From NCBI GenBank assembly GCA_000828975.1, contig AP014683.1, positions 3,181,700 to 3,245,699 of the forward strand: a DNA stretch of 64,000 nucleotides, given 5' to 3'. The translations under genes and the position numbers were made by a program. This DNA comes from Burkholderiales bacterium GJ-E10 (GTDB lineage: Bacteria > Pseudomonadota > Gammaproteobacteria > Burkholderiales > Burkholderiaceae_F). The notes beneath the pieces are model-generated. The model did not search any database and was not told where the DNA came from. It was given only the letters and a program-made list of their open reading frames with translations. This document shows, one piece after another, positions 1 to 64,000 of this stretch (the first letter of the stretch is position 1; each line of letters begins with the position of its first letter).

Positions 1-365
1 AGCATTACGCACAACGCGCGCTCTATGGCCAATTGCTCGATGCGGGGATCGAGATCTTCGAATATCGCGACAGCTACCTGCATGCGAAGGTTGCCGTGGT
101 CGACGACGACTGGGCGACCGTCGGATCGAGCAACATCGACCCGTTGAGCCTGCTGCTGGCGCGCGAGGCCAACGTGCTGGTGCGCGACCGCGCCTTTGCG
201 CAAGCGTTGCGGAACCTGCTCGAGACCGCCATCCAGACCGGCTCGCATCAGTTGCACGCGCTGCTCTTCGCGAAGCGCTCCTGGGGCGAACGCGTGCTCG
301 ACTGGATCACCTACGGCATCGTCCGCATCGCGACGATCCTGCTTGCGCGCGGGAACAACTACTGA
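1..365 (+). CDS. phospholipase D / cardiolipin synthase family protein, C-terminal part
   Basis: This is the 3' end of a gene that starts before the window; the frame is open from base 3 and stops at 363-365, showing about 120 residues. They contain one HKD motif of the phospholipase D superfamily (HAKVAVVDDD followed by GSSNID), whose histidine attacks a phosphatidyl group. The sequence after the motif and the hydrophobic C-terminal stretch fit bacterial cardiolipin synthases of the ClsB type, which act at the inner membrane. The first HKD motif lies outside the window, so the assignment rests on half of the active site; another phospholipase D-like transferase remains possible. Confidence 0.8.
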   Translation, partial: HYAQRALYGQLLDAGIEIFEYRDSYLHAKVAVVDDDWATVGSSNIDPLSLLLAREANVLVRDRAFAQALRNLLETAIQTGSHQLHALLFAKRSWGERVLDWITYGIVRIATILLARGNNY

Positions 366-398
366 GGAATCGGCCGTCGGGTTCCATGCGGTCGGCGG

Positions 399-2624
399 TC
401 AGTGCAGCGATCGCCCGGATTCCGTCAACAGCACCGAAAGGCCCTGCTCCGGCAGCGGCCGGAAGAACAGGTATCCCTGCGCGAAATCGCAGCCGATGCC
501 GTGCAGGAAATCCGCCTGGTCCTGCGTTTCCACACCCTCGGCGGTGACGAGCAGGCGGAGACTGCGGCCGATCTCGACGATTGCGCGAACGATCGCCGCC
601 GATTCGGCGCTGTCGGCGATCTCGCGCACGAATGAGCGGTCGATTTTCAGCTTGTCGAACTGCATGCGCTTGAGCGACGCCATGTTGGAACAGCCGGTTC
701 CGAAATCGTCGAGCGCCAGCCGGACGCCCATTTCCTTCAGTTCGCGCGCGACCGTCTCCATCCGTTCGGCGTCGCGGATGAACATCGACTCGGTAAGCTC
801 GAGTTCGAGACAGTTTGCGGGCAATCCGCTCTGGGCCAGCGCAGTGCGCACGGTCTCGACGATGTCGCCGCGGCGCAATTGCACCGCGGACAGGTTCACC
901 GCGACCGGGATGTCGCGTCCCTGGGCCTGGCGCCAGCGCTGCGCGCAGCGGCAGGCTTCGCGCAGCACCCATTTGCCGAGCGGGACGATGAGTCCGCTTT
1001 CCTCGGCAACCGGGATGAATTCGTTCGGCGGGATCATGTGCTCGCCGTTCACCGGCCAGCGCAGCAGCGCCTCGATCGACTCCACGCCGCGATCGGAGAG
1101 CCGGATCTGCGGCTGGAAGTGCAGGCGGAATCCGCATTCGGACAGTGCGGCGCGCAGGCGCTGTTCGAGATCGAGCCGCTTGACCAGCGCCCGGTTCATC
1201 GATTGGGTGAAAAAGCGGAACGTGTCGCGCCCCGCCGCCTTGGCGTGATACATCGCCATGTCGGCGTGCCGCAGCAGCGTGTCGAAGTCGGTGCCGTCCC
1301 CCGGGTAGAGGCTGATGCCGATGCTGCTGCCGGTATGGAACGTGTGGCCATCGATCTGGAACGGCTGGTGCAGCGCGCGCACCAGTTCCTCGGTCACGGT
1401 GGTCACCGCGTCGGCGTTGTGAACCTCTGTCAGGATCGCGACGAACTCGTCGCCGCCCAGGCGGCTCAGGATGTCGGTTTCCCGCAGCATGTCGCGCAGC
1501 CGGCGCGAGACTTCGGCGAGCAGCGCATCGCCGACGGAATGGCCGAAGACGTCGTTGATGTACTTGAAATTGTCGAGGTCGACGAACAGCATCGCCATCT
1601 GCTCGTCGTGACGAACCGCATAGGCGGCGGCGCGCTGGAATCGGTCATACAGCAGGGTGCGATTCGGCAGGCCGGTCAATTGATCGTAGTGCGCGAGGTG
1701 GTCGATGCGCTGCTGCGCCTCCTTCCGCTCCGTGATGTCGGAGTAGATCGCGACGTAGTGGACCTCCCCGCTGCGCTCGTGGCGCACGCGGGTGATCGAC
1801 AGCCATTCGGCGCACAGTTGGCCATTCTTGCGCCGGTTCCAGATTTCGCCCTGCCAGTACCCCTGCTGGGTGAGCGAGCGCCAGAAGGCGGCATAGAACG
1901 CCGGGTCCTGGCGCCCCGACGACAGAATCCGCGGATTGGCGCCGATCACCTCGTCGCCCGCGTACCCGCTGATGCGGGTGAACGCCGGGTTGACGGCGAC
2001 GATGATGCCGGAGGCGTCGGAGATGAGCACGCCGATCTGCATCGAATCGTAGACGCTGGACAGCAGATGCCGTTGCGCCTCCAGGTTGACGTTGGCGGCG
2101 ATCAGGTTTGCGGTGCGCGTTTCGCGTTCCCGGCACAGGCGCACGGCGTTGGTGAGGTGGGCCAGCACGGGGCGGAACATGCTGGCCAGCGGCAGCCGGG
2201 TTTCCGGAATGACCGGCGCGAGCAGCAGCAGAAGCCCCGTCCCGTTGAGCGGAAGGGCGAGAAACGAACGGTAGCGGGGGAGTCCGAGCTCGGCGAGCAG
2301 GGCCGCCCCGTCTTCCTCGCGGACCACGTCGTCCCGCATCATGGCCGGCGGGATGCGCAGCGCCTGCCCCTCCCGCTCGCGCAGACGAAAGTCGCCGACG
2401 ACCGCAGCGATGCGGCCTTCGTGCGCCATCGATCCGTCGGGCGGGTGGGTCAGGTCGAGGAATGCGATGCCGACGGGAAACGACGTGTGATAGAGCAGGC
2501 GCTGCAGAACCCGCGCGAGCAGCGGCCGCAGTTTGGTTTCGCCGCCGATCGTCAGCAGGAGGTCGTAGAGAACCGGCAGAACATGATCGGTGTTGACGAG
2601 TGCCGGCGTCGCGGTTGCCATGAA
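399..2624 (-). CDS. PAS-GGDEF-EAL cyclic-di-GMP signalling protein
   Basis: A 741-residue cytoplasmic protein that should make and/or break cyclic di-GMP. The order is an N-terminal GAF-like region (about 15-160), a PAS domain (about 185-300, ending in the DITERKEAQ linker), a GGDEF domain with intact RLGGDEF at about 387-393, and an EAL domain with intact EALLRW at about 517-522. Both catalytic signatures are complete, so it may be bifunctional. I chose the ATG at 2624 (MATATP) because it follows the stop of the upstream FIST gene by 7 bases and has an AGGGGCGG ribosome site; the open frame extends further but overlaps that gene. The FIST neighbour is probably its sensory partner (inference). 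Confidence 0.9.
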   Translation of the reverse strand, partial: FMATATPALVNTDHVLPVLYDLLLTIGGETKLRPLLARVLQRLLYHTSFPVGIAFLDLTHPPDGSMAHEGRIAAVVGDFRLREREGQALRIPPAMMRDDVVREEDGAALLAELGLPRYRSFLALPLNGTGLLLLLAPVIPETRLPLASMFRPVLAHLTNAVRLCRERETRTANLIAANVNLEAQRHLLSSVYDSMQIGVLISDASGIIVAVNPAFTRISGYAGDEVIGANPRILSSGRQDPAFYAAFWRSLTQQGYWQGEIWNRRKNGQLCAEWLSITRVRHERSGEVHYVAIYSDITERKEAQQRIDHLAHYDQLTGLPNRTLLYDRFQRAAAYAVRHDEQMAMLFVDLDNFKYINDVFGHSVGDALLAEVSRRLRDMLRETDILSRLGGDEFVAILTEVHNADAVTTVTEELVRALHQPFQIDGHTFHTGSSIGISLYPGDGTDFDTLLRHADMAMYHAKAAGRDTFRFFTQSMNRALVKRLDLEQRLRAALSECGFRLHFQPQIRLSDRGVESIEALLRWPVNGEHMIPPNEFIPVAEESGLIVPLGKWVLREACRCAQRWRQAQGRDIPVAVNLSAVQLRRGDIVETVRTALAQSGLPANCLELELTESMFIRDAERMETVARELKEMGVRLALDDFGTGCSNMASLKRMQFDKLKIDRSFVREIADSAESAAIVRAIVEIGRSLRLLVTAEGVETQDQADFLHGIGCDFAQGYLFFRPLPEQGLSVLLTESGRSLH

Positions 2625-2631
2625 TCCGCCC

Positions 2632-3780
2632 CTACCAGAGCGCGGCGACGAGCGCTGCGTTGTGAAACAGCGGATACCCCCACAAGGTCGATGCGCCGAT
2701 CTCGCCCAGCGAAAGGGCGCCCGCGATTTCGCGGCAGCGGCTGCGACGATGCAGTTCGCATAGCTCCGATTCGGCATCGGGCAGTCCTAGGTGCAGGCGG
2801 CGCCCGGCGCAGTAGAAGAGCAGCTTGTTGCGCCCCGCGACGTCGCCGTTGAGACGGGAGACGCGTTCCACGAGCGCATCCACCGTGTCGTGCGTGTCGA
2901 CGGTGGGGCCGCCGAGCAGGGTCAGCATCGAGTGGGGCGGGACCTCCCCCACGCAGCCGATCGATCCGTCTTCATGCAGGGTGGTGGGAATCCGCACCAG
3001 GATGTTGTGGTTCGCCCGGACGATGCCGAACGGCAGGTGGACGGCGTGCCGATAGAAATTGTCGCGCGTGATCGCAACGCCGTAGTGGGCCTGCGCGAGC
3101 TCGCAGTAGACGTCGAACGCCGGCCGCCAGTCGATGTGCGTGATCCGGTTGCCTTCGGTCGTGGTGGCCAGGTAGGTGCGCTCCGGCAGGCAATAGCCAT
3201 GCTCGAGGATGGCACCATGATGATTGCGCAGCAGGAGAAAGAGCGCCCGGTTGCCCAGAAGCCGGGTGCGGTCGAACAGGCAGGGCATGGGCTGGAACGA
3301 TTCGCTGCCGGCACTTGCGCCGGCGTAGTGCACCCGGTCGGCAAGTTCGAGATAGAGCGCATCGAGCATGGAGCCGATCACGGGCACCATTGCGTCGAAC
3401 AGCATGAACAGCGTGCATTCGTCGTCGGCCGCAGCGACCTGCGCGGCGATTTGCGCCCCGATCCGCTCGGCGACGGCGGCATGGCGCCCGTCGTCCGTGA
3501 TCGGGTCGGAAAACACCGCGAACGGCGCTTCGTCGAAGCGGAGCAGCAGGCAGCCGGAATTCCGGAATCCCTGTTCGGCGATCAGGGCCGGGAATATGCC
3601 GCCGAAAATCGGGATGTCTGCCTCCGCTGCCAGGGATTGCAGCGTTGCGACTGCCGGCGCCTCCGATTCCGGAAGCAGCGCCAACACCCCCATCGCGGGG
3701 AATCGGGTCTTCCACGCCAGCAACACGGCCCGCGCACGATCGGGCTCGACGGTGTCGAGATAGTGGACAGCGTTGGGCAT
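2632..3780 (-). CDS. FIST domain signal-transduction protein
   Basis: A 382-residue soluble protein with the FIST_N and FIST_C arrangement: an N-terminal half rich in alternating hydrophobic strands (GVLALLPESEAP, PIFGGIFPA) and a C-terminal half with LLFYCAGRRLHLG near residues 320-335. FIST proteins are predicted small-ligand sensors, often for amino acids, paired with cyclases, kinases or chemoreceptors. Here the gene lies 7 bases upstream of the GGDEF-EAL gene on the same strand, so the two are probably one transcript and one pathway. The ligand cannot be read from sequence. Confidence 0.85.
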   Translation of the reverse strand: MPNAVHYLDTVEPDRARAVLLAWKTRFPAMGVLALLPESEAPAVATLQSLAAEADIPIFGGIFPALIAEQGFRNSGCLLLRFDEAPFAVFSDPITDDGRHAAVAERIGAQIAAQVAAADDECTLFMLFDAMVPVIGSMLDALYLELADRVHYAGASAGSESFQPMPCLFDRTRLLGNRALFLLLRNHHGAILEHGYCLPERTYLATTTEGNRITHIDWRPAFDVYCELAQAHYGVAITRDNFYRHAVHLPFGIVRANHNILVRIPTTLHEDGSIGCVGEVPPHSMLTLLGGPTVDTHDTVDALVERVSRLNGDVAGRNKLLFYCAGRRLHLGLPDAESELCELHRRSRCREIAGALSLGEIGASTLWGYPLFHNAALVAALW

Positions 3781-3965
3781 GGTTCCCGGTTGGTCGAGGG
3801 GGCCGATGCCTCCCTGCGGGTGCGCTGCCTTGAATCACCCGCTCGGAACTTGGCCCGCGGCACCTGCCCGCGGCCCCCATTGCTCGATGGTGCTCTAACG
3901 CCTTTATGGTAATCCGGAACCGCCGGGAAACGCAAAGGTTCCGGTACGTCTGGGCGTCCGGCCGG

Positions 3966-4292
3966 TCAGCCGTACAGGCGCCAGCGCCGCACCAGGTAGG
4001 TCATGGACGCCAATGCTGCCATCGTCATCGCGACCCCGTGGGCCTGCCGGATGTCCGCGCCCTCGAACCACTGTCCGAGCGCCAGGGCGATCCAGGGGAT
4101 CGCGGCGCAGGCGGCGATCAAGGCCCAAAAGACAAGCTGGCGCTTTTTCTGGGTCCTTTCGGGCAGGTAGTGCCCCGCGTAGCGCATGGTGCGCCGCCCC
4201 ACCAGGGCGATGGGAAAGGCGGTGCCGGCAACGGCGCCGAGAATCGCGAACACGGTCAGGTTTGCCAGGTGCTGCACGAGGTCCGGTAGCAT
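3966..4292 (-). CDS. small three-helix membrane protein of unknown function
   Basis: A 108-residue protein beginning MLPDLVQHLAN, with three hydrophobic segments (about 10-30, 52-73 and 84-101) and a basic loop between the first two. The ATG at 4292 is preceded by AAGGAAGAG at suitable spacing; longer in-frame starts would add a cysteine-rich stretch that lacks a ribosome site. I do not recognise the family. It stands alone between the FIST gene and gshA, both of which are read away from it or end before it. Confidence 0.6.
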   Translation of the reverse strand: MLPDLVQHLANLTVFAILGAVAGTAFPIALVGRRTMRYAGHYLPERTQKKRQLVFWALIAACAAIPWIALALGQWFEGADIRQAHGVAMTMAALASMTYLVRRWRLYG

Positions 4293-4602
4293 GGTCTCTT
4301 CCTTGCGGAACGAACGGAGCGGATGGATTGCGCCCGCGGGGGCCGAGGCGCTGCGGCTCGGCGGGGTCCCGGAAAACGGCAGGGACCGCACCGCAGGAGC
4401 AAGGGTGCCGCATTTGCAAACGCTATGCAATCTCATTTCCATCTCGAGTTGAGGGATGTTGCATTTTTCGCAGCGGACCTGCGCCACTGCTTATCGGATC
4501 TTCAGTTTGGCGTGCTTGAGCGGCACTGCCAGGTCAGTGTCCGGCGCGGTTTTCCGACCCTGGAATAGAATCGGGCGGATCCCCTCCCAAGGAGTAATCC
4601 CT

Positions 4603-5886
4603 TTGTCCAGCCCTGCTGCCCCGGTGGTTGTCGCCGGCCCGGCCCTGGAGTTCGAGCAGCGCGTCCTCGACGCCATGCCGGCGATCGAGCATTGGTTTCG
4701 CCACCAGTGGCACGAACACACGCCGCCGTTCTACGCCTCCGTAGATCTGCGCAATGCGGGGTTCAAACTGGCCCCGGTCGATACCAACCTGTTTCCGGGC
4801 GGGTTCAACAATCTGGCCGACGAAGCGCTTCCCTCGGCGGTGCAGGCCGCGCAGTTCGCGATCGAGCGCACCTGCCCGGAGGCGCGCAAGCTGTTGCTGA
4901 TTCCGGAGCGGCATACCCGCAACGTCTACTATCTCCAGAACGTCGCGCGTCTGGCCCGGATTCTCGAATCGGCCGGACTGGAGGTGCGGATCGCCAGCCT
5001 GGCCGACGAAATCGTGGCCGAGACCACCGTCAGCCTGCCCGGCGGCGATGTCCTGCGGATCGAGCCGCTGGAGCGCCGCGGGGCGCGGCTGGGAGTGGCC
5101 GGGTTCGACCCCTGCATCGTCCTGCTCAACAATGACCTGTCGGCGGGCACGCCTGCCATCTTGCGCGATATCGATCCGGCCCAGGTCCTGCTGCCGCCCT
5201 TGCACGCCGGGTGGTCGGTGCGCCGGAAGTCGCAGCACTTCGCGTGCTACGACGAGGTGGCGGCGGAATTCGCGCAACTCGTCGGAATCGATCCGTGGGC
5301 GGTCAACCCGCTGTTCGCGCGCTGCGGCGAGATCGATTTTCGCGAGGGCGCCGGCGCCGAGTGCCTGGCGCAGCAGGTCGACCGGCTGCTCGCCGCGATC
5401 CGGGAAAAGTACCGTGAGCATGGCATCCGGCAGGACCCGTTCGTCATCGTCAAGGCCGACGCCGGAACCTATGGCATGGGAATCATGACGGTGCGGGATG
5501 CCTCGGAGGTCGAATCCCTGAATCGCAAGCAGCGCAACAAGATGGCGGTGGTCAAGGAAGGGCTGCGGGTTTCCGAGGTGATCGTGCAGGAAGGGGTCCC
5601 CTCCTATGAAACCGTCTCGCAGGGGGTCGCCGAGCCGGTGGTCTACATGATCGACCGCTACGTGGTCGGCGGGTTTCACCGCGTGCATCCCGAGCGTGGC
5701 GTCGACGAGAACCTCAATGCGCCGGGCATGCATTTCGTCCCCCTGCCGTTCGACGGCAGCTGCAACCTGCCGGACACGCACGCCGCGCCGGGTGCCTGCG
5801 CGCTCAATCGGTTCTACGTGTACGGGGTGATCGGTCGCCTCGCCTTGCTCGCCGCGTCGCGGGAGCTGGAGCGGACTGCGGCATGA
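4603..5886 (+). CDS. gshA: glutamate-cysteine ligase, GshA family (betaproteobacterial type)
   Basis: Makes gamma-glutamylcysteine from glutamate, cysteine and ATP, the first step of glutathione synthesis. The 427-residue protein has the signatures of the proteobacterial GshA family that differs from the E. coli enzyme: FYASVDLRNAGFKLAPVDTNLFPGGFNN near the N terminus and an ATP-grasp-like KADAGTYGMGIMTV around residue 285. The start is a TTG at 4603 with AAGGAG eight bases upstream; no ATG fits as well. The stop overlaps the ATG of gshB by four bases, so the pair is translationally coupled. Confidence 0.93.
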   Translation: MSSPAAPVVVAGPALEFEQRVLDAMPAIEHWFRHQWHEHTPPFYASVDLRNAGFKLAPVDTNLFPGGFNNLADEALPSAVQAAQFAIERTCPEARKLLLIPERHTRNVYYLQNVARLARILESAGLEVRIASLADEIVAETTVSLPGGDVLRIEPLERRGARLGVAGFDPCIVLLNNDLSAGTPAILRDIDPAQVLLPPLHAGWSVRRKSQHFACYDEVAAEFAQLVGIDPWAVNPLFARCGEIDFREGAGAECLAQQVDRLLAAIREKYREHGIRQDPFVIVKADAGTYGMGIMTVRDASEVESLNRKQRNKMAVVKEGLRVSEVIVQEGVPSYETVSQGVAEPVVYMIDRYVVGGFHRVHPERGVDENLNAPGMHFVPLPFDGSCNLPDTHAAPGACALNRFYVYGVIGRLALLAASRELERTAA

Positions 5887-6872
5887 CGTTCCTGTTCGTC
5901 CTCGATCCGCTGGAAGCGCTCAAGCCGGCGAAGGACTCGAGCATCGCCATGATGCGCGAGCTGCAGCGCCGCGGGCACGAGGTCTGGGCGTGCACGCCCC
6001 GCACCCTGGCATGGGAAGCGGGTGCGGTGTGGGCGGAATCCGCCCGCCGCATCGCGCTGCCGGATGGGACCGGTGGGGCGCCCTGGTTTGCGGTGCAGGA
6101 AACGCGGTCGCGGGCGCTGGCGGAGTTCGACGCCGTGCTGATGCGCAAGGATCCGCCATTCGATCTCGAATATCTGTACGCCACCCATCTGCTGGAGGCG
6201 GCGGTGCGCGCACCCCGGCCGGCGCGCGTCTTCAACGATCCGCGCGCCTTGCGGGACCACAACGAAAAGCTCGCGATCACCGAATTCGCGGAGTTCATCC
6301 CGCCCACGCTGGTGAGCAGCGATCCCGCTCGCATCCTGCGTTTTCGCGAGGAGCACGGAGGCATCGTCGTCAAGCCGCTCGATGGCATGGGCGGCGCGGG
6401 CGTATTCCGGATCGAGGCCGGAGACCCGAACACCAACGCGATCCTGGAGACCGTGACGCGCCTCGGGACACGGACCGTCATGGCGCAGCGTTTTCTGCCC
6501 GAAATCGCCCAGGGAGACAAGCGGATCCTGCTGATCGGCGGAGCGCCGGCACCGTTCGCCCTGGCGCGCATCCCCAAGCCGGGCGATGCGCGCGGCAACC
6601 TCGCCGCCGGCGGGACCGGCCGCGCACAGCCGCTCAGCGCCCGCGACCGGCAGATCGCCGAGCATGTCGGGCCGGTGCTCGCCGCACGGGGCCTGCTGCT
6701 GGTGGGGCTGGACGTGATCGGCGATTTCGTCACCGAAATCAACGTCACGAGCCCGACCTGCTTCGTGGAGATCGAAGCCCAGACCGGATTTTCGGTCGCG
6801 TCGATGTTCGTCGAGGAACTGGAACGGCGCGTCGGCATCCCTTCCGCCCCCGCGATGCGCAAGCGAGACTGA
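5883..6872 (+). CDS. gshB: glutathione synthetase
   Basis: Joins gamma-glutamylcysteine and glycine with ATP to make glutathione. The 329-residue ATP-grasp protein starts MTFLFVLDPLEALKPAKDSS, the usual opening of the family, and keeps VVKPLDGMGGAGVF (about 162-175, nucleotide lid) and the metal-binding VTEINVTSPTCFVEIE (about 281-296). It overlaps gshA by four bases and is followed nine bases later by a PTS EIIA gene, an arrangement common in Burkholderiales. Confidence 0.95.
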   Translation: MTFLFVLDPLEALKPAKDSSIAMMRELQRRGHEVWACTPRTLAWEAGAVWAESARRIALPDGTGGAPWFAVQETRSRALAEFDAVLMRKDPPFDLEYLYATHLLEAAVRAPRPARVFNDPRALRDHNEKLAITEFAEFIPPTLVSSDPARILRFREEHGGIVVKPLDGMGGAGVFRIEAGDPNTNAILETVTRLGTRTVMAQRFLPEIAQGDKRILLIGGAPAPFALARIPKPGDARGNLAAGGTGRAQPLSARDRQIAEHVGPVLAARGLLLVGLDVIGDFVTEINVTSPTCFVEIEAQTGFSVASMFVEELERRVGIPSAPAMRKRD

Positions 6873-6881
6873 AGGGCGGGC

Positions 6882-7319
6882 ATGCCGGGAATCCTCGTCA
6901 TCGCCCATGCGCCGCTGGCGTCCGCGCTCGTCAGCGCGTCGCGACACGTGTACAGCCGCGACCCCTGCGTCGCGTCGCGTCGGCTCATTGCGCTCGACGT
7001 GGCGCCGGATGCCGACGTCGGCGCGGCCACGGTGCAGGCGCGCGCGCGGCTTGCGGAGGCGGACCGGGGGGACGGCGTCCTGGTGCTCACCGACCTGCTC
7101 GGCGCAACCCCGGGCAATGTTGCGGCATCGCTCGTGGAACCCGGCCGGGTTGCGGTAGTCTCGGGGGCAAGCATGCCGATGCTGCTGCGCGCGCTTTGCT
7201 ACAGCACATCGGATCTGGAGGACGTCGTGGAAAAGGCATTGCAGGGCGCGGTGCAGGGCGCGCAGCGGGTGGCCGCTCCCGGGCCCGGATCGGAAGGCGG
7301 CGAAGGAGAGCCCGCGTGA
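6882..7319 (+). CDS. PTS EIIA component, mannose (fructose/sorbose) family
   Basis: A 145-residue IIA protein. The phosphorylated histidine is His in LVIAHAPLASAL (about residue 9), and DLLGATPGNVA (about 71-81) is typical of the mannose class. With HPr and EI immediately downstream but no IIB or IIC permease nearby, this resembles the incomplete PTS of many betaproteobacteria, where phosphorylated IIA serves regulation rather than sugar uptake. The stop overlaps the GTG of the HPr gene. Confidence 0.9.
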   Translation: MPGILVIAHAPLASALVSASRHVYSRDPCVASRRLIALDVAPDADVGAATVQARARLAEADRGDGVLVLTDLLGATPGNVAASLVEPGRVAVVSGASMPMLLRALCYSTSDLEDVVEKALQGAVQGAQRVAAPGPGSEGGEGEPA

Positions 7320-7597
7320 TCTCGCAGTCGTTCACCATCCGGAACACGCTCGGGATGCATGCCCGGCCTTCCGCGCAGTTGACCCAGGTCGCATCCCGCT
7401 TCCAGAGCGATGTGTTCATCGCCAAGGAAGGCCGGCGGGTCAATGCGAAATCGATCATGGGCGTGATGATGCTTGCCGCCGGGCCCGGTGCGGTCGTGAC
7501 GGTGGACGCCAGCGGCCCGGACGCGGAGCAGGCGGTGCGGGCGGTCGGCGAACTCATCGAGGGCGGATTCGGCGAGATCGCCGCAGCGGCCCGCTAG
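7316..7597 (+). CDS. ptsH: HPr phosphocarrier protein
   Basis: A 93-residue HPr that passes phosphate from EI to IIA. The active histidine lies in GMHARPSAQ (about residue 15) and the regulatory serine region is VNAKSIMGVMML (about 45). The start is the GTG at 7316, overlapping the IIA stop by four bases; the next in-frame methionine would cut off the first strand. The Ser site is the one phosphorylated by HPr kinase in bacteria that have it; no kinase gene is in view. Confidence 0.93.
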   Translation: MISQSFTIRNTLGMHARPSAQLTQVASRFQSDVFIAKEGRRVNAKSIMGVMMLAAGPGAVVTVDASGPDAEQAVRAVGELIEGGFGEIAAAAR

Positions 7598-7622
7598 CGT
7601 GTACGGGGGAAGATTGGAGAGC

Positions 7623-9434
7623 ATGCCCTCGTTGGTCCAGCAGCTCGGCGGCTATGGCGTTGCCTGCGGCATCGCGATCGGCCGCGCGCACCTGCTCGCG
7701 CCGAGCGAGTTCGAGATTCCCCAGTACCACATCGCGCCGGACGCGGTGCTGCACGAAGTCGCCCGGCTCAACAATGCGTTTTCCCTGGTGCGCGCCGAAA
7801 TCGAGGAGTTGCGTGGCGACGTTGCGGCGACCGCTCCCGCGGAGGTGGGCGCGTTTCTCGATCTGCACCGGATGATTCTCGACGATTCCCTTCTGTGCGA
7901 TGCGCCGCGGGATCTGGTGCGCACCCGCCACATCAATGCGGAATGGGCGCTGACCATCCAGCTGGAGGAGGTCTGTCGCCAGTTCGAGGCCATCGACGAC
8001 GAATATTTCCGCAGCCGGTCGCAGGACGTGCGGCAGGTGGTCGAGCGGGTTCTGCGCCGGCTGGCCGGGGGGCGGTCCGCGCGGGTGCCGCTGCCCAAGC
8101 ATGCCGACACCGGCGAGGCGACGATCCTGGTGGCGCACGATCTTTCGCCGGCCGACGTGCTCCATTTTCGCGAGCATTCGGGCGTCGCGTTTGCCGGGTT
8201 CCTGACCGAGATCGGCGGGCCCACCTCGCACACCACGATTCTTGCGCGCAGCCTGGGGATCCCGGCGGTGGTCGGCATCGCCGGCGTGCGGGAGGCGGTT
8301 GCCGAGGGCGACCGCCTGATCGTCGACTCGGATTCGGGCCGGGTGTACCTCCGGCCCGACGCCGAAATCCTGGCCGAAAGCCGGAGGCAGATCCGCGCGA
8401 CGACCCAGCAGCGCGCCGGACTGCGGAAGCTGCGCGGCAGGGTGGCCCAGACCCGGGACGGCGTGCCGGTGGAACTGCTGGCGAACATCGAGCTGCCCGG
8501 CGATGCGCGCGATGCCCTCGAGGCGGGGGCGGACGGCGTCGGCTTGTTTCGCACCGAATTCCTGTTCATGAACCGCGACGACCTTCCGTCGGAGGACGAG
8601 CAGTACGAGGCCTACGCGAAGGTGGCGCGGACCATGAAGGGCAAGCCCGTGGTCATTCGCACGCTCGACGTCGGCGCCGACAAGGTGCTCAACCCGGGCG
8701 CCCATGCCGGCTCGGCGGGGGTGCGCGACGGCGACGGCTCCGGGCCGCAACCCAATCCGGCCCTCGGGCTGCGGGCGATCCGCTATTGTCTGGCGTATCC
8801 GGATCTGTTCCTGACCCAGCTGCGGGCGATCCTGCGGGCATCGGAGCACGGCGTCGTCCGTCTGCTGGTGCCCATGCTGGCGCACCTGCATGAGATCGAG
8901 CAGGCCATCGCATTCGTCGCCCGCGCCCAGGAGCAGCTCAAGGAGCGGCGCCAGAAGTTCGATGCCGGCATCGAGATCGGCGGCATGATCGAGGTCCCGG
9001 GAGCCGCCCTGAATCTCGGCCCCTTCGTCCGTCGCTTGAAATTCCTGTCGCTGGGAACGAACGACCTGATTCAATACACCCTCGCGATCGACCGCACCGA
9101 CCGTTCGGTCGCCTATCTCTACGAACCCTTGCATCCTGCCGTGCTTCAGTTGATCCACCACACCATCCGCAACGGCGGAAAGGCCGGATTGCCGGTTTCC
9201 GTCTGCGGCGAAATGGCCGGGGACGGCGCCGCCTCGGAGTTGCTGCTGGGCATGGGGCTGCGCCGGTTCTCCATGAGCCCGGCGCAGATCCTGCCGATCA
9301 AGCAGCGCCTGTTCGAGCTGGATACGAAGGCTGCGGCCCGCCTCGCCGCGCGCGTCGCCCGCATGCATGATCCGATCGAGATCCGTTCGGCCTTGCAGCG
9401 CGCCGACAAGGTCGCGCGCAAGGAGGCGACATGA
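7623..9434 (+). CDS. ptsI: PTS enzyme I (phosphoenolpyruvate-protein phosphotransferase)
   Basis: Takes phosphate from phosphoenolpyruvate and gives it to HPr. The roughly 603-residue protein keeps the active-site histidine in [21 protein letters not shown], the PEP-domain [12 protein letters not shown] and the C-terminal signature [19 protein letters not shown]. The ATG at 7623 has TTGGAG just upstream; a GTG at 7599 is an alternative that adds eight residues. It is the last gene of a gshA-gshB-IIA-HPr-EI run and overlaps metX by four bases. Confidence 0.94.
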
Positions 9435-10591
9435 CCGCCATGACCGCCGAAGCGCCCGCCGACGCGCGTTCGGTCGGCCTCGTCGAGCCCCGGACCATGG
9501 GTTTCGATGTCCCGCTGCCGCTGGCGAGCGGCGCGCAGCTCGCGCAGTACGAATTGCGCTACGAAACCTACGGCACCCTGAACGCCGCGCGCGACAACGC
9601 AGTCCTGGTCTGCCATGCCCTCAACGCGTCCCACCACGTTGCCGGGACCTACGCCGGGGTGCCGCGCAGCACCGGTTGGTGGGACAACATGGTGGGCCCG
9701 GGAAAGCCAGTCGACACGCGGCGGTTCTTCGTGATCGGCGTGAACAACCTGGGATCGTGTTTCGGCTCGACGGGGCCGATGTCGATCGATCCGGCCACCG
9801 GCAAGCCGTACGGCGCATCGTTCCCGCTCGTCACGGTCGAGGACTGGGTCGATGCCCAGGCGCGGCTCGCCGATGCCCTGGGCATCGAGCGCTTTGCCGC
9901 GGTGCTGGGCGGGTCGCTGGGGGGCATGCAGGCGCTGTCCTGGGCGATCCGCTACCCGCAGCGCCTGCGGCACTGCGTGGCCATCGCCACGACGCCGCGC
10001 CTGTCGGCGCAGAACATCGCCTTCAACGACGTGGCGCGGACCGCGATTCGCAGCGACCCCGATTTTCATGACGGCGATTTCTATGCCCACGGCGTCGTGC
10101 CCAGACGCGGCCTGCAGGTGGCGCGCATGCTCGGCCACATCACCTATCTTTCCGGCGACGACATGACCGAGCGCTTCGGCCGCAGCCTGCGCAGCGGCGA
10201 TTACAGTTTCGGCTACGGCGCCGAGTTCGAAGTCGAGTCCTACCTGCGGTACCAGGGCGACAAGTTCTCCGAGTATTTCGACGCCAACACGTATCTGCTG
10301 ATCACGCGGGCGCTCGACTATTTCGACCCCGCGCGGGAGCACGGCGGCGATCTCGTGCGCGCACTGGCGCCGGCGATCGCGAAGTTTCTCCTCATCTCGT
10401 TCACCACCGACTGGCGCTTCGCGCCGGAACGGACGCGCGAGATCGCTTCGGCGCTGATCGCCAACGGCCGCGACGTGGTCTGCTCGGAGATCGATGCGCC
10501 GCACGGACACGACGCGTTCCTGCTTGCGGATCCGCGTTACCACGGCCTCGTGGCGGCGTATTTCCAGCGCATCGCCCAGGAGGGCGCGTGA
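9431..10591 (+). CDS. metX: homoserine O-acyltransferase MetX
   Basis: Acylates homoserine for methionine synthesis; proteobacterial enzymes paired with MetW often use succinyl-CoA, so the acyl donor is left open. It is a 386-residue alpha/beta hydrolase: oxyanion and substrate loop near [13 protein letters not shown], nucleophile Ser in [10 protein letters not shown] (about residue 160), and catalytic Asp and His near the C terminus ([10 protein letters not shown]). It overlaps ptsI upstream and metW downstream by four bases, so it is co-translated with metW. Confidence 0.94.
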
Positions 10592-11178
10592 TGTTGCGCC
10601 AGGACCTTGCACTCATCGCGCAGTGGATCGGCGACGGCACCCGCGTGCTCGACCTGGGTTGCGGCGACGGAATCCTGCTCGAGCACCTGCGCACCGCGCG
10701 CCGCTGCCATGGCTACGGCGTCGAGATCGCCGACGAGTCGGTGCTGGCCTGCGCGCGCCGGGGCGTCAACGTCATCCAGGCCGACCTGGAATCCGGCCTG
10801 CGCATGTTCGCCGACGACATGTTCGAGACGGTCGTGCTGTCGCAGACCCTGCAGGCGATGCACCATGTCGAGGCGATCCTGCGCGAAATGGGACGGGTCG
10901 GGCGGCGCGGCATCGTGAGTTTCCCGAATTTCGGTCACTGGCGTCATGCCGTCTCCCTGCTTGGCGGCCGGATGCCCGTCACTCCGGAGATTCCTTATCA
11001 GTGGTACGACACCCCGAACATCCATCTCTGCACCCCCAAGGACTTCGAGGTCCTCGCCGCCCGGCTGGGCCTGCGCATCACCGACCGCGCGCTGCTCGCC
11101 CGCGGCCGGCCGGTCCGCTTCCTGCCGGATCTACGGGCGACGGTGGCCGTATACCGGTTCGAAAATCCCGCCGGATGA
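10588..11178 (+). CDS. metW: methionine biosynthesis protein MetW
   Basis: A 196-residue class I SAM-dependent methyltransferase-like protein with motif [16 protein letters not shown] (about 19-33) and the MetW signature [14 protein letters not shown] and [16 protein letters not shown]. MetW accompanies MetX in many proteobacteria and is required for methionine prototrophy in some; it is reported to act with MetX, with an unsettled biochemical role. The gene overlaps metX by four bases and is followed directly by an insertion sequence. Confidence 0.93.
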
Positions 11179-11365
11179 TGGCGGCCCGGCGGCCCGGCGG
11201 CCGTCCGGTCCGTCGCGCAGCGGCAGTCGTTTCCAATTCAGGTATGAGCCTGGAGGGGCCGGACTTGGTGGGGTAAGGCGCGTCGATTCGTTTTGAAGAA
11301 GTTAGGAGTGTAGACGGCGGGTTCCGGAGTGGTTTCTCCGTTTCTTTTTCTGCCGGCTGGGGGGT

Positions 11366-11388
11366 GCGGGGGGCGGCAGGCCCCCCGC
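11366..11388. repeat. 23-base perfect hairpin shared with 54353-54375
   Basis: A 9-base GC stem (GCGGGGGGC paired with GCCCCCCGC) with a 5-base loop, 14 bases beyond the stop of the minus-strand transposase. The same 23 bases occur in reverse complement at 54353-54375 inside an unrelated transposon, and similarity continues into the flanks. It could act as a terminator for the transposase or be a small mobile palindrome. Confidence 0.6.
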
Positions 11389-11401
11389 GTCTCCGGAGGG
11401 T

Positions 11402-12661
11402 TCAGGCAGCACGGGTAGTGACCCCCTTGAAGAGCGCCTGGCGTGCCTGGGCAAGCTCCTGGGCGGCATCGAAGTCGCTGAGCGCGCGGGCGAGTTGGTG
11501 CAGTTCTTCCAACGAGATTCCGGGGCGTAGGCACTTTTCCGCGTTGGGTAGGCTGGCGAGCTTTTCGAGGGGCGTCATTGCGTCGCGCGGACGGTAGATG
11601 CGCTTGATGCGCCCGGGCTTCTTGGGGTCGAGCACCTCCGTGGCGAACAGGCACGGACGGTGGAAGTTCAAGTACGGGTTGAGGTATTCGCCACAGAATG
11701 TGTTGAACTTGGTCGCATAGCGCTGCGGGATGTGCGCGTAGCCGAAGACCTTGCGCACCACGGCGCCGTTCTTGGTTTCGGCCAGTCCATTGTCGTTGCT
11801 GTGGCGGGGCCGCGAGCGCGTAAATTCGATACGCAACTTCTCGAGCATTCTCGCCACTTGGTAATTGACGTACTCGCTGCCGTTGTCGGCATGGAATCCC
11901 AGGAGCGCGAAGGGGAACTGCGCGAGCATCTGCTCGATCACCGGCAGCAGATGGCTCTCGGAGATCGTCTGTACGCTGGCCACCACCTGCCACTGCGTGA
12001 CGCAGTCGACGGCATTGATGTGGTAGAGCCCCTTGACGCCGTCCTGATCGCCCTGGTGGACGCTGTCGATGCGGATGAATCCCGGACGGCCCTGCGGCGC
12101 CGGCGCCTTGCGCACGCCGATGGTCACGGCCGAGGTCGGCCGGGTCTTGGTCGTGACGACGCGCTGCGCGCGATAGCGATCCGTGGCGCGCAGGTTGTAG
12201 AGGTGCGCCACCGAGATCGACCCCAGGCGCACGAAGCGCGCATCGCCGAACACGTCGCGCTGGCGCCGCAGCATGCAGACCGTGGCCGGTCCGGAGAGCG
12301 TCCCGGTCGCGCGGTCGACCTCGGCCAGCAGTGCGATGTCGGCGGCCGTATAACGGCGTGCGAAGGCGTGCTCCGGCGCGCGGTATTGCTTGACCAGCGG
12401 CTTGCCCGCCACCGCCCGGGACACCAAGCGCGTGACCTGCGCGCGGCTGTAGCCGCTCAAGCGCTGGAGGTACGCCAGTACCGTGCCCCGATCCGGCCGC
12501 GAGAGATGCCGATAGCCAAACCGCTTCAACACCGATTCGACCCAGGCGTAGCGCCCGGCGTCGTCCTCGGGCCGCTCGAATTGCAGCGCCTCCGTACCAT
12601 CGAGCACCTGCCGCACCTGCTCCAGGGTACGGACCTGCGTTTCGTTCATGTCGATCACCAT
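11402..12661 (-). CDS. transposase with rve integrase core (IS481-like)
   Basis: A 419-residue DDE transposase. An N-terminal helix-turn-helix region (YLQRLSGYSRAQVTRLVSRA, about 65-85) precedes the integrase core, whose acidic residues are Asp in FIRIDSVHQGD, Asp in LGFHADNGSEYVN and Glu in NDNGLAETKNGA. The reading frame is intact, so the element could still move. IS481 is suggested by the one-gene design; without a database search I do not assign a named element. Confidence 0.85.
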   Translation of the reverse strand: MVIDMNETQVRTLEQVRQVLDGTEALQFERPEDDAGRYAWVESVLKRFGYRHLSRPDRGTVLAYLQRLSGYSRAQVTRLVSRAVAGKPLVKQYRAPEHAFARRYTAADIALLAEVDRATGTLSGPATVCMLRRQRDVFGDARFVRLGSISVAHLYNLRATDRYRAQRVVTTKTRPTSAVTIGVRKAPAPQGRPGFIRIDSVHQGDQDGVKGLYHINAVDCVTQWQVVASVQTISESHLLPVIEQMLAQFPFALLGFHADNGSEYVNYQVARMLEKLRIEFTRSRPRHSNDNGLAETKNGAVVRKVFGYAHIPQRYATKFNTFCGEYLNPYLNFHRPCLFATEVLDPKKPGRIKRIYRPRDAMTPLEKLASLPNAEKCLRPGISLEELHQLARALSDFDAAQELAQARQALFKGVTTRAA

Positions 12662-12801
12662 GCCCTCGATGATCGACGCGCCTCCCGGGGGCGACGGCCC
12701 CTCAGCCGGCCAACCGCCTCCTACAGAACCCCTCCAGGCTCATACCTCGCTGGAATCACGGACCCCGCTCCAGGCTCACACCTCGTTGGAAAAGACTGCG
12801 G

Positions 12802-12831
12802 CTTGCACATTTTCCGAAAGTCGGATTACAA
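12802..12831 (+). promoter_or_regulatory. candidate sigma-70 promoter for the rplN operon
   Basis: TTGCAC at 12802-12807, an 18-base spacer and TACAAT at 12826-12831, followed by about 120 bases of leader before the rplN start. It is the best promoter-like sequence between the insertion sequence and the ribosomal genes. It lies just outside the element's right end, so the ribosomal block can be transcribed without the usual S10 operon promoter. Confidence 0.5.
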
Positions 12832-12950
12832 TCGCGGGCTCGCTTGGGAAATCCAGCGACCAATTTCTCCCCGGACGGGACCAAGACTGACCGCCGTACC
12901 CGGAACCGCGTTGCGCGGCCTGGTGTCGGCGGGAAAAGTTGGGACAAAAA

Positions 12951-13319
12951 ATGATCCAAATGCAGACGATGCTCGACGTCGCCGACAACACCGGCGCACG
13001 AGCGGTGATGTGTATCAAGGTGCTCGGCGGCTCGAAGCGCCGCTACGCGAATATCGGCGACGTCATCAAGGTCACGGTGAAGGATGCCGCGCCGCGTGGC
13101 CGCGTCAAGAAGGGCGAGGTCTACAGCGCCGTCGTGGTACGGACGGCCAGCGGGCTGCGCCGGGGCGACGGTTCGGCGATCAAGTTCGACAAGAATGCCG
13201 CCGTCTTGCTCAATAACAAGCTCGAGCCGATCGGGACCCGGATTTTCGGGCCGGTGACGCGGGAGCTGCGGACCGAGCGGTTCATGAAGATCGTCTCGCT
13301 CGCCCCCGAAGTGCTGTAA
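12951..13319 (+). CDS. rplN: 50S ribosomal protein L14
   Basis: 122 residues starting [27 protein letters not shown], the usual uL14 N terminus, of full family length. An upstream in-frame methionine would add four residues (MGQK), but family members begin at MIQ. It binds 23S rRNA near the 30S interface. This is the first gene of the spc block in this window; rpsQ and the S10 operon do not precede it. Confidence 0.97.
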
Positions 13320-13330
13320 GGAGTGTTCGG

Positions 13331-13651
13331 ATGCAACGCATTCGCAAAGGTGACGAAGTCGTCGTGATCGCGGGCCGGGACAAGGGCAAGCGGGGCACGG
13401 TGGTCGAGCGCGTGGACGCGACCCATGTCCGCGTCGAGGGCGTGAACGTGGTGAAGAAGCATGTCCGCCCGAACCCGATGAAGGGAACCAATGGCGGCAT
13501 CTCCGAGCAGACGATGCCGATCGACCAGTCCAATGTCATGGTCTACAACCCCGCCACCGGCAAGGGCGAGCGGGTCGGAATCGAGGTCGTCGACGGTCGG
13601 AAGCGGCGCGTGTTCAAGCGCAGCGGACAGCCGGTCGGCGCCGCGAGCTAA
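13331..13651 (+). CDS. rplX: 50S ribosomal protein L24
   Basis: 106 residues with the KOW motif at the N terminus ([20 protein letters not shown], residues 6-25), which starts 50S assembly by binding the 5' end of 23S rRNA. It follows rplN by 11 bases with a GGAG ribosome site, in the standard spc order. Confidence 0.97.
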
Positions 13652-13669
13652 GGTCCGGAGGAAGAAAGC

Positions 13670-14209
13670 ATGACCCGTTTGCAGGACCAATATCGCGAGA
13701 CCGTCGTGCCCGAGCTGATGAAGCAATTCGGCTACAAGACTGTGATGCAGGCGCCGCGGATCACCAAGATCACGCTCAACATGGGCGTCGGCGAGGCGGT
13801 CAACGACAAGAAGAACATCGATGCCGCGGTCGCCGACATGACCCGCATCGCGGGGCAGAAGCCCGTCGTCACCAAGACCCGCAAGGCCATCGCCAACTTC
13901 AAGGTGCGCGAAGGCCTGCCGATCGGCTGCATGGTGACGCTGCGCGGCGAGCGGATGTACGAATTCCTGGATCGCCTGATCACGGTCGCGTTCCCCCGCA
14001 TGCGGGATTTTCGCGGCGTTTCCGGGCGCGCGTTCGATGGCCGCGGCAATTACAGCATCGGCCTGAAAGAGCAGATCATTTTCCCCGAGATCGAATACGA
14101 CAAGATCGACAAGCTTCGGGGAATGAACATTTGCATCACGACGACGGCGAAGACCGACGAAGAGGCCAAGGCGCTTCTCGCGGGATTCCGCTTCCCGTTC
14201 CGCAATTGA
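13670..14209 (+). CDS. rplE: 50S ribosomal protein L5
   Basis: 179 residues, full length for uL5, with the signature [18 protein letters not shown] and [24 protein letters not shown]. It binds 5S rRNA in the central protuberance. It follows rplX by 18 bases with a GGAGGAA ribosome site. Confidence 0.97.
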
Positions 14210-14221
14210 GCGAGGTGTACG

Positions 14222-14527
14222 GTGGCAAAGCTATCCCTCATGAATCGTGAAGCCAAGCGCGCTGCCTTGGTCAAGAAGTATGCGGCCAAGCGCGCTGCGC
14301 TGAAGGCGGCGTTCTGCGATCAGACGCTATCGATGGAAGATCGTCTGCAGGCGCAGCAGCAGCTGCAGGCCATTCCGCGGAATGCCAGCCCGACGCGCCT
14401 GCGCAACCGCTGCAACCTGACCGGCCGTCCGCGCGGCAATTTCCGCAAGTTCGGGCTCGGTCGCAGCAAGCTGCGCGAGGCCGCGATGCGTGGCGACATC
14501 CCCGGCCTGATCAAGGCGAGCTGGTAA
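14222..14527 (+). CDS. rpsN: 30S ribosomal protein S14 (zinc-free type)
   Basis: 101 residues with a GTG start at 14222 ([13 protein letters not shown]). The C-terminal [27 protein letters not shown] is the S14 signature, and the Cys ligands of the short zinc form are absent, so it is the long, zinc-independent version. Standard position between rplE and rpsH. Confidence 0.97.
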
Positions 14528-14543
14528 GGCAAGGACCCAATCC

Positions 14544-14945
14544 ATGAGCATGAGCGATCCCATTTCCGACATGCTGACGCGCATTCGCAATGCGCAGCGT
14601 GTCGAGAAGAACGAAGTGACGATGCCGTCCTCGAAGCTGAAGGTGGCCATCGCCGAAGTGTTGCGCGATGAAGGCTACATCGACGGTTTCCGGGTTGTCG
14701 GCGAGCCCGGCAACGCGCACCTCGAGCTGCGCATCGGCCTGAAGTACTACGCCGGGCGCCCGGTGATCGAGCTTCTGGAGCGCGTGTCCCGTCCGGGACT
14801 GCGCATCTACCGCGGCCGCGACGATCTGCCGCAGGTCATGAACGGCCTGGGCGTGGCGATCGTTTCGACCCCGCGCGGCGTCATGACCGACCGCAAGGCC
14901 CGCAATCAGGGCGTTGGCGGCGAAGTCCTCTGCTACGTCGCCTGA
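14544..14945 (+). CDS. rpsH: 30S ribosomal protein S8
   Basis: 133 residues, ending with the uS8 signature [33 protein letters not shown]. It binds helix 21 of 16S rRNA and in E. coli is the translational repressor of the spc operon. AAGGA lies eight bases before the ATG at 14544; an in-frame ATG two codons later is also possible. Confidence 0.97.
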
Positions 14946-14960
14946 TCGGGAGAGTACGGC

Positions 14961-15494
14961 ATGTCACGTGTTGCACGCATTCCGGTTTCGCTCGAAAAAG
15001 GCGTCGAGATCCAGATCGGCGAGAGCGAGATCACCGTCAAGGGCCCCCAGGGAACCTTGCGCCAGGCTGCCAACGGCCTGGTCCAGGTCAAGGTTGACGG
15101 GGGAGAGATCCATTTTGCTGCGGCCGACGAGTCGCGCGAAGCCAAAGCCATGAGCGGCACCATGCGCGCCCTGGTGGCGGCGATGGTGCACGGCGTCAGC
15201 AAGGGGTTCGAGCGCCGCCTGACGCTGGTCGGCGTCGGATACCGCGCGCAGGCCCAGGGCGACAAGCTCAACCTGTCGCTGGGGTTCTCGCACCCGGTCG
15301 AGCATCACATGCCGGCGGGGATCAAGGTGGAAACGCCGACCCAGACCGAGATCGTCATCAAGGGGGCCGACAAGCAGCGCGTCGGCCAGGTGGCCGCGGA
15401 AATCCGCGCATACCGTCCGCCGGAGCCGTACAAGGGCAAGGGTGTCCGCTATGCGAACGAGACCGTGGTCTTGAAAGAAACGAAGAAGAAGTAA
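14961..15494 (+). CDS. rplF: 50S ribosomal protein L6
   Basis: 177 residues with the two repeated L6 folds; the C-terminal signature [24 protein letters not shown] is complete. It lies near the factor-binding site of the 50S subunit. Standard spc order, 15 bases after rpsH. Confidence 0.97.
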
Positions 15495-15512
15495 TTTCGC
15501 CGGGTTCAGGTC

Positions 15513-15881
15513 ATGATCAGCAAAAAGCAATCGCGTATTCGCCGGGCGCGCGCGACGCGCGCACGGATCGCGCTTCAGCGCGCCAGCCGGCTCACGGTGC
15601 ACCGCACGAATCTCCACATCTATGCCGCCGTGATTTCTCCGGAGGGCGACAAGGTGCTGGTGTCGGCTTCGACGCTGGAGCCGGAAGTGCGCAACGAACT
15701 GTCCGGAGCGAAGGGACATGGCGGCAATGTCGCCGCAGCGCGTCTGATCGGTGCGCGGATCGCGCGCAAGGCTGCCGCGGCCGGCATCGAGCAGGTCGCG
15801 TTCGACCGTTCCGGATTTCGCTATCACGGTCGCGTCAAGGCCCTGGCCGATGCGGCGCGCGAAGCCGGACTGAAGATCTAA
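15513..15881 (+). CDS. rplR: 50S ribosomal protein L18
   Basis: 122 residues with a very basic N terminus ([16 protein letters not shown]) and the C-terminal uL18 motif [26 protein letters not shown]. It binds 5S rRNA together with L5. Eighteen bases after rplF. Confidence 0.97.
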
Positions 15882-15893
15882 AGGAAATCTACG

Positions 15894-16412
15894 ATGGCAC
15901 GGATTCAGGCCAAGAACCTCGGCGAGGCCCGCGATGACGGGATGCGCGAGAAGATGATCGCGGTCAACCGCGTGACCAAGGTCGTCAAGGGCGGACGGAT
16001 TCTCGCGTTCGCGGCCCTGACGGTGGTCGGCGACGGCGACGGGCGGGTCGGGATGGGCAAGGGCAAGGCGCGGGAAGTGCCGGTTGCCGTGCAGAAGGCG
16101 ATGGAGCGCGCACGCCGCGGCATGAATCGCGTCCCCCTCCGGAAGGGCACCTTGCACCACACCGTCGAGGCTCGCCACGGCGCCTCGCGGGTGATGCTGG
16201 CGCCGGCGCCCGAAGGTACCGGCGTGATCGCAGGTGGCCCGCTGCGCGCGATCTTCGACGTGATGGGCGTGCACAACGTCGTCGCGAAGGCGCATGGTTC
16301 GACCAATCCGTACAACATGGTCCGGGCGACCCTCAAGGCGCTCGACAAGTTGCGTACTCCCGCCGAAATTGCGGCCAAGCGCGGCAAGACGGTGGAAGAG
16401 ATTCTGGGCTGA
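15894..16412 (+). CDS. rpsE: 30S ribosomal protein S5
   Basis: 172 residues with the double-stranded RNA-binding fold at the N terminus ([19 protein letters not shown]) and the C-terminal uS5 domain ([26 protein letters not shown]). It supports decoding accuracy. Twelve bases after rplR. Confidence 0.97.
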
Positions 16413-16420
16413 GGGCGGCG

Positions 16421-16612
16421 ATGACGGAAAAAGCGGACGGCAAGACGGTCAAGGTGACGCTGGTGCGCAGCGTTGCCGGAACCAAGACGGACCACCGCGC
16501 CACGGTGCGCGGCCTTGGTCTCGGGCGCCTGAACAGCTCGCGCGTGCTCGAAGACACGCCCGCGGTTCGGGGCATGATCAACAAGGTTTCCTACCTGGTC
16601 AAGGTGGGTTGA
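16421..16612 (+). CDS. rpmD: 50S ribosomal protein L30
   Basis: 63 residues with the uL30 core [23 protein letters not shown] and [11 protein letters not shown] at the C terminus. Eight bases after rpsE; the small size and position between rpsE and rplO are diagnostic. Confidence 0.96.
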
Positions 16613-16621
16613 GGAACGCTC

Positions 16622-17068
16622 ATGCGCTTGAATTCCATCAAACCGGCGGCCGGCTCCAAGAAGGTTCGGCATCGCGTCGGGCGGGGCATCGGCAGCGGCT
16701 GGGGAAAGACCGCGGGCCGCGGTCACAAGGGTCAGAAGTCCCGTGCGGGCGGATTCCATAAGGTCGGCTTCGAGGGCGGCCAGATGCCGCTGCACCGGCG
16801 TCTTCCCAAGCGCGGCTTCACGTCGCTGCAGCGCCGGTACATCGAGACCATCCGTCTGACCGTCATCCAGGGCCTGGATGCGCAGGAAATCGACCTGCTG
16901 ACGCTGAAGAGCGCCGGTATCGTGTCGGTTCTGGCGCAGGGTGCGCGGATCGTCAACACCGGAACCATCGACCGTGCGGTGAAGGTCCGCGGCCTTGGCG
17001 TGAGCGCCGGCGCCCGTGCGGCCATCGAGGCGGCTGGCGGCTCGGTCGAGCCGGTCGGCGCGGCCTGA
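16622..17068 (+). CDS. rplO: 50S ribosomal protein L15
   Basis: 148 residues with the glycine- and basic-rich N terminus ([23 protein letters not shown]) and the uL15 C-terminal motif [19 protein letters not shown]. It is a late-binding 50S protein. Nine bases after rpmD. Confidence 0.97.
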
Positions 17069-17094
17069 CGGCGGCACCAGAGAAAGGCGGATTC

Positions 17095-18420
17095 GTGAAC
17101 CGACCCGGGAATGCAGCGGTCAGCGGGGGAAAATATGCCGATCTACAGCGTCGGCTGGTATTTCTCCTGCTCGCGCTCGTCGTGTACCGGATCGGCACGC
17201 ACATCCCGGTCCCGCTGATCGATCCGGACCAGTTCCGGCGTGCCTTCCAGTCGCAGCAGGGCGGGATTCTCGGCCTGATGAACATGTTCTCGGGCGGCGC
17301 GCTGGCGCGGTTCTCGATCTTCTCGATCGGGATCATGCCGTACATCTCGGCGTCGATCATTCTGCAGATGCTTGCCTACGTCATGCCTTCCCTCGAGGCG
17401 TTGCGCAAGGAAGGCGAGTCGGGCCGGCGCAAGATCACGCAGTACACGCGCTACGCCACGGTCGGTCTCGCCGCCGTGCAGTCCTATATGGCGATCGTCG
17501 CGATCGGGTCGGTGCCGCATCTGGTCATCGTTCCCGGTTTCCTGTTCCGGTTTCTCGGCACGGTGTCGCTGGTGACGGGCAGCATGTTCCTGATGTGGCT
17601 GGGCGAGCAGATCACCGAGCGCGGCCTGGGCAACGGCATCTCGATCATCATTTTTTCGGGCATCGTCGCGGGGCTGCCGGGGGCGATCGGCCGCCTGTTC
17701 GAACTCGTTTCCAGCGGCGCGCTCGGTTATCTCTCGTTCTTTGCCATCGCCGCGCTGATCGTCGTCGTGACCGGGTTCGTGGTCTACGTCGAACGGGGTC
17801 AGCGGCGGATTCTCGTCAACTACGCCAAGCGGCAGGTCGGGAACCGGGTCTACGGCGGCCAGAGCTCCTATCTGCCCCTCAAGCTCAACATGTCCGGGGT
17901 GATCCCGCCGATCTTCGCATCGTCGATCGTGTTGTTTCCGGCGACGATCGCTGGGTGGTTTTCGGCGGGACACGGGATGCGCTGGATTCGCGACCTGGCT
18001 GCGACGCTGCAGCACGGCCAGCCCCTGTACCTGATTCTGTACGCGTCCCTGATCGTGTTCTTCTGCTTCTTCTACACCGCGTTGGTGTTCAATACGAAGG
18101 AGCAGGCGGACAACCTCAAGAAGAGCGGCGCCTTCGTGCCCGGCATCCGCCCTGGCGACCAGACGGCCCGTTTCATCGACAAGATTCTGCTGCGCCTCAC
18201 GCTGGCGGGAGCCATCTACATCACCCTGGTGTGTCTGGTGCCGGAATTTCTGTATCTGCGCTGGAGCGTGCCGTTCTACTTCGGCGGCACCTCGCTGCTC
18301 ATCGTGGTGGTGGTGACGATGGACTTCATGGCCCAGGTGCAGGCGTATTTGATGACGCACCAATATGATTCGCTGCTCAAGAAGGCGAATTTCCGAGGTG
18401 CGCCCGGGTTGATGCGGTGA
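17095..18420 (+). CDS. secY: SecY protein translocase subunit
   Basis: The 441-residue central channel of the Sec machinery in the inner membrane, with ten predicted transmembrane segments. The SecY signature [15 protein letters not shown] is present at about 82-96, and the loop [30 protein letters not shown] at about 243-272. The start is a GTG at 17095 with GAAAGG upstream. It ends the spc part of the block; infA follows five bases later. Confidence 0.97.
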
Positions 18421-18424
18421 AGGT

Positions 18425-18643
18425 ATGGCGCGCGACGACGTGATCCAGATGCAGGGGGAGATTCTCGAAAATCTTCCCAATGCCACGTTCCGCGTGAAGC
18501 TCGAGAACAACCATGTAGTTCTGGGGCACATTTCCGGCAAGATGCGGATGCATTACATCCGCATTCTTCCGGGTGACAAGGTGACGGTGGAATTGACGCC
18601 GTACGACCTTTCGCGGGCAAGGATCGTCTTTCGGGCGAAATAG
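18425..18643 (+). CDS. infA: translation initiation factor IF-1
   Basis: 72 residues forming one S1/OB domain ([35 protein letters not shown]). It occupies the A site during initiation. Placement between secY and rpmJ is typical of betaproteobacteria. Many of these genomes carry a second infA elsewhere; that cannot be judged here. Confidence 0.95.
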
Positions 18644-18653
18644 ACACGCCGGA

Positions 18654-18671
18654 GCGTCCCGTTCGGGACGC
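18654..18671. terminator. hairpin between infA and rpmJ
   Basis: A perfect 8-base stem (GCGTCCCG paired with CGGGACGC) with a two-base loop in the 58-base gap between infA and rpmJ. There is no T-run, so it is more likely an RNA-processing or attenuation structure, or a binding site, than a full terminator; genes on both sides are expected to be co-transcribed. Confidence 0.4.
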
Positions 18672-18701
18672 GTGCCGGGGGTGAGGGAACAGGAGTACGA
18701 C

Positions 18702-18815
18702 ATGAAAGTCATGGCATCGGTAAAGAAGATGTGCCGCAAGTGCAAGGTGATCCGCCGCAAGCGCGTGGTGCGGGTGATCTGCTCGGACCCGCGCCACAAG
18801 CAGCGTCAGGGCTAA
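18702..18815 (+). CDS. rpmJ: 50S ribosomal protein L36
   Basis: A 37-residue protein ([20 protein letters not shown] at the start) ending HKQRQG. It has the zinc ligands of the zinc-binding form: CRKC, a later Cys and the final His. An AGGAG site lies upstream of the ATG at 18702. It sits between infA and rpsM as expected. Confidence 0.96.
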
Positions 18816-18855
18816 GAATGGAATCCTTCGGGACTTTGAGAAAGTGAACTAAGCA

Positions 18856-19227
18856 ATGGCACGGATAGCCGGAATCAATATTCCCCCGCATCAGCATGCC
18901 GAGATCGGCCTGACGGCGATCTACGGCATCGGGCGCGCGCGGGCGCGCGCCATCCTGGATGCCGTGAAAGTTCCGTATGACCGGAAGGTCAAGGAGCTGA
19001 CCGATGCGGAAGTCGAACGTATCCGGGAAGCGGTCGGCCGCTTCACCGTCGAAGGCGATCTTCGCCGCGAAATCCAGCTCTCGATCAAGCGGTTGATCGA
19101 CCTTGGCTGCTATCGCGGCATGCGGCACCGCCGCGGCCTGCCGGTGCGGGGCCAGCGTACCCGTACCAACGCCCGTACCCGCAAGGGTCCGCGCAAGGCC
19201 GGCGTCGCACTCAAGAAAGGATCCTAA
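18856..19227 (+). CDS. rpsM: 30S ribosomal protein S13
   Basis: 123 residues beginning [26 protein letters not shown], with the C-terminal basic tail [15 protein letters not shown] that contacts the P-site tRNA. It is the first gene of the alpha-type block rpsM-rpsK-rpsD-rpoA-rplQ. Confidence 0.97.
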
Positions 19228-19229
19228 GC

Positions 19230-19640
19230 ATGGCAACGCGTAATCCGAGCCAGCAGCAGGCCGCGCAACGCGCGCGGAAGAAGGTCAAGAAGAACATCGC
19301 CGAGGGTATCGCCCACGTGCATGCGTCCTTCAACAACACCATCATCACGATCACCGATCGCCAGGGCAACGCCCTTTCCTGGGCAACCAGCGGCGGGGCG
19401 GGATTCAAGGGTTCGCGCAAGTCGACTCCGTTCGCGGCGCAGGTTGCTGCCGAGACGGCCGGCCGCGCGGCGCTCGAATGCGGCGTGAAGAACCTCGAGG
19501 TGCGGATCAAGGGCCCCGGCCCCGGACGCGAATCCTCGGTTCGCGCGCTCAATGCTTGCGGGTTTCGCATCACGTCCATCCAGGACATCACGCCCGTTCC
19601 GCACAACGGCTGCCGCGCGCCCAAGCGCCGGCGCGTCTGA
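19230..19640 (+). CDS. rpsK: 30S ribosomal protein S11
   Basis: 136 residues with the uS11 core [29 protein letters not shown] and the C-terminal signature [18 protein letters not shown]. It forms part of the 30S platform. Only two bases separate it from rpsM. Confidence 0.97.
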
Positions 19641-19727
19641 GAAGGCGGAGCCGACTGGTGGAATACGGAACCGATAACCTGATCGCCGCGGCATGTGCCG
19701 GCGATCTTTGCTGAGCAGGAAGAGAAC

Positions 19728-20351
19728 ATGGCTCGCTACACGGGAGCAAAACTCAAGCTATCGCGCCGGGAAGGCACCGACCTGTTTCTGAAGAGCGCAC
19801 GTCGCGCGCTCGACACGAAGTGCAAGGCCGACAGCAAGCCCGGGCAGCATGGCCGGACGTCGGGTGCTCGACTGTCGGACTACGGTACCCAGCTTCGCGA
19901 GAAGCAGAAGGTCAAGCGCACCTACGGCGTGCTGGAGCGGCAGTTCCGCCGCTATTTCGCCGAGGCCGAGCGCCGCAAGGGCAACACGGGTGAGAACCTG
20001 ATCGCCCTGCTCGAGTCGCGCCTGGACAACGTCGTCTACCGCATGGGCTTCGGCTCGACCCGCGCCGAGGCCCGGCAGCTGGTCTCGCATTGCGCGGTCG
20101 AAGTCAACGGCAAGGTGACGAACATCTCGTCGATGCTGCTGCGTGCCGGCGATCAGATCACGATCCGCGAACGGTCCCGCAAGCAGACGCGCATCCAGGA
20201 CGCCCTCGGTCTCGCCGCCCAGAGCGGATTCCCGTCCTGGGTCGAAGTCGACGCGCAGAAGATGACCGGAAAGTTCAAGGCGGTTCCGGATCGCGGCGAC
20301 GTCGCGCAGGACATCAACGAGTCGCTGGTCGTCGAGTTGTATTCCCGGTAA
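19728..20351 (+). CDS. rpsD: 30S ribosomal protein S4
   Basis: 207 residues starting [20 protein letters not shown]; the S4 RNA-binding domain ([25 protein letters not shown]) is at about 96-120. The cysteines of zinc-type S4 are absent. In E. coli S4 represses the alpha operon by binding an rpsM leader; I did not test whether that leader structure exists here. A longer frame would add 11 residues but lacks family support. Confidence 0.97.
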
Positions 20352-20477
20352 TGCAGGGGCGGCGCCGGCGTGAAGCGGGAGCCGGCGCTGCATCGTGCGA
20401 TGCAGCCCGATTCCCGCGACCATCCACCAGCCTTATCGGTGTAACGAGCCGAGGGTATTGAAAGGGATTGTGTCAGC

Positions 20478-21458
20478 ATGAATGCCACAGGATTGTTGAA
20501 GCCGCGCTCCATCGAAGTCGAATCGATGGGGCCCAACGCCGCCGTCGTGACGATGGAGCCGTTCGAGCGCGGATATGGCCATACGCTGGGAAATGCGCTC
20601 CGGCGCATCATCCTGTCGTCGATGGTCGGCTATGCCCCTACCGAAGTGCAGATCGAGGGCGTCGTACATGAGTACTCGACCATCGACGGTGTGCGCGAGG
20701 ACGTCGTCGACATCCTGCTCAACCTCAAGGGCATCGTGTTCAAGCTGCACAACCGCGACGAGGTGACCCTGAACCTCCGCAAGGAAGGCGAAGGGACGGT
20801 TACGGCGGGCGACATCGAACTGCCCCACGACGTCGAGGTGATCAACCCCGACCACGTGATCGCGCACCTTTCGGCCGCCGGCAAGCTTGCCATGCAGGTC
20901 AAGGTGGAAAAGGGCCGCGGCTACGTTCCCGGGAACGTCCGGGCATTCCGCGACGACCATTCCGCGACCATCGGCCGGATCGTTCTGGACGCATCGTTCT
21001 CGCCCGTTCGCCGGGTGAGCTACACCGTCGAGAGCGCGCGGGTCGAGCAGCGTACCGACCTGGACAAACTCGTGATGACGATCGAAACCAACGGCGCGAT
21101 CGCGCCCGAGGAGACGGTTCGGCAATCCGCGCGCATCCTGGTCGAGCAGCTTTCGGTCTTCGCGGCGCTGGAAGGCGTCGGCGAACCGGCCCACGCGCAG
21201 CGTGCGAAGGTCGACGTCGACCCGATGCTGCTCCGCCCGGTCGACGATCTGGAGCTGACCGTGCGTTCGGCGAACTGCCTCAAGGCGGAGAACATCTATT
21301 ACATCGGCGACCTGATCCAGCGTACCGAGAACGAGCTGCTCAAGACCCCGAACCTGGGCCGGAAGTCGCTCAACGAGATCAAGGAAGTGCTCGCGACGCG
21401 AGGCCTCACCCTCGGCATGAAGCTGGAGAACTGGCCGCCGGTCGGGCTCGAGAAGTAA
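20478..21458 (+). CDS. rpoA: RNA polymerase alpha subunit
   Basis: 326 residues: the N-terminal domain for assembly ([21 protein letters not shown] at about 31-51) and the C-terminal domain (about 245-326), which contacts UP elements and activators ([38 protein letters not shown]). Full length for the family. It lies between rpsD and rplQ. Confidence 0.97.
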
Positions 21459-21487
21459 ACAACTGTCAGAAAAGAGAAGGAAATCCC

Positions 21488-21883
21488 ATGCGCCACGGAC
21501 ACGGACTGCGAAAACTCAATCGCACCAGCAGCCACCGCTTGGCAATGCTGCGCAACATGTCCAACTCGCTGTTGCGTCACGAGGCCATCAAGACGACGCT
21601 TCCCAAGGCCAAGGAATTGCGCCGCGTCGTGGAACCGCTGATCACGCTTGCGAAGGAGCCGACGGTGGCCAACCGCCGCCTGGCGTTCGACCGCCTGCGC
21701 GACCGCGAGATGGTCGTCAAGCTGTTCGGCGAGCTCGGCCCCCGGTACAAGACCCGGCCGGGCGGTTATCTTCGCATTCTCAAGTTCGGGTTCCGCAACG
21801 GCGACAATGCGCCGATGGCGTACGTCGAACTGGTCGACCGGCCTGCGCCGGCCGAGGCGGCGGAAGGCACCCCGCAGCAGTAA
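21488..21883 (+). CDS. rplQ: 50S ribosomal protein L17
   Basis: 131 residues beginning [24 protein letters not shown], the bL17 signature, ending with a short alanine- and proline-rich tail. It is the last gene of the ribosomal block. Confidence 0.97.
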
Positions 21884-21890
21884 GGTCCCA

Positions 21891-21923
21891 CACCCGCTGC
21901 CGCAACGCGGCGGCGGGTGGTGC
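21891..21923 (+). terminator. candidate terminator after rplQ
   Basis: An imperfect 12-13 base GC-rich inverted repeat (CACCCGC...GCCGC with GCGGC...GCGGGTG) starting seven bases after the rplQ stop. There is no U-tract, so termination would need help or be Rho-dependent. The rest of the 190-base gap contains no gene that I can see. Confidence 0.4.
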
Positions 21924-22072
21924 GGCTCCCCGGGGGAGTTCGGACATTCCGCTCGCCCCCCCCCGCCGCTCTCGGTGGAGGCCGGACGCATTGGCCCCGA
22001 TACCGCGGCAATCTTCGTTGCCACCGCTCGGCGTCACGGGTTTGTAATCGCGCCGCCATATAGTCCCGCCCG

Positions 22073-22954
22073 ATGCAAGGGCGCAGCGGTCATTTCCCAA
22101 TCGACGAGCAGCGATCCGGCGGCAGCCAACGCCGCTATCGCGCGATTTTTCTCTCGGACATTCACCTCGGTACGCCTGGGTGCAAGGCCGAGCACCTTCT
22201 CGACTTCCTGCGTCACAACGAGTCGGATCGGATCTACCTGGTCGGCGACATCATCGACGGCTGGGCGCTGCGGTCGCGCTTCCATTGGCCGCAGGCGCAT
22301 AACGACGTCGTGCAGAAAATCCTGCGCAAGGCCCGGAAGGGCACCTCCGTCGTCTACATCCCCGGCAACCACGACGAGGTCGCGCGCCAGTTCTGCGGCC
22401 TGAAGTTCGGCGAGGTCTCGATCTGCGCCGAAGCCGAACACCGGCTCCTCGATGGCCGGACGCTCTGGGTAACGCATGGCGACGTCGCCGACGGCGTGAT
22501 TCGCCACGCAAAATGGCTGGCTCACGTCGGCGACGCCCTCTACGACTGGCTGCTGTGGCTCAACCGCCATTTCAACAACCTGCGGGCGCGCCTGGGCTTC
22601 GGGTACTGGTCTCTTTCGCAATTCCTGAAATACAAGGTCAAGAATGCGGTGAGCTTCATCAGCGATTTCGAGCATGTCCTGATTCGCGAAGCCCGCAAGC
22701 GGGGATACGACGGCGTGGTCTGCGGCCACATCCACCATGCCCAGATCCGGGAGGTCGACGGGGCGCTCTACGTCAACGACGGCGACTGGGTCGAGAGCCT
22801 GACTGCGCTCGTCGAGACGCTGGATGGGCGCCTGGAGATCGTCGAGTGGAAGGAGATCCTGGTGCCCAATCCCCCCTCCCCGCACTGGAGTCGGGACGAC
22901 GAGACGGACGAGCCGGAGGTTTCCGTGGCGGTGATGGAGGCGTACAACCCATGA
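22073..22954 (+). CDS. plcP: metallophosphoesterase of the PlcP / COG2908 type
   Basis: A 293-residue calcineurin-like phosphoesterase with the metal motifs SDIHLGT (about 24-30), GDIIDGW, GNHDE and GHIHHAQ. The conserved run SDRIYLVGDIIDGWALRSRF...WPQAHNDVVQKILRKARKG matches PlcP-type enzymes, which in several proteobacteria remove phosphate head groups from phospholipids under phosphate limitation. LpxH-like UDP-diacylglucosamine hydrolases are related but shorter. It overlaps the following glycosyltransferase gene by four bases, the pairing known for PlcP and its lipid glycosyltransferase. Substrate is inferred. Confidence 0.7.
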   Translation: MQGRSGHFPIDEQRSGGSQRRYRAIFLSDIHLGTPGCKAEHLLDFLRHNESDRIYLVGDIIDGWALRSRFHWPQAHNDVVQKILRKARKGTSVVYIPGNHDEVARQFCGLKFGEVSICAEAEHRLLDGRTLWVTHGDVADGVIRHAKWLAHVGDALYDWLLWLNRHFNNLRARLGFGYWSLSQFLKYKVKNAVSFISDFEHVLIREARKRGYDGVVCGHIHHAQIREVDGALYVNDGDWVESLTALVETLDGRLEIVEWKEILVPNPPSPHWSRDDETDEPEVSVAVMEAYNP

Positions 22955-24021
22955 AGTTCGTGACGGTGACCGACGCCTGGCACCCCCAGGTCAACGGCGT
23001 GGTGCGAACGATCGAAGCGACGAACCGCGAGCTGCTGCGGGCGGGGCATGTCGCCGAAGTGATCGCTCCCTCCGATTTCCGGACGATTCCCTGCCCCGGG
23101 TATCCGGAAATCCGCCTTGCCGTACTGCCCTATCGAACGTTATTGCGCGCGCTCCGGCGCGCCAGCCCGGACGCGGTGCACATCGCCACCGAAGGCCCGC
23201 TCGGCGTCGCGGCGCGCCGGGTATGCCTGCGCCATCGGATTCCCTTCACGACCGCGTACCACACCCGGTTTCCGCAATATCTGAAGGCGATGTACGGCAT
23301 CCCGGAGCGGTGGGTGTACCGCTTTCTCCGCTGGTTCCATGGGCCCGCCCGCCATCTCCTGACCCCCACTCCGCACGTCGAACGCGAGCTGGCAGACTGG
23401 GGCATGACCAACGTCGCGCGCTGGACGCGCGGCGTTGACCTCGACGTGTTCCGTCCGTCGGATGTCCCGTTCCCGGGCGTGCACGGCCTGCCGGGCCCGC
23501 GGTTCCTCTACGTCGGCCGGGTGTCCGTGGAGAAGAACATCGACGCCTTCCTGGAACTGGATCTGCCGGGGACGCGGATCGTTGCCGGCGTGGGACCGGA
23601 ACTCGACCTGCTCAAGCGCCGGTACCCCGATGTCTGCTTCGTCGGCGTGCTTCCGCGCGAGGAACTGGCACAGCTCTACTCCAGCGTCGACGCCTTCGTG
23701 TTCCCGAGCCGGACCGACACGTTCGGCCTGGTCATGCTCGAGGCCCTTGCCTGCGGGACGCCGGTCGCCGCATATCCGGTGCAGGGTCCGCTCGACGTCG
23801 TGGGCGGTTCGAACGTCGCCGTGCTCGATGAGGATTTGCGCAAGGCGGCGCTGGCGGCGTCGCGGATCGAGCGCAGCGCCTGCCGGGCGTACGCAGAGCG
23901 GTTTTCGTGGGCAGCGGCTACGGAACAGTTCATCCGTCTGCATTCGCCCGAGCCTGCCCCGAGCGTGCGCGACGACGGCCTTCCGTCCGACCGGGTCGCC
24001 TGCGAAGGCGGAAACGGTTGA
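22951..24021 (+). CDS. family 4-type glycosyltransferase, probably a lipid glycosyltransferase
   Basis: A 356-residue GT-B glycosyltransferase starting MKFVTVTDAWHPQVNGVVRT. The nucleotide-sugar signature is in FVFPSRTDTFGLVMLEALACGTPVAAYPV (about 249-277), and HTRFPQYLKAMYG lies in the acceptor half. Enzymes with this opening glycosylate diacylglycerol or phosphatidylinositol. Co-translation with the PlcP-like gene suggests that it caps the diacylglycerol released by PlcP to make phosphate-free glycolipids, a phosphate-saving swap. No Pho box was evident upstream of the pair. Confidence 0.75.
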   Translation: MKFVTVTDAWHPQVNGVVRTIEATNRELLRAGHVAEVIAPSDFRTIPCPGYPEIRLAVLPYRTLLRALRRASPDAVHIATEGPLGVAARRVCLRHRIPFTTAYHTRFPQYLKAMYGIPERWVYRFLRWFHGPARHLLTPTPHVERELADWGMTNVARWTRGVDLDVFRPSDVPFPGVHGLPGPRFLYVGRVSVEKNIDAFLELDLPGTRIVAGVGPELDLLKRRYPDVCFVGVLPREELAQLYSSVDAFVFPSRTDTFGLVMLEALACGTPVAAYPVQGPLDVVGGSNVAVLDEDLRKAALAASRIERSACRAYAERFSWAAATEQFIRLHSPEPAPSVRDDGLPSDRVACEGGNG

Positions 24022-24067
24022 GGAAACGCGGACGCGAAAGGGGCTCGGCCTGGCCGATGCGGACCGG

Positions 24068-25764
<1,697 letters not shown>

Positions 25765-25871
25765 GGGGGGTATGGGTGAATACTACTTTCCGGTAACGGC
25801 GCAAGGCGCCGCAACCTCGTTAATATGGCAGCCAGAATGCGGAGTTTGCCGCAAACCGCGAGGGCACATCG

Positions 25872-27723
<1,852 letters not shown>

Positions 27724-27734
27724 CGTGCCGTACC

Positions 27735-27774
27735 GGGCCAACCCGGTCCCCGTCGGGGCGCCGGGTTGGCGCCC
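27735..27774. terminator. candidate bidirectional terminator
   Basis: A strong inverted repeat (GGGCCAACCCGG with CCGGGTTGGCGCCC, plus an inner CCCCG/CGGGG pair) 12 bases after the oxidoreductase stop and before the convergent small gene on the other strand. No U-tract is present. Confidence 0.4.
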
Positions 27775-27822
27775 TGCATCGAGGCACACACCGGGGAACG
27801 ATGTCGGTGTGCTGTACCCGGT

Positions 27823-27945
27823 TTACTTGGCCGCCCAGTTGTCGACCCACTCGATCCAGCGATCGATGATGCCGAGGCGCAGCAGCACGAAGAACAGGAT
27901 GATGCCAATGACGAAGCCACCCAATGTGGCCTGTGGAATACCCAT
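27823..27945 (-). CDS. 40-residue single-span membrane peptide
   Basis: A short frame that begins MGIPQATLGGFVIGIILFFV and ends WAAK, with one hydrophobic helix (about 8-26) and an amphipathic charged tail (RLGIIDRWIEWVDNW). AGGAGAG sits seven bases before the ATG at 27943-27945. Its layout (tiny, clear ribosome site, membrane helix, terminator-like hairpin downstream) argues for a real gene. I do not recognise a family. It may be a regulator of a membrane complex. Confidence 0.55.
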   Translation of the reverse strand: MGIPQATLGGFVIGIILFFVLLRLGIIDRWIEWVDNWAAK

Positions 27946-28088
27946 TGCGGACTCTCCTGCGGAATTGCGAAACCCGACGGATTCCGATGCCATGATCGGA
28001 AGGCTATGTCGTTTCGCAGCCGGAGATTTGGGCTAGATCAAACGAACACCAACCACGGCCGCTTGCCACGGCGTGCTTCGCATTGCGA

Positions 28089-29360
28089 TCACTCGGGCAC
28101 CACGGATTCCAGTGCGATCAGATCGTCGATCGTTTCGCGTCTGCGTACGAGATGCATTTGCGTTCCGTCGATGAGCACCTCTGCGGGCCGACCACGACTG
28201 TTGTAATTGCTTGCCATGCTCATGCCGTATGCGCCTGCGGAAAGCACGGCAAGCAAATCCCCTTCTTCGATGCACAGCGCGCGCTCGCGCGCGAGCCAGT
28301 CGCCGCTTTCACACACCGGTCCGACGACGTCGAAGGTCTTTGGCATGCCGGGGCGCGGACGTACCGCACGCACATCCATCCAGGCGTCGTACAACGTGGG
28401 CCGGATGAGGTCGTTCATCGCCGCATCGACAATGGCAAAGTTTTTTTCCGCCCCCGGCTTGCAGTGCAGGACCCGGGTAAGCAGGGCGCCGGCGTTGCCG
28501 ACGATGGAGCGGCCAGGTTCGAGCAGAAAGAATTTGTCGCCGTGGCCGCGACGGTCGGCGCAGGACAGGATGGCCGCCACCCAGGCTTCGATCTCCGGCG
28601 GATCCTCATCGCGATAGGCGATGCCCAGACCGCCGCCGAAATCGAGGTGGGGGATCGGGATCCCATCGTGTTCGATCCGATCGACGAGGTCGAAGACCCG
28701 GTTGGCCGCGTCGAGCATGGGGGCGATCGAGGTCAACTGCGAGCCGATATGACAGTCGACGCCGACGACCTCCAGTCCCGCCATGCCCGCCGCACGTTGG
28801 TAGAGGGCTGGCGCATCGCCGATCGGAATGCCGAACTTGTTGGATTTCAATCCGGTGGAAATGTAGGGATGGGTCTGCGGGTCGACATCGGGGTTGACGC
28901 GCAGCGACACCGGTGCGCGGCGCCCCAGGCGCTGCGCGATCGCATCGACCAGATGCAACTCCGCTTCCGACTCGACGTTGAAACATGCGATCCCGGCGGC
29001 CAGCGCATCCGCGATTTCGTCGGCGCGCTTGCCGACGCCGGAAAACACCACGCGCGACGCCGGGGCACCCGCGGCAAGAACGCGCGCCAGTTCGCCCCCG
29101 GAAACGATGTCGAAACCCGCGCCGGCGCGCGCGAGAAGGTGGAGGATCCCCAGATTGGAGTTCGCCTTCACGGCATAGCAAACGAGACCCCGCCGCCCCG
29201 CAAGGGCATCGGCGTAGCGCAGGAACGGATCGAGCACCGCTTGCCGGGAGTAGACGTAGGTCGGCGTGCCGTAGCGTTGCGCAACGGATTCCAGCGCCAC
29301 GCCTTCGCAGTGCAGCTGGTTGTCGATCAGCGGGAATGCCGCGTCGGGTGCAGTGGTCAT
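28089..29360 (-). CDS. lysA: diaminopimelate decarboxylase
   Basis: The last step of lysine synthesis: PLP-dependent decarboxylation of meso-diaminopimelate. 423 residues with the PLP lysine in VCYAVKANSNLGIL (about 54-67), the glycine loop of the phosphate site, and CESGDWLARERAL near the C terminus, which supplies the active-site Cys. The ATG at 29360 overlaps the lptM stop as ATGA; the open frame extends further upstream but would overrun lptM. Confidence 0.95.
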   Translation of the reverse strand: MTTAPDAAFPLIDNQLHCEGVALESVAQRYGTPTYVYSRQAVLDPFLRYADALAGRRGLVCYAVKANSNLGILHLLARAGAGFDIVSGGELARVLAAGAPASRVVFSGVGKRADEIADALAAGIACFNVESEAELHLVDAIAQRLGRRAPVSLRVNPDVDPQTHPYISTGLKSNKFGIPIGDAPALYQRAAGMAGLEVVGVDCHIGSQLTSIAPMLDAANRVFDLVDRIEHDGIPIPHLDFGGGLGIAYRDEDPPEIEAWVAAILSCADRRGHGDKFFLLEPGRSIVGNAGALLTRVLHCKPGAEKNFAIVDAAMNDLIRPTLYDAWMDVRAVRPRPGMPKTFDVVGPVCESGDWLARERALCIEEGDLLAVLSAGAYGMSMASNYNSRGRPAEVLIDGTQMHLVRRRETIDDLIALESVVPE

Positions 29361-29653
29361 GGCTGGCTCGGCGGCGCCGGGCTTGTCGCCGGCGTCCGGG
29401 TCGTATCGGTCTGGGCGTCGGGCGCTGCCGACGGGGTCGGCGCCGGCCCGCTCGCGCTCGTCGTCGCGGGCTTTTCCGGCGCCGCGCTGGCCGGCGGTGG
29501 GGTGTGTACCGGCCAAGGGGTATTCTCGGGGTATCCGCGCAGCGTGAGCGGGCCGGTCTGCCCGCAGGCGGCCAGCATCAGCACCGAAGACAGTGCGGCG
29601 CAGACTGCGGGAACCGACAGCGGGAGATGTCGCGCGCGGAAACGGAAAATCAT
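29357..29653 (-). CDS. lptM: small lipoprotein, LptM (YifL) family
   Basis: A 98-residue lipoprotein: signal peptide with lipobox LMLAAC (cleavage before Cys 30), then the conserved GQTGPLTLRGYP motif and a proline- and alanine-rich tail. LptM assists oxidative maturation of the LptDE lipopolysaccharide transporter in E. coli. Its place directly before lysA, with a four-base overlap, is conserved in beta- and gammaproteobacteria. Confidence 0.85.
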   Translation of the reverse strand: MIFRFRARHLPLSVPAVCAALSSVLMLAACGQTGPLTLRGYPENTPWPVHTPPPASAAPEKPATTSASGPAPTPSAAPDAQTDTTRTPATSPAPPSQP

Positions 29654-29667
29654 TTGGGAAATCTACC

Positions 29668-29988
29668 ATGAGCGAAACGCAATTCCTGCATCGCGTCGAG
29701 GAGACGCTGGTGCGGATCGAGGCCGCACTCGATGAAGCCGGCGTCGACGCCGATTGTTCCCGGTCCGGACATGTCCTGACGATCGAACTGGAAAATGGCG
29801 CGCAGATCGTCGTCAACGCACAGGCGCCGACGCGTCAGATCTGGGTGGCCTCGCGCAGCAGCGGAGCGATGCATTTCGATGCCGACGCCGATCGCTGGAT
29901 CGATCGGCGCAGTGGCGCGGAGCTGTTCGAAAGCCTGTCGCGGGTGGTGACGGCCTTGCGGGGGGCGGAAACGCATCTCCTCGGGTGA
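29668..29988 (+). CDS. cyaY: frataxin homologue CyaY
   Basis: A 106-residue protein (MSETQFLHRVEETLVRIE) with acidic helix 1 and the strand signature QIWVASRSSGAMHFD. It binds iron and modulates iron-sulphur cluster assembly by IscS/IscU. It is divergent from lptM-lysA, separated by only 14 bases, so promoters must overlap the neighbouring coding ends. Confidence 0.9.
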   Translation: MSETQFLHRVEETLVRIEAALDEAGVDADCSRSGHVLTIELENGAQIVVNAQAPTRQIWVASRSSGAMHFDADADRWIDRRSGAELFESLSRVVTALRGAETHLLG

Positions 29989-30015
29989 TCGCGCCGTCTG
30001 GTCTTTCGCCGGTTC

Positions 30016-31269
30016 CTAGCGGGTTTCCGTCGGGAACAGCAGGCGATTGATCAGGTCGTTGTCGACCGTCTCCTCGAACAGCGTCCGGATCAGCAGTTCG
30101 CCGCCGAGGAGTTGCGGCGCGAACACCATGTCGGGCTGCGTCCGGCGGATCTTCTCCAGGTTGCGCGGGTCATTGACCACCGCGATCGTCCGCACCTGCG
30201 GGGCGATCTCCTTCACCGCCAGCACGGCAAAGGCGTTCTCCGCATCGTCGTCGCGCAGGATCAGCACCATGCGCGCGGCCGGCACGCCGGCGGCGTGCAG
30301 GAGATCGCTGTCGCTGGCCGCATCACCGATCAGCACGTCGGTTCCCCCCGGGTATGGCAGCTCCTGCCCGGTCGGGACCACCACCGTGATGGGTACGTCG
30401 CGCTCCTGCAGGCGGCGGAAGATGTTGAAGGCCAGCGTTGAACGGCCGATGATGACGAAGTGGTTCTTGCGGGACACCTTGGCGATCCTCCCTTGCACGA
30501 TGCGCTTGACACTGCCGCCGACCAGCGGCCCGATGACCACGCCGAGGGTGGTGGCGAAGACGGTGATGCCCAGAACGATCAACGATACCGTGAACAGCCT
30601 GGCACCGTCGGTATGGGGAACGATATCCCCATAGCCCACCGTGGACATGGTGACGACCGCGTAATAGACGGCGGTGACCGGATCCTGGATCGGCGGCCGG
30701 AATCCGGCGCCAAGCCATAGGGCGCCGAGCACGCCGTACGTCATCACGCTGCCGGCGCCGAGCAGGGCGAACAGTGCTCCGGTCGTCAGGCTGCTGCGGT
30801 CGAAGCGCCGCCAGTAGAGCAGCAGCAGCAGGGTCTGTGCGATCGTGATCGTCAACAGGAAGTCGAGATGCCGATGGTGATTCAGCGCCGCTGCGCCGAG
30901 GGTGAAGGCGAGCAGGAGGAACGAGATCAACCAGGCAAGGCGCGCCCGCAGGGCCAGGCCGGCCGACATCACGATCAGCCCGAGGGCGGCGAATACCGGG
31001 GGGAGGACGAGGAGGTCGGCGATCCGTACGAGTCCCTTGGCTTGCTCCGCGTCCCGTAGCAGGGCGTGGAGCTGGGCCGAGTAGGGCCGCAGGAGCACCG
31101 CGCCGAGCGCGCAGTTGAACAGGGCGAGGACGATCGGAAGGCCGGCACGGACCCACCATCGGTGGACCGGCGCCACGATCGCGAGCACGGTCTCCCAGCG
31201 CACCCCGGCGGACGCGAATGCCGCCTCGATCCGGTTCCGGATCTTCAGTGCCGCTCGTATTGCAACCAT
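30016..31269 (-). CDS. potassium channel with RCK/TrkA-N domain (Kch-like)
   Basis: A 417-residue protein: several hydrophobic segments (about 25-150), a pore helix and selectivity filter TMSTVGYGDIVP (about 193-204), one more membrane helix, then a cytoplasmic Rossmann TrkA-N domain starting HFVIIGRSTLAFNIFRRLQE (about 257) and a second half with DPRNLEKIRRTQPDMVFAPQ. The GYGD filter predicts potassium selectivity. The ATG at 31269 lies inside the end of the PBP1A gene (25-base overlap); a longer frame exists but is antisense-like. Confidence 0.85.
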   Translation of the reverse strand: MVAIRAALKIRNRIEAAFASAGVRWETVLAIVAPVHRWWVRAGLPIVLALFNCALGAVLLRPYSAQLHALLRDAEQAKGLVRIADLLVLPPVFAALGLIVMSAGLALRARLAWLISFLLLAFTLGAAALNHHRHLDFLLTITIAQTLLLLLYWRRFDRSSLTTGALFALLGAGSVMTYGVLGALWLGAGFRPPIQDPVTAVYYAVVTMSTVGYGDIVPHTDGARLFTVSLIVLGITVFATTLGVVIGPLVGGSVKRIVQGRIAKVSRKNHFVIIGRSTLAFNIFRRLQERDVPITVVVPTGQELPYPGGTDVLIGDAASDSDLLHAAGVPAARMVLILRDDDAENAFAVLAVKEIAPQVRTIAVVNDPRNLEKIRRTQPDMVFAPQLLGGELLIRTLFEETVDNDLINRLLFPTETR

Positions 31270-33662
31270 TGCGACATGGCCGGGTTGGCCCCGGTCATCG
31301 CGGGGACGGAGCCCGGCGCCGGAGACGAGTCGTCGACGCCGATGCTGGCGATGCCGCCGTTGCCGGGTTGAAATTCCTGCAGGTAGACATCGCCGTTGAC
31401 CTGGACCACGCCCGGCGGCATCGGACGCACGGTTTCCGGCACCCCCTTCAGCATCCCGGCCATGTAGTCGATCCAGATCGGCAGGGCGAGGTCGCCGCCC
31501 GTTTCGTGCGCGCCGAGCGGCTTCGGTTGATCGAAGCCCACCCAGGACACGGCCACCGTGCCGCCGCCGTAGCCCGAGAACCACGCGTCATGCGACAGGT
31601 TCGTGGTCCCGGTTTTTCCGGCGATGTCGTCGCGATGGAGCACCGACGCGCGCTTGGCGGTGCCGTACCGCGTGACGTCCTGCAGCAGGCTGTTCATCAC
31701 GTAGTCGGTTCGGGCGTCGTACACCCGCGGCGCATTCTGTTCCGCGAGTTCCGGATGCGCCTGCATGAGGACGTGGCCGGTTCCGTCGGTGACCCGCTGG
31801 ATGAGGTAGGGATGCACGGCGTATCCGCCGTTGGCGATGATCGCGTACGCGCCCAGCTCCTGCCAGGGCGTGACCGCCCCGGCCCCGAGCGCCATGGTCA
31901 GGTACGCGGGGTTTCTGCCGGGGTCGAAGCCGAAGCGCTCGATGTACTTCTGGGCGTAATCCGGGCCGATGGCCTGCAGCACACGGATCGACACGAGGTT
32001 GCGCGATTCCGCCAGTCCTTCCCGCAACGTCATCGGTCCCTTGAAATCGGGCTCGTAGTCTTTGGGTTGCCACGGCGTGCTGCCGGTTTCCGCTGCCGGG
32101 ATGATGAGCGGCGCATCGTTGACGAGGGTCGTGGTCATCACGCCCTTTTCGATCGCGGCGGAAAAGAGGAACGGCTTGATGCTGGAACCCGGTTGCCGCC
32201 AGGCCTGCGTCACATGATCGAACTTGTTCAGCCGAAAATCGAAGCCGCCGACGAGCGCGCGCACCGCGCCGCTCCGGGCATCGGCGGCGACGAATGCCGC
32301 CTGCACCGCCGGCAGCTGCGTGATCGTCCAGTCGTCGTTGGCGCCGCGGGCGAGCCGGATGATCGAACCCGGCGTGATCCGGTGCGCGCGCGGCGCATGG
32401 CGCCGGAGCGCCGCGGCCACGAACTTCAGGCCGCCGCCCCGGATCTCGACGGTCGAGCCGTCGGCTAGGCGGGCGCGCACGGCGCGCGGCCCGGCGGCGA
32501 GCACCACGGCGGCCGGAAAGCCGGGAACCTCGGGCGCCGCGGCGAGGGCCGCGGCGATGTACCGCTTGCGCGCCTTGTCGTCGGCTGGGGCGTCGAGGTC
32601 GACGTGGCGTTCCGGCCCGCGGTAGCCGCGCAGCCGGTCGTAGGCCAGCACCTGCCGGCGCAAGGCGGCATAGGCCAGTGCCTGGGCACGGCTGTCGATC
32701 GTCGTGATGACGTTCAACCCGTACTCGTAGGCGTCCTCGTGATAGACGTTGGCGACCATCTGCCGGACCAGTTCCGCCGCGTACTCTGCATGAACCCCCG
32801 CATGGACTCCGGAAGCGGTGGTATTGGCGAAGGCGGCTTCGCTACCGCGGACGGAGATCGGCTGTGCCATCGCGGCATCGTATGCCTTCCGGTCGATGTA
32901 GCCGTCCGCCAGCATGCGCCCGAGCACGTAGTGCTGGCGCGCGCGCGCGAATTTCGGATTGACCTGCGGATTGCCGGTGCTGGGCGCCTTGGGCAGTTCG
33001 GCAAGCATGGCGCACTCCGCCAGCGAAAGCTTCGACAGCGGCTTGCCGAAATACGTCTGCGCGGCGGCGGCGAATCCGTAGGCCCGCTGGCCGAGGTAGA
33101 TCTGGTTGACGTAGATCTCGAGGATGCGGTCCTTGGACAGTTCCGATTCGATCTTGACCGCCATCGCGATTTCATAAATCTTGCGCAGGTACGTCCGCTC
33201 GGAACTCAGGAAGAAGTTGCGCGCCACCTGCATCGTGATCGTGCTGGCGCCCTGGACCCGATGGCCGGACACGATGTCCGCGACCATCGCCCGCAGGATG
33301 CCGGCCGCATCGAAGCCGCCATGCTGATAGAAATTCGTGTCTTCCGCCGCAAGAATGGCTTCCTTGAGCGGCTTCGGGACGTCGCGGAGGGCGACGAACC
33401 GGCGCCGCTCTTCGCCGAACTCGCCCAGCAGGACGCCGTCGGCGCTCCAGACGCGCAGCGGCAGCTTGGGCCGGTAATTGGTCAGCGCCTCGGTGGACGG
33501 GAGGCGGTGGTAGGCGAGTGCAAACAGCATCGCGCCGAGGAACGCCGCGCACGCGGCGCCGGCTCCGATGACGACGACGAGAAAGCCGATCAGGCGCATG
33601 CCGGCGCCGGGGGTCCGCCGCGATGGGCCGGGGGCAGGACCTGCAGGTCGATCCGATTTCAC
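31245..33662 (-). CDS. mrcA: penicillin-binding protein 1A (class A)
   Basis: An 805-residue bifunctional peptidoglycan synthase. One N-terminal membrane anchor (IGFLVVVIGAGAACAAFLGAMLFALAY) precedes the GT51 transglycosylase (EDTNFYQHGGFDAAGILRA, GASTITMQVARNFFL) and a transpeptidase with SxxK in GSSIKPF, and KTG in AGKTGTTNLSHDAWFSGYG. The start used is the GTG at 33662; an ATG at 33599 (MRLIGF) is an alternative, and neither has a strong ribosome site. The gene is divergent from pilM, the usual Burkholderiales arrangement (ponA-pilMNOPQ). Confidence 0.93.
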   Translation of the reverse strand: MKSDRPAGPAPGPSRRTPGAGMRLIGFLVVVIGAGAACAAFLGAMLFALAYHRLPSTEALTNYRPKLPLRVWSADGVLLGEFGEERRRFVALRDVPKPLKEAILAAEDTNFYQHGGFDAAGILRAMVADIVSGHRVQGASTITMQVARNFFLSSERTYLRKIYEIAMAVKIESELSKDRILEIYVNQIYLGQRAYGFAAAAQTYFGKPLSKLSLAECAMLAELPKAPSTGNPQVNPKFARARQHYVLGRMLADGYIDRKAYDAAMAQPISVRGSEAAFANTTASGVHAGVHAEYAAELVRQMVANVYHEDAYEYGLNVITTIDSRAQALAYAALRRQVLAYDRLRGYRGPERHVDLDAPADDKARKRYIAAALAAAPEVPGFPAAVVLAAGPRAVRARLADGSTVEIRGGGLKFVAAALRRHAPRAHRITPGSIIRLARGANDDWTITQLPAVQAAFVAADARSGAVRALVGGFDFRLNKFDHVTQAWRQPGSSIKPFLFSAAIEKGVMTTTLVNDAPLIIPAAETGSTPWQPKDYEPDFKGPMTLREGLAESRNLVSIRVLQAIGPDYAQKYIERFGFDPGRNPAYLTMALGAGAVTPWQELGAYAIIANGGYAVHPYLIQRVTDGTGHVLMQAHPELAEQNAPRVYDARTDYVMNSLLQDVTRYGTAKRASVLHRDDIAGKTGTTNLSHDAWFSGYGGGTVAVSWVGFDQPKPLGAHETGGDLALPIWIDYMAGMLKGVPETVRPMPPGVVQVNGDVYLQEFQPGNGGIASIGVDDSSPAPGSVPAMTGANPAMSQWLQYERH

Positions 33663-33683
33663 CGTGAATGCTTATTGACGATT

Positions 33684-33704
33684 AAAAAAAGCCGGACGCC
33701 GGCC
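33684..33704 (-). terminator. intrinsic terminator in the mrcA leader
   Basis: On the minus strand: a GCCGG/CCGGC hairpin with a 3-base loop followed by seven T. It lies about 20 bases before the mrcA start and downstream of a TATAAT box at 33735-33740, so a transcript made for mrcA would meet it first. No minus-strand gene lies upstream that it could end. Confidence 0.55.
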
Positions 33705-33734
33705 TTTCGCCTGACGGCGAGGAGTGGTCGACGA

Positions 33735-33740
33735 TTATAG
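33735..33740 (-). promoter_or_regulatory. consensus -10 box upstream of mrcA
   Basis: TATAAT on the minus strand, about 75 bases before the mrcA start. The matching -35 region is weak (ACAAGC at 17 bases), so it would need an activator or another element. The intergenic stretch 33663-34032 (370 bases) holds this box, the leader terminator and the pilM promoter region, and no gene. Confidence 0.4.
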
Positions 33741-33833
33741 GCGGGCGCCGATCATCGCTTGTGCAGGACAAAATTGCACCGCTTTTCGCGCCGGAGTACC
33801 GGAAACGTGCCACTCATCGACCGTTTGCAGGGC

Positions 33834-33862
33834 TTGGCTGCGGGAATTGCCCTTGCTACGAT
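33834..33862 (+). promoter_or_regulatory. candidate promoter for the pilMNOPQ operon
   Basis: TTGGCT at 33834-33839, a 17-base spacer and TACGAT at 33857-33862 on the plus strand, about 165 bases before the pilM start. It is the best-scoring pair by eye in the gap; no experimental support. Confidence 0.35.
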
Positions 33863-34032
33863 TTCGAGCGTCATCTTCAAAAAGGATGGTAACTTCCCGG
33901 ATTGTAAGGAAAATGCCGGGCGGCGCTCCGAAGCAGGTCTCGGCGTGTCTATGACAATGCATTGAAATTCCAGAGGAAACCTGGCGGGCGCTTCGCCGAC
34001 GCGGGTTTGCCGGTCTGAAGGGGAGCGCCGCT

Positions 34033-35112
34033 TTGGCCTTCGAATTGCCGTTTTTTTCGTCCAAGACGCCGCCGCTGATCGGGCTCGACGTCGGCTCGTC
34101 GAGCATCAAGCTCGTCGAGCTGGCGGATGCGGGGGATGGGGTGGTGCGCCTGGAGCGGTATGCCGTCGAGCCGATCCCGCGTGGCGCCGTCGTCGACGGC
34201 AATATCGACAAGATCGACGTGGTCGCCGACGCGGTGCGGCGCGCTTGGCGGCGGTCCGGCACGCGGATCAAGAACGTCGCCATGGCCCTCCCGACCTCGG
34301 CCGTCATCACCAAGCGCATCGCGCTTCCCGGCAACCTCCGGGAAGAAGAGATGGAGATGCAGGTCGAGAGCGAGGCAAACCAGTACATTCCGTTTGCCCT
34401 CGACGAGGTCAGCCTCGATTTCCAGGTGCTGGGGTCGATTCCCAACTCCCCGGAAGACGTCGAAGTGCTGATCGCCGCCTCGCGCAAGGAGAAGGTCGAG
34501 GACCGTCTGGCGGTGGTGCAGGCCGCCGGACTCAATCCGCTGGTGGTCGACGTCGAATCCTTCGCATCCCGGGCGGCGCTGGAGCGGTTGATCGGACAGC
34601 TTCCCAACCAGGGGGAGGGTCTGGTCATTGCCGTGTTCTACATCGGCGCCAACACCACCGGCGTGAGCGTCATGCTGGATGGCGAGGCGATCTACGAACG
34701 CGAGCAGCCGTTCGGCGGGCAGCAGCTCACCGGCGACATCTCTCGCGCGTATGGCATTCCGGCCGAAGAAGCCGAACAGAAAAAGCGCAGCGGCGACCTC
34801 CCCGCCAATTATGAGGACGAGGTCCTCAAGCCGTTCGTCGATTCGGCGACGACGGAGATCACGCGAGCCCTGCAGTTCTTCTTCACCTCGACGCCATACA
34901 CGCGCGTGGATCAGATCATGCTGGCGGGCGGCTCTTCCGTGCTGGCGGGACTTCCCGAAGCGCTGATGGAGCGCGCCCAGGTGCCGACCTCGGTCATTTC
35001 GCCCTTCAAGGGGATGGAGCTGTCGCCGAACATCCGGGAGCGCCAACTGCGCCTCGATGCCCCGGCGCTGCTCACGCCCTGCGGATTGGCGATGCGGAGA
35101 TTCGACAAGTGA
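34033..35112 (+). CDS. pilM: type IV pilus assembly protein PilM
   Basis: A 359-residue actin-like ATPase on the cytoplasmic side of the type IV pilus machine. It starts at a TTG (34033) with AAGGGGAG upstream, then FFSSKTPPLIGLDVGSSSIKLVEL, the phosphate-1 loop. It contains the adenosine-loop LAGGSSVLAGLPEAL near the C terminus. It binds the N terminus of PilN. It overlaps pilN by four bases. Confidence 0.95.
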   Translation: MAFELPFFSSKTPPLIGLDVGSSSIKLVELADAGDGVVRLERYAVEPIPRGAVVDGNIDKIDVVADAVRRAWRRSGTRIKNVAMALPTSAVITKRIALPGNLREEEMEMQVESEANQYIPFALDEVSLDFQVLGSIPNSPEDVEVLIAASRKEKVEDRLAVVQAAGLNPLVVDVESFASRAALERLIGQLPNQGEGLVIAVFYIGANTTGVSVMLDGEAIYEREQPFGGQQLTGDISRAYGIPAEEAEQKKRSGDLPANYEDEVLKPFVDSATTEITRALQFFFTSTPYTRVDQIMLAGGSSVLAGLPEALMERAQVPTSVISPFKGMELSPNIRERQLRLDAPALLTPCGLAMRRFDK

Positions 35113-35729
35113 CCATCCGCATCAACCTGCTGCCGCATCGCGAGGAACGGCGGAAACGCCAGAAGAACCTTTTTTTCGCGATGACGGGCGTCAGCGCGCT
35201 GGCGGGGGCCGCGCTCGTGCTGTTCGGGTGGGTTGTGCTCGACGGCTACGTCAGCGCGCAGCGCAACCGCAACGAGATCATTTCCCGCGCCAATGCCCGC
35301 CTCGACATCCAGATCCACGAGATCGCATCGCTGCGTCGTGATCTCGCGTCCCTGCGGGCCCGGGAGAAGGCGGTCGAAGACCTGCAGTCGGGGCGCAATG
35401 AACCGGTATACCTGTTCGGCGAACTGACGCGGCTGACACCGGATGGAGTTTTCCTTCGGTCGATCGACGAGCACGGCAACCAGGTGCGGGTGGAGGGCTG
35501 GGCGGCGTCGAACGAACGCGTTTCGGAGTACCTGCGCAATCTGCAGGACAATGGACGCTTCGTGGAGCGCCCGCAGCTCATCGAGATCCGGGTTGCGGCC
35601 CAGGGGCCGAAAGGCATTCCCCGGCGCGTATTCGAGTTCTCGCTCGAATTTTTGATGAAAAAGCCCAGCCACTCCACCACCGGCACCACGCCGGCGGGCG
35701 CCGCGCCGACGCGTGCGGCGAAGGCGTGA
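35109..35729 (+). CDS. pilN: type IV pilus assembly protein PilN
   Basis: A 206-residue inner-membrane protein: the conserved cytoplasmic INLLPHREERRKRQKN motif (residues 3-18) that docks onto PilM, one membrane helix (about 25-45), a coiled coil and a ferredoxin-like periplasmic domain. It ends with a threonine/alanine-rich tail. It forms the alignment complex with PilO and PilP. Confidence 0.95.
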   Translation: MTIRINLLPHREERRKRQKNLFFAMTGVSALAGAALVLFGWVVLDGYVSAQRNRNEIISRANARLDIQIHEIASLRRDLASLRAREKAVEDLQSGRNEPVYLFGELTRLTPDGVFLRSIDEHGNQVRVEGWAASNERVSEYLRNLQDNGRFVERPQLIEIRVAAQGPKGIPRRVFEFSLEFLMKKPSHSTTGTTPAGAAPTRAAKA

Positions 35730-35757
35730 CGGGCGGACTGCGACACGGGCGACGACC

Positions 35758-36405
35758 ATGGCGATCAAGATTCCCGTATCGGACATCACGGCCAAATTCC
35801 AGGGCCTTACGCTCGAGAACGTCGGCACCTGGCCGCTGCTCCCGCGCGCCACCCTGTGGGCGGCCCTGGTTCTGGTGTGTGCGTTGGTGGGCTATTTCGC
35901 GCTCTGGAGCGGGCAGTTGGCCCAGCTCGACCAGTTGCGCCAGCAGGAGGTTTCCCTCAAGGAGCAGTACCGCTACAAGCTCGCGCAGGCGATCAACCTC
36001 GATGACCTGCGGCGCCAGAAGGAGCAGGTCGGACAGTATGTCCTGATGCTCGAGAAGCAGTTGCCGAGCAAGGCGGAGATGGACGCACTGCTGTCCGACA
36101 TCAACCAGGCGGGGATCGGTCGCGGATTGCAGTTCGAGTTGTTTCGCCCGGGACGGGTGGTGGTGCGCGACTACTACGCGGAGCTGCCGATCGCGATCCG
36201 TCTATCGGGACGCTATGACGATCTGGGCGCATTCGCGACCGACATCGCCGATCTTCCCCGCATCGTCACGCTCAACGACATCAAGTTGCGGACGAACAAG
36301 GACATGACGCTGACGCTCGATGCGACGGCGAAGACCTACCGGTATCTGGACGAAGAAGAGCTGGCGGCGCGCCGCCGTACGCGGATGAAGGGCAGGCGGA
36401 AATGA
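35758..36405 (+). CDS. pilO: type IV pilus assembly protein PilO
   Basis: A 215-residue single-span inner-membrane protein with a short cytoplasmic N terminus, membrane helix at about 35-55, a coiled coil (LDQLRQQEVSLKEQYRYKL) and a ferredoxin-like domain containing VVVRDYYAELPIAIRLSGRYDDLGAF. I chose the ATG at 35758 (MAIKIP); the frame opens earlier but overlaps pilN. It partners with PilN. Confidence 0.93.
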   Translation: MAIKIPVSDITAKFQGLTLENVGTWPLLPRATLWAALVLVCALVGYFALWSGQLAQLDQLRQQEVSLKEQYRYKLAQAINLDDLRRQKEQVGQYVLMLEKQLPSKAEMDALLSDINQAGIGRGLQFELFRPGRVVVRDYYAELPIAIRLSGRYDDLGAFATDIADLPRIVTLNDIKLRTNKDMTLTLDATAKTYRYLDEEELAARRRTRMKGRRK

Positions 36406-36977
36406 ACGGGGTTGCGACAGGCGCCGTAGTCGTTCGCGGCTGGCGGTGGGGAATCGTCGCGGTTGTCGTGGCCGCGCTGGCTGCTTGCGGGCTTTCGGAC
36501 GAAGCCGAGATCCGGCAGTGGATGGCCGACCAGCGGAAAACCATCCATCCGATGATGCAGAAGGTCGCGGAGCCCATCCCGTTCACACCGTACTCGTACG
36601 ACCCGCATGGCCGGGTCGATCCGTTCAATCCGCAGAAGATCCTGATGACCATGACCCAGGACCGCATCCGCGGCGTGGCGAGCGGATTGCGGCCGGACCT
36701 GTCGCGCCGCCGTGAGCCGCTCGAGGCGTATGCGCTCGATCAGATCCGGATGGTGGGAATGATGCGGGAGGGCAACGACAACGTCGCTCTCCTGGAGGCG
36801 AACGGGACGGTGCATCTCGTCCATGTCGGGAACTACATCGGCCAGAACTTCGGCCGGATCACCCGCGTTTCGGAAACGGAAGTCGATTTGAGGGAACTGT
36901 ACCAGGACGCCGCAGGCGAATGGGAGGAACGTCCTCAAAAGCTGGAGCTGCAAATGGCCAGCGCCCAAGGGAGCTAG
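36402..36977 (+). CDS. pilP: type IV pilus lipoprotein PilP
   Basis: A 191-residue lipoprotein with lipobox LAAC (Cys about 29) and the PilP beta domain (RVDPFNPQKIL, VGMMREGNDNVALLEANGTVHLVHVGNYIGQNFGRI). It bridges the PilNO complex to the PilQ secretin. It overlaps pilO by four bases. Confidence 0.93.
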   Translation: MNGVATGAVVVRGWRWGIVAVVVAALAACGLSDEAEIRQWMADQRKTIHPMMQKVAEPIPFTPYSYDPHGRVDPFNPQKILMTMTQDRIRGVASGLRPDLSRRREPLEAYALDQIRMVGMMREGNDNVALLEANGTVHLVHVGNYIGQNFGRITRVSETEVDLRELYQDAAGEWEERPQKLELQMASAQGS

Positions 36978-36979
36978 TG

Positions 36980-39220
36980 ATGACGGTTGCAAATCTGCGC
37001 GGTATTCCATCAAAAATTCGCAGCCTGCTGGCCTGCGGCATCGCGCTGTCGGTGGTGCTCGGCAGTGCCCAGGCCCAGGTTTCGGGCGGCGCCGCCGCGG
37101 AAGCCGCAGCCGGAAACAGCGTGCAGTCGGTCAGCGCCACGCGGACCGGCGCCGGGGTGTTCCTGACCATCCGCATGCAGAAGCCGGTCACCGCGGTTCC
37201 CCGGAACTTTTCGGTCATGCGACCGGCGCGGATCGCATTGGATCTGATGGGGGCGACCAACGGCCTCGGGCACAACGCCGTGACCATCGACCAGGGGAAC
37301 CTGCGCTCGGTCGACGTGGTACAGGCCGAGGGGCGGACCCGCATCGTGCTGAACCTGGTCCGGTCGGTCGCATATACGGTTTCGGCGAACGGGAATACCG
37401 TGCTGGTTGCGCTGGGCAATGTCAACGAAACCGCGCCGACGTTCCCCGCAGCTCCCGTGGCCGCCTCGGGTACGCCGGCAGCCACGCCGTCCGGCGCGAC
37501 CGCGGCCGTGGCCAAGGAGGCGCGCACCATCCGCGCACTGGACTTCCGGCGCGGGGCCAACGGCGAAGGCCGGGTGGTCGTCGATCTCAGCGATCCCAAT
37601 ACCGCGGTCGACATTCGCCAGAAGGGCAAGAATGTCGTCGTCGACTTCGACGGCACCGCGATTCCGGATTCGCTGCGCCGCCGCCTCGATGTGACCGATT
37701 TCGGCACGCCGGTCGCACGGGTGACCGCGAGCCAGAGCGGCGGCAATGCGCAGCTCGTCATCGAAGGGCGCGGATTGTGGGAGCAGGATGCGTACCAGAG
37801 CGACAACCAGTTTGTCGTCGAGTTGAAGCCGGTGCATCCGAACCCGACCCAGCTCTTCCCAGGGCAAGGCAAGGGGTATCACGGGCAGCGTCTTTCACTC
37901 AACTTTCAGAACGTCGATGTGCGCTCGCTGTTGCAGGTGATCGCCGATTTCACGAACCTGAACATCATCACCAGCGATTCGGTTCATGGCACCATCACCT
38001 TGCGCCTCAAGGACGTTCCCTGGGATCAGGCCCTGGACATCATCCTGCAGAGCAAGGGCCTGGGCATGCGCAAGAACGGCAACGTCATCCTGATCGCGCC
38101 GCGCGAGGAACTGGCGCTGAAGGAAAAGCAGACGCTGGAAGCGCAGAGCCAGATCGAGGCGCTCGAGCCCGTACGGGCGGAGAGCTTTGTGCTCAACTAC
38201 GCCAGGGCGCTCGACGTCCAGAACCTGCTGATGGGGCGGAGTGGCGGCGCATCGGGAGGTGGCATGGGCGGCAAAGGATTGCTGTCCAAGCGCGGCAGCG
38301 TGGTGCTCGATACGCGCACCAACCAGCTCTTCGTGCAGGACATCCCGGAGCGGCTCGATGAAATCCGCCGGCTGATCGCGCGGATCGACGTCCCGACGCG
38401 TCAGGTGATGATCGAGGCGCGCATCGTCGAGGCGCAGGATACGTTCAGCCAGGACATCGGTTCCCGGCTGGGCATCGTGCACTCGGGGCCGACCTCCTGG
38501 GTCAACGGTGGCGCGGGTTCCACGTACACCACCGGCACCGGCGCCGCCGCAGCCGGCGGCCTCAACACCATGACGGTCGGAACGACCACCATCACCAACC
38601 CGAACTTCGTCAATCTTCCGGCGGCGTCTCAAAACGGCTTCAATCCTGGCGTGATCGGTCTTACCCTGTTCGACCGTTCGATCTCCAATCTGCTCAATCT
38701 CGAACTTTCGGCGCTCGAGGTCGATGGTCAGGCGAACGACATCGCCAGCCCGCGCGTCGTCACGGCCAACAACGTCAAGGCCACCATCATGCAGGGCACC
38801 CAGATTCCGTATCAGACGGTGTCGGCGGGCGGCGGCATCGGGATGGTCCAGTTCCAGAATGCCGTGTTGAGCCTGGAGGTGACACCGCAGATCACTCCCG
38901 ACGGCGATGTGTTCCTGACCGTGAAGGTGCACAAGGACACGCCCAATCCGGCGGTGAGCAGTGCCGCCGGCGTGGCGATCGACACGAAGAGCGTGGACAC
39001 CCAGGTCCTGGTGCAGAACGGCGGCACGGTGGTGATCGGCGGCATCTTCGAGAAGACGCAGACCATCACGACCACCAAGATCCCCTTCCTGGGCGATCTG
39101 CCGTACGTCGGCATCTTCTTCCGCGACCGGGCCAAGACCAACAACCGGACCGAGCTGCTGATCTTCATCACGCCGCGCGTGATCTCGCAGCAGATGGATC
39201 AGGCGGCAGCGCAGATGTGA
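36980..39220 (+). CDS. pilQ: type IV pilus secretin PilQ
   Basis: A 746-residue outer-membrane secretin. A signal peptide (cleavage near AQAQ) is followed by two AMIN domains that bind peptidoglycan (about 45-270), the STN/N0 region (LSLNFQNVDVRSLLQVIADFTNLNI, about 300), N1, and the secretin barrel ending VGIFFRDRAKTNNRTELLIFITPRVI. A low-complexity Thr/Gly/Ala segment (about 510-540) falls inside the barrel domain. The ATG at 36980 follows the pilP stop by two bases; a GTG one codon earlier is possible. Confidence 0.95.
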   Translation: MTVANLRGIPSKIRSLLACGIALSVVLGSAQAQVSGGAAAEAAAGNSVQSVSATRTGAGVFLTIRMQKPVTAVPRNFSVMRPARIALDLMGATNGLGHNAVTIDQGNLRSVDVVQAEGRTRIVLNLVRSVAYTVSANGNTVLVALGNVNETAPTFPAAPVAASGTPAATPSGATAAVAKEARTIRALDFRRGANGEGRVVVDLSDPNTAVDIRQKGKNVVVDFDGTAIPDSLRRRLDVTDFGTPVARVTASQSGGNAQLVIEGRGLWEQDAYQSDNQFVVELKPVHPNPTQLFPGQGKGYHGQRLSLNFQNVDVRSLLQVIADFTNLNIITSDSVHGTITLRLKDVPWDQALDIILQSKGLGMRKNGNVILIAPREELALKEKQTLEAQSQIEALEPVRAESFVLNYARALDVQNLLMGRSGGASGGGMGGKGLLSKRGSVVLDTRTNQLFVQDIPERLDEIRRLIARIDVPTRQVMIEARIVEAQDTFSQDIGSRLGIVHSGPTSWVNGGAGSTYTTGTGAAAAGGLNTMTVGTTTITNPNFVNLPAASQNGFNPGVIGLTLFDRSISNLLNLELSALEVDGQANDIASPRVVTANNVKATIMQGTQIPYQTVSAGGGIGMVQFQNAVLSLEVTPQITPDGDVFLTVKVHKDTPNPAVSSAAGVAIDTKSVDTQVLVQNGGTVVIGGIFEKTQTITTTKIPFLGDLPYVGIFFRDRAKTNNRTELLIFITPRVISQQMDQAAAQM

Positions 39221-39226
39221 CCCCCC

Positions 39227-39244
39227 GCCCCCGGTAGCGGGGGC
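39227..39244. terminator. hairpin between pilQ and aroK
   Basis: A 7-base GC stem (GCCCCCG with CGGGGGC, four-base loop) six bases after the pilQ stop, without a U-tract. It could reduce read-through from pilQ into aroK. Confidence 0.35.
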
Positions 39245-39287
39245 GCGGGCGGACATCCTTTCCGGAACCCAAGGTCACGGCGGCGTC

Positions 39288-39836
39288 TTGCAGCAGCATT
39301 CCCCCATTCTGGCGGCGGCGGACGCGCCGCTCTTCCTGATCGGCATGATGGGCGCCGGCAAGACTACGGTCGGCCGCCTCCTCGCCTCGGCGCTGGGGTA
39401 TACGTTTGTCGATGCCGATGCCGAACTGGAATCGCGCGCGGGCGTGCGCATCGCGACGATTTTCGAACTGGAGGGAGAAGAAGGGTTTCGCGATCGCGAA
39501 GAGCATCTTCTCCAGGAATTGACGGCGCGCCGGGGAATCGTCCTGGCAACCGGTGGCGGCGCCGTGCTGCGGCCTGCCAATCGGGCGTGTCTGCGCGATC
39601 GCGGGGTCGTCGTGTTCCTCGACGCGAGTCCGGAGGAAATCCTGCGCCGCACCCGCCAGGACACCCATCGCCCGCTGCTCGCCAGCGCCGACGGGGACCG
39701 GCGCGCGCGCATCGAATCCTTGCTCGAAGCGCGCATGCCGCTCTACCGCGAGACGGCACACCGGACCTTTTCATCGGCCCCGGGAAATCCCAAGCGCCTG
39801 GTGGAGACGATCCTGGCCGAATTGCGCAAGGGCTGA
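39288..39836 (+). CDS. aroK: shikimate kinase
   Basis: Phosphorylates shikimate in aromatic amino acid synthesis. 182 residues with the P-loop GMMGAGKTTVGR (about 19-30), the shikimate-binding DADAELESRAG and FRDREEHLL, and ATGGGAVLRPANR (about 87-99). Start is a TTG at 39288. The order pilQ-aroK-aroB-dgt is conserved in betaproteobacteria. Confidence 0.93.
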   Translation: MQQHSPILAAADAPLFLIGMMGAGKTTVGRLLASALGYTFVDADAELESRAGVRIATIFELEGEEGFRDREEHLLQELTARRGIVLATGGGAVLRPANRACLRDRGVVVFLDASPEEILRRTRQDTHRPLLASADGDRRARIESLLEARMPLYRETAHRTFSSAPGNPKRLVETILAELRKG

Positions 39837-39873
39837 AATGTTGTTGCGGGCGCGCAACCCGTACAATGCCGCC

Positions 39874-40953
39874 ATGCATCGCATACCCGTCGATCTTGCC
39901 AGCCGGGCTTACGAAATCTTCATCGGCGCCGGTCTTCTCCCTCGCGTAGGGGAGTTCGTCGCACCGCTGCGGCCGACCTCGATCCACGTCGTCTGCACGG
40001 AGGTCGTGGCGCCGCTTTATGCGCAGACGGTCGTCGATTCCTGCAAGGCCGTCGCGCCGACCCATCTGTGCACGATTCCCGATGGCGAATCGGTCAAGGA
40101 TCTCGGCACGGTTTCGCGCGTGCTGGACGCACTCGTCGCCGCGCGCGCCGATCGCCGCAGCGTGCTCGTCGCTTTGGGTGGCGGTGTGCTGGGAGACATC
40201 GCCGGATTTGCCGCATCGGTCTACATGCGCGGCATCCGGTTCGTCCAGGTGCCGACCACGCTGCTGGCGCAGGTCGATTCGTCGGTCGGCGGCAAGACCG
40301 GCGTCAACCATCCCGGCGGCAAGAATCTGATCGGCGCATTCCATCAGCCGAGCGCGGTGGTGTCGGATCCGGACGTCTTGCGCACCCTCCCGCCGCGCGA
40401 AGTGCGCGCCGGCATTGCGGAAGTGCTCAAGCATGGTTTGCTCGCGGACCGGGAATATTTCGACGCCACCGTCGCGGCGCTGCCGCGGCTGCTCGATGGC
40501 GATGGCGAGGCGATTGCCGAGGCGGTTGCCGGATCGTGCCGGATCAAGGCCGCGGTGGTGGGGCGCGACGAACGCGAGAGCGGCGATCGCGCGCTGCTCA
40601 ATCTCGGCCATACCTTCGGTCATGCGATCGAGGTGCTGACCGGCTATGGGACCTGGCTGCACGGCGAAGCCGTCGCCTGCGGCCTGTGCCTGGCCGCGGA
40701 TCTCTCGCAGGGCCTGGGCCTGATCGGTCGCGACGCGGTCGACGAAGTGGCGGCGGCGGTCGTCAAGGCCGGTTTGCCGGCGCGCATTCCCGGCATTTCC
40801 TGCGCGGCGGCGATGGAGTCGATGCGCTCGGACAAGAAGGCGTTCGCCGGCAAGATCGATTTCGTCGTGCTCGAGCGCATCGGACAGGCGGTGCGGCGAC
40901 AGGCTCCGGACGACCTCGTCGAGGCGACCTTGCGCGGCGGCGGGTTCGTATGA
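39874..40953 (+). CDS. aroB: 3-dehydroquinate synthase
   Basis: Converts DAHP to 3-dehydroquinate, using NAD and a divalent metal. 359 residues with [20 protein letters not shown] (about 106-125), [30 protein letters not shown], the metal ligand Glu in AEVLKHGLL, and His in [11 protein letters not shown] and LHGEAVACG. It overlaps the dGTPase gene by four bases. Confidence 0.95.
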
Positions 40954-42110
40954 CGTCCGCGGTCGTCCCCTTTTCCGTCGCCGACCACGAAGCGGGGCTG
41001 GCCCGATATGCCGCCCGTTCGGACGCGACACGGGGGCGTGTGCATGCCGAGGATCCTCCGGCATCGCGGACCCAGTTCCAGCGCGATCGCGACCGGATCA
41101 TCCATTCGACGGCATTCCGGCGTCTCGAGTACAAGACCCAGGTCTTCGTCAACCACGAAGGCGATCTCTTCCGTACGCGCCTGACCCATTCGCTCGAGGT
41201 GGCGCAGATCGCCCGTTCGGTGGCACGCAGCCTGCGCGTCAACGAGGATCTGGTCGAGGCGATTTCCCTCGCGCACGATCTCGGCCATACGCCCTTCGGC
41301 CACGCCGGGCAGGACGCCCTCAACGAGTGCATGCGGCCGTTCGGCGGATTCGAACACAACCTGCAGTCGTTGCGGGTCGTCGACGTCCTCGAGGAGCGCT
41401 ACGGCGCATTCGACGGCTTGAACCTCTGCTTCGAGACGCGCGAGGGCATCCTCAAGCATTGCTCTCCCGACAATGCGCGCCAGCTCGGCGCGGTTGCAGA
41501 GCGCTTCCTGCTGCGCCGGCAGTCGACGATCGAAGCGCAGATCGCGAACCTCGCCGACGAGATCGCCTACAACAATCACGACATCGACGACGGCCTCCGA
41601 TCCGGCCTGCTGCAGCCCGAACGCCTCGACGAGGTGCCGCTGTATGCCCGCCACCGGGAAGCGGTGATGGCCGGGATGCCGGGAATCAGTCCGCGCCGGG
41701 CCGTCCATGAAACCGTGCGCCACATCATCGACACCCTGGTCCGCGACCTGACCCAGGAAACCGCCCGGCGCATCGACGAGGCACGCCCGACGAGCGTCGA
41801 CGAGGTACGCAACGCAGCGCCCCTGGTCGCGTTCTCGGGTTCCGTTCGCGACGAGCAGGACGAACTCAAGTCGTTCCTGTTCGCGAACCTGTACCGTCAT
41901 CCGCAAGTGATGCGCATGACGATGAAGGCCCGCCGCATCGTCGGCGATCTGTTCGCGGCGTTCCAGGAGGAACCCCGTCTGCTTCCGGTGGAGCACTGCG
42001 AACGTGTGCAGCGCGAGGGGCCGAGGGCGATCGCCGACTACATCGCCGGGATGACCGACCGCTACGCGATCCGGGAGCATCGGCGGCTCTTCGCCATTGG
42101 CGAGTTCTAG
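40950..42110 (+). CDS. dgt: deoxyguanosinetriphosphate triphosphohydrolase-like protein
   Basis: A 386-residue HD-domain protein. The metal ligands are His in [17 protein letters not shown] and the HD pair in [33 protein letters not shown] supplies another HD-superfamily Asp. These enzymes split dNTP to deoxynucleoside and triphosphate; the type-2 subfamily next to aroB differs from E. coli Dgt in substrate preference. It is co-translated with aroB. Confidence 0.92.
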
Positions 42111-42133
42111 TTTCGGCGCTCCCCGCGTTTCCC

Positions 42134-42832
42134 GTGGCCCGCCTGTCGCGCTTGTCGATTCCGGGATTTCCGCACCACGTCGTGCAGCGTGCGATCGACC
42201 GCCGCACGGCCTTTCTCGACGAAGCGGATTTCCGCGCCATGCTCGGCGATCTTGCCGACGCCTGCGATCAGGAGGCCGTGTCGGTGCATGCCTATGTCCT
42301 GATGCCGGATCATTTCCATCTCGTCTGCACGCCGGAAGGCCCGAGTTCGCTGAGCCGCGCCATGCAGGCGGTCGGCCGTCGGTACGTCCGCCGGTTCAAT
42401 CGGCGCCATGCGCGCAATGGGGCGTTGTGGGAGGGACGGTTTCGTTGCACCGTGCTCGATGCCGACGACTATCTCCTGGACGTCATGCGGTACGTCGAAA
42501 CCGAGCCGGCGCGCTCCGCGCTCCTGGGCGATGCTGCGGCGTATCCATGGTCCAGCATGGCGCATCACCTGGGGATGCGTGTCGATCCCTTGATCCGGGA
42601 CGCGCCGCGGTTCTGGGCGCTGGGCAACACGCCCTTCGAGCGGCAGGCGGCATACGGCAGGTTATGCGCGGTGCCGATGGATGCCGAGCGCATGCAGCGG
42701 ATCCGGGAAGCGACCCATCACGGCTGGCCCTTGGGATCGCCGCAGTTCGTCGCAGGCCTGGCCGAAAAGACCTCGCGGCGGCTGACGCCGATGACGCCCG
42801 GCCGGCCGCGCCTCCGGGAGCCGGGGTCATGA
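42134..42832 (+). CDS. REP-associated tyrosine transposase (RAYT)
   Basis: A 232-residue Y1 HUH nuclease-like protein. The HUH pair lies in MPDHFHLVC (about 57-65), the catalytic Tyr in VGRRYVRRFNRRH and the family motif NGALWEGRFR follows. RAYTs are domesticated single-copy relatives of the IS200/IS605 transposase, tied to REP palindromes rather than to their own ends. It starts at a GTG (42134), 23 bases after dgt, and overlaps the MFS gene by four bases, so it is part of the local transcript. No flanking insertion-sequence ends are visible. Confidence 0.85.
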   Translation: MARLSRLSIPGFPHHVVQRAIDRRTAFLDEADFRAMLGDLADACDQEAVSVHAYVLMPDHFHLVCTPEGPSSLSRAMQAVGRRYVRRFNRRHARNGALWEGRFRCTVLDADDYLLDVMRYVETEPARSALLGDAAAYPWSSMAHHLGMRVDPLIRDAPRFWALGNTPFERQAAYGRLCAVPMDAERMQRIREATHHGWPLGSPQFVAGLAEKTSRRLTPMTPGRPRLREPGS

Positions 42833-44205
42833 ACGCGGGCCGGCCGCCGCCGCGCGCGCCCGCATGGCTTCAGCGCTTTGCGCCGCCCCCGACCGACCTG
42901 CTGCAGGATCCGCTGTACCGCCGGCTCTGGTCTTCGATCCTGCTCAGCGCCTTCGCCAACCAGATCATCCTGCTGGCGATTCCCCTGACCGCCGCCACGC
43001 TTCTGGGCGCAAGCCCCACCCAGATGGGATGGCTGACGGCGATGGAGACGGTTCCGTTCGCGCTGTTTTCGCTCCCGGTGGGCGTGTGGCTCGATCGCGT
43101 GCGCAAACTGCCGGTGTACGTGGCGGGCGAATTGCTGCTGGGACTGGCGGTGGGCACGGTCCCGTTGGCGTGGCACCGGGGTTGGCTGGCGATGCCGTGG
43201 CTCTATTTCGTGGCCTTCGTGCTCGGCGCGATCTACACGACCTCGGGCAGCGCGGGGCAGATCGTGCTGACCCAGATCGTGCCTCGCGACCGGCTGGTCG
43301 AGGCGCACGCGAAAAACGCGCTGGCGTACTCGACGTCCGAAGTGGCGGGGCCGGCGGCGGCCGGCGCCCTGATCAAGCTGACGGGAGCACCGCTGGCGTT
43401 GCTCGCCGACGTCGTGTTGCTATTGGGGTCGGCGGCGATCCTGCGTGGCATCCGCGTGCAGGAAGGCGAGCGGCATCCGGGCCGGCACTTCTGGCGATCG
43501 ATGCGGGCCGGTCTGGGGTTCGTGGCGACACACCGCCTGCTGGTCGCGATGGCGATTTTCGTCGGCGGCTTTCAGTTCTGCTATCAGGGCGCCCTGGTCG
43601 TGCAGATCCTCTTTGCGACCCGCGTGCTGGGCCTGTCGGGAAACCAGGTCGGGCTGTGCTACGTCGCCCTCGGTGTCGGGACGGTCGTGGCGAGCTCGCT
43701 CGGGCACCGCATCGCCGAACGCATCGGACCCGGACCGGCGCTGCTGCTCGGCATCGCAATCTGCGGGGTCGGCTGGAGCCTGCTGGCGGCGGCGCCGACG
43801 GGTGCGGCCGGCGTCCTGGCCTTCACGGTCACCCTGAGCTGCTTCGGCGCCGGCGCGGTGCTGCTGTTCATCAACTTCCTGGCCTTGCGGCAGGCGGTGA
43901 CGCCGACCCCCATGCTGGGGCGCATGACCACCACGATGCGCTGGCTGATCCTGGTTCCCGGGATCCCTGGTGCCTTGGCAAGCGGCTGGATCGGCCAGCA
44001 TGTCGGCCTGCGCACGGCGCTGGCGGTGTTCGGCATTCTTGCTCTGACCCTGGCGGCATTGGGGTACCGCCATCCCGTCCTGCGCACGACCCGCCGTCTT
44101 CCCGTCATCGATCATGACATGACGAATGCAGAAGCCGCCCCCCCTCTCCCGCACGCGGGAGAGGGCGGGGGTGACGGTGCGCGCAGATCAGCGAGTTCGG
44201 CATAG
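42829..44205 (+). CDS. MFS transporter
   Basis: A 458-residue inner-membrane protein with about 12 hydrophobic segments and the MFS loop motif GVWLDRVRKLPVYVAGE after the second one. It resembles drug/efflux exporters of the enterobactin exporter-like group; the substrate is unknown. The last 35 codons run through a palindromic repeat (APPLPHAGEGGGD), so the C terminus appears to have been replaced or extended by repeat insertion. Confidence 0.8.
   Translation: MNAGRPPPRAPAWLQRFAPPPTDLLQDPLYRRLWSSILLSAFANQIILLAIPLTAATLLGASPTQMGWLTAMETVPFALFSLPVGVWLDRVRKLPVYVAGELLLGLAVGTVPLAWHRGWLAMPWLYFVAFVLGAIYTTSGSAGQIVLTQIVPRDRLVEAHAKNALAYSTSEVAGPAAAGALIKLTGAPLALLADVVLLLGSAAILRGIRVQEGERHPGRHFWRSMRAGLGFVATHRLLVAMAIFVGGFQFCYQGALVVQILFATRVLGLSGNQVGLCYVALGVGTVVASSLGHRIAERIGPGPALLLGIAICGVGWSLLAAAPTGAAGVLAFTVTLSCFGAGAVLLFINFLALRQAVTPTPMLGRMTTTMRWLILVPGIPGALASGWIGQHVGLRTALAVFGILALTLAALGYRHPVLRTTRRLPVIDHDMTNAEAAPPLPHAGEGGGDGARRSASSA
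44142..44165. repeat. REP-like palindrome inside the 3' end of the MFS gene
   Basis: An 11-base perfect stem (CCCTCTCCCGC with GCGGGAGAGGG) and a two-base loop. The CCCTCTCCC...GGGAGAGGG core is a very common dispersed palindrome in GC-rich proteobacteria. It is 1.3 kb from a RAYT gene, whose substrate such palindromes usually are. It may also end transcription of the MFS gene, since the convergent amidotransferase gene overlaps it. Confidence 0.5.
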
Positions 44206-44889
44206 CAGGTACTCCAACACGCTTCCCATCAAGGCATCGATCTCTTCATATCGTTGCGAGGACCGGATCGCCTCCGCGCTCTGGATCGTCGGGACGCCGG
44301 GAATCAGCTCGTTCGCACAGCCTTCCATCAATGCCTGTGCGCTGGCCGGCGTCGTTTCCAGATGGAACTGCAATCCGATCACCCGCGCCCCAAACTGAAA
44401 CGCCTGGTGCGCGCAGTGCGCCGATCGTGCCAGATGAATCGCGCCGGGTGGCAGGGCGAAGGTTTCCCCGTGCCAGTGGAACGCCCAGAACCGGTCGGGA
44501 AAACGGAAGGTGTCGGCGCCCGCCGGCGGCGGCACTCCCTCGACCGGGAACCAGCCGATTTCCGGAACGGGATTGCGGGTCACGCGCGCTCCGAGCGCGT
44601 CGGCAATCAGCTGCGCCCCGAGGCAGATGCCGAGCACGGCCGTTCCCCCATCGATCGCTGCGCGCAGGAATTGCTTCTCCGGGCGCAGCCACGGCAGGTG
44701 CGCCTCGTCGTTGACGCTCATCGACCCGCCCATGGCGATGAGGAGATCCGCATCGCTTGACGCCGGCAGCGCCGGATCCTCATAGAGCCGCGTCGTGCGG
44801 ATCTCCGCGCCCAGCGCGGCAAGACGCGGCGCCATGCTGCCGATGCCCTCGAAGGGTTCGTGTTGCAGGACGTGGATTCGAAGGGTCAT
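44188..44889 (-). CDS. class I glutamine amidotransferase domain protein
   Basis: A 233-residue free-standing glutaminase-fold protein related to the GMP synthase amidotransferase. The triad is Cys in LGICLGAQLIADAL (about 88), His in VIGLQFHLETT (about 173) and Glu two residues later. Its acceptor partner is unknown. It converges on the MFS gene with a short overlap and is followed upstream by selD on the same strand, 36 bases away. Confidence 0.85.
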   Translation of the reverse strand: MTLRIHVLQHEPFEGIGSMAPRLAALGAEIRTTRLYEDPALPASSDADLLIAMGGSMSVNDEAHLPWLRPEKQFLRAAIDGGTAVLGICLGAQLIADALGARVTRNPVPEIGWFPVEGVPPPAGADTFRFPDRFWAFHWHGETFALPPGAIHLARSAHCAHQAFQFGARVIGLQFHLETTPASAQALMEGCANELIPGVPTIQSAEAIRSSQRYEEIDALMGSVLEYLLCRTR

Positions 44890-44925
44890 GGCGTAGTGCC
44901 GCCTTTCGGTTGGAAACGCTGCCGG

Positions 44926-45993
44926 TCAGGCCGTTGCGCATGCGATGGTCAGCTTCCCCGGGCCGACCTCGTCCAGGACTTCGCCGCACTCGACCGCCGC
45001 CTCGAATCCGTGCTTGCGGAAAACCGCCAGCACCCGATCCACCGCCGACGGCGCGCAGCTCACGAGCAGACCGCCGCTGGTCTGGGGGTCGGTGAGCAGC
45101 GCGCGGTCGACCTCGGAAAACCCGGCGGGCAAGTGCACGTCCGCGCCGTAGCTCGCCCAATTGCGCGCCGACGCGCCGGTGGTGTGTCCCTGCTGCGCCA
45201 GGTCTCGCACCCCTGGCAGCAAGGGTACGCGCGCCCAGTCGATCCGCACCGGGTGGTGGGCGCCGCGCGCCAGTTCGAGCGCGTGTCCCGCAAGGCCGAA
45301 TCCGGTGACATCCGAGAGCGCATGCACGCCATCGATTTCCGCGAGTTCGGGGCCGGGCGTATTCAAGCGCGTGGTGGTTTCGATCATGCGTGCGTAGGCG
45401 TCTGCCGGCAAGGCGTCCTTCTTCAGGGCTGCCGAATACACGCCCACGCCCAGCGGCTTGCCCAGCACGATCCGGTCGCCCGGACGGGCGCCGCTGTTGC
45501 GCTGGACGCGGTCCGGGTGCACGAGGCCGAGCGCCACCAGGCCGTAGATCGGTTCCACCGAATCGATGGTGTGCCCGCCCGCGATCGGGATCCCGGCCGC
45601 ACGGCACACCTGCTGTCCACCCTCGAGGATCCCCCGGATCGTTGCCACCGGCAGTTCCTTGATCGGCATGGCGACGATGGCCAGCGCGAAAATGGGTCGC
45701 GCGCCCATCGCATAGATGTCGGAGATCGCGTTGGTCGCTGCGATGCGGCCGAAATCGAAGGGGTCGTCGACGATCGGCATGAAGAAGTCGGTCGTCGCGA
45801 CGATGGCCTGTTCCTCATTGAGGCGGTAGACCGCCGCGTCGTCGGACGTTTCGATCCCGACCAGCAGCTCGGGGGGAATCGGCATCTGCACGGTGTCGCG
45901 CAGGATCTCGGAGAGCACCCCCGGCGCGATCTTGCAGCCGCAGCCGCCGCCGTGCGACAGGGAGGTCAGGCGGGGCGGATGGTTTTCGCTCAC
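44926..45993 (-). CDS. selD: selenide, water dikinase (selenophosphate synthetase)
   Basis: Makes selenophosphate from selenide and ATP. About 355 residues: the catalytic motif SHGGGCGCKIAPG with Cys (not selenocysteine) in the active position, ATP-binding ETSDDAAVYRLN, TTDFFMPIVDDPFDFGRIAATNAISDIYAMGA and the glycine-rich LTDPQTSGGLLVSC. I chose the GTG at 45993, which overlaps the upstream stop as GTGA and gives normal family length; an ATG at 46026 adds 11 residues. Co-translation with senB suggests the selenoneine-pathway copy sometimes called senC. Confidence 0.92.
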   Translation of the reverse strand: MSENHPPRLTSLSHGGGCGCKIAPGVLSEILRDTVQMPIPPELLVGIETSDDAAVYRLNEEQAIVATTDFFMPIVDDPFDFGRIAATNAISDIYAMGARPIFALAIVAMPIKELPVATIRGILEGGQQVCRAAGIPIAGGHTIDSVEPIYGLVALGLVHPDRVQRNSGARPGDRIVLGKPLGVGVYSAALKKDALPADAYARMIETTTRLNTPGPELAEIDGVHALSDVTGFGLAGHALELARGAHHPVRIDWARVPLLPGVRDLAQQGHTTGASARNWASYGADVHLPAGFSEVDRALLTDPQTSGGLLVSCAPSAVDRVLAVFRKHGFEAAVECGEVLDEVGPGKLTIACATA

Positions 45994-46982
45994 GAAACGT
46001 TTCCTTCCATGCGATGTTGCAGACATTGCGCCACCAGGCGGCGAAGTCGGCGTTGTTCCTCGGCCGGCTCGAATCGCGGCGCGCGCAGGTGGCCCTCGCG
46101 CGCCAGTTCCGCCAGCCACTCCGGTTCGTCGCGGCAGCGCACGAGCAGGTTCCGCAGGGCCGCGGCGTCGCCGACCGGGAAATATCCGGCATAGTCCCTG
46201 CCCAGCATACCGACATTTCCCGGAATGTCGGACGCAAGCACGGGGGTGCCGCTGCGGATCGCCTCGAGGATCACGTGCGCGCCGCCCTCCATCCGACTGG
46301 GATGGACGAGCACATGCGCGCGCTGGATGCGCCGTAACGTTTCCCGGTGCGGCAGCGCGCCCAGCCAGCGGTACGCGGGACATTCCGCCATGGCCGCGCG
46401 CGCCTGGCTCTCCAGGTCCGGGCTCAGGGCCGCACCGATGTGGTCGAGCGCGATGTCGCGACGGTCGCGCAGCAGGCGGGCCGCCGCGAAATAGGTCTGC
46501 GGCGATTTTTCGTCGCGCAGATGTCCGACCATCAGCGCGCGCAGACGTACCGAGGTCTTGGCCAGCGTCGCGCGTTTGCCGCCGGACTGATAGATCACGG
46601 AGGTCCTGGCGCGCAGCGCCGCAGGCAGCGCGTCCGCGCCGTTCTCCTGCAGGACGATCAGCGCATCGGCGCGTTGCAGTGAATGCTGCGCGCTTTCGTC
46701 GTGATGAATGTCGCGGTAGAGATCCGTTCCGGTGAGTGCGACGATCAGCGGGCCGGCACGGTGCGCGTCGCGCGCTGCAGCCCAGGCGGCGATGGACGGC
46801 GCCGAGCGGCGGGCGTGCAGCGCGATGAGCACATCGACCGGCTCGCCCCGCCAGGTCTGCAGGATCTGCGTGCGGAATTGCGGCGCCAGCATCCGCGCCC
46901 AACGTACGGCGGTGCGCCAGTTGCCGTTGTTCGTTTCCGGCGCGGCGGGAGTTACGATGCCGACGGTGAGGCGGGGGTGCAT
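45990..46982 (-). CDS. senB: TIGR04348-type glycosyltransferase, probable selenosugar synthase SenB
   Basis: A 330-residue GT-B glycosyltransferase opening MHPRLTVGIVTPAAPETNNG, with NWRTAVRWARML in the acceptor half and HPSRMEGGAHVILEAIRSGTPVLASDIPGNVGML as the nucleotide-sugar site (about 227-260). This family, found next to selD, has been shown to join selenophosphate and a UDP-sugar into a selenosugar for selenoneine synthesis. The partner selenoneine synthase SenA (EgtB-like) is not in the window. Identification rests on recalled family features plus the overlap with selD. Confidence 0.75.
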   Translation of the reverse strand: MHPRLTVGIVTPAAPETNNGNWRTAVRWARMLAPQFRTQILQTWRGEPVDVLIALHARRSAPSIAAWAAARDAHRAGPLIVALTGTDLYRDIHHDESAQHSLQRADALIVLQENGADALPAALRARTSVIYQSGGKRATLAKTSVRLRALMVGHLRDEKSPQTYFAAARLLRDRRDIALDHIGAALSPDLESQARAAMAECPAYRWLGALPHRETLRRIQRAHVLVHPSRMEGGAHVILEAIRSGTPVLASDIPGNVGMLGRDYAGYFPVGDAAALRNLLVRCRDEPEWLAELAREGHLRAPRFEPAEEQRRLRRLVAQCLQHRMEGNVS

Positions 46983-47202
46983 GGCGCGGTTTATAGCGCA
47001 TGGTGCCAGCGGCTGCGGGCGCCGGAAGGCGCTCGGTAGTCCCCCCGCGGGATGACCATGCGACAGCCATGGTTCTCCTGCCCGATGGGATTGCACCGGA
47101 GTACGCTGTCCGCTCGCCGTCGGAATTGGCGGCGGCGAAGAGCTGCAAGCCGCATGCAATGCGGGTTGCTGCACGATGAACGCCTTCCAGAGGAGCACCA
47201 GC

Positions 47203-47658
47203 ATGAACGGAATCCTTCGAAGTAGCCGTTTCCCCTTTTCCGCCGTCGCGTCCGCCGCCTTGGCGATTTCGTTGGCCGGCGGGTTCGCATTGCAGCCCGG
47301 CGTCGCGCTTGCCGCGCAATCGCAGGTCGTTCTGAGCGGCGCGCAGGAAGTGCCGCCGGTCCATACCGCGGCATCCGGGCACGGAACGATCACGGTCGAC
47401 GACGACGGCTCGGTGCGCGGCAGCGTCATGGTGACGGGGATGGACGCCACCATGGCGCACATCCATATCGGCGCGCCCGGCACCAACGGCCGGCACATCA
47501 TCGACCTCGAAAGCAGCGGCGGCGGCACCTGGTCCGTTCCCGCGGGCGCGCGGCTCACGTCCAAGCAGATGACCGAGTACAAGGCCGGCGATCTGTACAT
47601 CAACGTGCACAGCGACCAGTACATGGGCGGGGAGATCCGCGGGCAGTTGAAGCCCTGA
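47203..47658 (+). CDS. secreted CHRD domain protein
   Basis: A 151-residue exported protein: signal peptide (ASAALAISLAGGFALQPGVALAAQ) and one CHRD domain (VVLSGAQEVPPVHTAASGHGTITVDDDG ... AHIHIGAPGTNG ... LYINVHSDQYMGGEIRGQL). CHRD domains bind ligands in chordin and occur in many bacterial secreted proteins of unknown role. The ATG at 47203 has AGAGGAG upstream; an earlier ATG at 47176 adds nine residues. It is divergent from senB-selD. Confidence 0.85.
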   Translation: MNGILRSSRFPFSAVASAALAISLAGGFALQPGVALAAQSQVVLSGAQEVPPVHTAASGHGTITVDDDGSVRGSVMVTGMDATMAHIHIGAPGTNGRHIIDLESSGGGTWSVPAGARLTSKQMTEYKAGDLYINVHSDQYMGGEIRGQLKP

Positions 47659-47792
47659 GAAGGGTTTTCGACCCAGGAGCGTGCGGGGCGTCATGACGCT
47701 GCGGGCGGACCGGACGTCCGCCCGCGCGCGGGTCGGGCTGGGCCGGCCGGGATTTGTGGTATCAACTTCTCCAGGGTGCTCAAGGAGAAGAA

Positions 47793-48047
47793 ATGGATCC
47801 GCTCGACCGTCTCAACCGCTGGCTCGATCACTGGGCGCCGGTGCCCGCTGCGCCGGACTGGAGCGCGCACGCATTTCACTGGCGCAAACGCCGGTTCCTC
47901 GGCGCGGAAAGCGGTGAACTCGTCGCGGTGGACCGCATCGCGCGCATCGAAGCGGGAGATCTGCTCGGGGTCGACGTCCAGAAGGCCGCGATTCTCCGCA
48001 ACACCGAGCAGTTCGTGCGCGGACTGCCGGCGAATCATGTGCTGCTT
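47793..48047 (+). pseudogene. DUF815 AAA ATPase gene, N-terminal part (split by IS110-family element)
   Basis: The first 85 residues of a DUF815-type ATPase (MDPLDRLNRWLDHWAPVPAA ... VRGLPANHVLL), with an AAGGAG ribosome site. The frame stops just after entering the insertion sequence. The missing next residues, TGARGTGKSSLVRACL (the Walker A loop), resume at 49497. Joined, the two parts give about 293 residues, the normal family length. Confidence 0.85.
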
Positions 48048-48062
48048 ATATGGACGCCTCCC

Positions 48063-48347
48063 TTGTGTCAAGCGAAGTCTTGAAGTTCTGGTATGGCGGT
48101 TCAACTGCGGTCTTATATCCGGCCTGTTCGTGCGGTTCGGATGTAATTCCGCCGCTGGCCTTGATGGTCATTCGCGAGGTCGGATCCCATCTCACCACAG
48201 GGCTTTGCGTGAAGCTTGCCCGAGCAGCGCATCGGATTTTCCGACCCACGGTCTGGCCGCTTGCCATCACCTCGTCAACTTCTCTCGCACACTCGTTTTG
48301 GCATCTGCCATTGTTTGTTGGTTATTTACCCTTCGGGGAAGCCGTAT
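48063..48347 (-). ncRNA. candidate guide (bridge/seeker) RNA region of the IS1111-type element
   Basis: The 285 bases between the transposase stop and the left inverted repeat hold no plausible gene. In the IS1111 group the RNA that guides target choice is encoded in the non-coding end downstream of the recombinase gene, which is this stretch on the minus strand. I infer the RNA from position; I did not fold it or mark its loops. Confidence 0.45.
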
Positions 48348-49373
48348 TCAGGCCGCCACGGGTGCGCTCGCCTTCCAGCTCGCGTCATAAGCGCGCCCGT
48401 GCCGGATTAATGCCCAGGCTGTTCTTGCAGTCTTGTTGGCCCATGCAACCGCAGCGACGTTCGTCGGTCGGCGCTCCAGGATCTTGGTGAACCATTCGGT
48501 GCGACTCTTCGATATTGCCACCGCGTGCGCACCGCTGATGAGCAGCGTGCGCAGATACGGGTCGCCGCGCTTGGTGATGCCGCCCATGCGAACCTTGCCG
48601 CCGGTCCCCTGATGACCCGGGCTCAGCCCCAGGCTGGCGGCAAACTCCCGCCCGTTGCGCCAGGCCTTGCCATCGCCCAGAACGGCCGCCAGGGCGGTCG
48701 CCCCCAAGACACCCACGCCCGGGATCTGGCGCAGCGCCTTGGCCGTCTCTGAGCTCTTTTGTACGGCGGCAATCTCGCCTTCGGCCACCTCGATGTTGTG
48801 CGCGATCTCCTTGAGCGTTCGCTGCAACTCATCGACCAGACGCACCATCAGCTCCGGCAAGCTCTCGTTAAATTGGGCGCGGCGCTCGGCCAGCACACGC
48901 AAGCCCGCATGGCGCCCTTGCGGCAGCACCACCCCGAACTCATACATCAGTCCCCGGAGCATGTTGACGGTCGCTGTCTGCGTGGTGATCCAATGCGACC
49001 TGATCCGGTGCAGCGACTGGATGGCTTGCTGGTCACAGCTCTTGATCGGAACGCGCCGGATATCCTCGTGCGAGGCCGCGACCCAGATTGCTCGCGCATC
49101 GGCGGCATCATCCTTGTTGCCGCGCACGAACGCACGCACCTGCTTGGCGGGCAGCAACTCGGGCTCATGACCCATCGCGACAAGACGGCGGGCCCAATGG
49201 TGGGCACCCCCACAAGCCTCCATCACGATCCTGGCCGGCTGAAGCTGTGCGAAGAACTCCGAGAGCTTGGCGCGGCTGAGCTTCTTACGGTGGATCTCCC
49301 CGCTGGCGGGATCAACCCAATGAACCTGGAATACATGCTTGGCAAGATCCACTGCATAGGTTGTAGCATCCAT
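48348..49373 (-). CDS. IS110-family (IS1111 group) transposase
   Basis: A 341-residue recombinase: N-terminal RuvC-like DEDD domain (ATTYAVDLAKHVFQVHW, MEACGGAHHWARRL, KDDAADARAIWVAA) and C-terminal transposase_20 domain (LRQIPGVGVLGATALAAVLGDG, LGLSPGHQGTGGKVRMGGITKRG) with the conserved Ser region. The ATG at 49373 is in the family position (MDATTYAVDLAK); an upstream open frame is spurious. The reading frame is intact. Confidence 0.92.
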   Translation of the reverse strand: MDATTYAVDLAKHVFQVHWVDPASGEIHRKKLSRAKLSEFFAQLQPARIVMEACGGAHHWARRLVAMGHEPELLPAKQVRAFVRGNKDDAADARAIWVAASHEDIRRVPIKSCDQQAIQSLHRIRSHWITTQTATVNMLRGLMYEFGVVLPQGRHAGLRVLAERRAQFNESLPELMVRLVDELQRTLKEIAHNIEVAEGEIAAVQKSSETAKALRQIPGVGVLGATALAAVLGDGKAWRNGREFAASLGLSPGHQGTGGKVRMGGITKRGDPYLRTLLISGAHAVAISKSRTEWFTKILERRPTNVAAVAWANKTARTAWALIRHGRAYDASWKASAPVAA

Positions 49374-49496
49374 CGTGGGGCCTCCGTCATCGAGTGGTTG
49401 CGAGAACCTCCACTTTGGCACTTGATGCCGTTGCACGCGAGGCCCCCCGATCAAGCAGCTTGGGAGCGCGGCGAAGGTGGGAGGCGTCCATACCAT

Positions 49497-50123
49497 CTCA
49501 CCGGCGCGCGCGGCACCGGGAAGTCGTCCCTGGTGCGGGCCTGTCTTGCGGGGTTTGCCGGGCGCGGGCTCCGGCTGATCGAAGTCGACAAGGCCGACCT
49601 CGTCGATCTTCCGGCGATTGCCGCGCTGGTCGCGCCGCGCCCGGAGCGTTTCATCGCGTTCTGCGACGACCTTTCATTCGAAATGGGGGACGCGTCGTAC
49701 AAGGCGTTGAAGGCCGCGCTCGACGGCTCGATCGCGGCCGGCGCGTCGAACCTGCTCGTCTACGCCACCTCCAACCGCCGCCACCTCATGCCGGAATCGA
49801 TGGAGGAAAACCTCGCCGGTACCTACGACGCCCAGGGCGACCTGCACCCTGCGGAGACGGTGGAGGAAAAGATCTCGCTCTCGGAGCGCTTCGGCCTGTG
49901 GCTGTCGTTCCGCTCGTTCCGCCAGGACGATTACCTGGAGATCGTCGCCCACTGGTTGCGCCACTTCGGGCTGGCCGCGCCGGACATCGAAGCGGCGCGC
50001 GGCGAAGCCTTGCGCTTCGCGCTACAGCGCGGCTCGCGCTCCGGCCGGGTCGCGCTGCAGTTCGCGCGCGATTACGCGGGGCGGCAAGGCTTGGCCGATA
50101 CGGTTGCGGCGGGATCGTCTTAG
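49497..50123 (+). pseudogene. DUF815 AAA ATPase gene, C-terminal part
   Basis: 208 codons that begin with the Walker A loop LTGARGTGKSSLVRACL and continue through Walker B FIAFCDDLSF and the sensor region VYATSNRRHLMPESMEEN to a natural stop. It continues the 47793-48047 fragment across the IS110 element. Without the first 85 residues and a start codon it is unlikely to be made. Stop at 50121-50123, immediately followed by a cas4 remnant on the other strand. Confidence 0.85.
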
Positions 50124-50345
50124 CGTTCGAAGCACAAGCGCGGATCTGCCGGGCGCTTACCAACCTTGTATTCGACGGGGCATGGAGTACCGTCCGCCCC
50201 GAACTCGACGACATCGGCCTCCCCGATCAGGCCGAGCGGGTCGCTCCAGACAGGCAGCGCGCGCTCTACGCGCAGCCCCGCTCGCGTTTCGACCCCGGGC
50301 TTATTAACCCGCCGCTGCACGGCCTAGCCGCGCAGCGTGTGGACG
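50120..50345 (-). pseudogene. cas4: remnant of type I-C cas4
   Basis: About 60 codons (RRVNKPGVETRAGLRVERAL, PVWSDPLGLIGEADVVEF, PVEYKVGK) match the middle of Cas4, the RecB-like nuclease of type I-C adaptation. The Asp of EADVVEF and the Glu-x-Lys of PVEYK, two of the RecB-fold motifs, are there; the N-terminal Cys and His, and the C-terminal cysteines, are gone, and the frame diverges after KRPADPR. An in-frame stop lies just upstream. It lies on the same strand as, and downstream of, the cas7 remnant, the normal I-C order cas7-cas4. Confidence 0.65.
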
Positions 50346-50351
50346 TTGTCG

Positions 50352-50444
50352 GCGAGTATGGCTGCCGCTCTGTCTCGTAGCTGTGTAACCGAGCCGTCGC
50401 AGCCGCCGGATCAATTCAGGCCCGGAGAGATCGCGCGGGGCACC
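50352..50444 (-). pseudogene. truncated hicA-like toxin gene
   Basis: Directly downstream of the hicB-like gene, codons for PRDLSGPELIRRLRRLGYTATRQSGSHTR are readable, the N-terminal half of a HicA toxin including the Gly-Ser-His active-site region. A two-base change near the expected GTG start puts it out of frame with any start, and the C-terminal half is missing; the sequence runs into the cas4 remnant. Confidence 0.5.
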
Positions 50445-50445
50445 C

Positions 50446-50652
50446 TCACGCAGCCAGCGCCTCTTCGCGCGTGATGTGCAGGCGGATCAGGCTGGGCTTC
50501 TCCCGCTCATCGAAATGGCAGCGCACGGCGTCACGCACCTGCTGGTGCAATCCGGCCAGGTCGTCAGCCTCGGTAAGGATGTCGACCCCAACCGCATGGG
50601 CTGTGAACCCGCCCTCCGGCGCTTCCTCAACGATGAAATGGATTTCGCTCAT
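50446..50652 (-). CDS. HicB-like antitoxin
   Basis: A 68-residue protein (MSEIHFIVEEAPEGGFTAHAVGVDILTEADD) with the single-domain HicB beta-alpha fold and no DNA-binding extension. The start at 50652 is chosen over an ATG three codons upstream. Its toxin partner immediately downstream is truncated, so the pair is probably an orphaned antitoxin left after decay. Confidence 0.6.
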   Translation of the reverse strand: MSEIHFIVEEAPEGGFTAHAVGVDILTEADDLAGLHQQVRDAVRCHFDEREKPSLIRLHITREEALAA

Positions 50653-50924
50653 GCTTGGCATCTCCGTATCAACTGGATGTTCGGCGCGACGTCCAATCTC
50701 TGTCCGGGCGCGATGGCCTGACCGTCGAACAGGGCGGAGTATGTGCCAAAGTTTCGGGCCGTGTCATCGGCGGCTTTCGTCACCGTCAGGCGGTCGGACA
50801 GGGCGTAGGCTGGCGCGTTGTCTTTTCGCTGGGGCCGCCGAGCGATCATGCTCGAACATCTCGTCGATGGCCTTGAAGAAGGGGGTCGAGGCCATCCTCG
50901 TCAAAGTCGGTCTGGCGGGCCAAG
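50649..50924 (-). pseudogene. cas7: type I-C cas7 (csd2) remnant, downstream part
   Basis: Reading from 50924 leftwards: LARQTDFDEDGLDP, then after a one-base shift FFKAIDEMFEHDRSAA, then after a further shift and a deletion DNAPAYALSDRLTVTKAADD and ARNFGTYSALFDGQAIAPG. This follows the Cas7c order (...QTGFSE.DL...FEHDRSAARG...NAPAH.LF...ARSF.DY...). It is the direct continuation of the fragment at 54520-54640 across the transposon. Frameshifts show the gene was already dead or died later. Confidence 0.65.
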
Positions 50925-51154
50925 TGTTAGCGCCCGCGGTATTTCGCGAGCGATGTTCCGCGATAGTTCGCGAGGTTTGAACGCGGGGTGTCCGGATTGG
51001 TTGCCCGCGTGGCGGAATGTGGAAGCGGTGGAGCGATGCGGGAGCCGGCGATCGATTGGCGGCGGCGATGCGGACGGTGGATTTCGGGGGTTGCGCAGGC
51101 GGGCGGTAGTGGGCGGCGCTGTTGCGCCGCTGCCGCTGCGGGGTGGTGGCGGAT

Positions 51155-51403
51155 TCAGAACGGATCGAGGAGGTAGCCTGGGAAGAGGTTCATCTGCCGG
51201 GGATCCGGGTTTTGCTCGTTGATGGGGCAGTTGTCGCGCTGGCGGCGCGCGTGTCTGGAGAGGCGAGAGGCGAAGTGCGTGGCGACGAAGTCGCCGAGGG
51301 CGTAGATGAGGTCCACGAGGCGAGCGGCGTCGGCGTCGTTGATGTCGTCGTCGTCGGAGTCGCAGAGGAACGAGGGCCAGGGATCGGAGTCGTAGGCGTT
51401 CAT
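51155..51403 (-). CDS. 82-residue acidic protein of the transposon
   Basis: A small protein beginning MNAYDSDPWPSFLCDSDDDD, very acidic at the N terminus and basic in the middle (SRLSRHARRQR). No family recognised. It starts four bases inside the end of the ATPase gene, so it is made from the same transcript and may be an accessory factor. The 230 bases to its left hold only the transposon end. Confidence 0.5.
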   Translation of the reverse strand: MNAYDSDPWPSFLCDSDDDDINDADAARLVDLIYALGDFVATHFASRLSRHARRQRDNCPINEQNPDPRQMNLFPGYLLDPF

Positions 51404-52200
51404 GGCCGGAACTCCTCGAGAGCGGTTTGGACGTGCTCGGTGCTGACCTGCTGGGATTTAGCCAGGGCGGCGGCGGACAGGGCGTAGTGGGCGGCGCGGT
51501 TGACGCGGCGCGGCAGTCCCTGGGAGGCTTGGTAGAGGGCCTCGGTGGCGGCGGGGTCGAACAGCGGCAGTGTGCTGCCGGCGAGTTGCAGGCGGTGGGT
51601 CAGGTAGGCGGGGAGCTCTTCACGGGAGAAGCCGTTGAGGTGGTAGCGCACGACGATGCGCTGCTCGAGCGATTCGTGCACCGCCATCGAGAGGCGGCGA
51701 CGCAGCTCGGTCAGACCGACGAACAGCAGCGTCAAGCGGCGCTCGGAATCCATCGCGTAGTTGGTCAGCAGGCGCAGGTCTTCGAGCACGTCGTTGCGCA
51801 GGTGCTGCGCCTCGTCGATCACCAGGACGGGGTGCTGGCGCGCTTCGGAGGTCATGCGCAGGACCTCGGCCTGGATCGCGCGGTAGGCGCAGGCACGGTT
51901 GCGCTCGATGGGCAGGCCGAGCTGCCAGGCGATCGACTTGTACATGTCGAGCACGTTGCCGGTCGAGAGCGTGACGTAGAACAGGCGATAGAGCCCTGGG
52001 TGCAGGGCCGAGGCGAGGTGCCGGCAGGCGGTGGTCTTGCCGCTGCCGACTTCGCCGGTGATCAGGCCGATGCCGCGCAGCTCGACGAGGTGCTGCAGCC
52101 GTGCCTGGGCCTCGCGCAGCGCCACGGCGCCGAAGAGCTCGTCGGGGGCGAGCGCGCGCTCGAAGGGATAGTGGGTGAAGCCGAAGTGGGCCAGATACAT
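51400..52200 (-). CDS. ExeA/TniB-like AAA ATPase of the transposon
   Basis: A 266-residue AAA protein: Walker A GEVGSGKTTACRHLA (about 46-60), Walker B VLVIDEAQHLRN (about 126-137), sensor I LLFVGLTELRRRL. The start MYLAHFGFTHYPFERALAPD is typical of ExeA/TniB/MuB-type regulators, which choose targets and activate a partner transposase. It is translationally coupled to the transposase gene upstream (ends meet at 52200). Confidence 0.85.
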   Translation of the reverse strand: MYLAHFGFTHYPFERALAPDELFGAVALREAQARLQHLVELRGIGLITGEVGSGKTTACRHLASALHPGLYRLFYVTLSTGNVLDMYKSIAWQLGLPIERNRACAYRAIQAEVLRMTSEARQHPVLVIDEAQHLRNDVLEDLRLLTNYAMDSERRLTLLFVGLTELRRRLSMAVHESLEQRIVVRYHLNGFSREELPAYLTHRLQLAGSTLPLFDPAATEALYQASQGLPRRVNRAAHYALSAAALAKSQQVSTEHVQTALEEFRP

Positions 52201-53546
52201 CAGCGCGACTCCTCATCGGGTTTATCGGTCAGCAGCCTGCGCAGCGCCAGGCCGGGGGTGGGCTGCGATCCGGGCTGGGCCTGGGCCTCCAGAGTGCGGG
52301 AAGGCCGATTGCGGCGCACGAAGCAGTTGGCGTAGGCATCGACCGGCTTGGCGCGGTGGATGAAGACGCTGTTGTGCCAGACCTCGATGCCGCGGCCGGC
52401 GGGGGCGGCCGGGTCGAAGCGCAGGGTGACGGTCTCGTTGACGAGCGAGGCATCGACCTCGAAGACGGTGCCGTTGAGGCTGACCGTGCGATCGCGGTGC
52501 ACGCGCCGCTTGGCCTCGAAGAGGAACAGGTCATCGAGATCGAGGCGCGGGTCGGGTGCGCGCAGGTGCTCGGCGCACTGGGCCCAGCGCTCGAGCGGAG
52601 TCTGTCCATCGAGTCCGCGGTGCGGGGTGCGGTGATACTCGCCCTCGACCCAGGCCCACAGACGGCGGTTGAGCGCATCGAGACTGGCGGTGTCCTCGGC
52701 GCTGAGGCGCGAGAGCAGTTGGGAGCGTACGGTACGGAACCAGCGTTCCTGCTTGCCCTTGCCCGCAGGCTGGTAAGGGCGGGCGTGGATCAGCGCAACG
52801 CCCAGCTTGGCGCAGACGAGCGCGAGGTGCTGCGAGCGGTAGTTGGCGCCGTTATCGACGAACAGGCGCTGGGGGATCGAGCGGCGCATCAGGGCCTGCT
52901 TGAACACGGGCAGGAACGCGGCCGTGTTCTCCGACAGGGCGAAGGCGCAGTACGGCACGACGCGGGTGGCATCGTCGATGAACGCGATCAGGTAGGTCTT
53001 GCGGCGGCTTGCGCCGACGCTCACCGTCGGGCCGTGCATGACGTCGCTCATCCACAGCTGACCGGGCTGCGCGTATGCGAAGCGCCGGCGATCCTGGTCG
53101 GTGGGTTGCTCGGCGCCCTTGTGCATCAGGCCGGCACGGCTGAGCAGGCGGTGCACGGTGGTCCTGGGCACGTCCTGCTCGGGTCCGATCGCGCCTTGCT
53201 TGCGCAGGGTGTCGATGAGCAGCGGGATCGACAGCCCGGGCTGCTCGTCCTTGAGGCTGAGCAGCGCGTCGGCCACGGCCTGGGGCAGCGCACGGGATTG
53301 GCCGCGGTCGGATCGCGGCTTGGGCACCAGCGCGTCGAAGCCGCCGCGCCGGTACGACTGCAACCAGTCGCGCAAGGTCTCGGTCGCCACCCGGGTGCGC
53401 GTGGTTCCCGGGATGACGTAGGACTGTTCGGCCTTGCGGGCGAGCAGCGCGTACAGGCCCGGCATGGCGGGCGGACGGTGGATGAGGTCGGCGATCAGGC
53501 CGTAGCGAAACAGCGCCACGGCCCGGCCGGGATCGGGCTCGGACAT
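52200..53546 (-). CDS. DDE transposase with Mu-type C terminus
   Basis: A 448-residue integrase-core transposase. N-terminal helix-turn-helix (TETLRDWLQSYRRGGFDALV), then the acidic triad Asp in LWMSDVMHGPTV, Asp in RLFVDNGANYRSQ and Glu in GKGKQERWFRTV, and a C-terminal beta-barrel (DRTVSLNGTVFEVDASLVNETVTLRFDP) of the Mu transposase type. A paired ATPase gene downstream supports a TniA/TnsB-like role. Confidence 0.88.
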   Translation of the reverse strand: MSEPDPGRAVALFRYGLIADLIHRPPAMPGLYALLARKAEQSYVIPGTTRTRVATETLRDWLQSYRRGGFDALVPKPRSDRGQSRALPQAVADALLSLKDEQPGLSIPLLIDTLRKQGAIGPEQDVPRTTVHRLLSRAGLMHKGAEQPTDQDRRRFAYAQPGQLWMSDVMHGPTVSVGASRRKTYLIAFIDDATRVVPYCAFALSENTAAFLPVFKQALMRRSIPQRLFVDNGANYRSQHLALVCAKLGVALIHARPYQPAGKGKQERWFRTVRSQLLSRLSAEDTASLDALNRRLWAWVEGEYHRTPHRGLDGQTPLERWAQCAEHLRAPDPRLDLDDLFLFEAKRRVHRDRTVSLNGTVFEVDASLVNETVTLRFDPAAPAGRGIEVWHNSVFIHRAKPVDAYANCFVRRNRPSRTLEAQAQPGSQPTPGLALRRLLTDKPDEESR

Positions 53547-53582
53547 CGGATCGGCTCCTTGAGCAAGATGGGAGCCGCGACA

Positions 53583-54290
53583 CTACGGCGCCTGAGCCGG
53601 CGGATCAGCCCCCATGTGTTGTTGGTCGAGCCGTTTGCGTCCACCGGCACGAGCAGCCGGTGGCGCAAACCCGACGAACCGGGGCAACTCGTGCAGGTAC
53701 TCGGCGGCAAGGGCGCGGCCGTGCACCAGCACGCAGGCGCACCCCAAATGCGCCCGCAACGGCTCGACTCGCGGCAGACAGCCCCGCAGCCGCTCGGGCC
53801 ACAGCGTGATCCAGCATTGGAATGCCATGCGCGCCGGCCGCAGCCGTCGCCTCAGCCAGCGCAGCGCGCTGGGTAGGCTGATGTCGTCGGGCCGCAGCAG
53901 CGCCGCGGCCTGCGCAAGGCTTGGGGATCGCTCGACGGCGGCCACGACCCGCTCGATGTCGGCCAGCGCGCCCGGAAACCTCGCCGCCAGGCAATCGGGC
54001 AGCAAGGCGAACGTGCAGTGTCCCTGCGGGCAGTACCAGCGGGCGATCCGTGTCCCGACAGGGGTGACGCGTGCATAGGTGCCGTTTCGGTGCAGTCCGC
54101 AGCCGCCCTTCGGGTGCAGCGGACACCTCTCGAGACTTGCCTGCCGCCACCCCTGTCGGGTAACGTACTCCTCGCTGGTCAGCCCCGACGCGAATCGAAG
54201 CAGCACCAGCACCGGCCCGGCGGGGCCGTGTACCCCGCCGGGCCACCCCATTCCATGTGATCGCGCAAGCCTACCGCCGATCGCCGTCAC
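53583..54290 (-). CDS. zinc-ribbon protein of the transposon (DUF6431-like)
   Basis: A 235-residue protein with a Cys/His cluster (ERCPLHPKGGCGLHRNGTYARV...RWYCPQGHCTFALLPDCLAARF, about 50-100) that looks like a zinc ribbon, followed by a helical arginine-rich region. It precedes the transposase gene by 36 bases. The position recalls TniQ, but the sequence does not; it may recognise target or ends. The start could also be the ATG at 54251. Confidence 0.6.
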   Translation of the reverse strand: MTAIGGRLARSHGMGWPGGVHGPAGPVLVLLRFASGLTSEEYVTRQGWRQASLERCPLHPKGGCGLHRNGTYARVTPVGTRIARWYCPQGHCTFALLPDCLAARFPGALADIERVVAAVERSPSLAQAAALLRPDDISLPSALRWLRRRLRPARMAFQCWITLWPERLRGCLPRVEPLRAHLGCACVLVHGRALAAEYLHELPRFVGFAPPAARAGGRKRLDQQHMGADPPAQAP

Positions 54291-54352
54291 GGTCCAAAAC
54301 GTCCGTTGCCAAATGGCAACCGCGGCACAGCGATCAACATCAATCAGGAGAA

Positions 54353-54375
54353 GCGGGGGGCCTGCCGCCCCCCGC
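54353..54375. repeat. 23-base perfect hairpin, second copy
   Basis: Reverse complement of 11366-11388: a 9-base GC stem with a 5-base loop, here between the first gene of the transposon and its right end. The shared flanks (CTCCCC-rich on one side, TCTCC on the other) mean the common block is more than 30 bases with a few mismatches. Confidence 0.6.
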
Positions 54376-54519
54376 TCCCCCCGCCGCTCGAGAAATACCC
54401 TTCAGAAACCCCTCACCCCCGCCAGCGACCCGCTCTCAACCACCGCAGTCCACCGCTCACCGGGGACGCAATCCGGCATCCAGAGAATCGCGGATTGCGA
54501 ATTAACGCGGGAGACAACA

Positions 54520-54640
54520 CCAAGTGGACGGAGATGAAGCCGTGGGTGCGGTGCAGTCCGTGGGGCACGGTGAATTTTCGGCCCATGCTTCGTTCCTTTT
54601 TCAGGTCGCGCTCGTTCGTCACGGCCATGCGCGCGATCGA
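54520..54640 (-). pseudogene. cas7: type I-C cas7 (csd2) remnant, upstream part
   Basis: Reading leftwards: SIARMAVTNERDLKKERSMG then RKFTVPHGLHRTHGFISVHL, the highly conserved Cas7c segment (typical form ...MGRKHTVPYGLYR.HGF.SAHLA). The frame runs straight into the transposon end at 54520 and resumes at 50924 with the expected next residues (ARQT). Everything upstream of it (the first half of cas7, and cas8, cas5, cas3) is missing. Confidence 0.7.
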
Positions 54641-54744
54641 AAAAAGGCAACAATGCGTGGAGATTGTTTCGGCAACCCCTTGTCTTTCTGCGAGACTTGC
54701 GAAGCAAGAACTTCGATGCGGCGGGCGCGTCCCGCTGCATCGAT
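54641..54744. other. leader-side region of the CRISPR array
   Basis: About 100 bases between the cas7 remnant and the first repeat. It holds a strong hairpin that ends two bases before repeat 1 (54713-54743, about 13 base pairs with one G-T), a smaller one at 54696-54708 (CTTGC/GCAAG), and, read on the minus strand, a weak stem followed by six T (54668-54640). No gene. This is where a leader should lie, given the direction of the repeats. Confidence 0.45.
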
Positions 54745-54889
54745 GTTGTAGCTCCCTCTCTCACCCCGGAAGCCTACAATCAGGGGATACGGGCATCGCA
54801 AAGACCCGAATGTTGTAGCTCCCTCTCTCACCCCGGAAGCCTACAATCTGCAGGCGGCGCAATTGCAGGCGCAAACGCGTTGTAGCTCC
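54745..54889 (+). CRISPR. type II-C CRISPR array, upstream segment (repeats 1-3, third repeat interrupted)
   Basis: Repeats begin at 54745, 54812 and 54879, exactly 67 bases apart. The unit begins GTTGTAGCTCCCTCTCTCAC and ends GGAAGCCTACAAT, 36 bases, and is always followed by C, so it may be counted as 37 bases with 30-base spacers. The third copy is cut after GTTGTAGCTCC by an IS66 element. The repeat closely resembles Neisseria type II-C repeats. Confidence 0.95.
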
Positions 54890-54936
54890 GTAACTGTCCG
54901 GGAATCGGCGTTCCTTGACGACGCGGGGGGATTGGG

Positions 54937-55473
54937 TCAGAGGTCGACGACGTGCTGGAGGAGCGCGTAGGCAACGCGCCAGAGGCCGTCGTCGCATTCC
55001 AGGGATGCGGTTTTCTGGTTCCGGCGCACGACGCGACCGAACCGCGTGTGGTGATCGCGGCCGACGAAGCTGACGGCATCGCCGATCTTGAAGTCTTCTC
55101 GTGCGGGACGACGATGCGCCGGCCTGGGTTGAGCATCCGCGTCGATGATCTCGACCGTGTCGGTGTCCGTCGCGCCGAGATCGATCGCGGCGTATGGGAC
55201 GCCAGACCAACGGGTGTTCTGATTTGCGTCGTCGATCGTCAGATCCCGGTCGCGCAGCGCGACGATCTTGCCGGTATGGGTTGTGGCGTCGTAGTCGCTG
55301 AAGAATTGCACCGTCATTCCGAGATGCAGGTGCTTGCGCACATCGAGGATGCGCCTGGGTTCGCTGCGCAGTTTGCGGATCGCGACCTCGATTCGGTAGA
55401 GGTCCAGCGTCTTTGCCTGCGGCAGGTTGGCGATGAGTGTGGCGAGCTCGGGATCAAACGGGGTTGCAGTCAC
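54937..55473 (-). CDS. IS66 passenger protein with two SH3-like modules
   Basis: A 178-residue protein starting at a GTG inside the end of tnpC (20-base overlap). Two related stretches, LGMTVQFFSDYDATTHTGKI (about 51-70) and IGDAVSFVGRDHHTRFGRVV (about 132-151), each look like a small beta-barrel of the KOW/Tudor type, with a basic linker between. It lies inside the inverted ends, so it moves with the element. Not part of the classical IS66 set; function unknown. Confidence 0.65.
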   Translation of the reverse strand: MTATPFDPELATLIANLPQAKTLDLYRIEVAIRKLRSEPRRILDVRKHLHLGMTVQFFSDYDATTHTGKIVALRDRDLTIDDANQNTRWSGVPYAAIDLGATDTDTVEIIDADAQPRPAHRRPAREDFKIGDAVSFVGRDHHTRFGRVVRRNQKTASLECDDGLWRVAYALLQHVVDL

Positions 55474-57001
55474 CGGTGGGCTTCCAGTTGAAGGGCAGCA
55501 ACTCGTGCAGACGGTCGATGCGATGACCGTCGATGCGCTGCAGCACGTCGCGAAGGTATGCGTAGGGTTCCACACCCGCAAGTTTGCACGATTCGATGAG
55601 GCTGAAGGCAACCGCTGCGGCGTGTCCTCCGCGCTCGGATGCTGCGAAGAGCCATGCCTTTCTGCCTACGGCGACCGGGCGAATCGTTCGCTCGACCAAG
55701 TTGGAGTCCGGCGAAACGGTGCCGTCCGTGGTGAAGCGCATGAGCGCCGCCCAGTTCGAGAGCGTGTACGCGAACGCTTTGCCAAGGGGAGATCGCGGCA
55801 ACAGGCTCGGCTGGTGGTGGCACAACCACGCATAGAACTTCTCCAGCAGCGCAACGGTGTGCTTCTTTCTTGCCGCAAGCCGCTGGTCTGGCGTGGCGTC
55901 CTTGTACTCGGAGTCGACGAGATAGATGCCGCGGATGAACGACAGGGCCTCGCTGGCCAGAGGCGATGCTCCCGGCTGCGACGCAACCTCGAAGTAGCGC
56001 CTTCGCACATGCGCCCAGCATAGGCAATGCTTCGCCAACCCCGTGGCAAAGGTTGGGTGATAACCGTTGTAGTCGTCGGCTTGCACAAAGCCGCGGTACC
56101 CCTTCAGGAACCGGGTTGGGTGGATCGCCTCCCGGGTTTCGGTGAACTCGAAGTACGCCGCCTTGGGGTAGGCGATCCAGTTTCCCTGGGGATCTTGTCT
56201 CGCACCGCTGCTGACGTACACCCAGAGCCTTGCGGTGCGCGATCTTCGTCGACCCTCCTCGACGAGCTTCAGTGTCGTGTCGTCGGCAAACATCCCGGGG
56301 GCGCCCAGAACGTGCGCCTTGAACGCGGGCATCAAGACGGCGAGCTTCTCCGTGCTTGCCAGGGTCCAGTCGTCGAGCGTCGTGCGCGCCAGATCGACTC
56401 CGTACCGGGCGAAGATCTTCTCCTGGCGGGCGAGCGGAATTCCGTCGCAGTACTTGGACACCAGTACGTGCGCGAGCATCCCGGCGCTGGCGTTGCTCTT
56501 GGGCAGCGGCGAAGGTTGCGCATCGGCCACGACGATCGAAGTAATTCCGTCCTTGGTGCAGCGATACTTCGCCCGCGCGTGGTCGATCACGAATACCTTC
56601 TGCGGAATGACGTCGAGCGTGGAGCTGACGACTTCGCCGATGAGCACGATCCGGTCGAATCCGGCCTTCTGATCGTCCGTGAGGTCATATTCCTTGCGGA
56701 CCCGCGGCAGGTGTGCCGGAAGCGCTGGACGTCCGCGACGCTTGCGCTCGTGCGCGGCAACCGTCGTCGTCGGGAGCTTCGGCGGCGCCGGGGGAATGGG
56801 AAGATCCTCGGTGAAGAGCAGCGCCTGGCCTGCGAAGCGCTCCGAGCGCGACCCGAAGGTCATCTGCTTCATCTTCGCGAGCTGGGCGCACAGCGACTCG
56901 AGCACTGCGGAGAACTGTTTGCGCTGCTCGGCGATCACTTCGAGCAGCGCATCGACATCACGAGGAAGAGATTCGATGTCGAGGGCGGCGATCGAGTGCA
57001 T
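55454..57001 (-). CDS. IS66 transposase TnpC
   Basis: The 515-residue DDE transposase of IS66: N-terminal coiled coil (VDALLEVIAEQRKQFSAVLESL), zinc-finger-like region, then the catalytic residues in MFADDTTLKLVEEG, GFVQADDYNGYHP and DSNLVERTIRPVAVGRKAWLF. The ATG at 57001 lies within one arm of a 10-base inverted repeat. The frame is complete. Confidence 0.92.
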   Translation of the reverse strand: MHSIAALDIESLPRDVDALLEVIAEQRKQFSAVLESLCAQLAKMKQMTFGSRSERFAGQALLFTEDLPIPPAPPKLPTTTVAAHERKRRGRPALPAHLPRVRKEYDLTDDQKAGFDRIVLIGEVVSSTLDVIPQKVFVIDHARAKYRCTKDGITSIVVADAQPSPLPKSNASAGMLAHVLVSKYCDGIPLARQEKIFARYGVDLARTTLDDWTLASTEKLAVLMPAFKAHVLGAPGMFADDTTLKLVEEGRRRSRTARLWVYVSSGARQDPQGNWIAYPKAAYFEFTETREAIHPTRFLKGYRGFVQADDYNGYHPTFATGLAKHCLCWAHVRRRYFEVASQPGASPLASEALSFIRGIYLVDSEYKDATPDQRLAARKKHTVALLEKFYAWLCHHQPSLLPRSPLGKAFAYTLSNWAALMRFTTDGTVSPDSNLVERTIRPVAVGRKAWLFAASERGGHAAAVAFSLIESCKLAGVEPYAYLRDVLQRIDGHRIDRLHELLPFNWKPTGDCNPV

Positions 57002-57022
57002 GCATCCAAAACGGATGCATGC
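56998..57022. promoter_or_regulatory. hairpin over the tnpC start codon
   Basis: GCATGCATCC and GGATGCATGC with a five-base loop form a perfect 10-base stem. In the minus-strand transcript the tnpC ATG falls in its 3' arm, so folding would hide the start codon and limit TnpC synthesis until ribosomes on tnpB arrive or open it. Confidence 0.45.
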
Positions 57023-57062
57023 CGCGCCACGTTGACAGCGCAACCGCGATCAACGAGAAAAA

Positions 57063-57410
57063 CTACGCGACGCGCGATGCGTTCACGTGTGCGATGCGCT
57101 TTGCGCGCGAGAGGTCGATTCCCTCGAGAAACGCCATGAGTTCAGCCATCGACAAACCACGCGAGGCCAGCATGTGCGGTGCCGGAAACCGCCCCCGTTC
57201 CAGGCGCTTGTAGAGCATCACGAAACCGGTGCTGTGCCACCACAGCATCTTGACCTTGTCTCGGCGGCTTCCGATAAAGACGAACACATGGCCGCTGAAG
57301 GCGGAGTGCGAAAACGCATCCGTCACCAGGCGCAGAAGACCATCGACCCCGCGGCGCATATCCACCACGTCGCGGTATACGAACGCTTGTACCGCGGGCG
57401 ACAGAATCAT
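57063..57410 (-). CDS. IS66 accessory protein TnpB
   Basis: 115 residues (MILSPAVQAFVYRDVVDMRR ... FVFIGSRRDKVKMLWWHSTGFVMLYKRLE), the IS66 Orf2 family required for transposition. The ATG at 57410 overlaps the tnpA stop as ATGA. A longer open frame upstream is spurious, since it overlaps tnpA. Confidence 0.9.
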   Translation of the reverse strand: MILSPAVQAFVYRDVVDMRRGVDGLLRLVTDAFSHSAFSGHVFVFIGSRRDKVKMLWWHSTGFVMLYKRLERGRFPAPHMLASRGLSMAELMAFLEGIDLSRAKRIAHVNASRVA

Positions 57411-57775
57411 GCCGGCGTCGCAATGCGCGCAAGGATCGAATCGACGATTCTGCCCGCTGCGGCACCCGAGACGCGAATCCGCATCGCACCGACGTTCAAC
57501 TCGACCGATACGGATTCCGTAGGTTGCGGTGCGCTCTCGCGGATGGGTAATGGCAAGAACCCCTTGCCCGCCGGGGTTCGATTCCCCTTCGTCGGCGCCG
57601 CACCCAGGCGCTTGCGCCATTTGCCGAAACTGCTGCGGGGTACGCCGCGTTGCGCGCAAAACGCCGATACCGTCTGCCCAGACGCACGCTGCTCCGCGAT
57701 CAACCCATTCCAGGTTTCCTCATCGCGCCGCGCACGCTTGCGGGTCCACCCAAGATCAACCGATTCCGACTCCAC
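57407..57775 (-). CDS. IS66 accessory protein TnpA
   Basis: 122 residues with a helix-turn-helix N terminus (WNGLIAEQRASGQTVSAFCAQRGVPRSSFGKWRKRLG, about 22-58) and the basic-to-hydrophobic C terminus of IS66 Orf1. It is the first gene of the element. Confidence 0.88.
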   Translation of the reverse strand: MESESVDLGWTRKRARRDEETWNGLIAEQRASGQTVSAFCAQRGVPRSSFGKWRKRLGAAPTKGNRTPAGKGFLPLPIRESAPQPTESVSVELNVGAMRIRVSGAAAGRIVDSILARIATPA

Positions 57776-57852
57776 CGTCCGTCTCCCGAAAAAGACGGAA
57801 CGATGCCCGCGTCAACCGCCGTTGCCTATGCGGTCGATTCCCGGACAGTTAC

Positions 57853-58891
57853 GTAGCTCCCTCTCTCACCCCGGAAGCCTACAATCCTCTCGCTGAACTT
57901 GGGTCACTTGTGGAAGGTTGTAGCTCCCTCTCTCACCCCGGAAGCCTACAATCCAGGATCCCGCATTTGTGAGCACACCGGATGTTGTAGCTCCCTCTCT
58001 CACCCCGGAAGCCTACAATCTGCGGCTACTGTACGGGATCTGCGAGCACTGTTGTAGCTCCCTCTCTCACCCCGGAAGCCTACAATCTTTGCCATATCTG
58101 ACCGCCGCATTCGAAGGGTTGTAGCTCCCTCTCTCACCCCGGAAGCCTACAATCAATCACCCTCGGCGGACCAATAGGAGACTGGTTGTAGCTCCCTCTC
58201 TCACCCCGGAAGCCTACAATCCGGAACTCCCGGAATTGCAACCGGAGAGACGTTGTAGCTCCCTCTCTCACCCCGGAAGCCTACAATCTGTCCATATACC
58301 CACCACGACGGCCCTGCAGTTGTAGCTCCCTCTCTCACCCCGGAAGCCTACAATCCGTTAGCCGAAACACTTGCAGAAATGCCGCGTTGTAGCTCCCTCT
58401 CTCACCCCGGAAGCCTACAATCGGCTTGATCGTGATGTATGGCTTGATCTGGGTTGTAGCTCCCTCTCTCACCCCGGAAGCCTACAATCTGGATCGTTTT
58501 TCGGTCGCGCCGATCCACGGTTGTAGCTCCCTCTCTCACCCCGGAAGCCTACAATCAAAACGGGCGAATACCGTTGCCTCAAAAAGGTTGTAGCTCCCTC
58601 TCTCACCCCGGAAGCCTACAATCATACCCGCGCGTTGCCGTACACCTGCGCATGTTGTAGCTCCCTCTCTCACCCCGGAAGCCTACAATCCCATCAGGTA
58701 TCATCTCTCCGTCTCGTCTCGTTGTAGCTCCCTCTCTCACCCCGGAAGCCTACAATCTCGTCGGCGTCAAGTACGACTGTGTGATCGGTTGTAGCTCCCT
58801 CTCTCACCCCGGAAGCCTACAATCAACCCCATTTCAACTTGGCCGCCCGGAAGCGTTGTAGCTCCCTCTCTCACCCCGGAAGCCTACAATC
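57853..58891 (+). CRISPR. type II-C CRISPR array, main segment (rest of repeat 3, repeats 4-18)
   Basis: Repeat 3 resumes at 57853 (GTAGCTCCC...) and 15 complete repeats follow at exact 67-base steps from 57917 to 58855, the last ending at 58890. All copies look identical, including the final one, so no decayed end copy marks the old side. With the upstream segment the array has 18 repeats and 17 spacers. Each repeat ends in TACAAT, a possible -10 box, as in Neisseria, where every repeat starts its own crRNA. Transcription is inferred on the plus strand, towards the cas genes. Confidence 0.97.
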
Positions 58892-58903
58892 TGACTGTCG
58901 GGA

Positions 58904-58935
58904 AAACAGCGCCCCGCCTTGCCGGGGCGCTGTTT
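58904..58935. terminator. bidirectional terminator between array and cas operon
   Basis: A 13-base perfect stem (AAACAGCGCCCCG with CGGGGCGCTGTTT, loop of six) 13 bases after the last repeat. On the minus strand it is followed by TTTT and lies 19 bases after the original cas2 stop; on the plus strand it ends in GTTT and a T-run follows 10 bases later. It can end both convergent transcripts. Confidence 0.75.
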
Positions 58936-58953
58936 CGGTCTCGGATTTTTTGG

Positions 58954-59071
58954 TCAAAATAGAAGCATCTGGGTGGCCGGGACCGTTTTTTCCTGAAAAA
59001 GCGGAAGCCCCACCAGCAGGCGCATGCCGGCGTATTGTTTTTCCGTGACCGTCATGCAACGTACCGACCCC
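58954..59071 (-). pseudogene. cas2: cas2, C-terminal part (split by IS3-type element)
   Basis: Reading leftwards from the element: VRCMTVTEKQYAGMRLLVGL then PLFQEKTVPATQMLLF and a stop at 58954-58956. This is the normal Cas2 C terminus of type II-C systems (TEKQ...LLVG...). It continues the 60711-60950 fragment when one copy of the 7-base duplication is kept, giving a 110-residue Cas2. Separated from its start, it should not be translated as part of Cas2. Confidence 0.85.
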
Positions 59072-59136
59072 CCTGCGTCAGAATAGTTGTCGCCCGGATA
59101 GGTTTTTGGAATCCGGGGGCGCTATGAGGACGAGAA

Positions 59137-59610
59137 GTGGCGAAATACGGACAGGCATTCAAGGACAAGATGGTGGCGCGGATGCTGCCGCCGGAGAACA
59201 CACCAATTGAGGTTCTCGCGCAGGAGGCACGGGTGAGCGTCGGGACGCTGGAGCGTTGGCGCAGTGAATCGCTGTCCAGACCCGCTCGCGAGCGGGTCTG
59301 GACAGCGGCGGCGCGGCTGGAGGCGGTGCTGACGACGGCCGCGCTGGACGAGGCGTCGCGTAACGCCTGGTGTCGGCAAAACGGCGTGTACCCGCAGGAA
59401 CTTGCCGCCTGGCGGGAGGCGGCCACGCAGGCGTTGGCCGATCCGGAGGATATGCGCGCGACGCCGCAACAGACGCGAGCGGACCGGCGCCGGATCAAGG
59501 AGTTGGAACGGGAAGTCCGGCGCAAGGACAAGGCGCTGGCGGAGACGACGGCGTTGCTGGTGCTCTCAAAAAAACTCGAGGCGATCTTCCACAAGGGCGA
59601 GGACGAATGA
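59137..59610 (+). CDS. IS3-type transposase OrfA
   Basis: 157 residues with a GTG start: N-terminal helix-turn-helix (TPIEVLAQEARVSVGTLERW, about 22-41) and a C-terminal leucine-zipper-like coiled coil (RIKELEREVRRKDKALAETTALLVLSKKLEAI). A perfect 38-base palindrome sits within it. AAAAAAA at 59568-59574 (codons TCA AAA AAA) allows a -1 shift into orfB, the usual way IS3 makes its fused transposase. Confidence 0.85.
   Translation: MAKYGQAFKDKMVARMLPPENTPIEVLAQEARVSVGTLERWRSESLSRPARERVWTAAARLEAVLTTAALDEASRNAWCRQNGVYPQELAAWREAATQALADPEDMRATPQQTRADRRRIKELEREVRRKDKALAETTALLVLSKKLEAIFHKGEDE
59270..59307. repeat. 38-base perfect palindrome inside orfA
   Basis: CGCTGTCCAGACCCGCTCG followed directly by its reverse complement, with no loop. 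It is translated as part of OrfA (LSRPARERVWTAAARLE). Such long uninterrupted palindromes are unusual in coding DNA and could form a cruciform or a strong RNA hairpin. Confidence 0.8.
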
Positions 59611-60698
59611 TCGGACTGGAAGATCGCCGAATGATTGCCCGAAACGTGGAAGAGGCGCACGGCGCCGGCGCACGGCTGCGTCTGGCCTGCGAGACCGCCG
59701 GAATCGATTTGCGCACCCTGCAACGCTGGAAGGTCCAGGACGGGCTGCAAACGGGTGATCGGCGCCCGCAGGCAGTCCGCCCCGAACCGGCGCATGCGCT
59801 CAGCGCACAGGAACGCGAGGCGGTCCTGGCGACCGCCAACGAACCGCGCTTTGCCGACATGCCGCCAGCGCGGATCGTGCCGGCCCTGGCCGACGAAGGA
59901 ACGTACCTCGCCAGCGAATCGACCTTCTGCCGGCTGCTTCGGGCGCAAGGGCAGAACGCCCATCGCGGGCGATCCAAGCCTCCGCAGGCGAGCCGTGCGC
60001 CGAGCACGCACATCGCCACGGCACCGCGCGAGGTATGGTGCTGGGACATGACCTACTTGCCCGCGAAGGTGGCCGGCATGTGGTTCTACCTGTACCTGAT
60101 CATGGATCTTTACAGCCGCAAGATCATCGCCTGGGAGGTGCACGACACCGACGACGCCGATCATGCCGCCAAGGTGGTCCAGCGCGCGGCCTTGGCCGAG
60201 GGGATCGCCGCAAACGAGCAACGACCGGTCCTGCACGGCGACAACGGCTCCACGCTCAAGGCCACGACGGTGCTGGCGATGCTGCACTGGCTGGGCGTCA
60301 AGCCCTCGTACTCGCGCCCGCGGGTGAGCGACGACAACGCATTCGTCGAGTCCTTGTTCCGCACGGCAAAGTACCGACCGGAATTCCCGACTGGCGGCTT
60401 CCAGGACCTCGATGCCGCACGCCAGTGGGCGGCGCGATTCGTGCACTGGTACAACAACGAACACCGGCACAGCGGGATTCGGTACGTCACCCCGGCGCAG
60501 CGACATGCCGGTCAGGACGTCGAGATCCTCGCGGCGAGACACGATCTTTACCTGCAAGCTCGCAGCCGCAACCCGGCACGTTGGTCGCGCCACACGCGCG
60601 ACTGGACGCCGGCCGGGGCCGTCGCCCTGAACCCAGAGCGCGACTCCATCGTTGCCCAGGCCGGAATCAGGGTTCATAAACAGGTTCACGTTGTATGA
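59607..60698 (+). CDS. IS3-type transposase OrfB
   Basis: 363 residues with the rve core: Asp in EVWCWDMTYLPAK, Asp in VLHGDNGSTLKA and Glu in DNAFVESLFRTAKYRPEFP, plus HWYNNEHRHSGIRYVTPAQRH. Its own ATG overlaps the orfA stop (ATGA); the frame is also open upstream from 59370, which lets a -1 frameshift in orfA make an OrfAB fusion. Intact. Confidence 0.9.
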   Translation: MIGLEDRRMIARNVEEAHGAGARLRLACETAGIDLRTLQRWKVQDGLQTGDRRPQAVRPEPAHALSAQEREAVLATANEPRFADMPPARIVPALADEGTYLASESTFCRLLRAQGQNAHRGRSKPPQASRAPSTHIATAPREVWCWDMTYLPAKVAGMWFYLYLIMDLYSRKIIAWEVHDTDDADHAAKVVQRAALAEGIAANEQRPVLHGDNGSTLKATTVLAMLHWLGVKPSYSRPRVSDDNAFVESLFRTAKYRPEFPTGGFQDLDAARQWAARFVHWYNNEHRHSGIRYVTPAQRHAGQDVEILAARHDLYLQARSRNPARWSRHTRDWTPAGAVALNPERDSIVAQAGIRVHKQVHVV

Positions 60699-60710
60699 CC
60701 GAGGCGACAA

Positions 60711-60950
60711 CTACCTTGACGCGCGCCGCGACCCCTCCGGCGGCAGATTGTCGGAAAGGCGCGTCATGTGCTTGGTTTCCGCATCCCTGCCATTGATGAT
60801 CCGGCCGTATACCGACCACTGGATCATGTCGTAGCCATCGTTGAGCAGAAACTTGCGGAATTGCACATAGGCCCGCTTTTCGGCCTTGGTCACCATCGGC
60901 AGATCGAAGAAGACGAGCAATCGCATGTATCGCCTCGTCTCGATTCCCAC
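60711..60950 (-). pseudogene. cas2: cas2, N-terminal part with a foreign C terminus
   Basis: 79 codons: MGIETRRYMRLLVFFDLPMV ... SVYGRIINGRD ... LPPEGS is Cas2 (first 74 residues, with the N-terminal strand and Asp of the ferredoxin fold), but the last five residues (RRASR) and the stop come from the inserted element. The missing 36 residues are at 58954-59071. Cas2 needs its C-terminal strand to dimerise and to bind Cas1, so acquisition is probably lost. It follows cas1 without a gap; the start may instead be the ATG at residue 9. Confidence 0.88.
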
Positions 60951-61853
60951 TCAATACTCCAGGCGATGCGGCTGCAAGCCGATCAGGGCGGGCAGGTCCA
61001 GGTCTTTCGCATCCTTCTCATAGACGCGCACGAGACTTTCCACGGCGTATTCAATCGCGGAGAGAACGGACATTCTGCCTTGCGGCATGCCGACATCGGT
61101 GTTGAGCAACGCCACGAGGGCTTGTTTGTCTCCGGGGATCAAATCGCCTTCGGTCGATGCGGGATTCTTCATGACGTACAAATCGACCAGTGGCCGGAAC
61201 GGTTCGATCAGATCATCGGCGAGATTGAAGGAGTTTTGTTCGCTGTCGTGGAAGAGTCCGATCGTCGGATGGAGTCCGTGCGCCACCAACCCCCGCGCGA
61301 TCGCACCACGCAGGACCGCATACCCGTAATCGAGCGCCGCGTTGTTCCAGCACTCCTTGGCCCGATGGAAATCTTGCCCGAATAATTGAGCGAAATAAAA
61401 TGCTGCCGCTTGCGCCTCGAGGTTTTCCGGATCGCCGGAGCGAACGCGGCGGGCGTAGGATTGAAGGCGGTCGACTCCATCCCTGCCGCAAAATTCTAGG
61501 CAAGACGCTTGATTTTCGATCTTCCGCCGAATGATGCTCGCCCAGACTTGCTTTGCTGTCGGCCGTGCCACATCGAGTTGGCGCCGCATCATGCGTGTGG
61601 TACGCGAGTGGGAAAGAAACGGTAGGAATACGCCTGCGGGTTGATGGTTCTGCCCGGTCGCATACAGGCCGATTCCGTACTCCGCGCAGGCGGAGAGAAC
61701 CGGATGGGTGATCGTGATCTCACGATGGTTTAGGACGATAACCGCGATGTCCTCGAACGGTACGAAGGCAGTGTCATCCTGTTCGATGGCAAGCGAGTAA
61801 TGCTCCCGCCGCAGCTTTGCGGGGCGAGAGATCATGACGCTACGCCAGACCAC
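60951..61853 (-). CDS. cas1: Cas1 integrase, type II-C
   Basis: A 300-residue Cas1 that inserts new spacers with Cas2. The N-terminal beta domain is followed by the catalytic helical domain: Glu 146 in ENLEAQAAAFYF, His about 202 in TIGLFHDSEQ and Asp about 214 in LADDLIEPFRPLVD. All three metal ligands are present. It overlaps the cas9 stop by 14 bases. It is intact, but its partner gene cas2 is broken. Confidence 0.95.
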   Translation of the reverse strand: MVWRSVMISRPAKLRREHYSLAIEQDDTAFVPFEDIAVIVLNHREITITHPVLSACAEYGIGLYATGQNHQPAGVFLPFLSHSRTTRMMRRQLDVARPTAKQVWASIIRRKIENQASCLEFCGRDGVDRLQSYARRVRSGDPENLEAQAAAFYFAQLFGQDFHRAKECWNNAALDYGYAVLRGAIARGLVAHGLHPTIGLFHDSEQNSFNLADDLIEPFRPLVDLYVMKNPASTEGDLIPGDKQALVALLNTDVGMPQGRMSVLSAIEYAVESLVRVYEKDAKDLDLPALIGLQPHRLEY

Positions 61854-64000
61854 GACGGGTTTCCGGTGGGGCTGGGTACACGTTCCCCAGCGTATCGACG
61901 TGGAATTTCTCGACTGACAGCGCGGTTTTTACGCCGATCCCATCTATAAAGCCATCCTTTCCAATTCTCTGGTTGCGGTCATGTGCCCAAATGCTGACGG
62001 CGCCGGTAGCGCGATTACAGCCCGCGTAGTATCCGAAGTGCCTTTCCTTTTTCAAGGTGATTCTGACGAGATCATTTGGATATAGCGCAAACAAAAAATC
62101 GAAGTCGTGATTGTTGATTGGCGTCCACTCGCCTTCATCCTTGTAAGCGATAACCGCCCTGGTCGGTAGTTGCTTGGCAACTGCATGATGGACATACAGC
62201 GGAACAAGATGAAATTTTCCGTCCTTTTTGCTTCGGAAAATATCGACACGAAGCATGGTGTCGTTCTTGGCGACCCCACCGCGAACCGGAATGCCGGACA
62301 TCTTGTCGATGACCAGGGTTACCGTTCGAACAATCGGCCCGGTGGGATTGCCGTCGCGGTCCGGTTTCCGTAACGGGTTGTTGGGCGGGAATGCCTTTTC
62401 GCCTTTCCCGCCATGCGCTTCCAGGCGGGCGCGGATTGCTGCGTACAGTTTTTCGTTGCGATGGGGGTCGACTAGATTCTCGAGGTCGCGAAGGTTTAGC
62501 GCGGCGAGTGGGACTTTTTGCGTCACGCTTCCAACTTTTTTCAAGCGCTCCGTCTGGCGATAGATCGTGTCCTTGTGCGCGGCGCCGCCGTTGCGCCGTT
62601 GCGGCGCGCGGGAAACGAACATCGGCCGCAAGGTCTCCAGCGCTTCCGGCGGGTAGCTTCCCAAGCTTTGCATTCGTTCGCGCAGTTCCGCAGGGTCGTC
62701 CGTGTTCAGCCGCGTGAGGAGTTCGTCCCGGAAATAAGGCCATGGGCTTGGGAAATCCCGTTCGATTTGCCGATATTTCCCCGCGTCCACGATTTCGCCG
62801 GTTTCGAAATCAACGAAGCCAGTCCGAACTTTTTCCAACTCGTGTCGTCGCGCATAATCCGATAACCGCTTGACCATGCTCCGGCTGCAAGCGGCGATGA
62901 CGGCGGCGTCCAGGGCATGGTGACGATCACTGTCGCCGCGCACCTTGGCCAAACCCCATCGGGCGCGCAGGAACGCGGTCAGTTGCCCGCTCAGCACCAC
63001 ACAGGTCCGTTCCTCGCTCTCCTCCGCGAGCTTCAGAAAGCGCTCCACGTAATTTTTGAAAAACCTGCTGATGTAGCGGGTGTCGTTGAGGTTGCGATCC
63101 CGGAATTCCTCGGATCCCTTCCCGGAGAAATCCTTCCGCAGGAGCCGGGCGCGCTTCGCAAGGCGGTACGCCTTGTTGGTTTCGACAAATGCTTTGAACT
63201 CCCGCCACCGCGGACTTTCGCTTGTACCGTCGAGATATTCATAGGGAGTCCGGTTTCCTTTGTTACGGTTTTCTTCCGCCAGCACGAGCACTTTGTTGTT
63301 CTTGCTGTCGTCGAAGCTGCGCGAGTAGGGCAGGGCATGATCGACCTCCGCGTAGCCTAAGTCCCGCAGCACGCGATCAAGGTCGAGTGGCTTCAAGGAG
63401 TAGGCGCACTTTCCGCCCTGCTCTCTGTAGAGCAGGAATTTTTCGAACTCCCGGCTTTTGGGCTCGATTCCATATTCGGCGGCAAAGTCGATTTTGAGTT
63501 TTTCGTTCCGGTCTCGGTATTCCTCCTGCGCCCTCTTTACCTTGTTGCGCTCATCCCATGGGCGGGATAGGTCGCGCGCCATCTCGATATGCATCGAGGA
63601 AGGAGAACCGTACCGGCGTACAACCGAATTCACGACCGTACGGGCCTGATTGATGGCGCGTAGCACGACGGGGTTTCGCGGAACGTCGATGTCGTCTCGG
63701 AATACCATGCGCCCGTCCGTCGTGCGACCGGAGTACAACGGCGGCAAATACAGGCTCCGCTCATCCGTGTCTTTACGCAGATCGCTATGGTGGTATCCGG
63801 CTGCCAGGCATGCCTCGTCATATCGAAGGCCAGCCTCCATGTGTGGCACGATCTTGCGCAGCGCCTTTAGCGACAGATTGTGAAACGTGTCGAAGCTGAC
63901 TCCGCTCAGCGCCTGAACCATTTTCTCGCCGCCCGGGAGCGGTATCTTGCGTAGTTCCCGAAGGACTTCGTCGCCGTCCTTGAATACGGATAGAACCCAC
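61840..64000 (-). CDS. cas9: Cas9 nuclease, type II-C (N-terminal part outside the window)
   Basis: The last 719 residues are visible; the frame is open to the window edge, so RuvC-I, the bridge helix and most of the recognition lobe lie beyond it. RuvC-II Glu is in SSMHIEMARDL (near 63585), the HNH active site is EVDHALPYSRSFDDSKNNKVLVLAEENRNKGN (His near 63339), and RuvC-III is SDRHHALDAAVIAAC (Asp near 62910). The C-terminal wedge and PAM-reading domains (FHLVPLYVHH, HDFDFLFALYPNDLVRITLKK, FGYYAGCNRATGAVSIWAHDRNQ) resemble Neisseria Cas9. All visible catalytic residues are present. Confidence 0.96.
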   Translation of the reverse strand, partial: WVLSVFKDGDEVLRELRKIPLPGGEKMVQALSGVSFDTFHNLSLKALRKIVPHMEAGLRYDEACLAAGYHHSDLRKDTDERSLYLPPLYSGRTTDGRMVFRDDIDVPRNPVVLRAINQARTVVNSVVRRYGSPSSMHIEMARDLSRPWDERNKVKRAQEEYRDRNEKLKIDFAAEYGIEPKSREFEKFLLYREQGGKCAYSLKPLDLDRVLRDLGYAEVDHALPYSRSFDDSKNNKVLVLAEENRNKGNRTPYEYLDGTSESPRWREFKAFVETNKAYRLAKRARLLRKDFSGKGSEEFRDRNLNDTRYISRFFKNYVERFLKLAEESEERTCVVLSGQLTAFLRARWGLAKVRGDSDRHHALDAAVIAACSRSMVKRLSDYARRHELEKVRTGFVDFETGEIVDAGKYRQIERDFPSPWPYFRDELLTRLNTDDPAELRERMQSLGSYPPEALETLRPMFVSRAPQRRNGGAAHKDTIYRQTERLKKVGSVTQKVPLAALNLRDLENLVDPHRNEKLYAAIRARLEAHGGKGEKAFPPNNPLRKPDRDGNPTGPIVRTVTLVIDKMSGIPVRGGVAKNDTMLRVDIFRSKKDGKFHLVPLYVHHAVAKQLPTRAVIAYKDEGEWTPINNHDFDFLFALYPNDLVRITLKKERHFGYYAGCNRATGAVSIWAHDRNQRIGKDGFIDGIGVKTALSVEKFHVDTLGNVYPAPPETRRGLA

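Follow-up and report, generated by a model that had tools for sequence, protein, structure and literature searches.

An IS3-family insertion sequence in cas2 of a type II-C-like CRISPR locus of Burkholderiales bacterium GJ-E10

The cas2 gene is one of the two genes by which a CRISPR system records new infections. In Burkholderiales bacterium GJ-E10 it lies in two pieces on either side of an insertion sequence, which raises the question of how this arrangement arose and what part of the immunity encoded by the locus might have survived it. The window analysed here, a stretch of 64,000 nucleotides in whose coordinates all positions are given unless stated otherwise, corresponds to positions 3181700-3245699 of a one-contig genome of 3,276,549 bases, which is rated as 100% complete. 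At the right end of the window cas9, cas1 and cas2 are found in this order on the minus strand, followed by a CRISPR array on the plus strand. We consider it very likely that cas2 was the target of a transposition, probably a recent one, by an IS3-family element, with the loss of spacer acquisition and the probable retention of interference by the old spacers.

The break in cas2 and the rejoined protein

The two parts of cas2 and the boundaries of the insertion are as follows:

58954-59068, minus strand: 3′ part of cas2, the C-terminal 36 codons and the stop, including one copy of CGAC
59065-59068: left copy of the target site duplication CGAC
59069-60728, plus strand: IS3-family insertion sequence, 1660 bp, with ends taken from other copies and plasmid relatives
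60729-60732: right copy of the target site duplication CGAC
60729-60950, minus strand: 5′ part of cas2, codons 1-74 of 110, including the other copy of CGAC
60950 and 60926, minus strand: GTG start of cas2 and an internal ATG, respectively

The element sits in codons 73-74 of the 110-codon cas2 and is antiparallel to it. The frame running from 60950 to 60711 on the minus strand comprises 74 Cas2 codons; the element then contributes five residues, RRASR, as well as the stop (60711-60713), leaving a product of 79 residues in which the last 36 residues of Cas2 are replaced by five IS-encoded ones. Beyond the element, the Cas2 C-terminus persists with its own stop at 58954-59064, or 58954-59068 if the duplication is counted in. 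Both halves had been described in this way by the initial annotation, which further took CGACCCC to flank the element on both sides. These letters are indeed present at 59065 and 60729, but the duplication comprises only the 4-bp CGAC (see below). The empty site is identical whether the duplication is counted as CGAC or CGACCCC, and joining the flanks with one CGAC kept gives an open frame of 110 codons, as had been proposed for the one-copy join.

Comparison of the joined sequence with Cas2 families, which had been suggested as a check, identifies it as Cas2. Taken from the internal ATG onwards (102 aa), it covers positions 1-96 of 96 of the TIGR01573 profile with 79.1 bits, as against 56 bits over positions 1-64 of 96 for the broken N-terminal piece. 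The joined Cas2 further matches the PADLOC Cas2_II profile (E = 1.7e-40) and, with E values between 1.3e-18 and 2.6e-17, solved Cas2 chains in the Protein Data Bank. Intact cousins of the locus are found in a Rhodocyclaceae MAG (L026), in the Betaproteobacteria MAG UBA1934 (L027) and in G039, a genome of the same family as GJ-E10 (L030). All three resemble GJ-E10 in the order cas9-cas1-cas2 and in their very similar repeats, with identities to L026, L027 and L030, respectively, of 70, 67 and 65% for Cas9 and of 85, 78 and 67% for Cas1; unlike in GJ-E10, their cas2 is uninterrupted and directly follows cas1. The joined Cas2 is identical to theirs at 89, 83 and 76 of 102 positions and collinear with them (all are 102 aa from the internal ATG), the junction being free of gaps. 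Among four intact relatives 43 columns are invariant, 15 of which fall after the break in cas2.

In the cas2 of GJ-E10, L026, L027 and L030 the conserved MRLL/MRML is preceded, at a distance of exactly eight codons, by a start codon (ATG or GTG), while the more distant L028 is without this spacing. The spacing common to the four supports the 110-residue reading from the GTG, and a start at the internal ATG, which would give a protein of 102 aa, was dropped on account of it. A predicted structure of the intact L026 Cas2, with a mean pLDDT of 49, was left unused.

The uninterrupted form of cas2 is seen only in relatives more distant than the congeners of GJ-E10. A search for the empty site among the latter failed since none of the six carries the locus: the cas1-cas2 stretch was found in none of them, either by a DNA search or by a search with the Cas1 protein, in a set in which only two of the six are listed as at least 90% complete. 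This distribution suggests that the locus was perhaps gained by the GJ-E10 lineage or lost by the others.

The inserted element, its copies and the age of the insertion

The internal features of the element are:

59069-59094: 26-bp terminal inverted repeat on the left, with 19 of 26 positions matching the right end
59137-59610, plus strand: orfA, 157 aa, HTH_Tnp_1
59568-59574, plus strand: A7 run shortly before orfA ends; candidate site of a -1 frameshift
59607-60698, plus strand: orfB, 363 aa, rve integrase core; 4-bp overlap with orfA, in the -1 frame
60703-60728: right terminal inverted repeat, 26 bp

OrfB, which contains the rve and rve_3 domains, scores 191.3 bits against NF033516, the model of the IS3 family (cut-off 160), and 111.3 bits against the IS481 model, below the cut-off of 224. 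The transposase score, the overlapping frames with the A7 run, the duplication and the inverted repeats are together those of an IS3-family element, in agreement with the type first assigned to it. The A7 run at 59568-59574 might permit a -1 frameshift leading to an OrfAB fusion.

The genome holds at least four full copies of the element, identical letter for letter, along with one 145-bp fragment, as counted among the best 40 of about 150 first-look candidates. The full copies all begin with CCCCCTGCGTCAG and end with GCGCGCCG, and each of the four is flanked by a duplication of 4 bp, identified by eye as CGAC, CGGT, CCTG and ATCC. Further, relatives of the element are found on plasmids with 69-74% identity; 14 of the 20 records listed align over exactly positions 1-1660, and all three whose ends were examined (L054-L056) show 4-bp duplications. 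The ends of the other copies and of the plasmid relatives thus delimit the element as 59069-60728 and the duplication as CGAC. The 4-bp duplications at the three other copies and at L054-L056 rule out a 7-bp duplication CGACCCC, in which the extra CCC is a chance match of the target to the C-rich end of the element. The element was not found in the six congeners searched.

A separate observation concerns a perfect 38-bp palindrome within orfA, at 59270-59307, formed by two 19-bp arms with zero spacer. Across 11 aligned elements (that of GJ-E10 and 10 of the 20 plasmid relatives listed), seven keep 16-19 of the 19 pairs and the other four keep 4 to 10, and two pairs have changed on both sides yet still pair. 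This might point to a conserved hairpin, with the pair counts being uncorrected for the relatedness of the elements.

As regards the age of the insertion, the initial annotation had regarded it as recent. The identity of the IS3 copies supports this, as do the substitution patterns of the joined cas2, in which dN is far below dS in both halves, that is, the halves are without noticeable decay. Against L026 the dN/dS values are 0.06/0.79 for the N-terminal and 0.11/1.59 for the C-terminal half, and against L027 they are 0.15/1.60 and 0.10/2.19; dS against L030 is not computable for the N-terminal half. Such comparisons with relatives mostly record the time before the insertion, and hence they limit its age only loosely. 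Taken together, these sequence comparisons suggest that the insertion is probably recent.

The array and the remaining Cas components

Apart from cas2, the locus comprises the following:

54745-58891, plus strand: CRISPR array with 17 spacers, each of 30 bp, and with 37-bp repeats, of which 17 are perfect and one is split
54882-54889 and 57853-57860: 8-bp duplications GTAGCTCC flanking the IS66-family element
54890-57852, minus strand: element of the IS66 family (2963 bp), lying in the third repeat as counted from the cas2-distal end
58904-58935: probable terminator between array and cas2, formed by a strong hairpin
60951-61853, minus strand: cas1, 300 aa, type II, intact, TIGR03639 positions 1-278 of 278
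61840-64000, minus strand: in-window part of cas9, which runs on to window-equivalent position 65193

The effector appears to be preserved. Cas9 comprises 1117 aa, its frame being open throughout, including the sequence past the window, and it possesses both the RuvC and the HNH motifs. Its in-window part matches TIGR01865 with 476.5 bits. The PADLOC Cas9 profile is matched with 1e-200; HNH_4 and RuvC_III score over their cut-offs, and Cas9_RuvC and Cas9_a slightly under theirs. With Cas1 matching TIGR03639 over its full length (282 bits), the earlier claim that both proteins are intact is borne out. Additionally, just upstream of cas9 and on the opposite strand to it, an anti-repeat to the CRISPR repeat is found at genome position 3246924, past the window; it is followed, as judged by eye, by a hairpin and a T run, and is regarded as part of a putative tracrRNA. 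The gene set resembles that of type II-C, with a RuvC/HNH-containing Cas9, a type II cas1 and cas2 beside cas9 and a predicted tracrRNA anti-repeat, cas2 being whole in this set only after its halves are joined. Cas4 (PF01930) was not found in the genome by a search that was positive in 8 of 14 control genomes, and the Csn2 profile (PF09711) gave no match in the genome and likewise none in any of the 14 controls.

A complete second cas2 elsewhere in the genome, which had been named as the result that would speak against a disabled acquisition, was not found: PF09827 and TIGR01573 match only the broken gene, and PF09707, another Cas2 family, has no match in the genome, the same profile being positive in five of the 14 controls (two over the cut-off). 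The genome contains one Cas1, and a second adaptation module is accordingly not evident, although one might conceivably be encoded on a plasmid that the assembly lacks. With the cas2 frame interrupted and a second Cas2 not found, the working adaptation module of a type II-C system would seem to be lacking.

The array has itself been struck. The element within it encodes TnpB and TnpC (375.6 bits against NF033517 and 89.3 bits against NF033819), which with the 8-bp duplication are the marks of the IS66 family. At least nine copies, identical letter for letter, are present in the genome, and all nine found show, by eye, an 8-bp duplication. Mobile elements have thus hit the CRISPR locus twice, IS66 in the array and IS3 in cas2, probably as the result of two recent IS expansions. 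The IS66 insertion leaves 15 of the 17 spacers on the cas2 side. The sense of the crRNA appears to be that of the plus strand, directed towards cas2, and the newest spacers would be those adjoining cas2. This polarity rests on L027, where the outermost cas2-distal repeat has two mismatches and one other repeat has one, and on published papers, since all 17 repeats of L030 and all 17 unsplit repeats of GJ-E10 are perfect. The hairpin at 58904-58935 is probably a terminator; by eye, L027 and L030 likewise have a hairpin, of different sequence, in the gap between array and cas2. Rfam comparison of 53500-64000 returned the CRISPR repeat family under its gathering score and otherwise chance matches.

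No convincing protospacer was found in searches of phages and plasmids with 15 of the 17 spacers or in a scan of viral contigs with the 22-base cores of four of the 17. The phage search returned two records at E = 0.3, and the plasmid search gave no clear spacer match; its best match, on an Acidovorax temperans plasmid, was set aside as it is a 53-base stretch that repeatedly pairs with the repeats of the query rather than with the spacers. In the scan of viral contigs three of the four spacers were without a match, and the spacer at 58624-58653 agrees at 28 of 30 bases with the IMG/VR contig L053, within a gene made of short tandem repeats. Self-targeting was not detected among the best 40 of 86 candidates, the two short genome matches of the array query both lying inside the IS66 interval.

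The Acidovorax temperans plasmid NZ_CP117194.1 is of interest in its own right: at 32758-33593 it carries a lone stretch resembling the GJ-E10 CRISPR repeat, which adjoins an annotated cas2 (309 nt with the stop) and a short cas1 (390 nt), with no annotated cas9 in a 6-kb view. Here a related locus seems to have left a remnant in which the damage is reversed, cas2 being kept and cas1 cut.

Acquisition, interference and known systems

The likeliest state of the locus is one of "read-only" immunity, in which interference is possible and acquisition is lost. An IS3-family element would have transposed into the cas2 of an otherwise complete type II-C-like locus, duplicating 4 bp of the target. If Cas2 is lacking, assembly of the Cas1-Cas2 integrase is not expected, and in the absence of this integrase spacers should not be added. 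The loss of acquisition in GJ-E10 is thus argued by analogy with the type II-C system of Riemerella anatipestifer, in which, according to the available text, spacers were no longer acquired once cas2 had been deleted (PMC6008519). What would remain is Cas9 together with the array and the putative tracrRNA, so that the old spacers can probably still direct interference. Further, the IS66 insertion does not necessarily silence the array: in Flavobacterium psychrophilum CN46 an array is stated to be transcribed on both sides of an IS256 insertion, in a paper of which one section heading announces interference by the CN46 Cas9 (PMC10309648).

Among the alternatives, the one that deserves most weight, unlikely as it is, is that the whole locus is a decaying relic in which interference too has been lost. 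This is compatible with the insertion into cas2 as reconstructed here, but conflicts with read-only immunity. The two independent IS insertions in a single locus are in line with it, as is the want of convincing protospacers in the phage and plasmid searches with 15 spacers and the viral-contig scan with four. However, the frames of Cas9 and Cas1 are open, the locus has a putative tracrRNA, the 17 repeats are free of mismatches, and IS66, being at the cas2-distal end, leaves 15 of 17 spacers between itself and cas2; the reported transcription of both parts of the cut CN46 array, together with the section heading on Cas9 interference, also argues against such a relic (PMC10309648). It is improbable, on the other hand, that read-only immunity was itself selected, with the loss of cas2 being favoured, for example by less self-targeting during an IS burst, and interference remaining under selection. 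Still less probable is a locus that stays adaptive through the truncated 79-residue Cas2 supporting some acquisition. The N-terminal piece does score 56 bits over positions 1-64 of 96 of TIGR01573, but it lacks the stretch with 15 of the 43 columns invariant in the four intact relatives, and the Riemerella cas2 deletion, a full deletion rather than a truncation, is reported to abolish acquisition (PMC6008519).

The intact duplication, from which the empty site would return exactly, is what a reversible switch could exploit, the precise exit of the element restoring cas2 in part of the population. An empty-site copy is, however, not seen in the single assembly. Transposition in the IS3 family is generally regarded as a copying process, which would leave the donor copy in place and counts against such a switch, making it very improbable. 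Least probable of all is an artefact of assembly, in which two places were misjoined at a repeated IS; the element is multicopy, but the 4-bp duplications match and the two cas2 halves flank it in frame and in the correct order. The reading preferred here hence remains that of a transposition into cas2 with acquisition lost and interference by the old spacers probably kept.

If so, spacer acquisition would have been knocked out cleanly and by natural means in GJ-E10, next to an effector that appears intact, and the strain could serve to test how long a Cas9 system retains its memory after updating has ceased. The inactivation of cas genes by IS elements is as such already documented, and the split cas2 is an ordinary but clean addition to these cases. 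Sheng et al. 2023 recorded, in one database, 163 IS transpositions into cas genes involving 20 IS families and 57 genera (PMC10359306). The cases described in its accessible text resemble GJ-E10 in that an IS with a target site duplication lies in a cas gene, but the experiments there concern the loss of interference, whereas in GJ-E10 the adaptation gene cas2 is struck and the effector is intact, which is the less usual aspect. No precedent for an IS in cas2 was confirmed in the literature examined, and the per-gene list of PMC10359306, placed in its supplements, may hold such cases. A system without any cas2, with another gene in its place, is described in the available part of PMC3519859. 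The CN46 locus of Flavobacterium psychrophilum is likewise II-C and carries two different IS with target duplications, one of them in the array; as far as the accessible text goes, the other lies between the tracrRNA and cas9, with Cas1 and Cas2 described, while in GJ-E10 it is cas2 that is split (PMC10309648). The Riemerella anatipestifer cas2 deletion strain is comparable as a II-C system without a working cas2 in which the loss of acquisition has been shown; there, per the available text, the deletion was engineered and tested in the laboratory, whereas in GJ-E10 the insertion is a natural one read from the sequence (PMC6008519).
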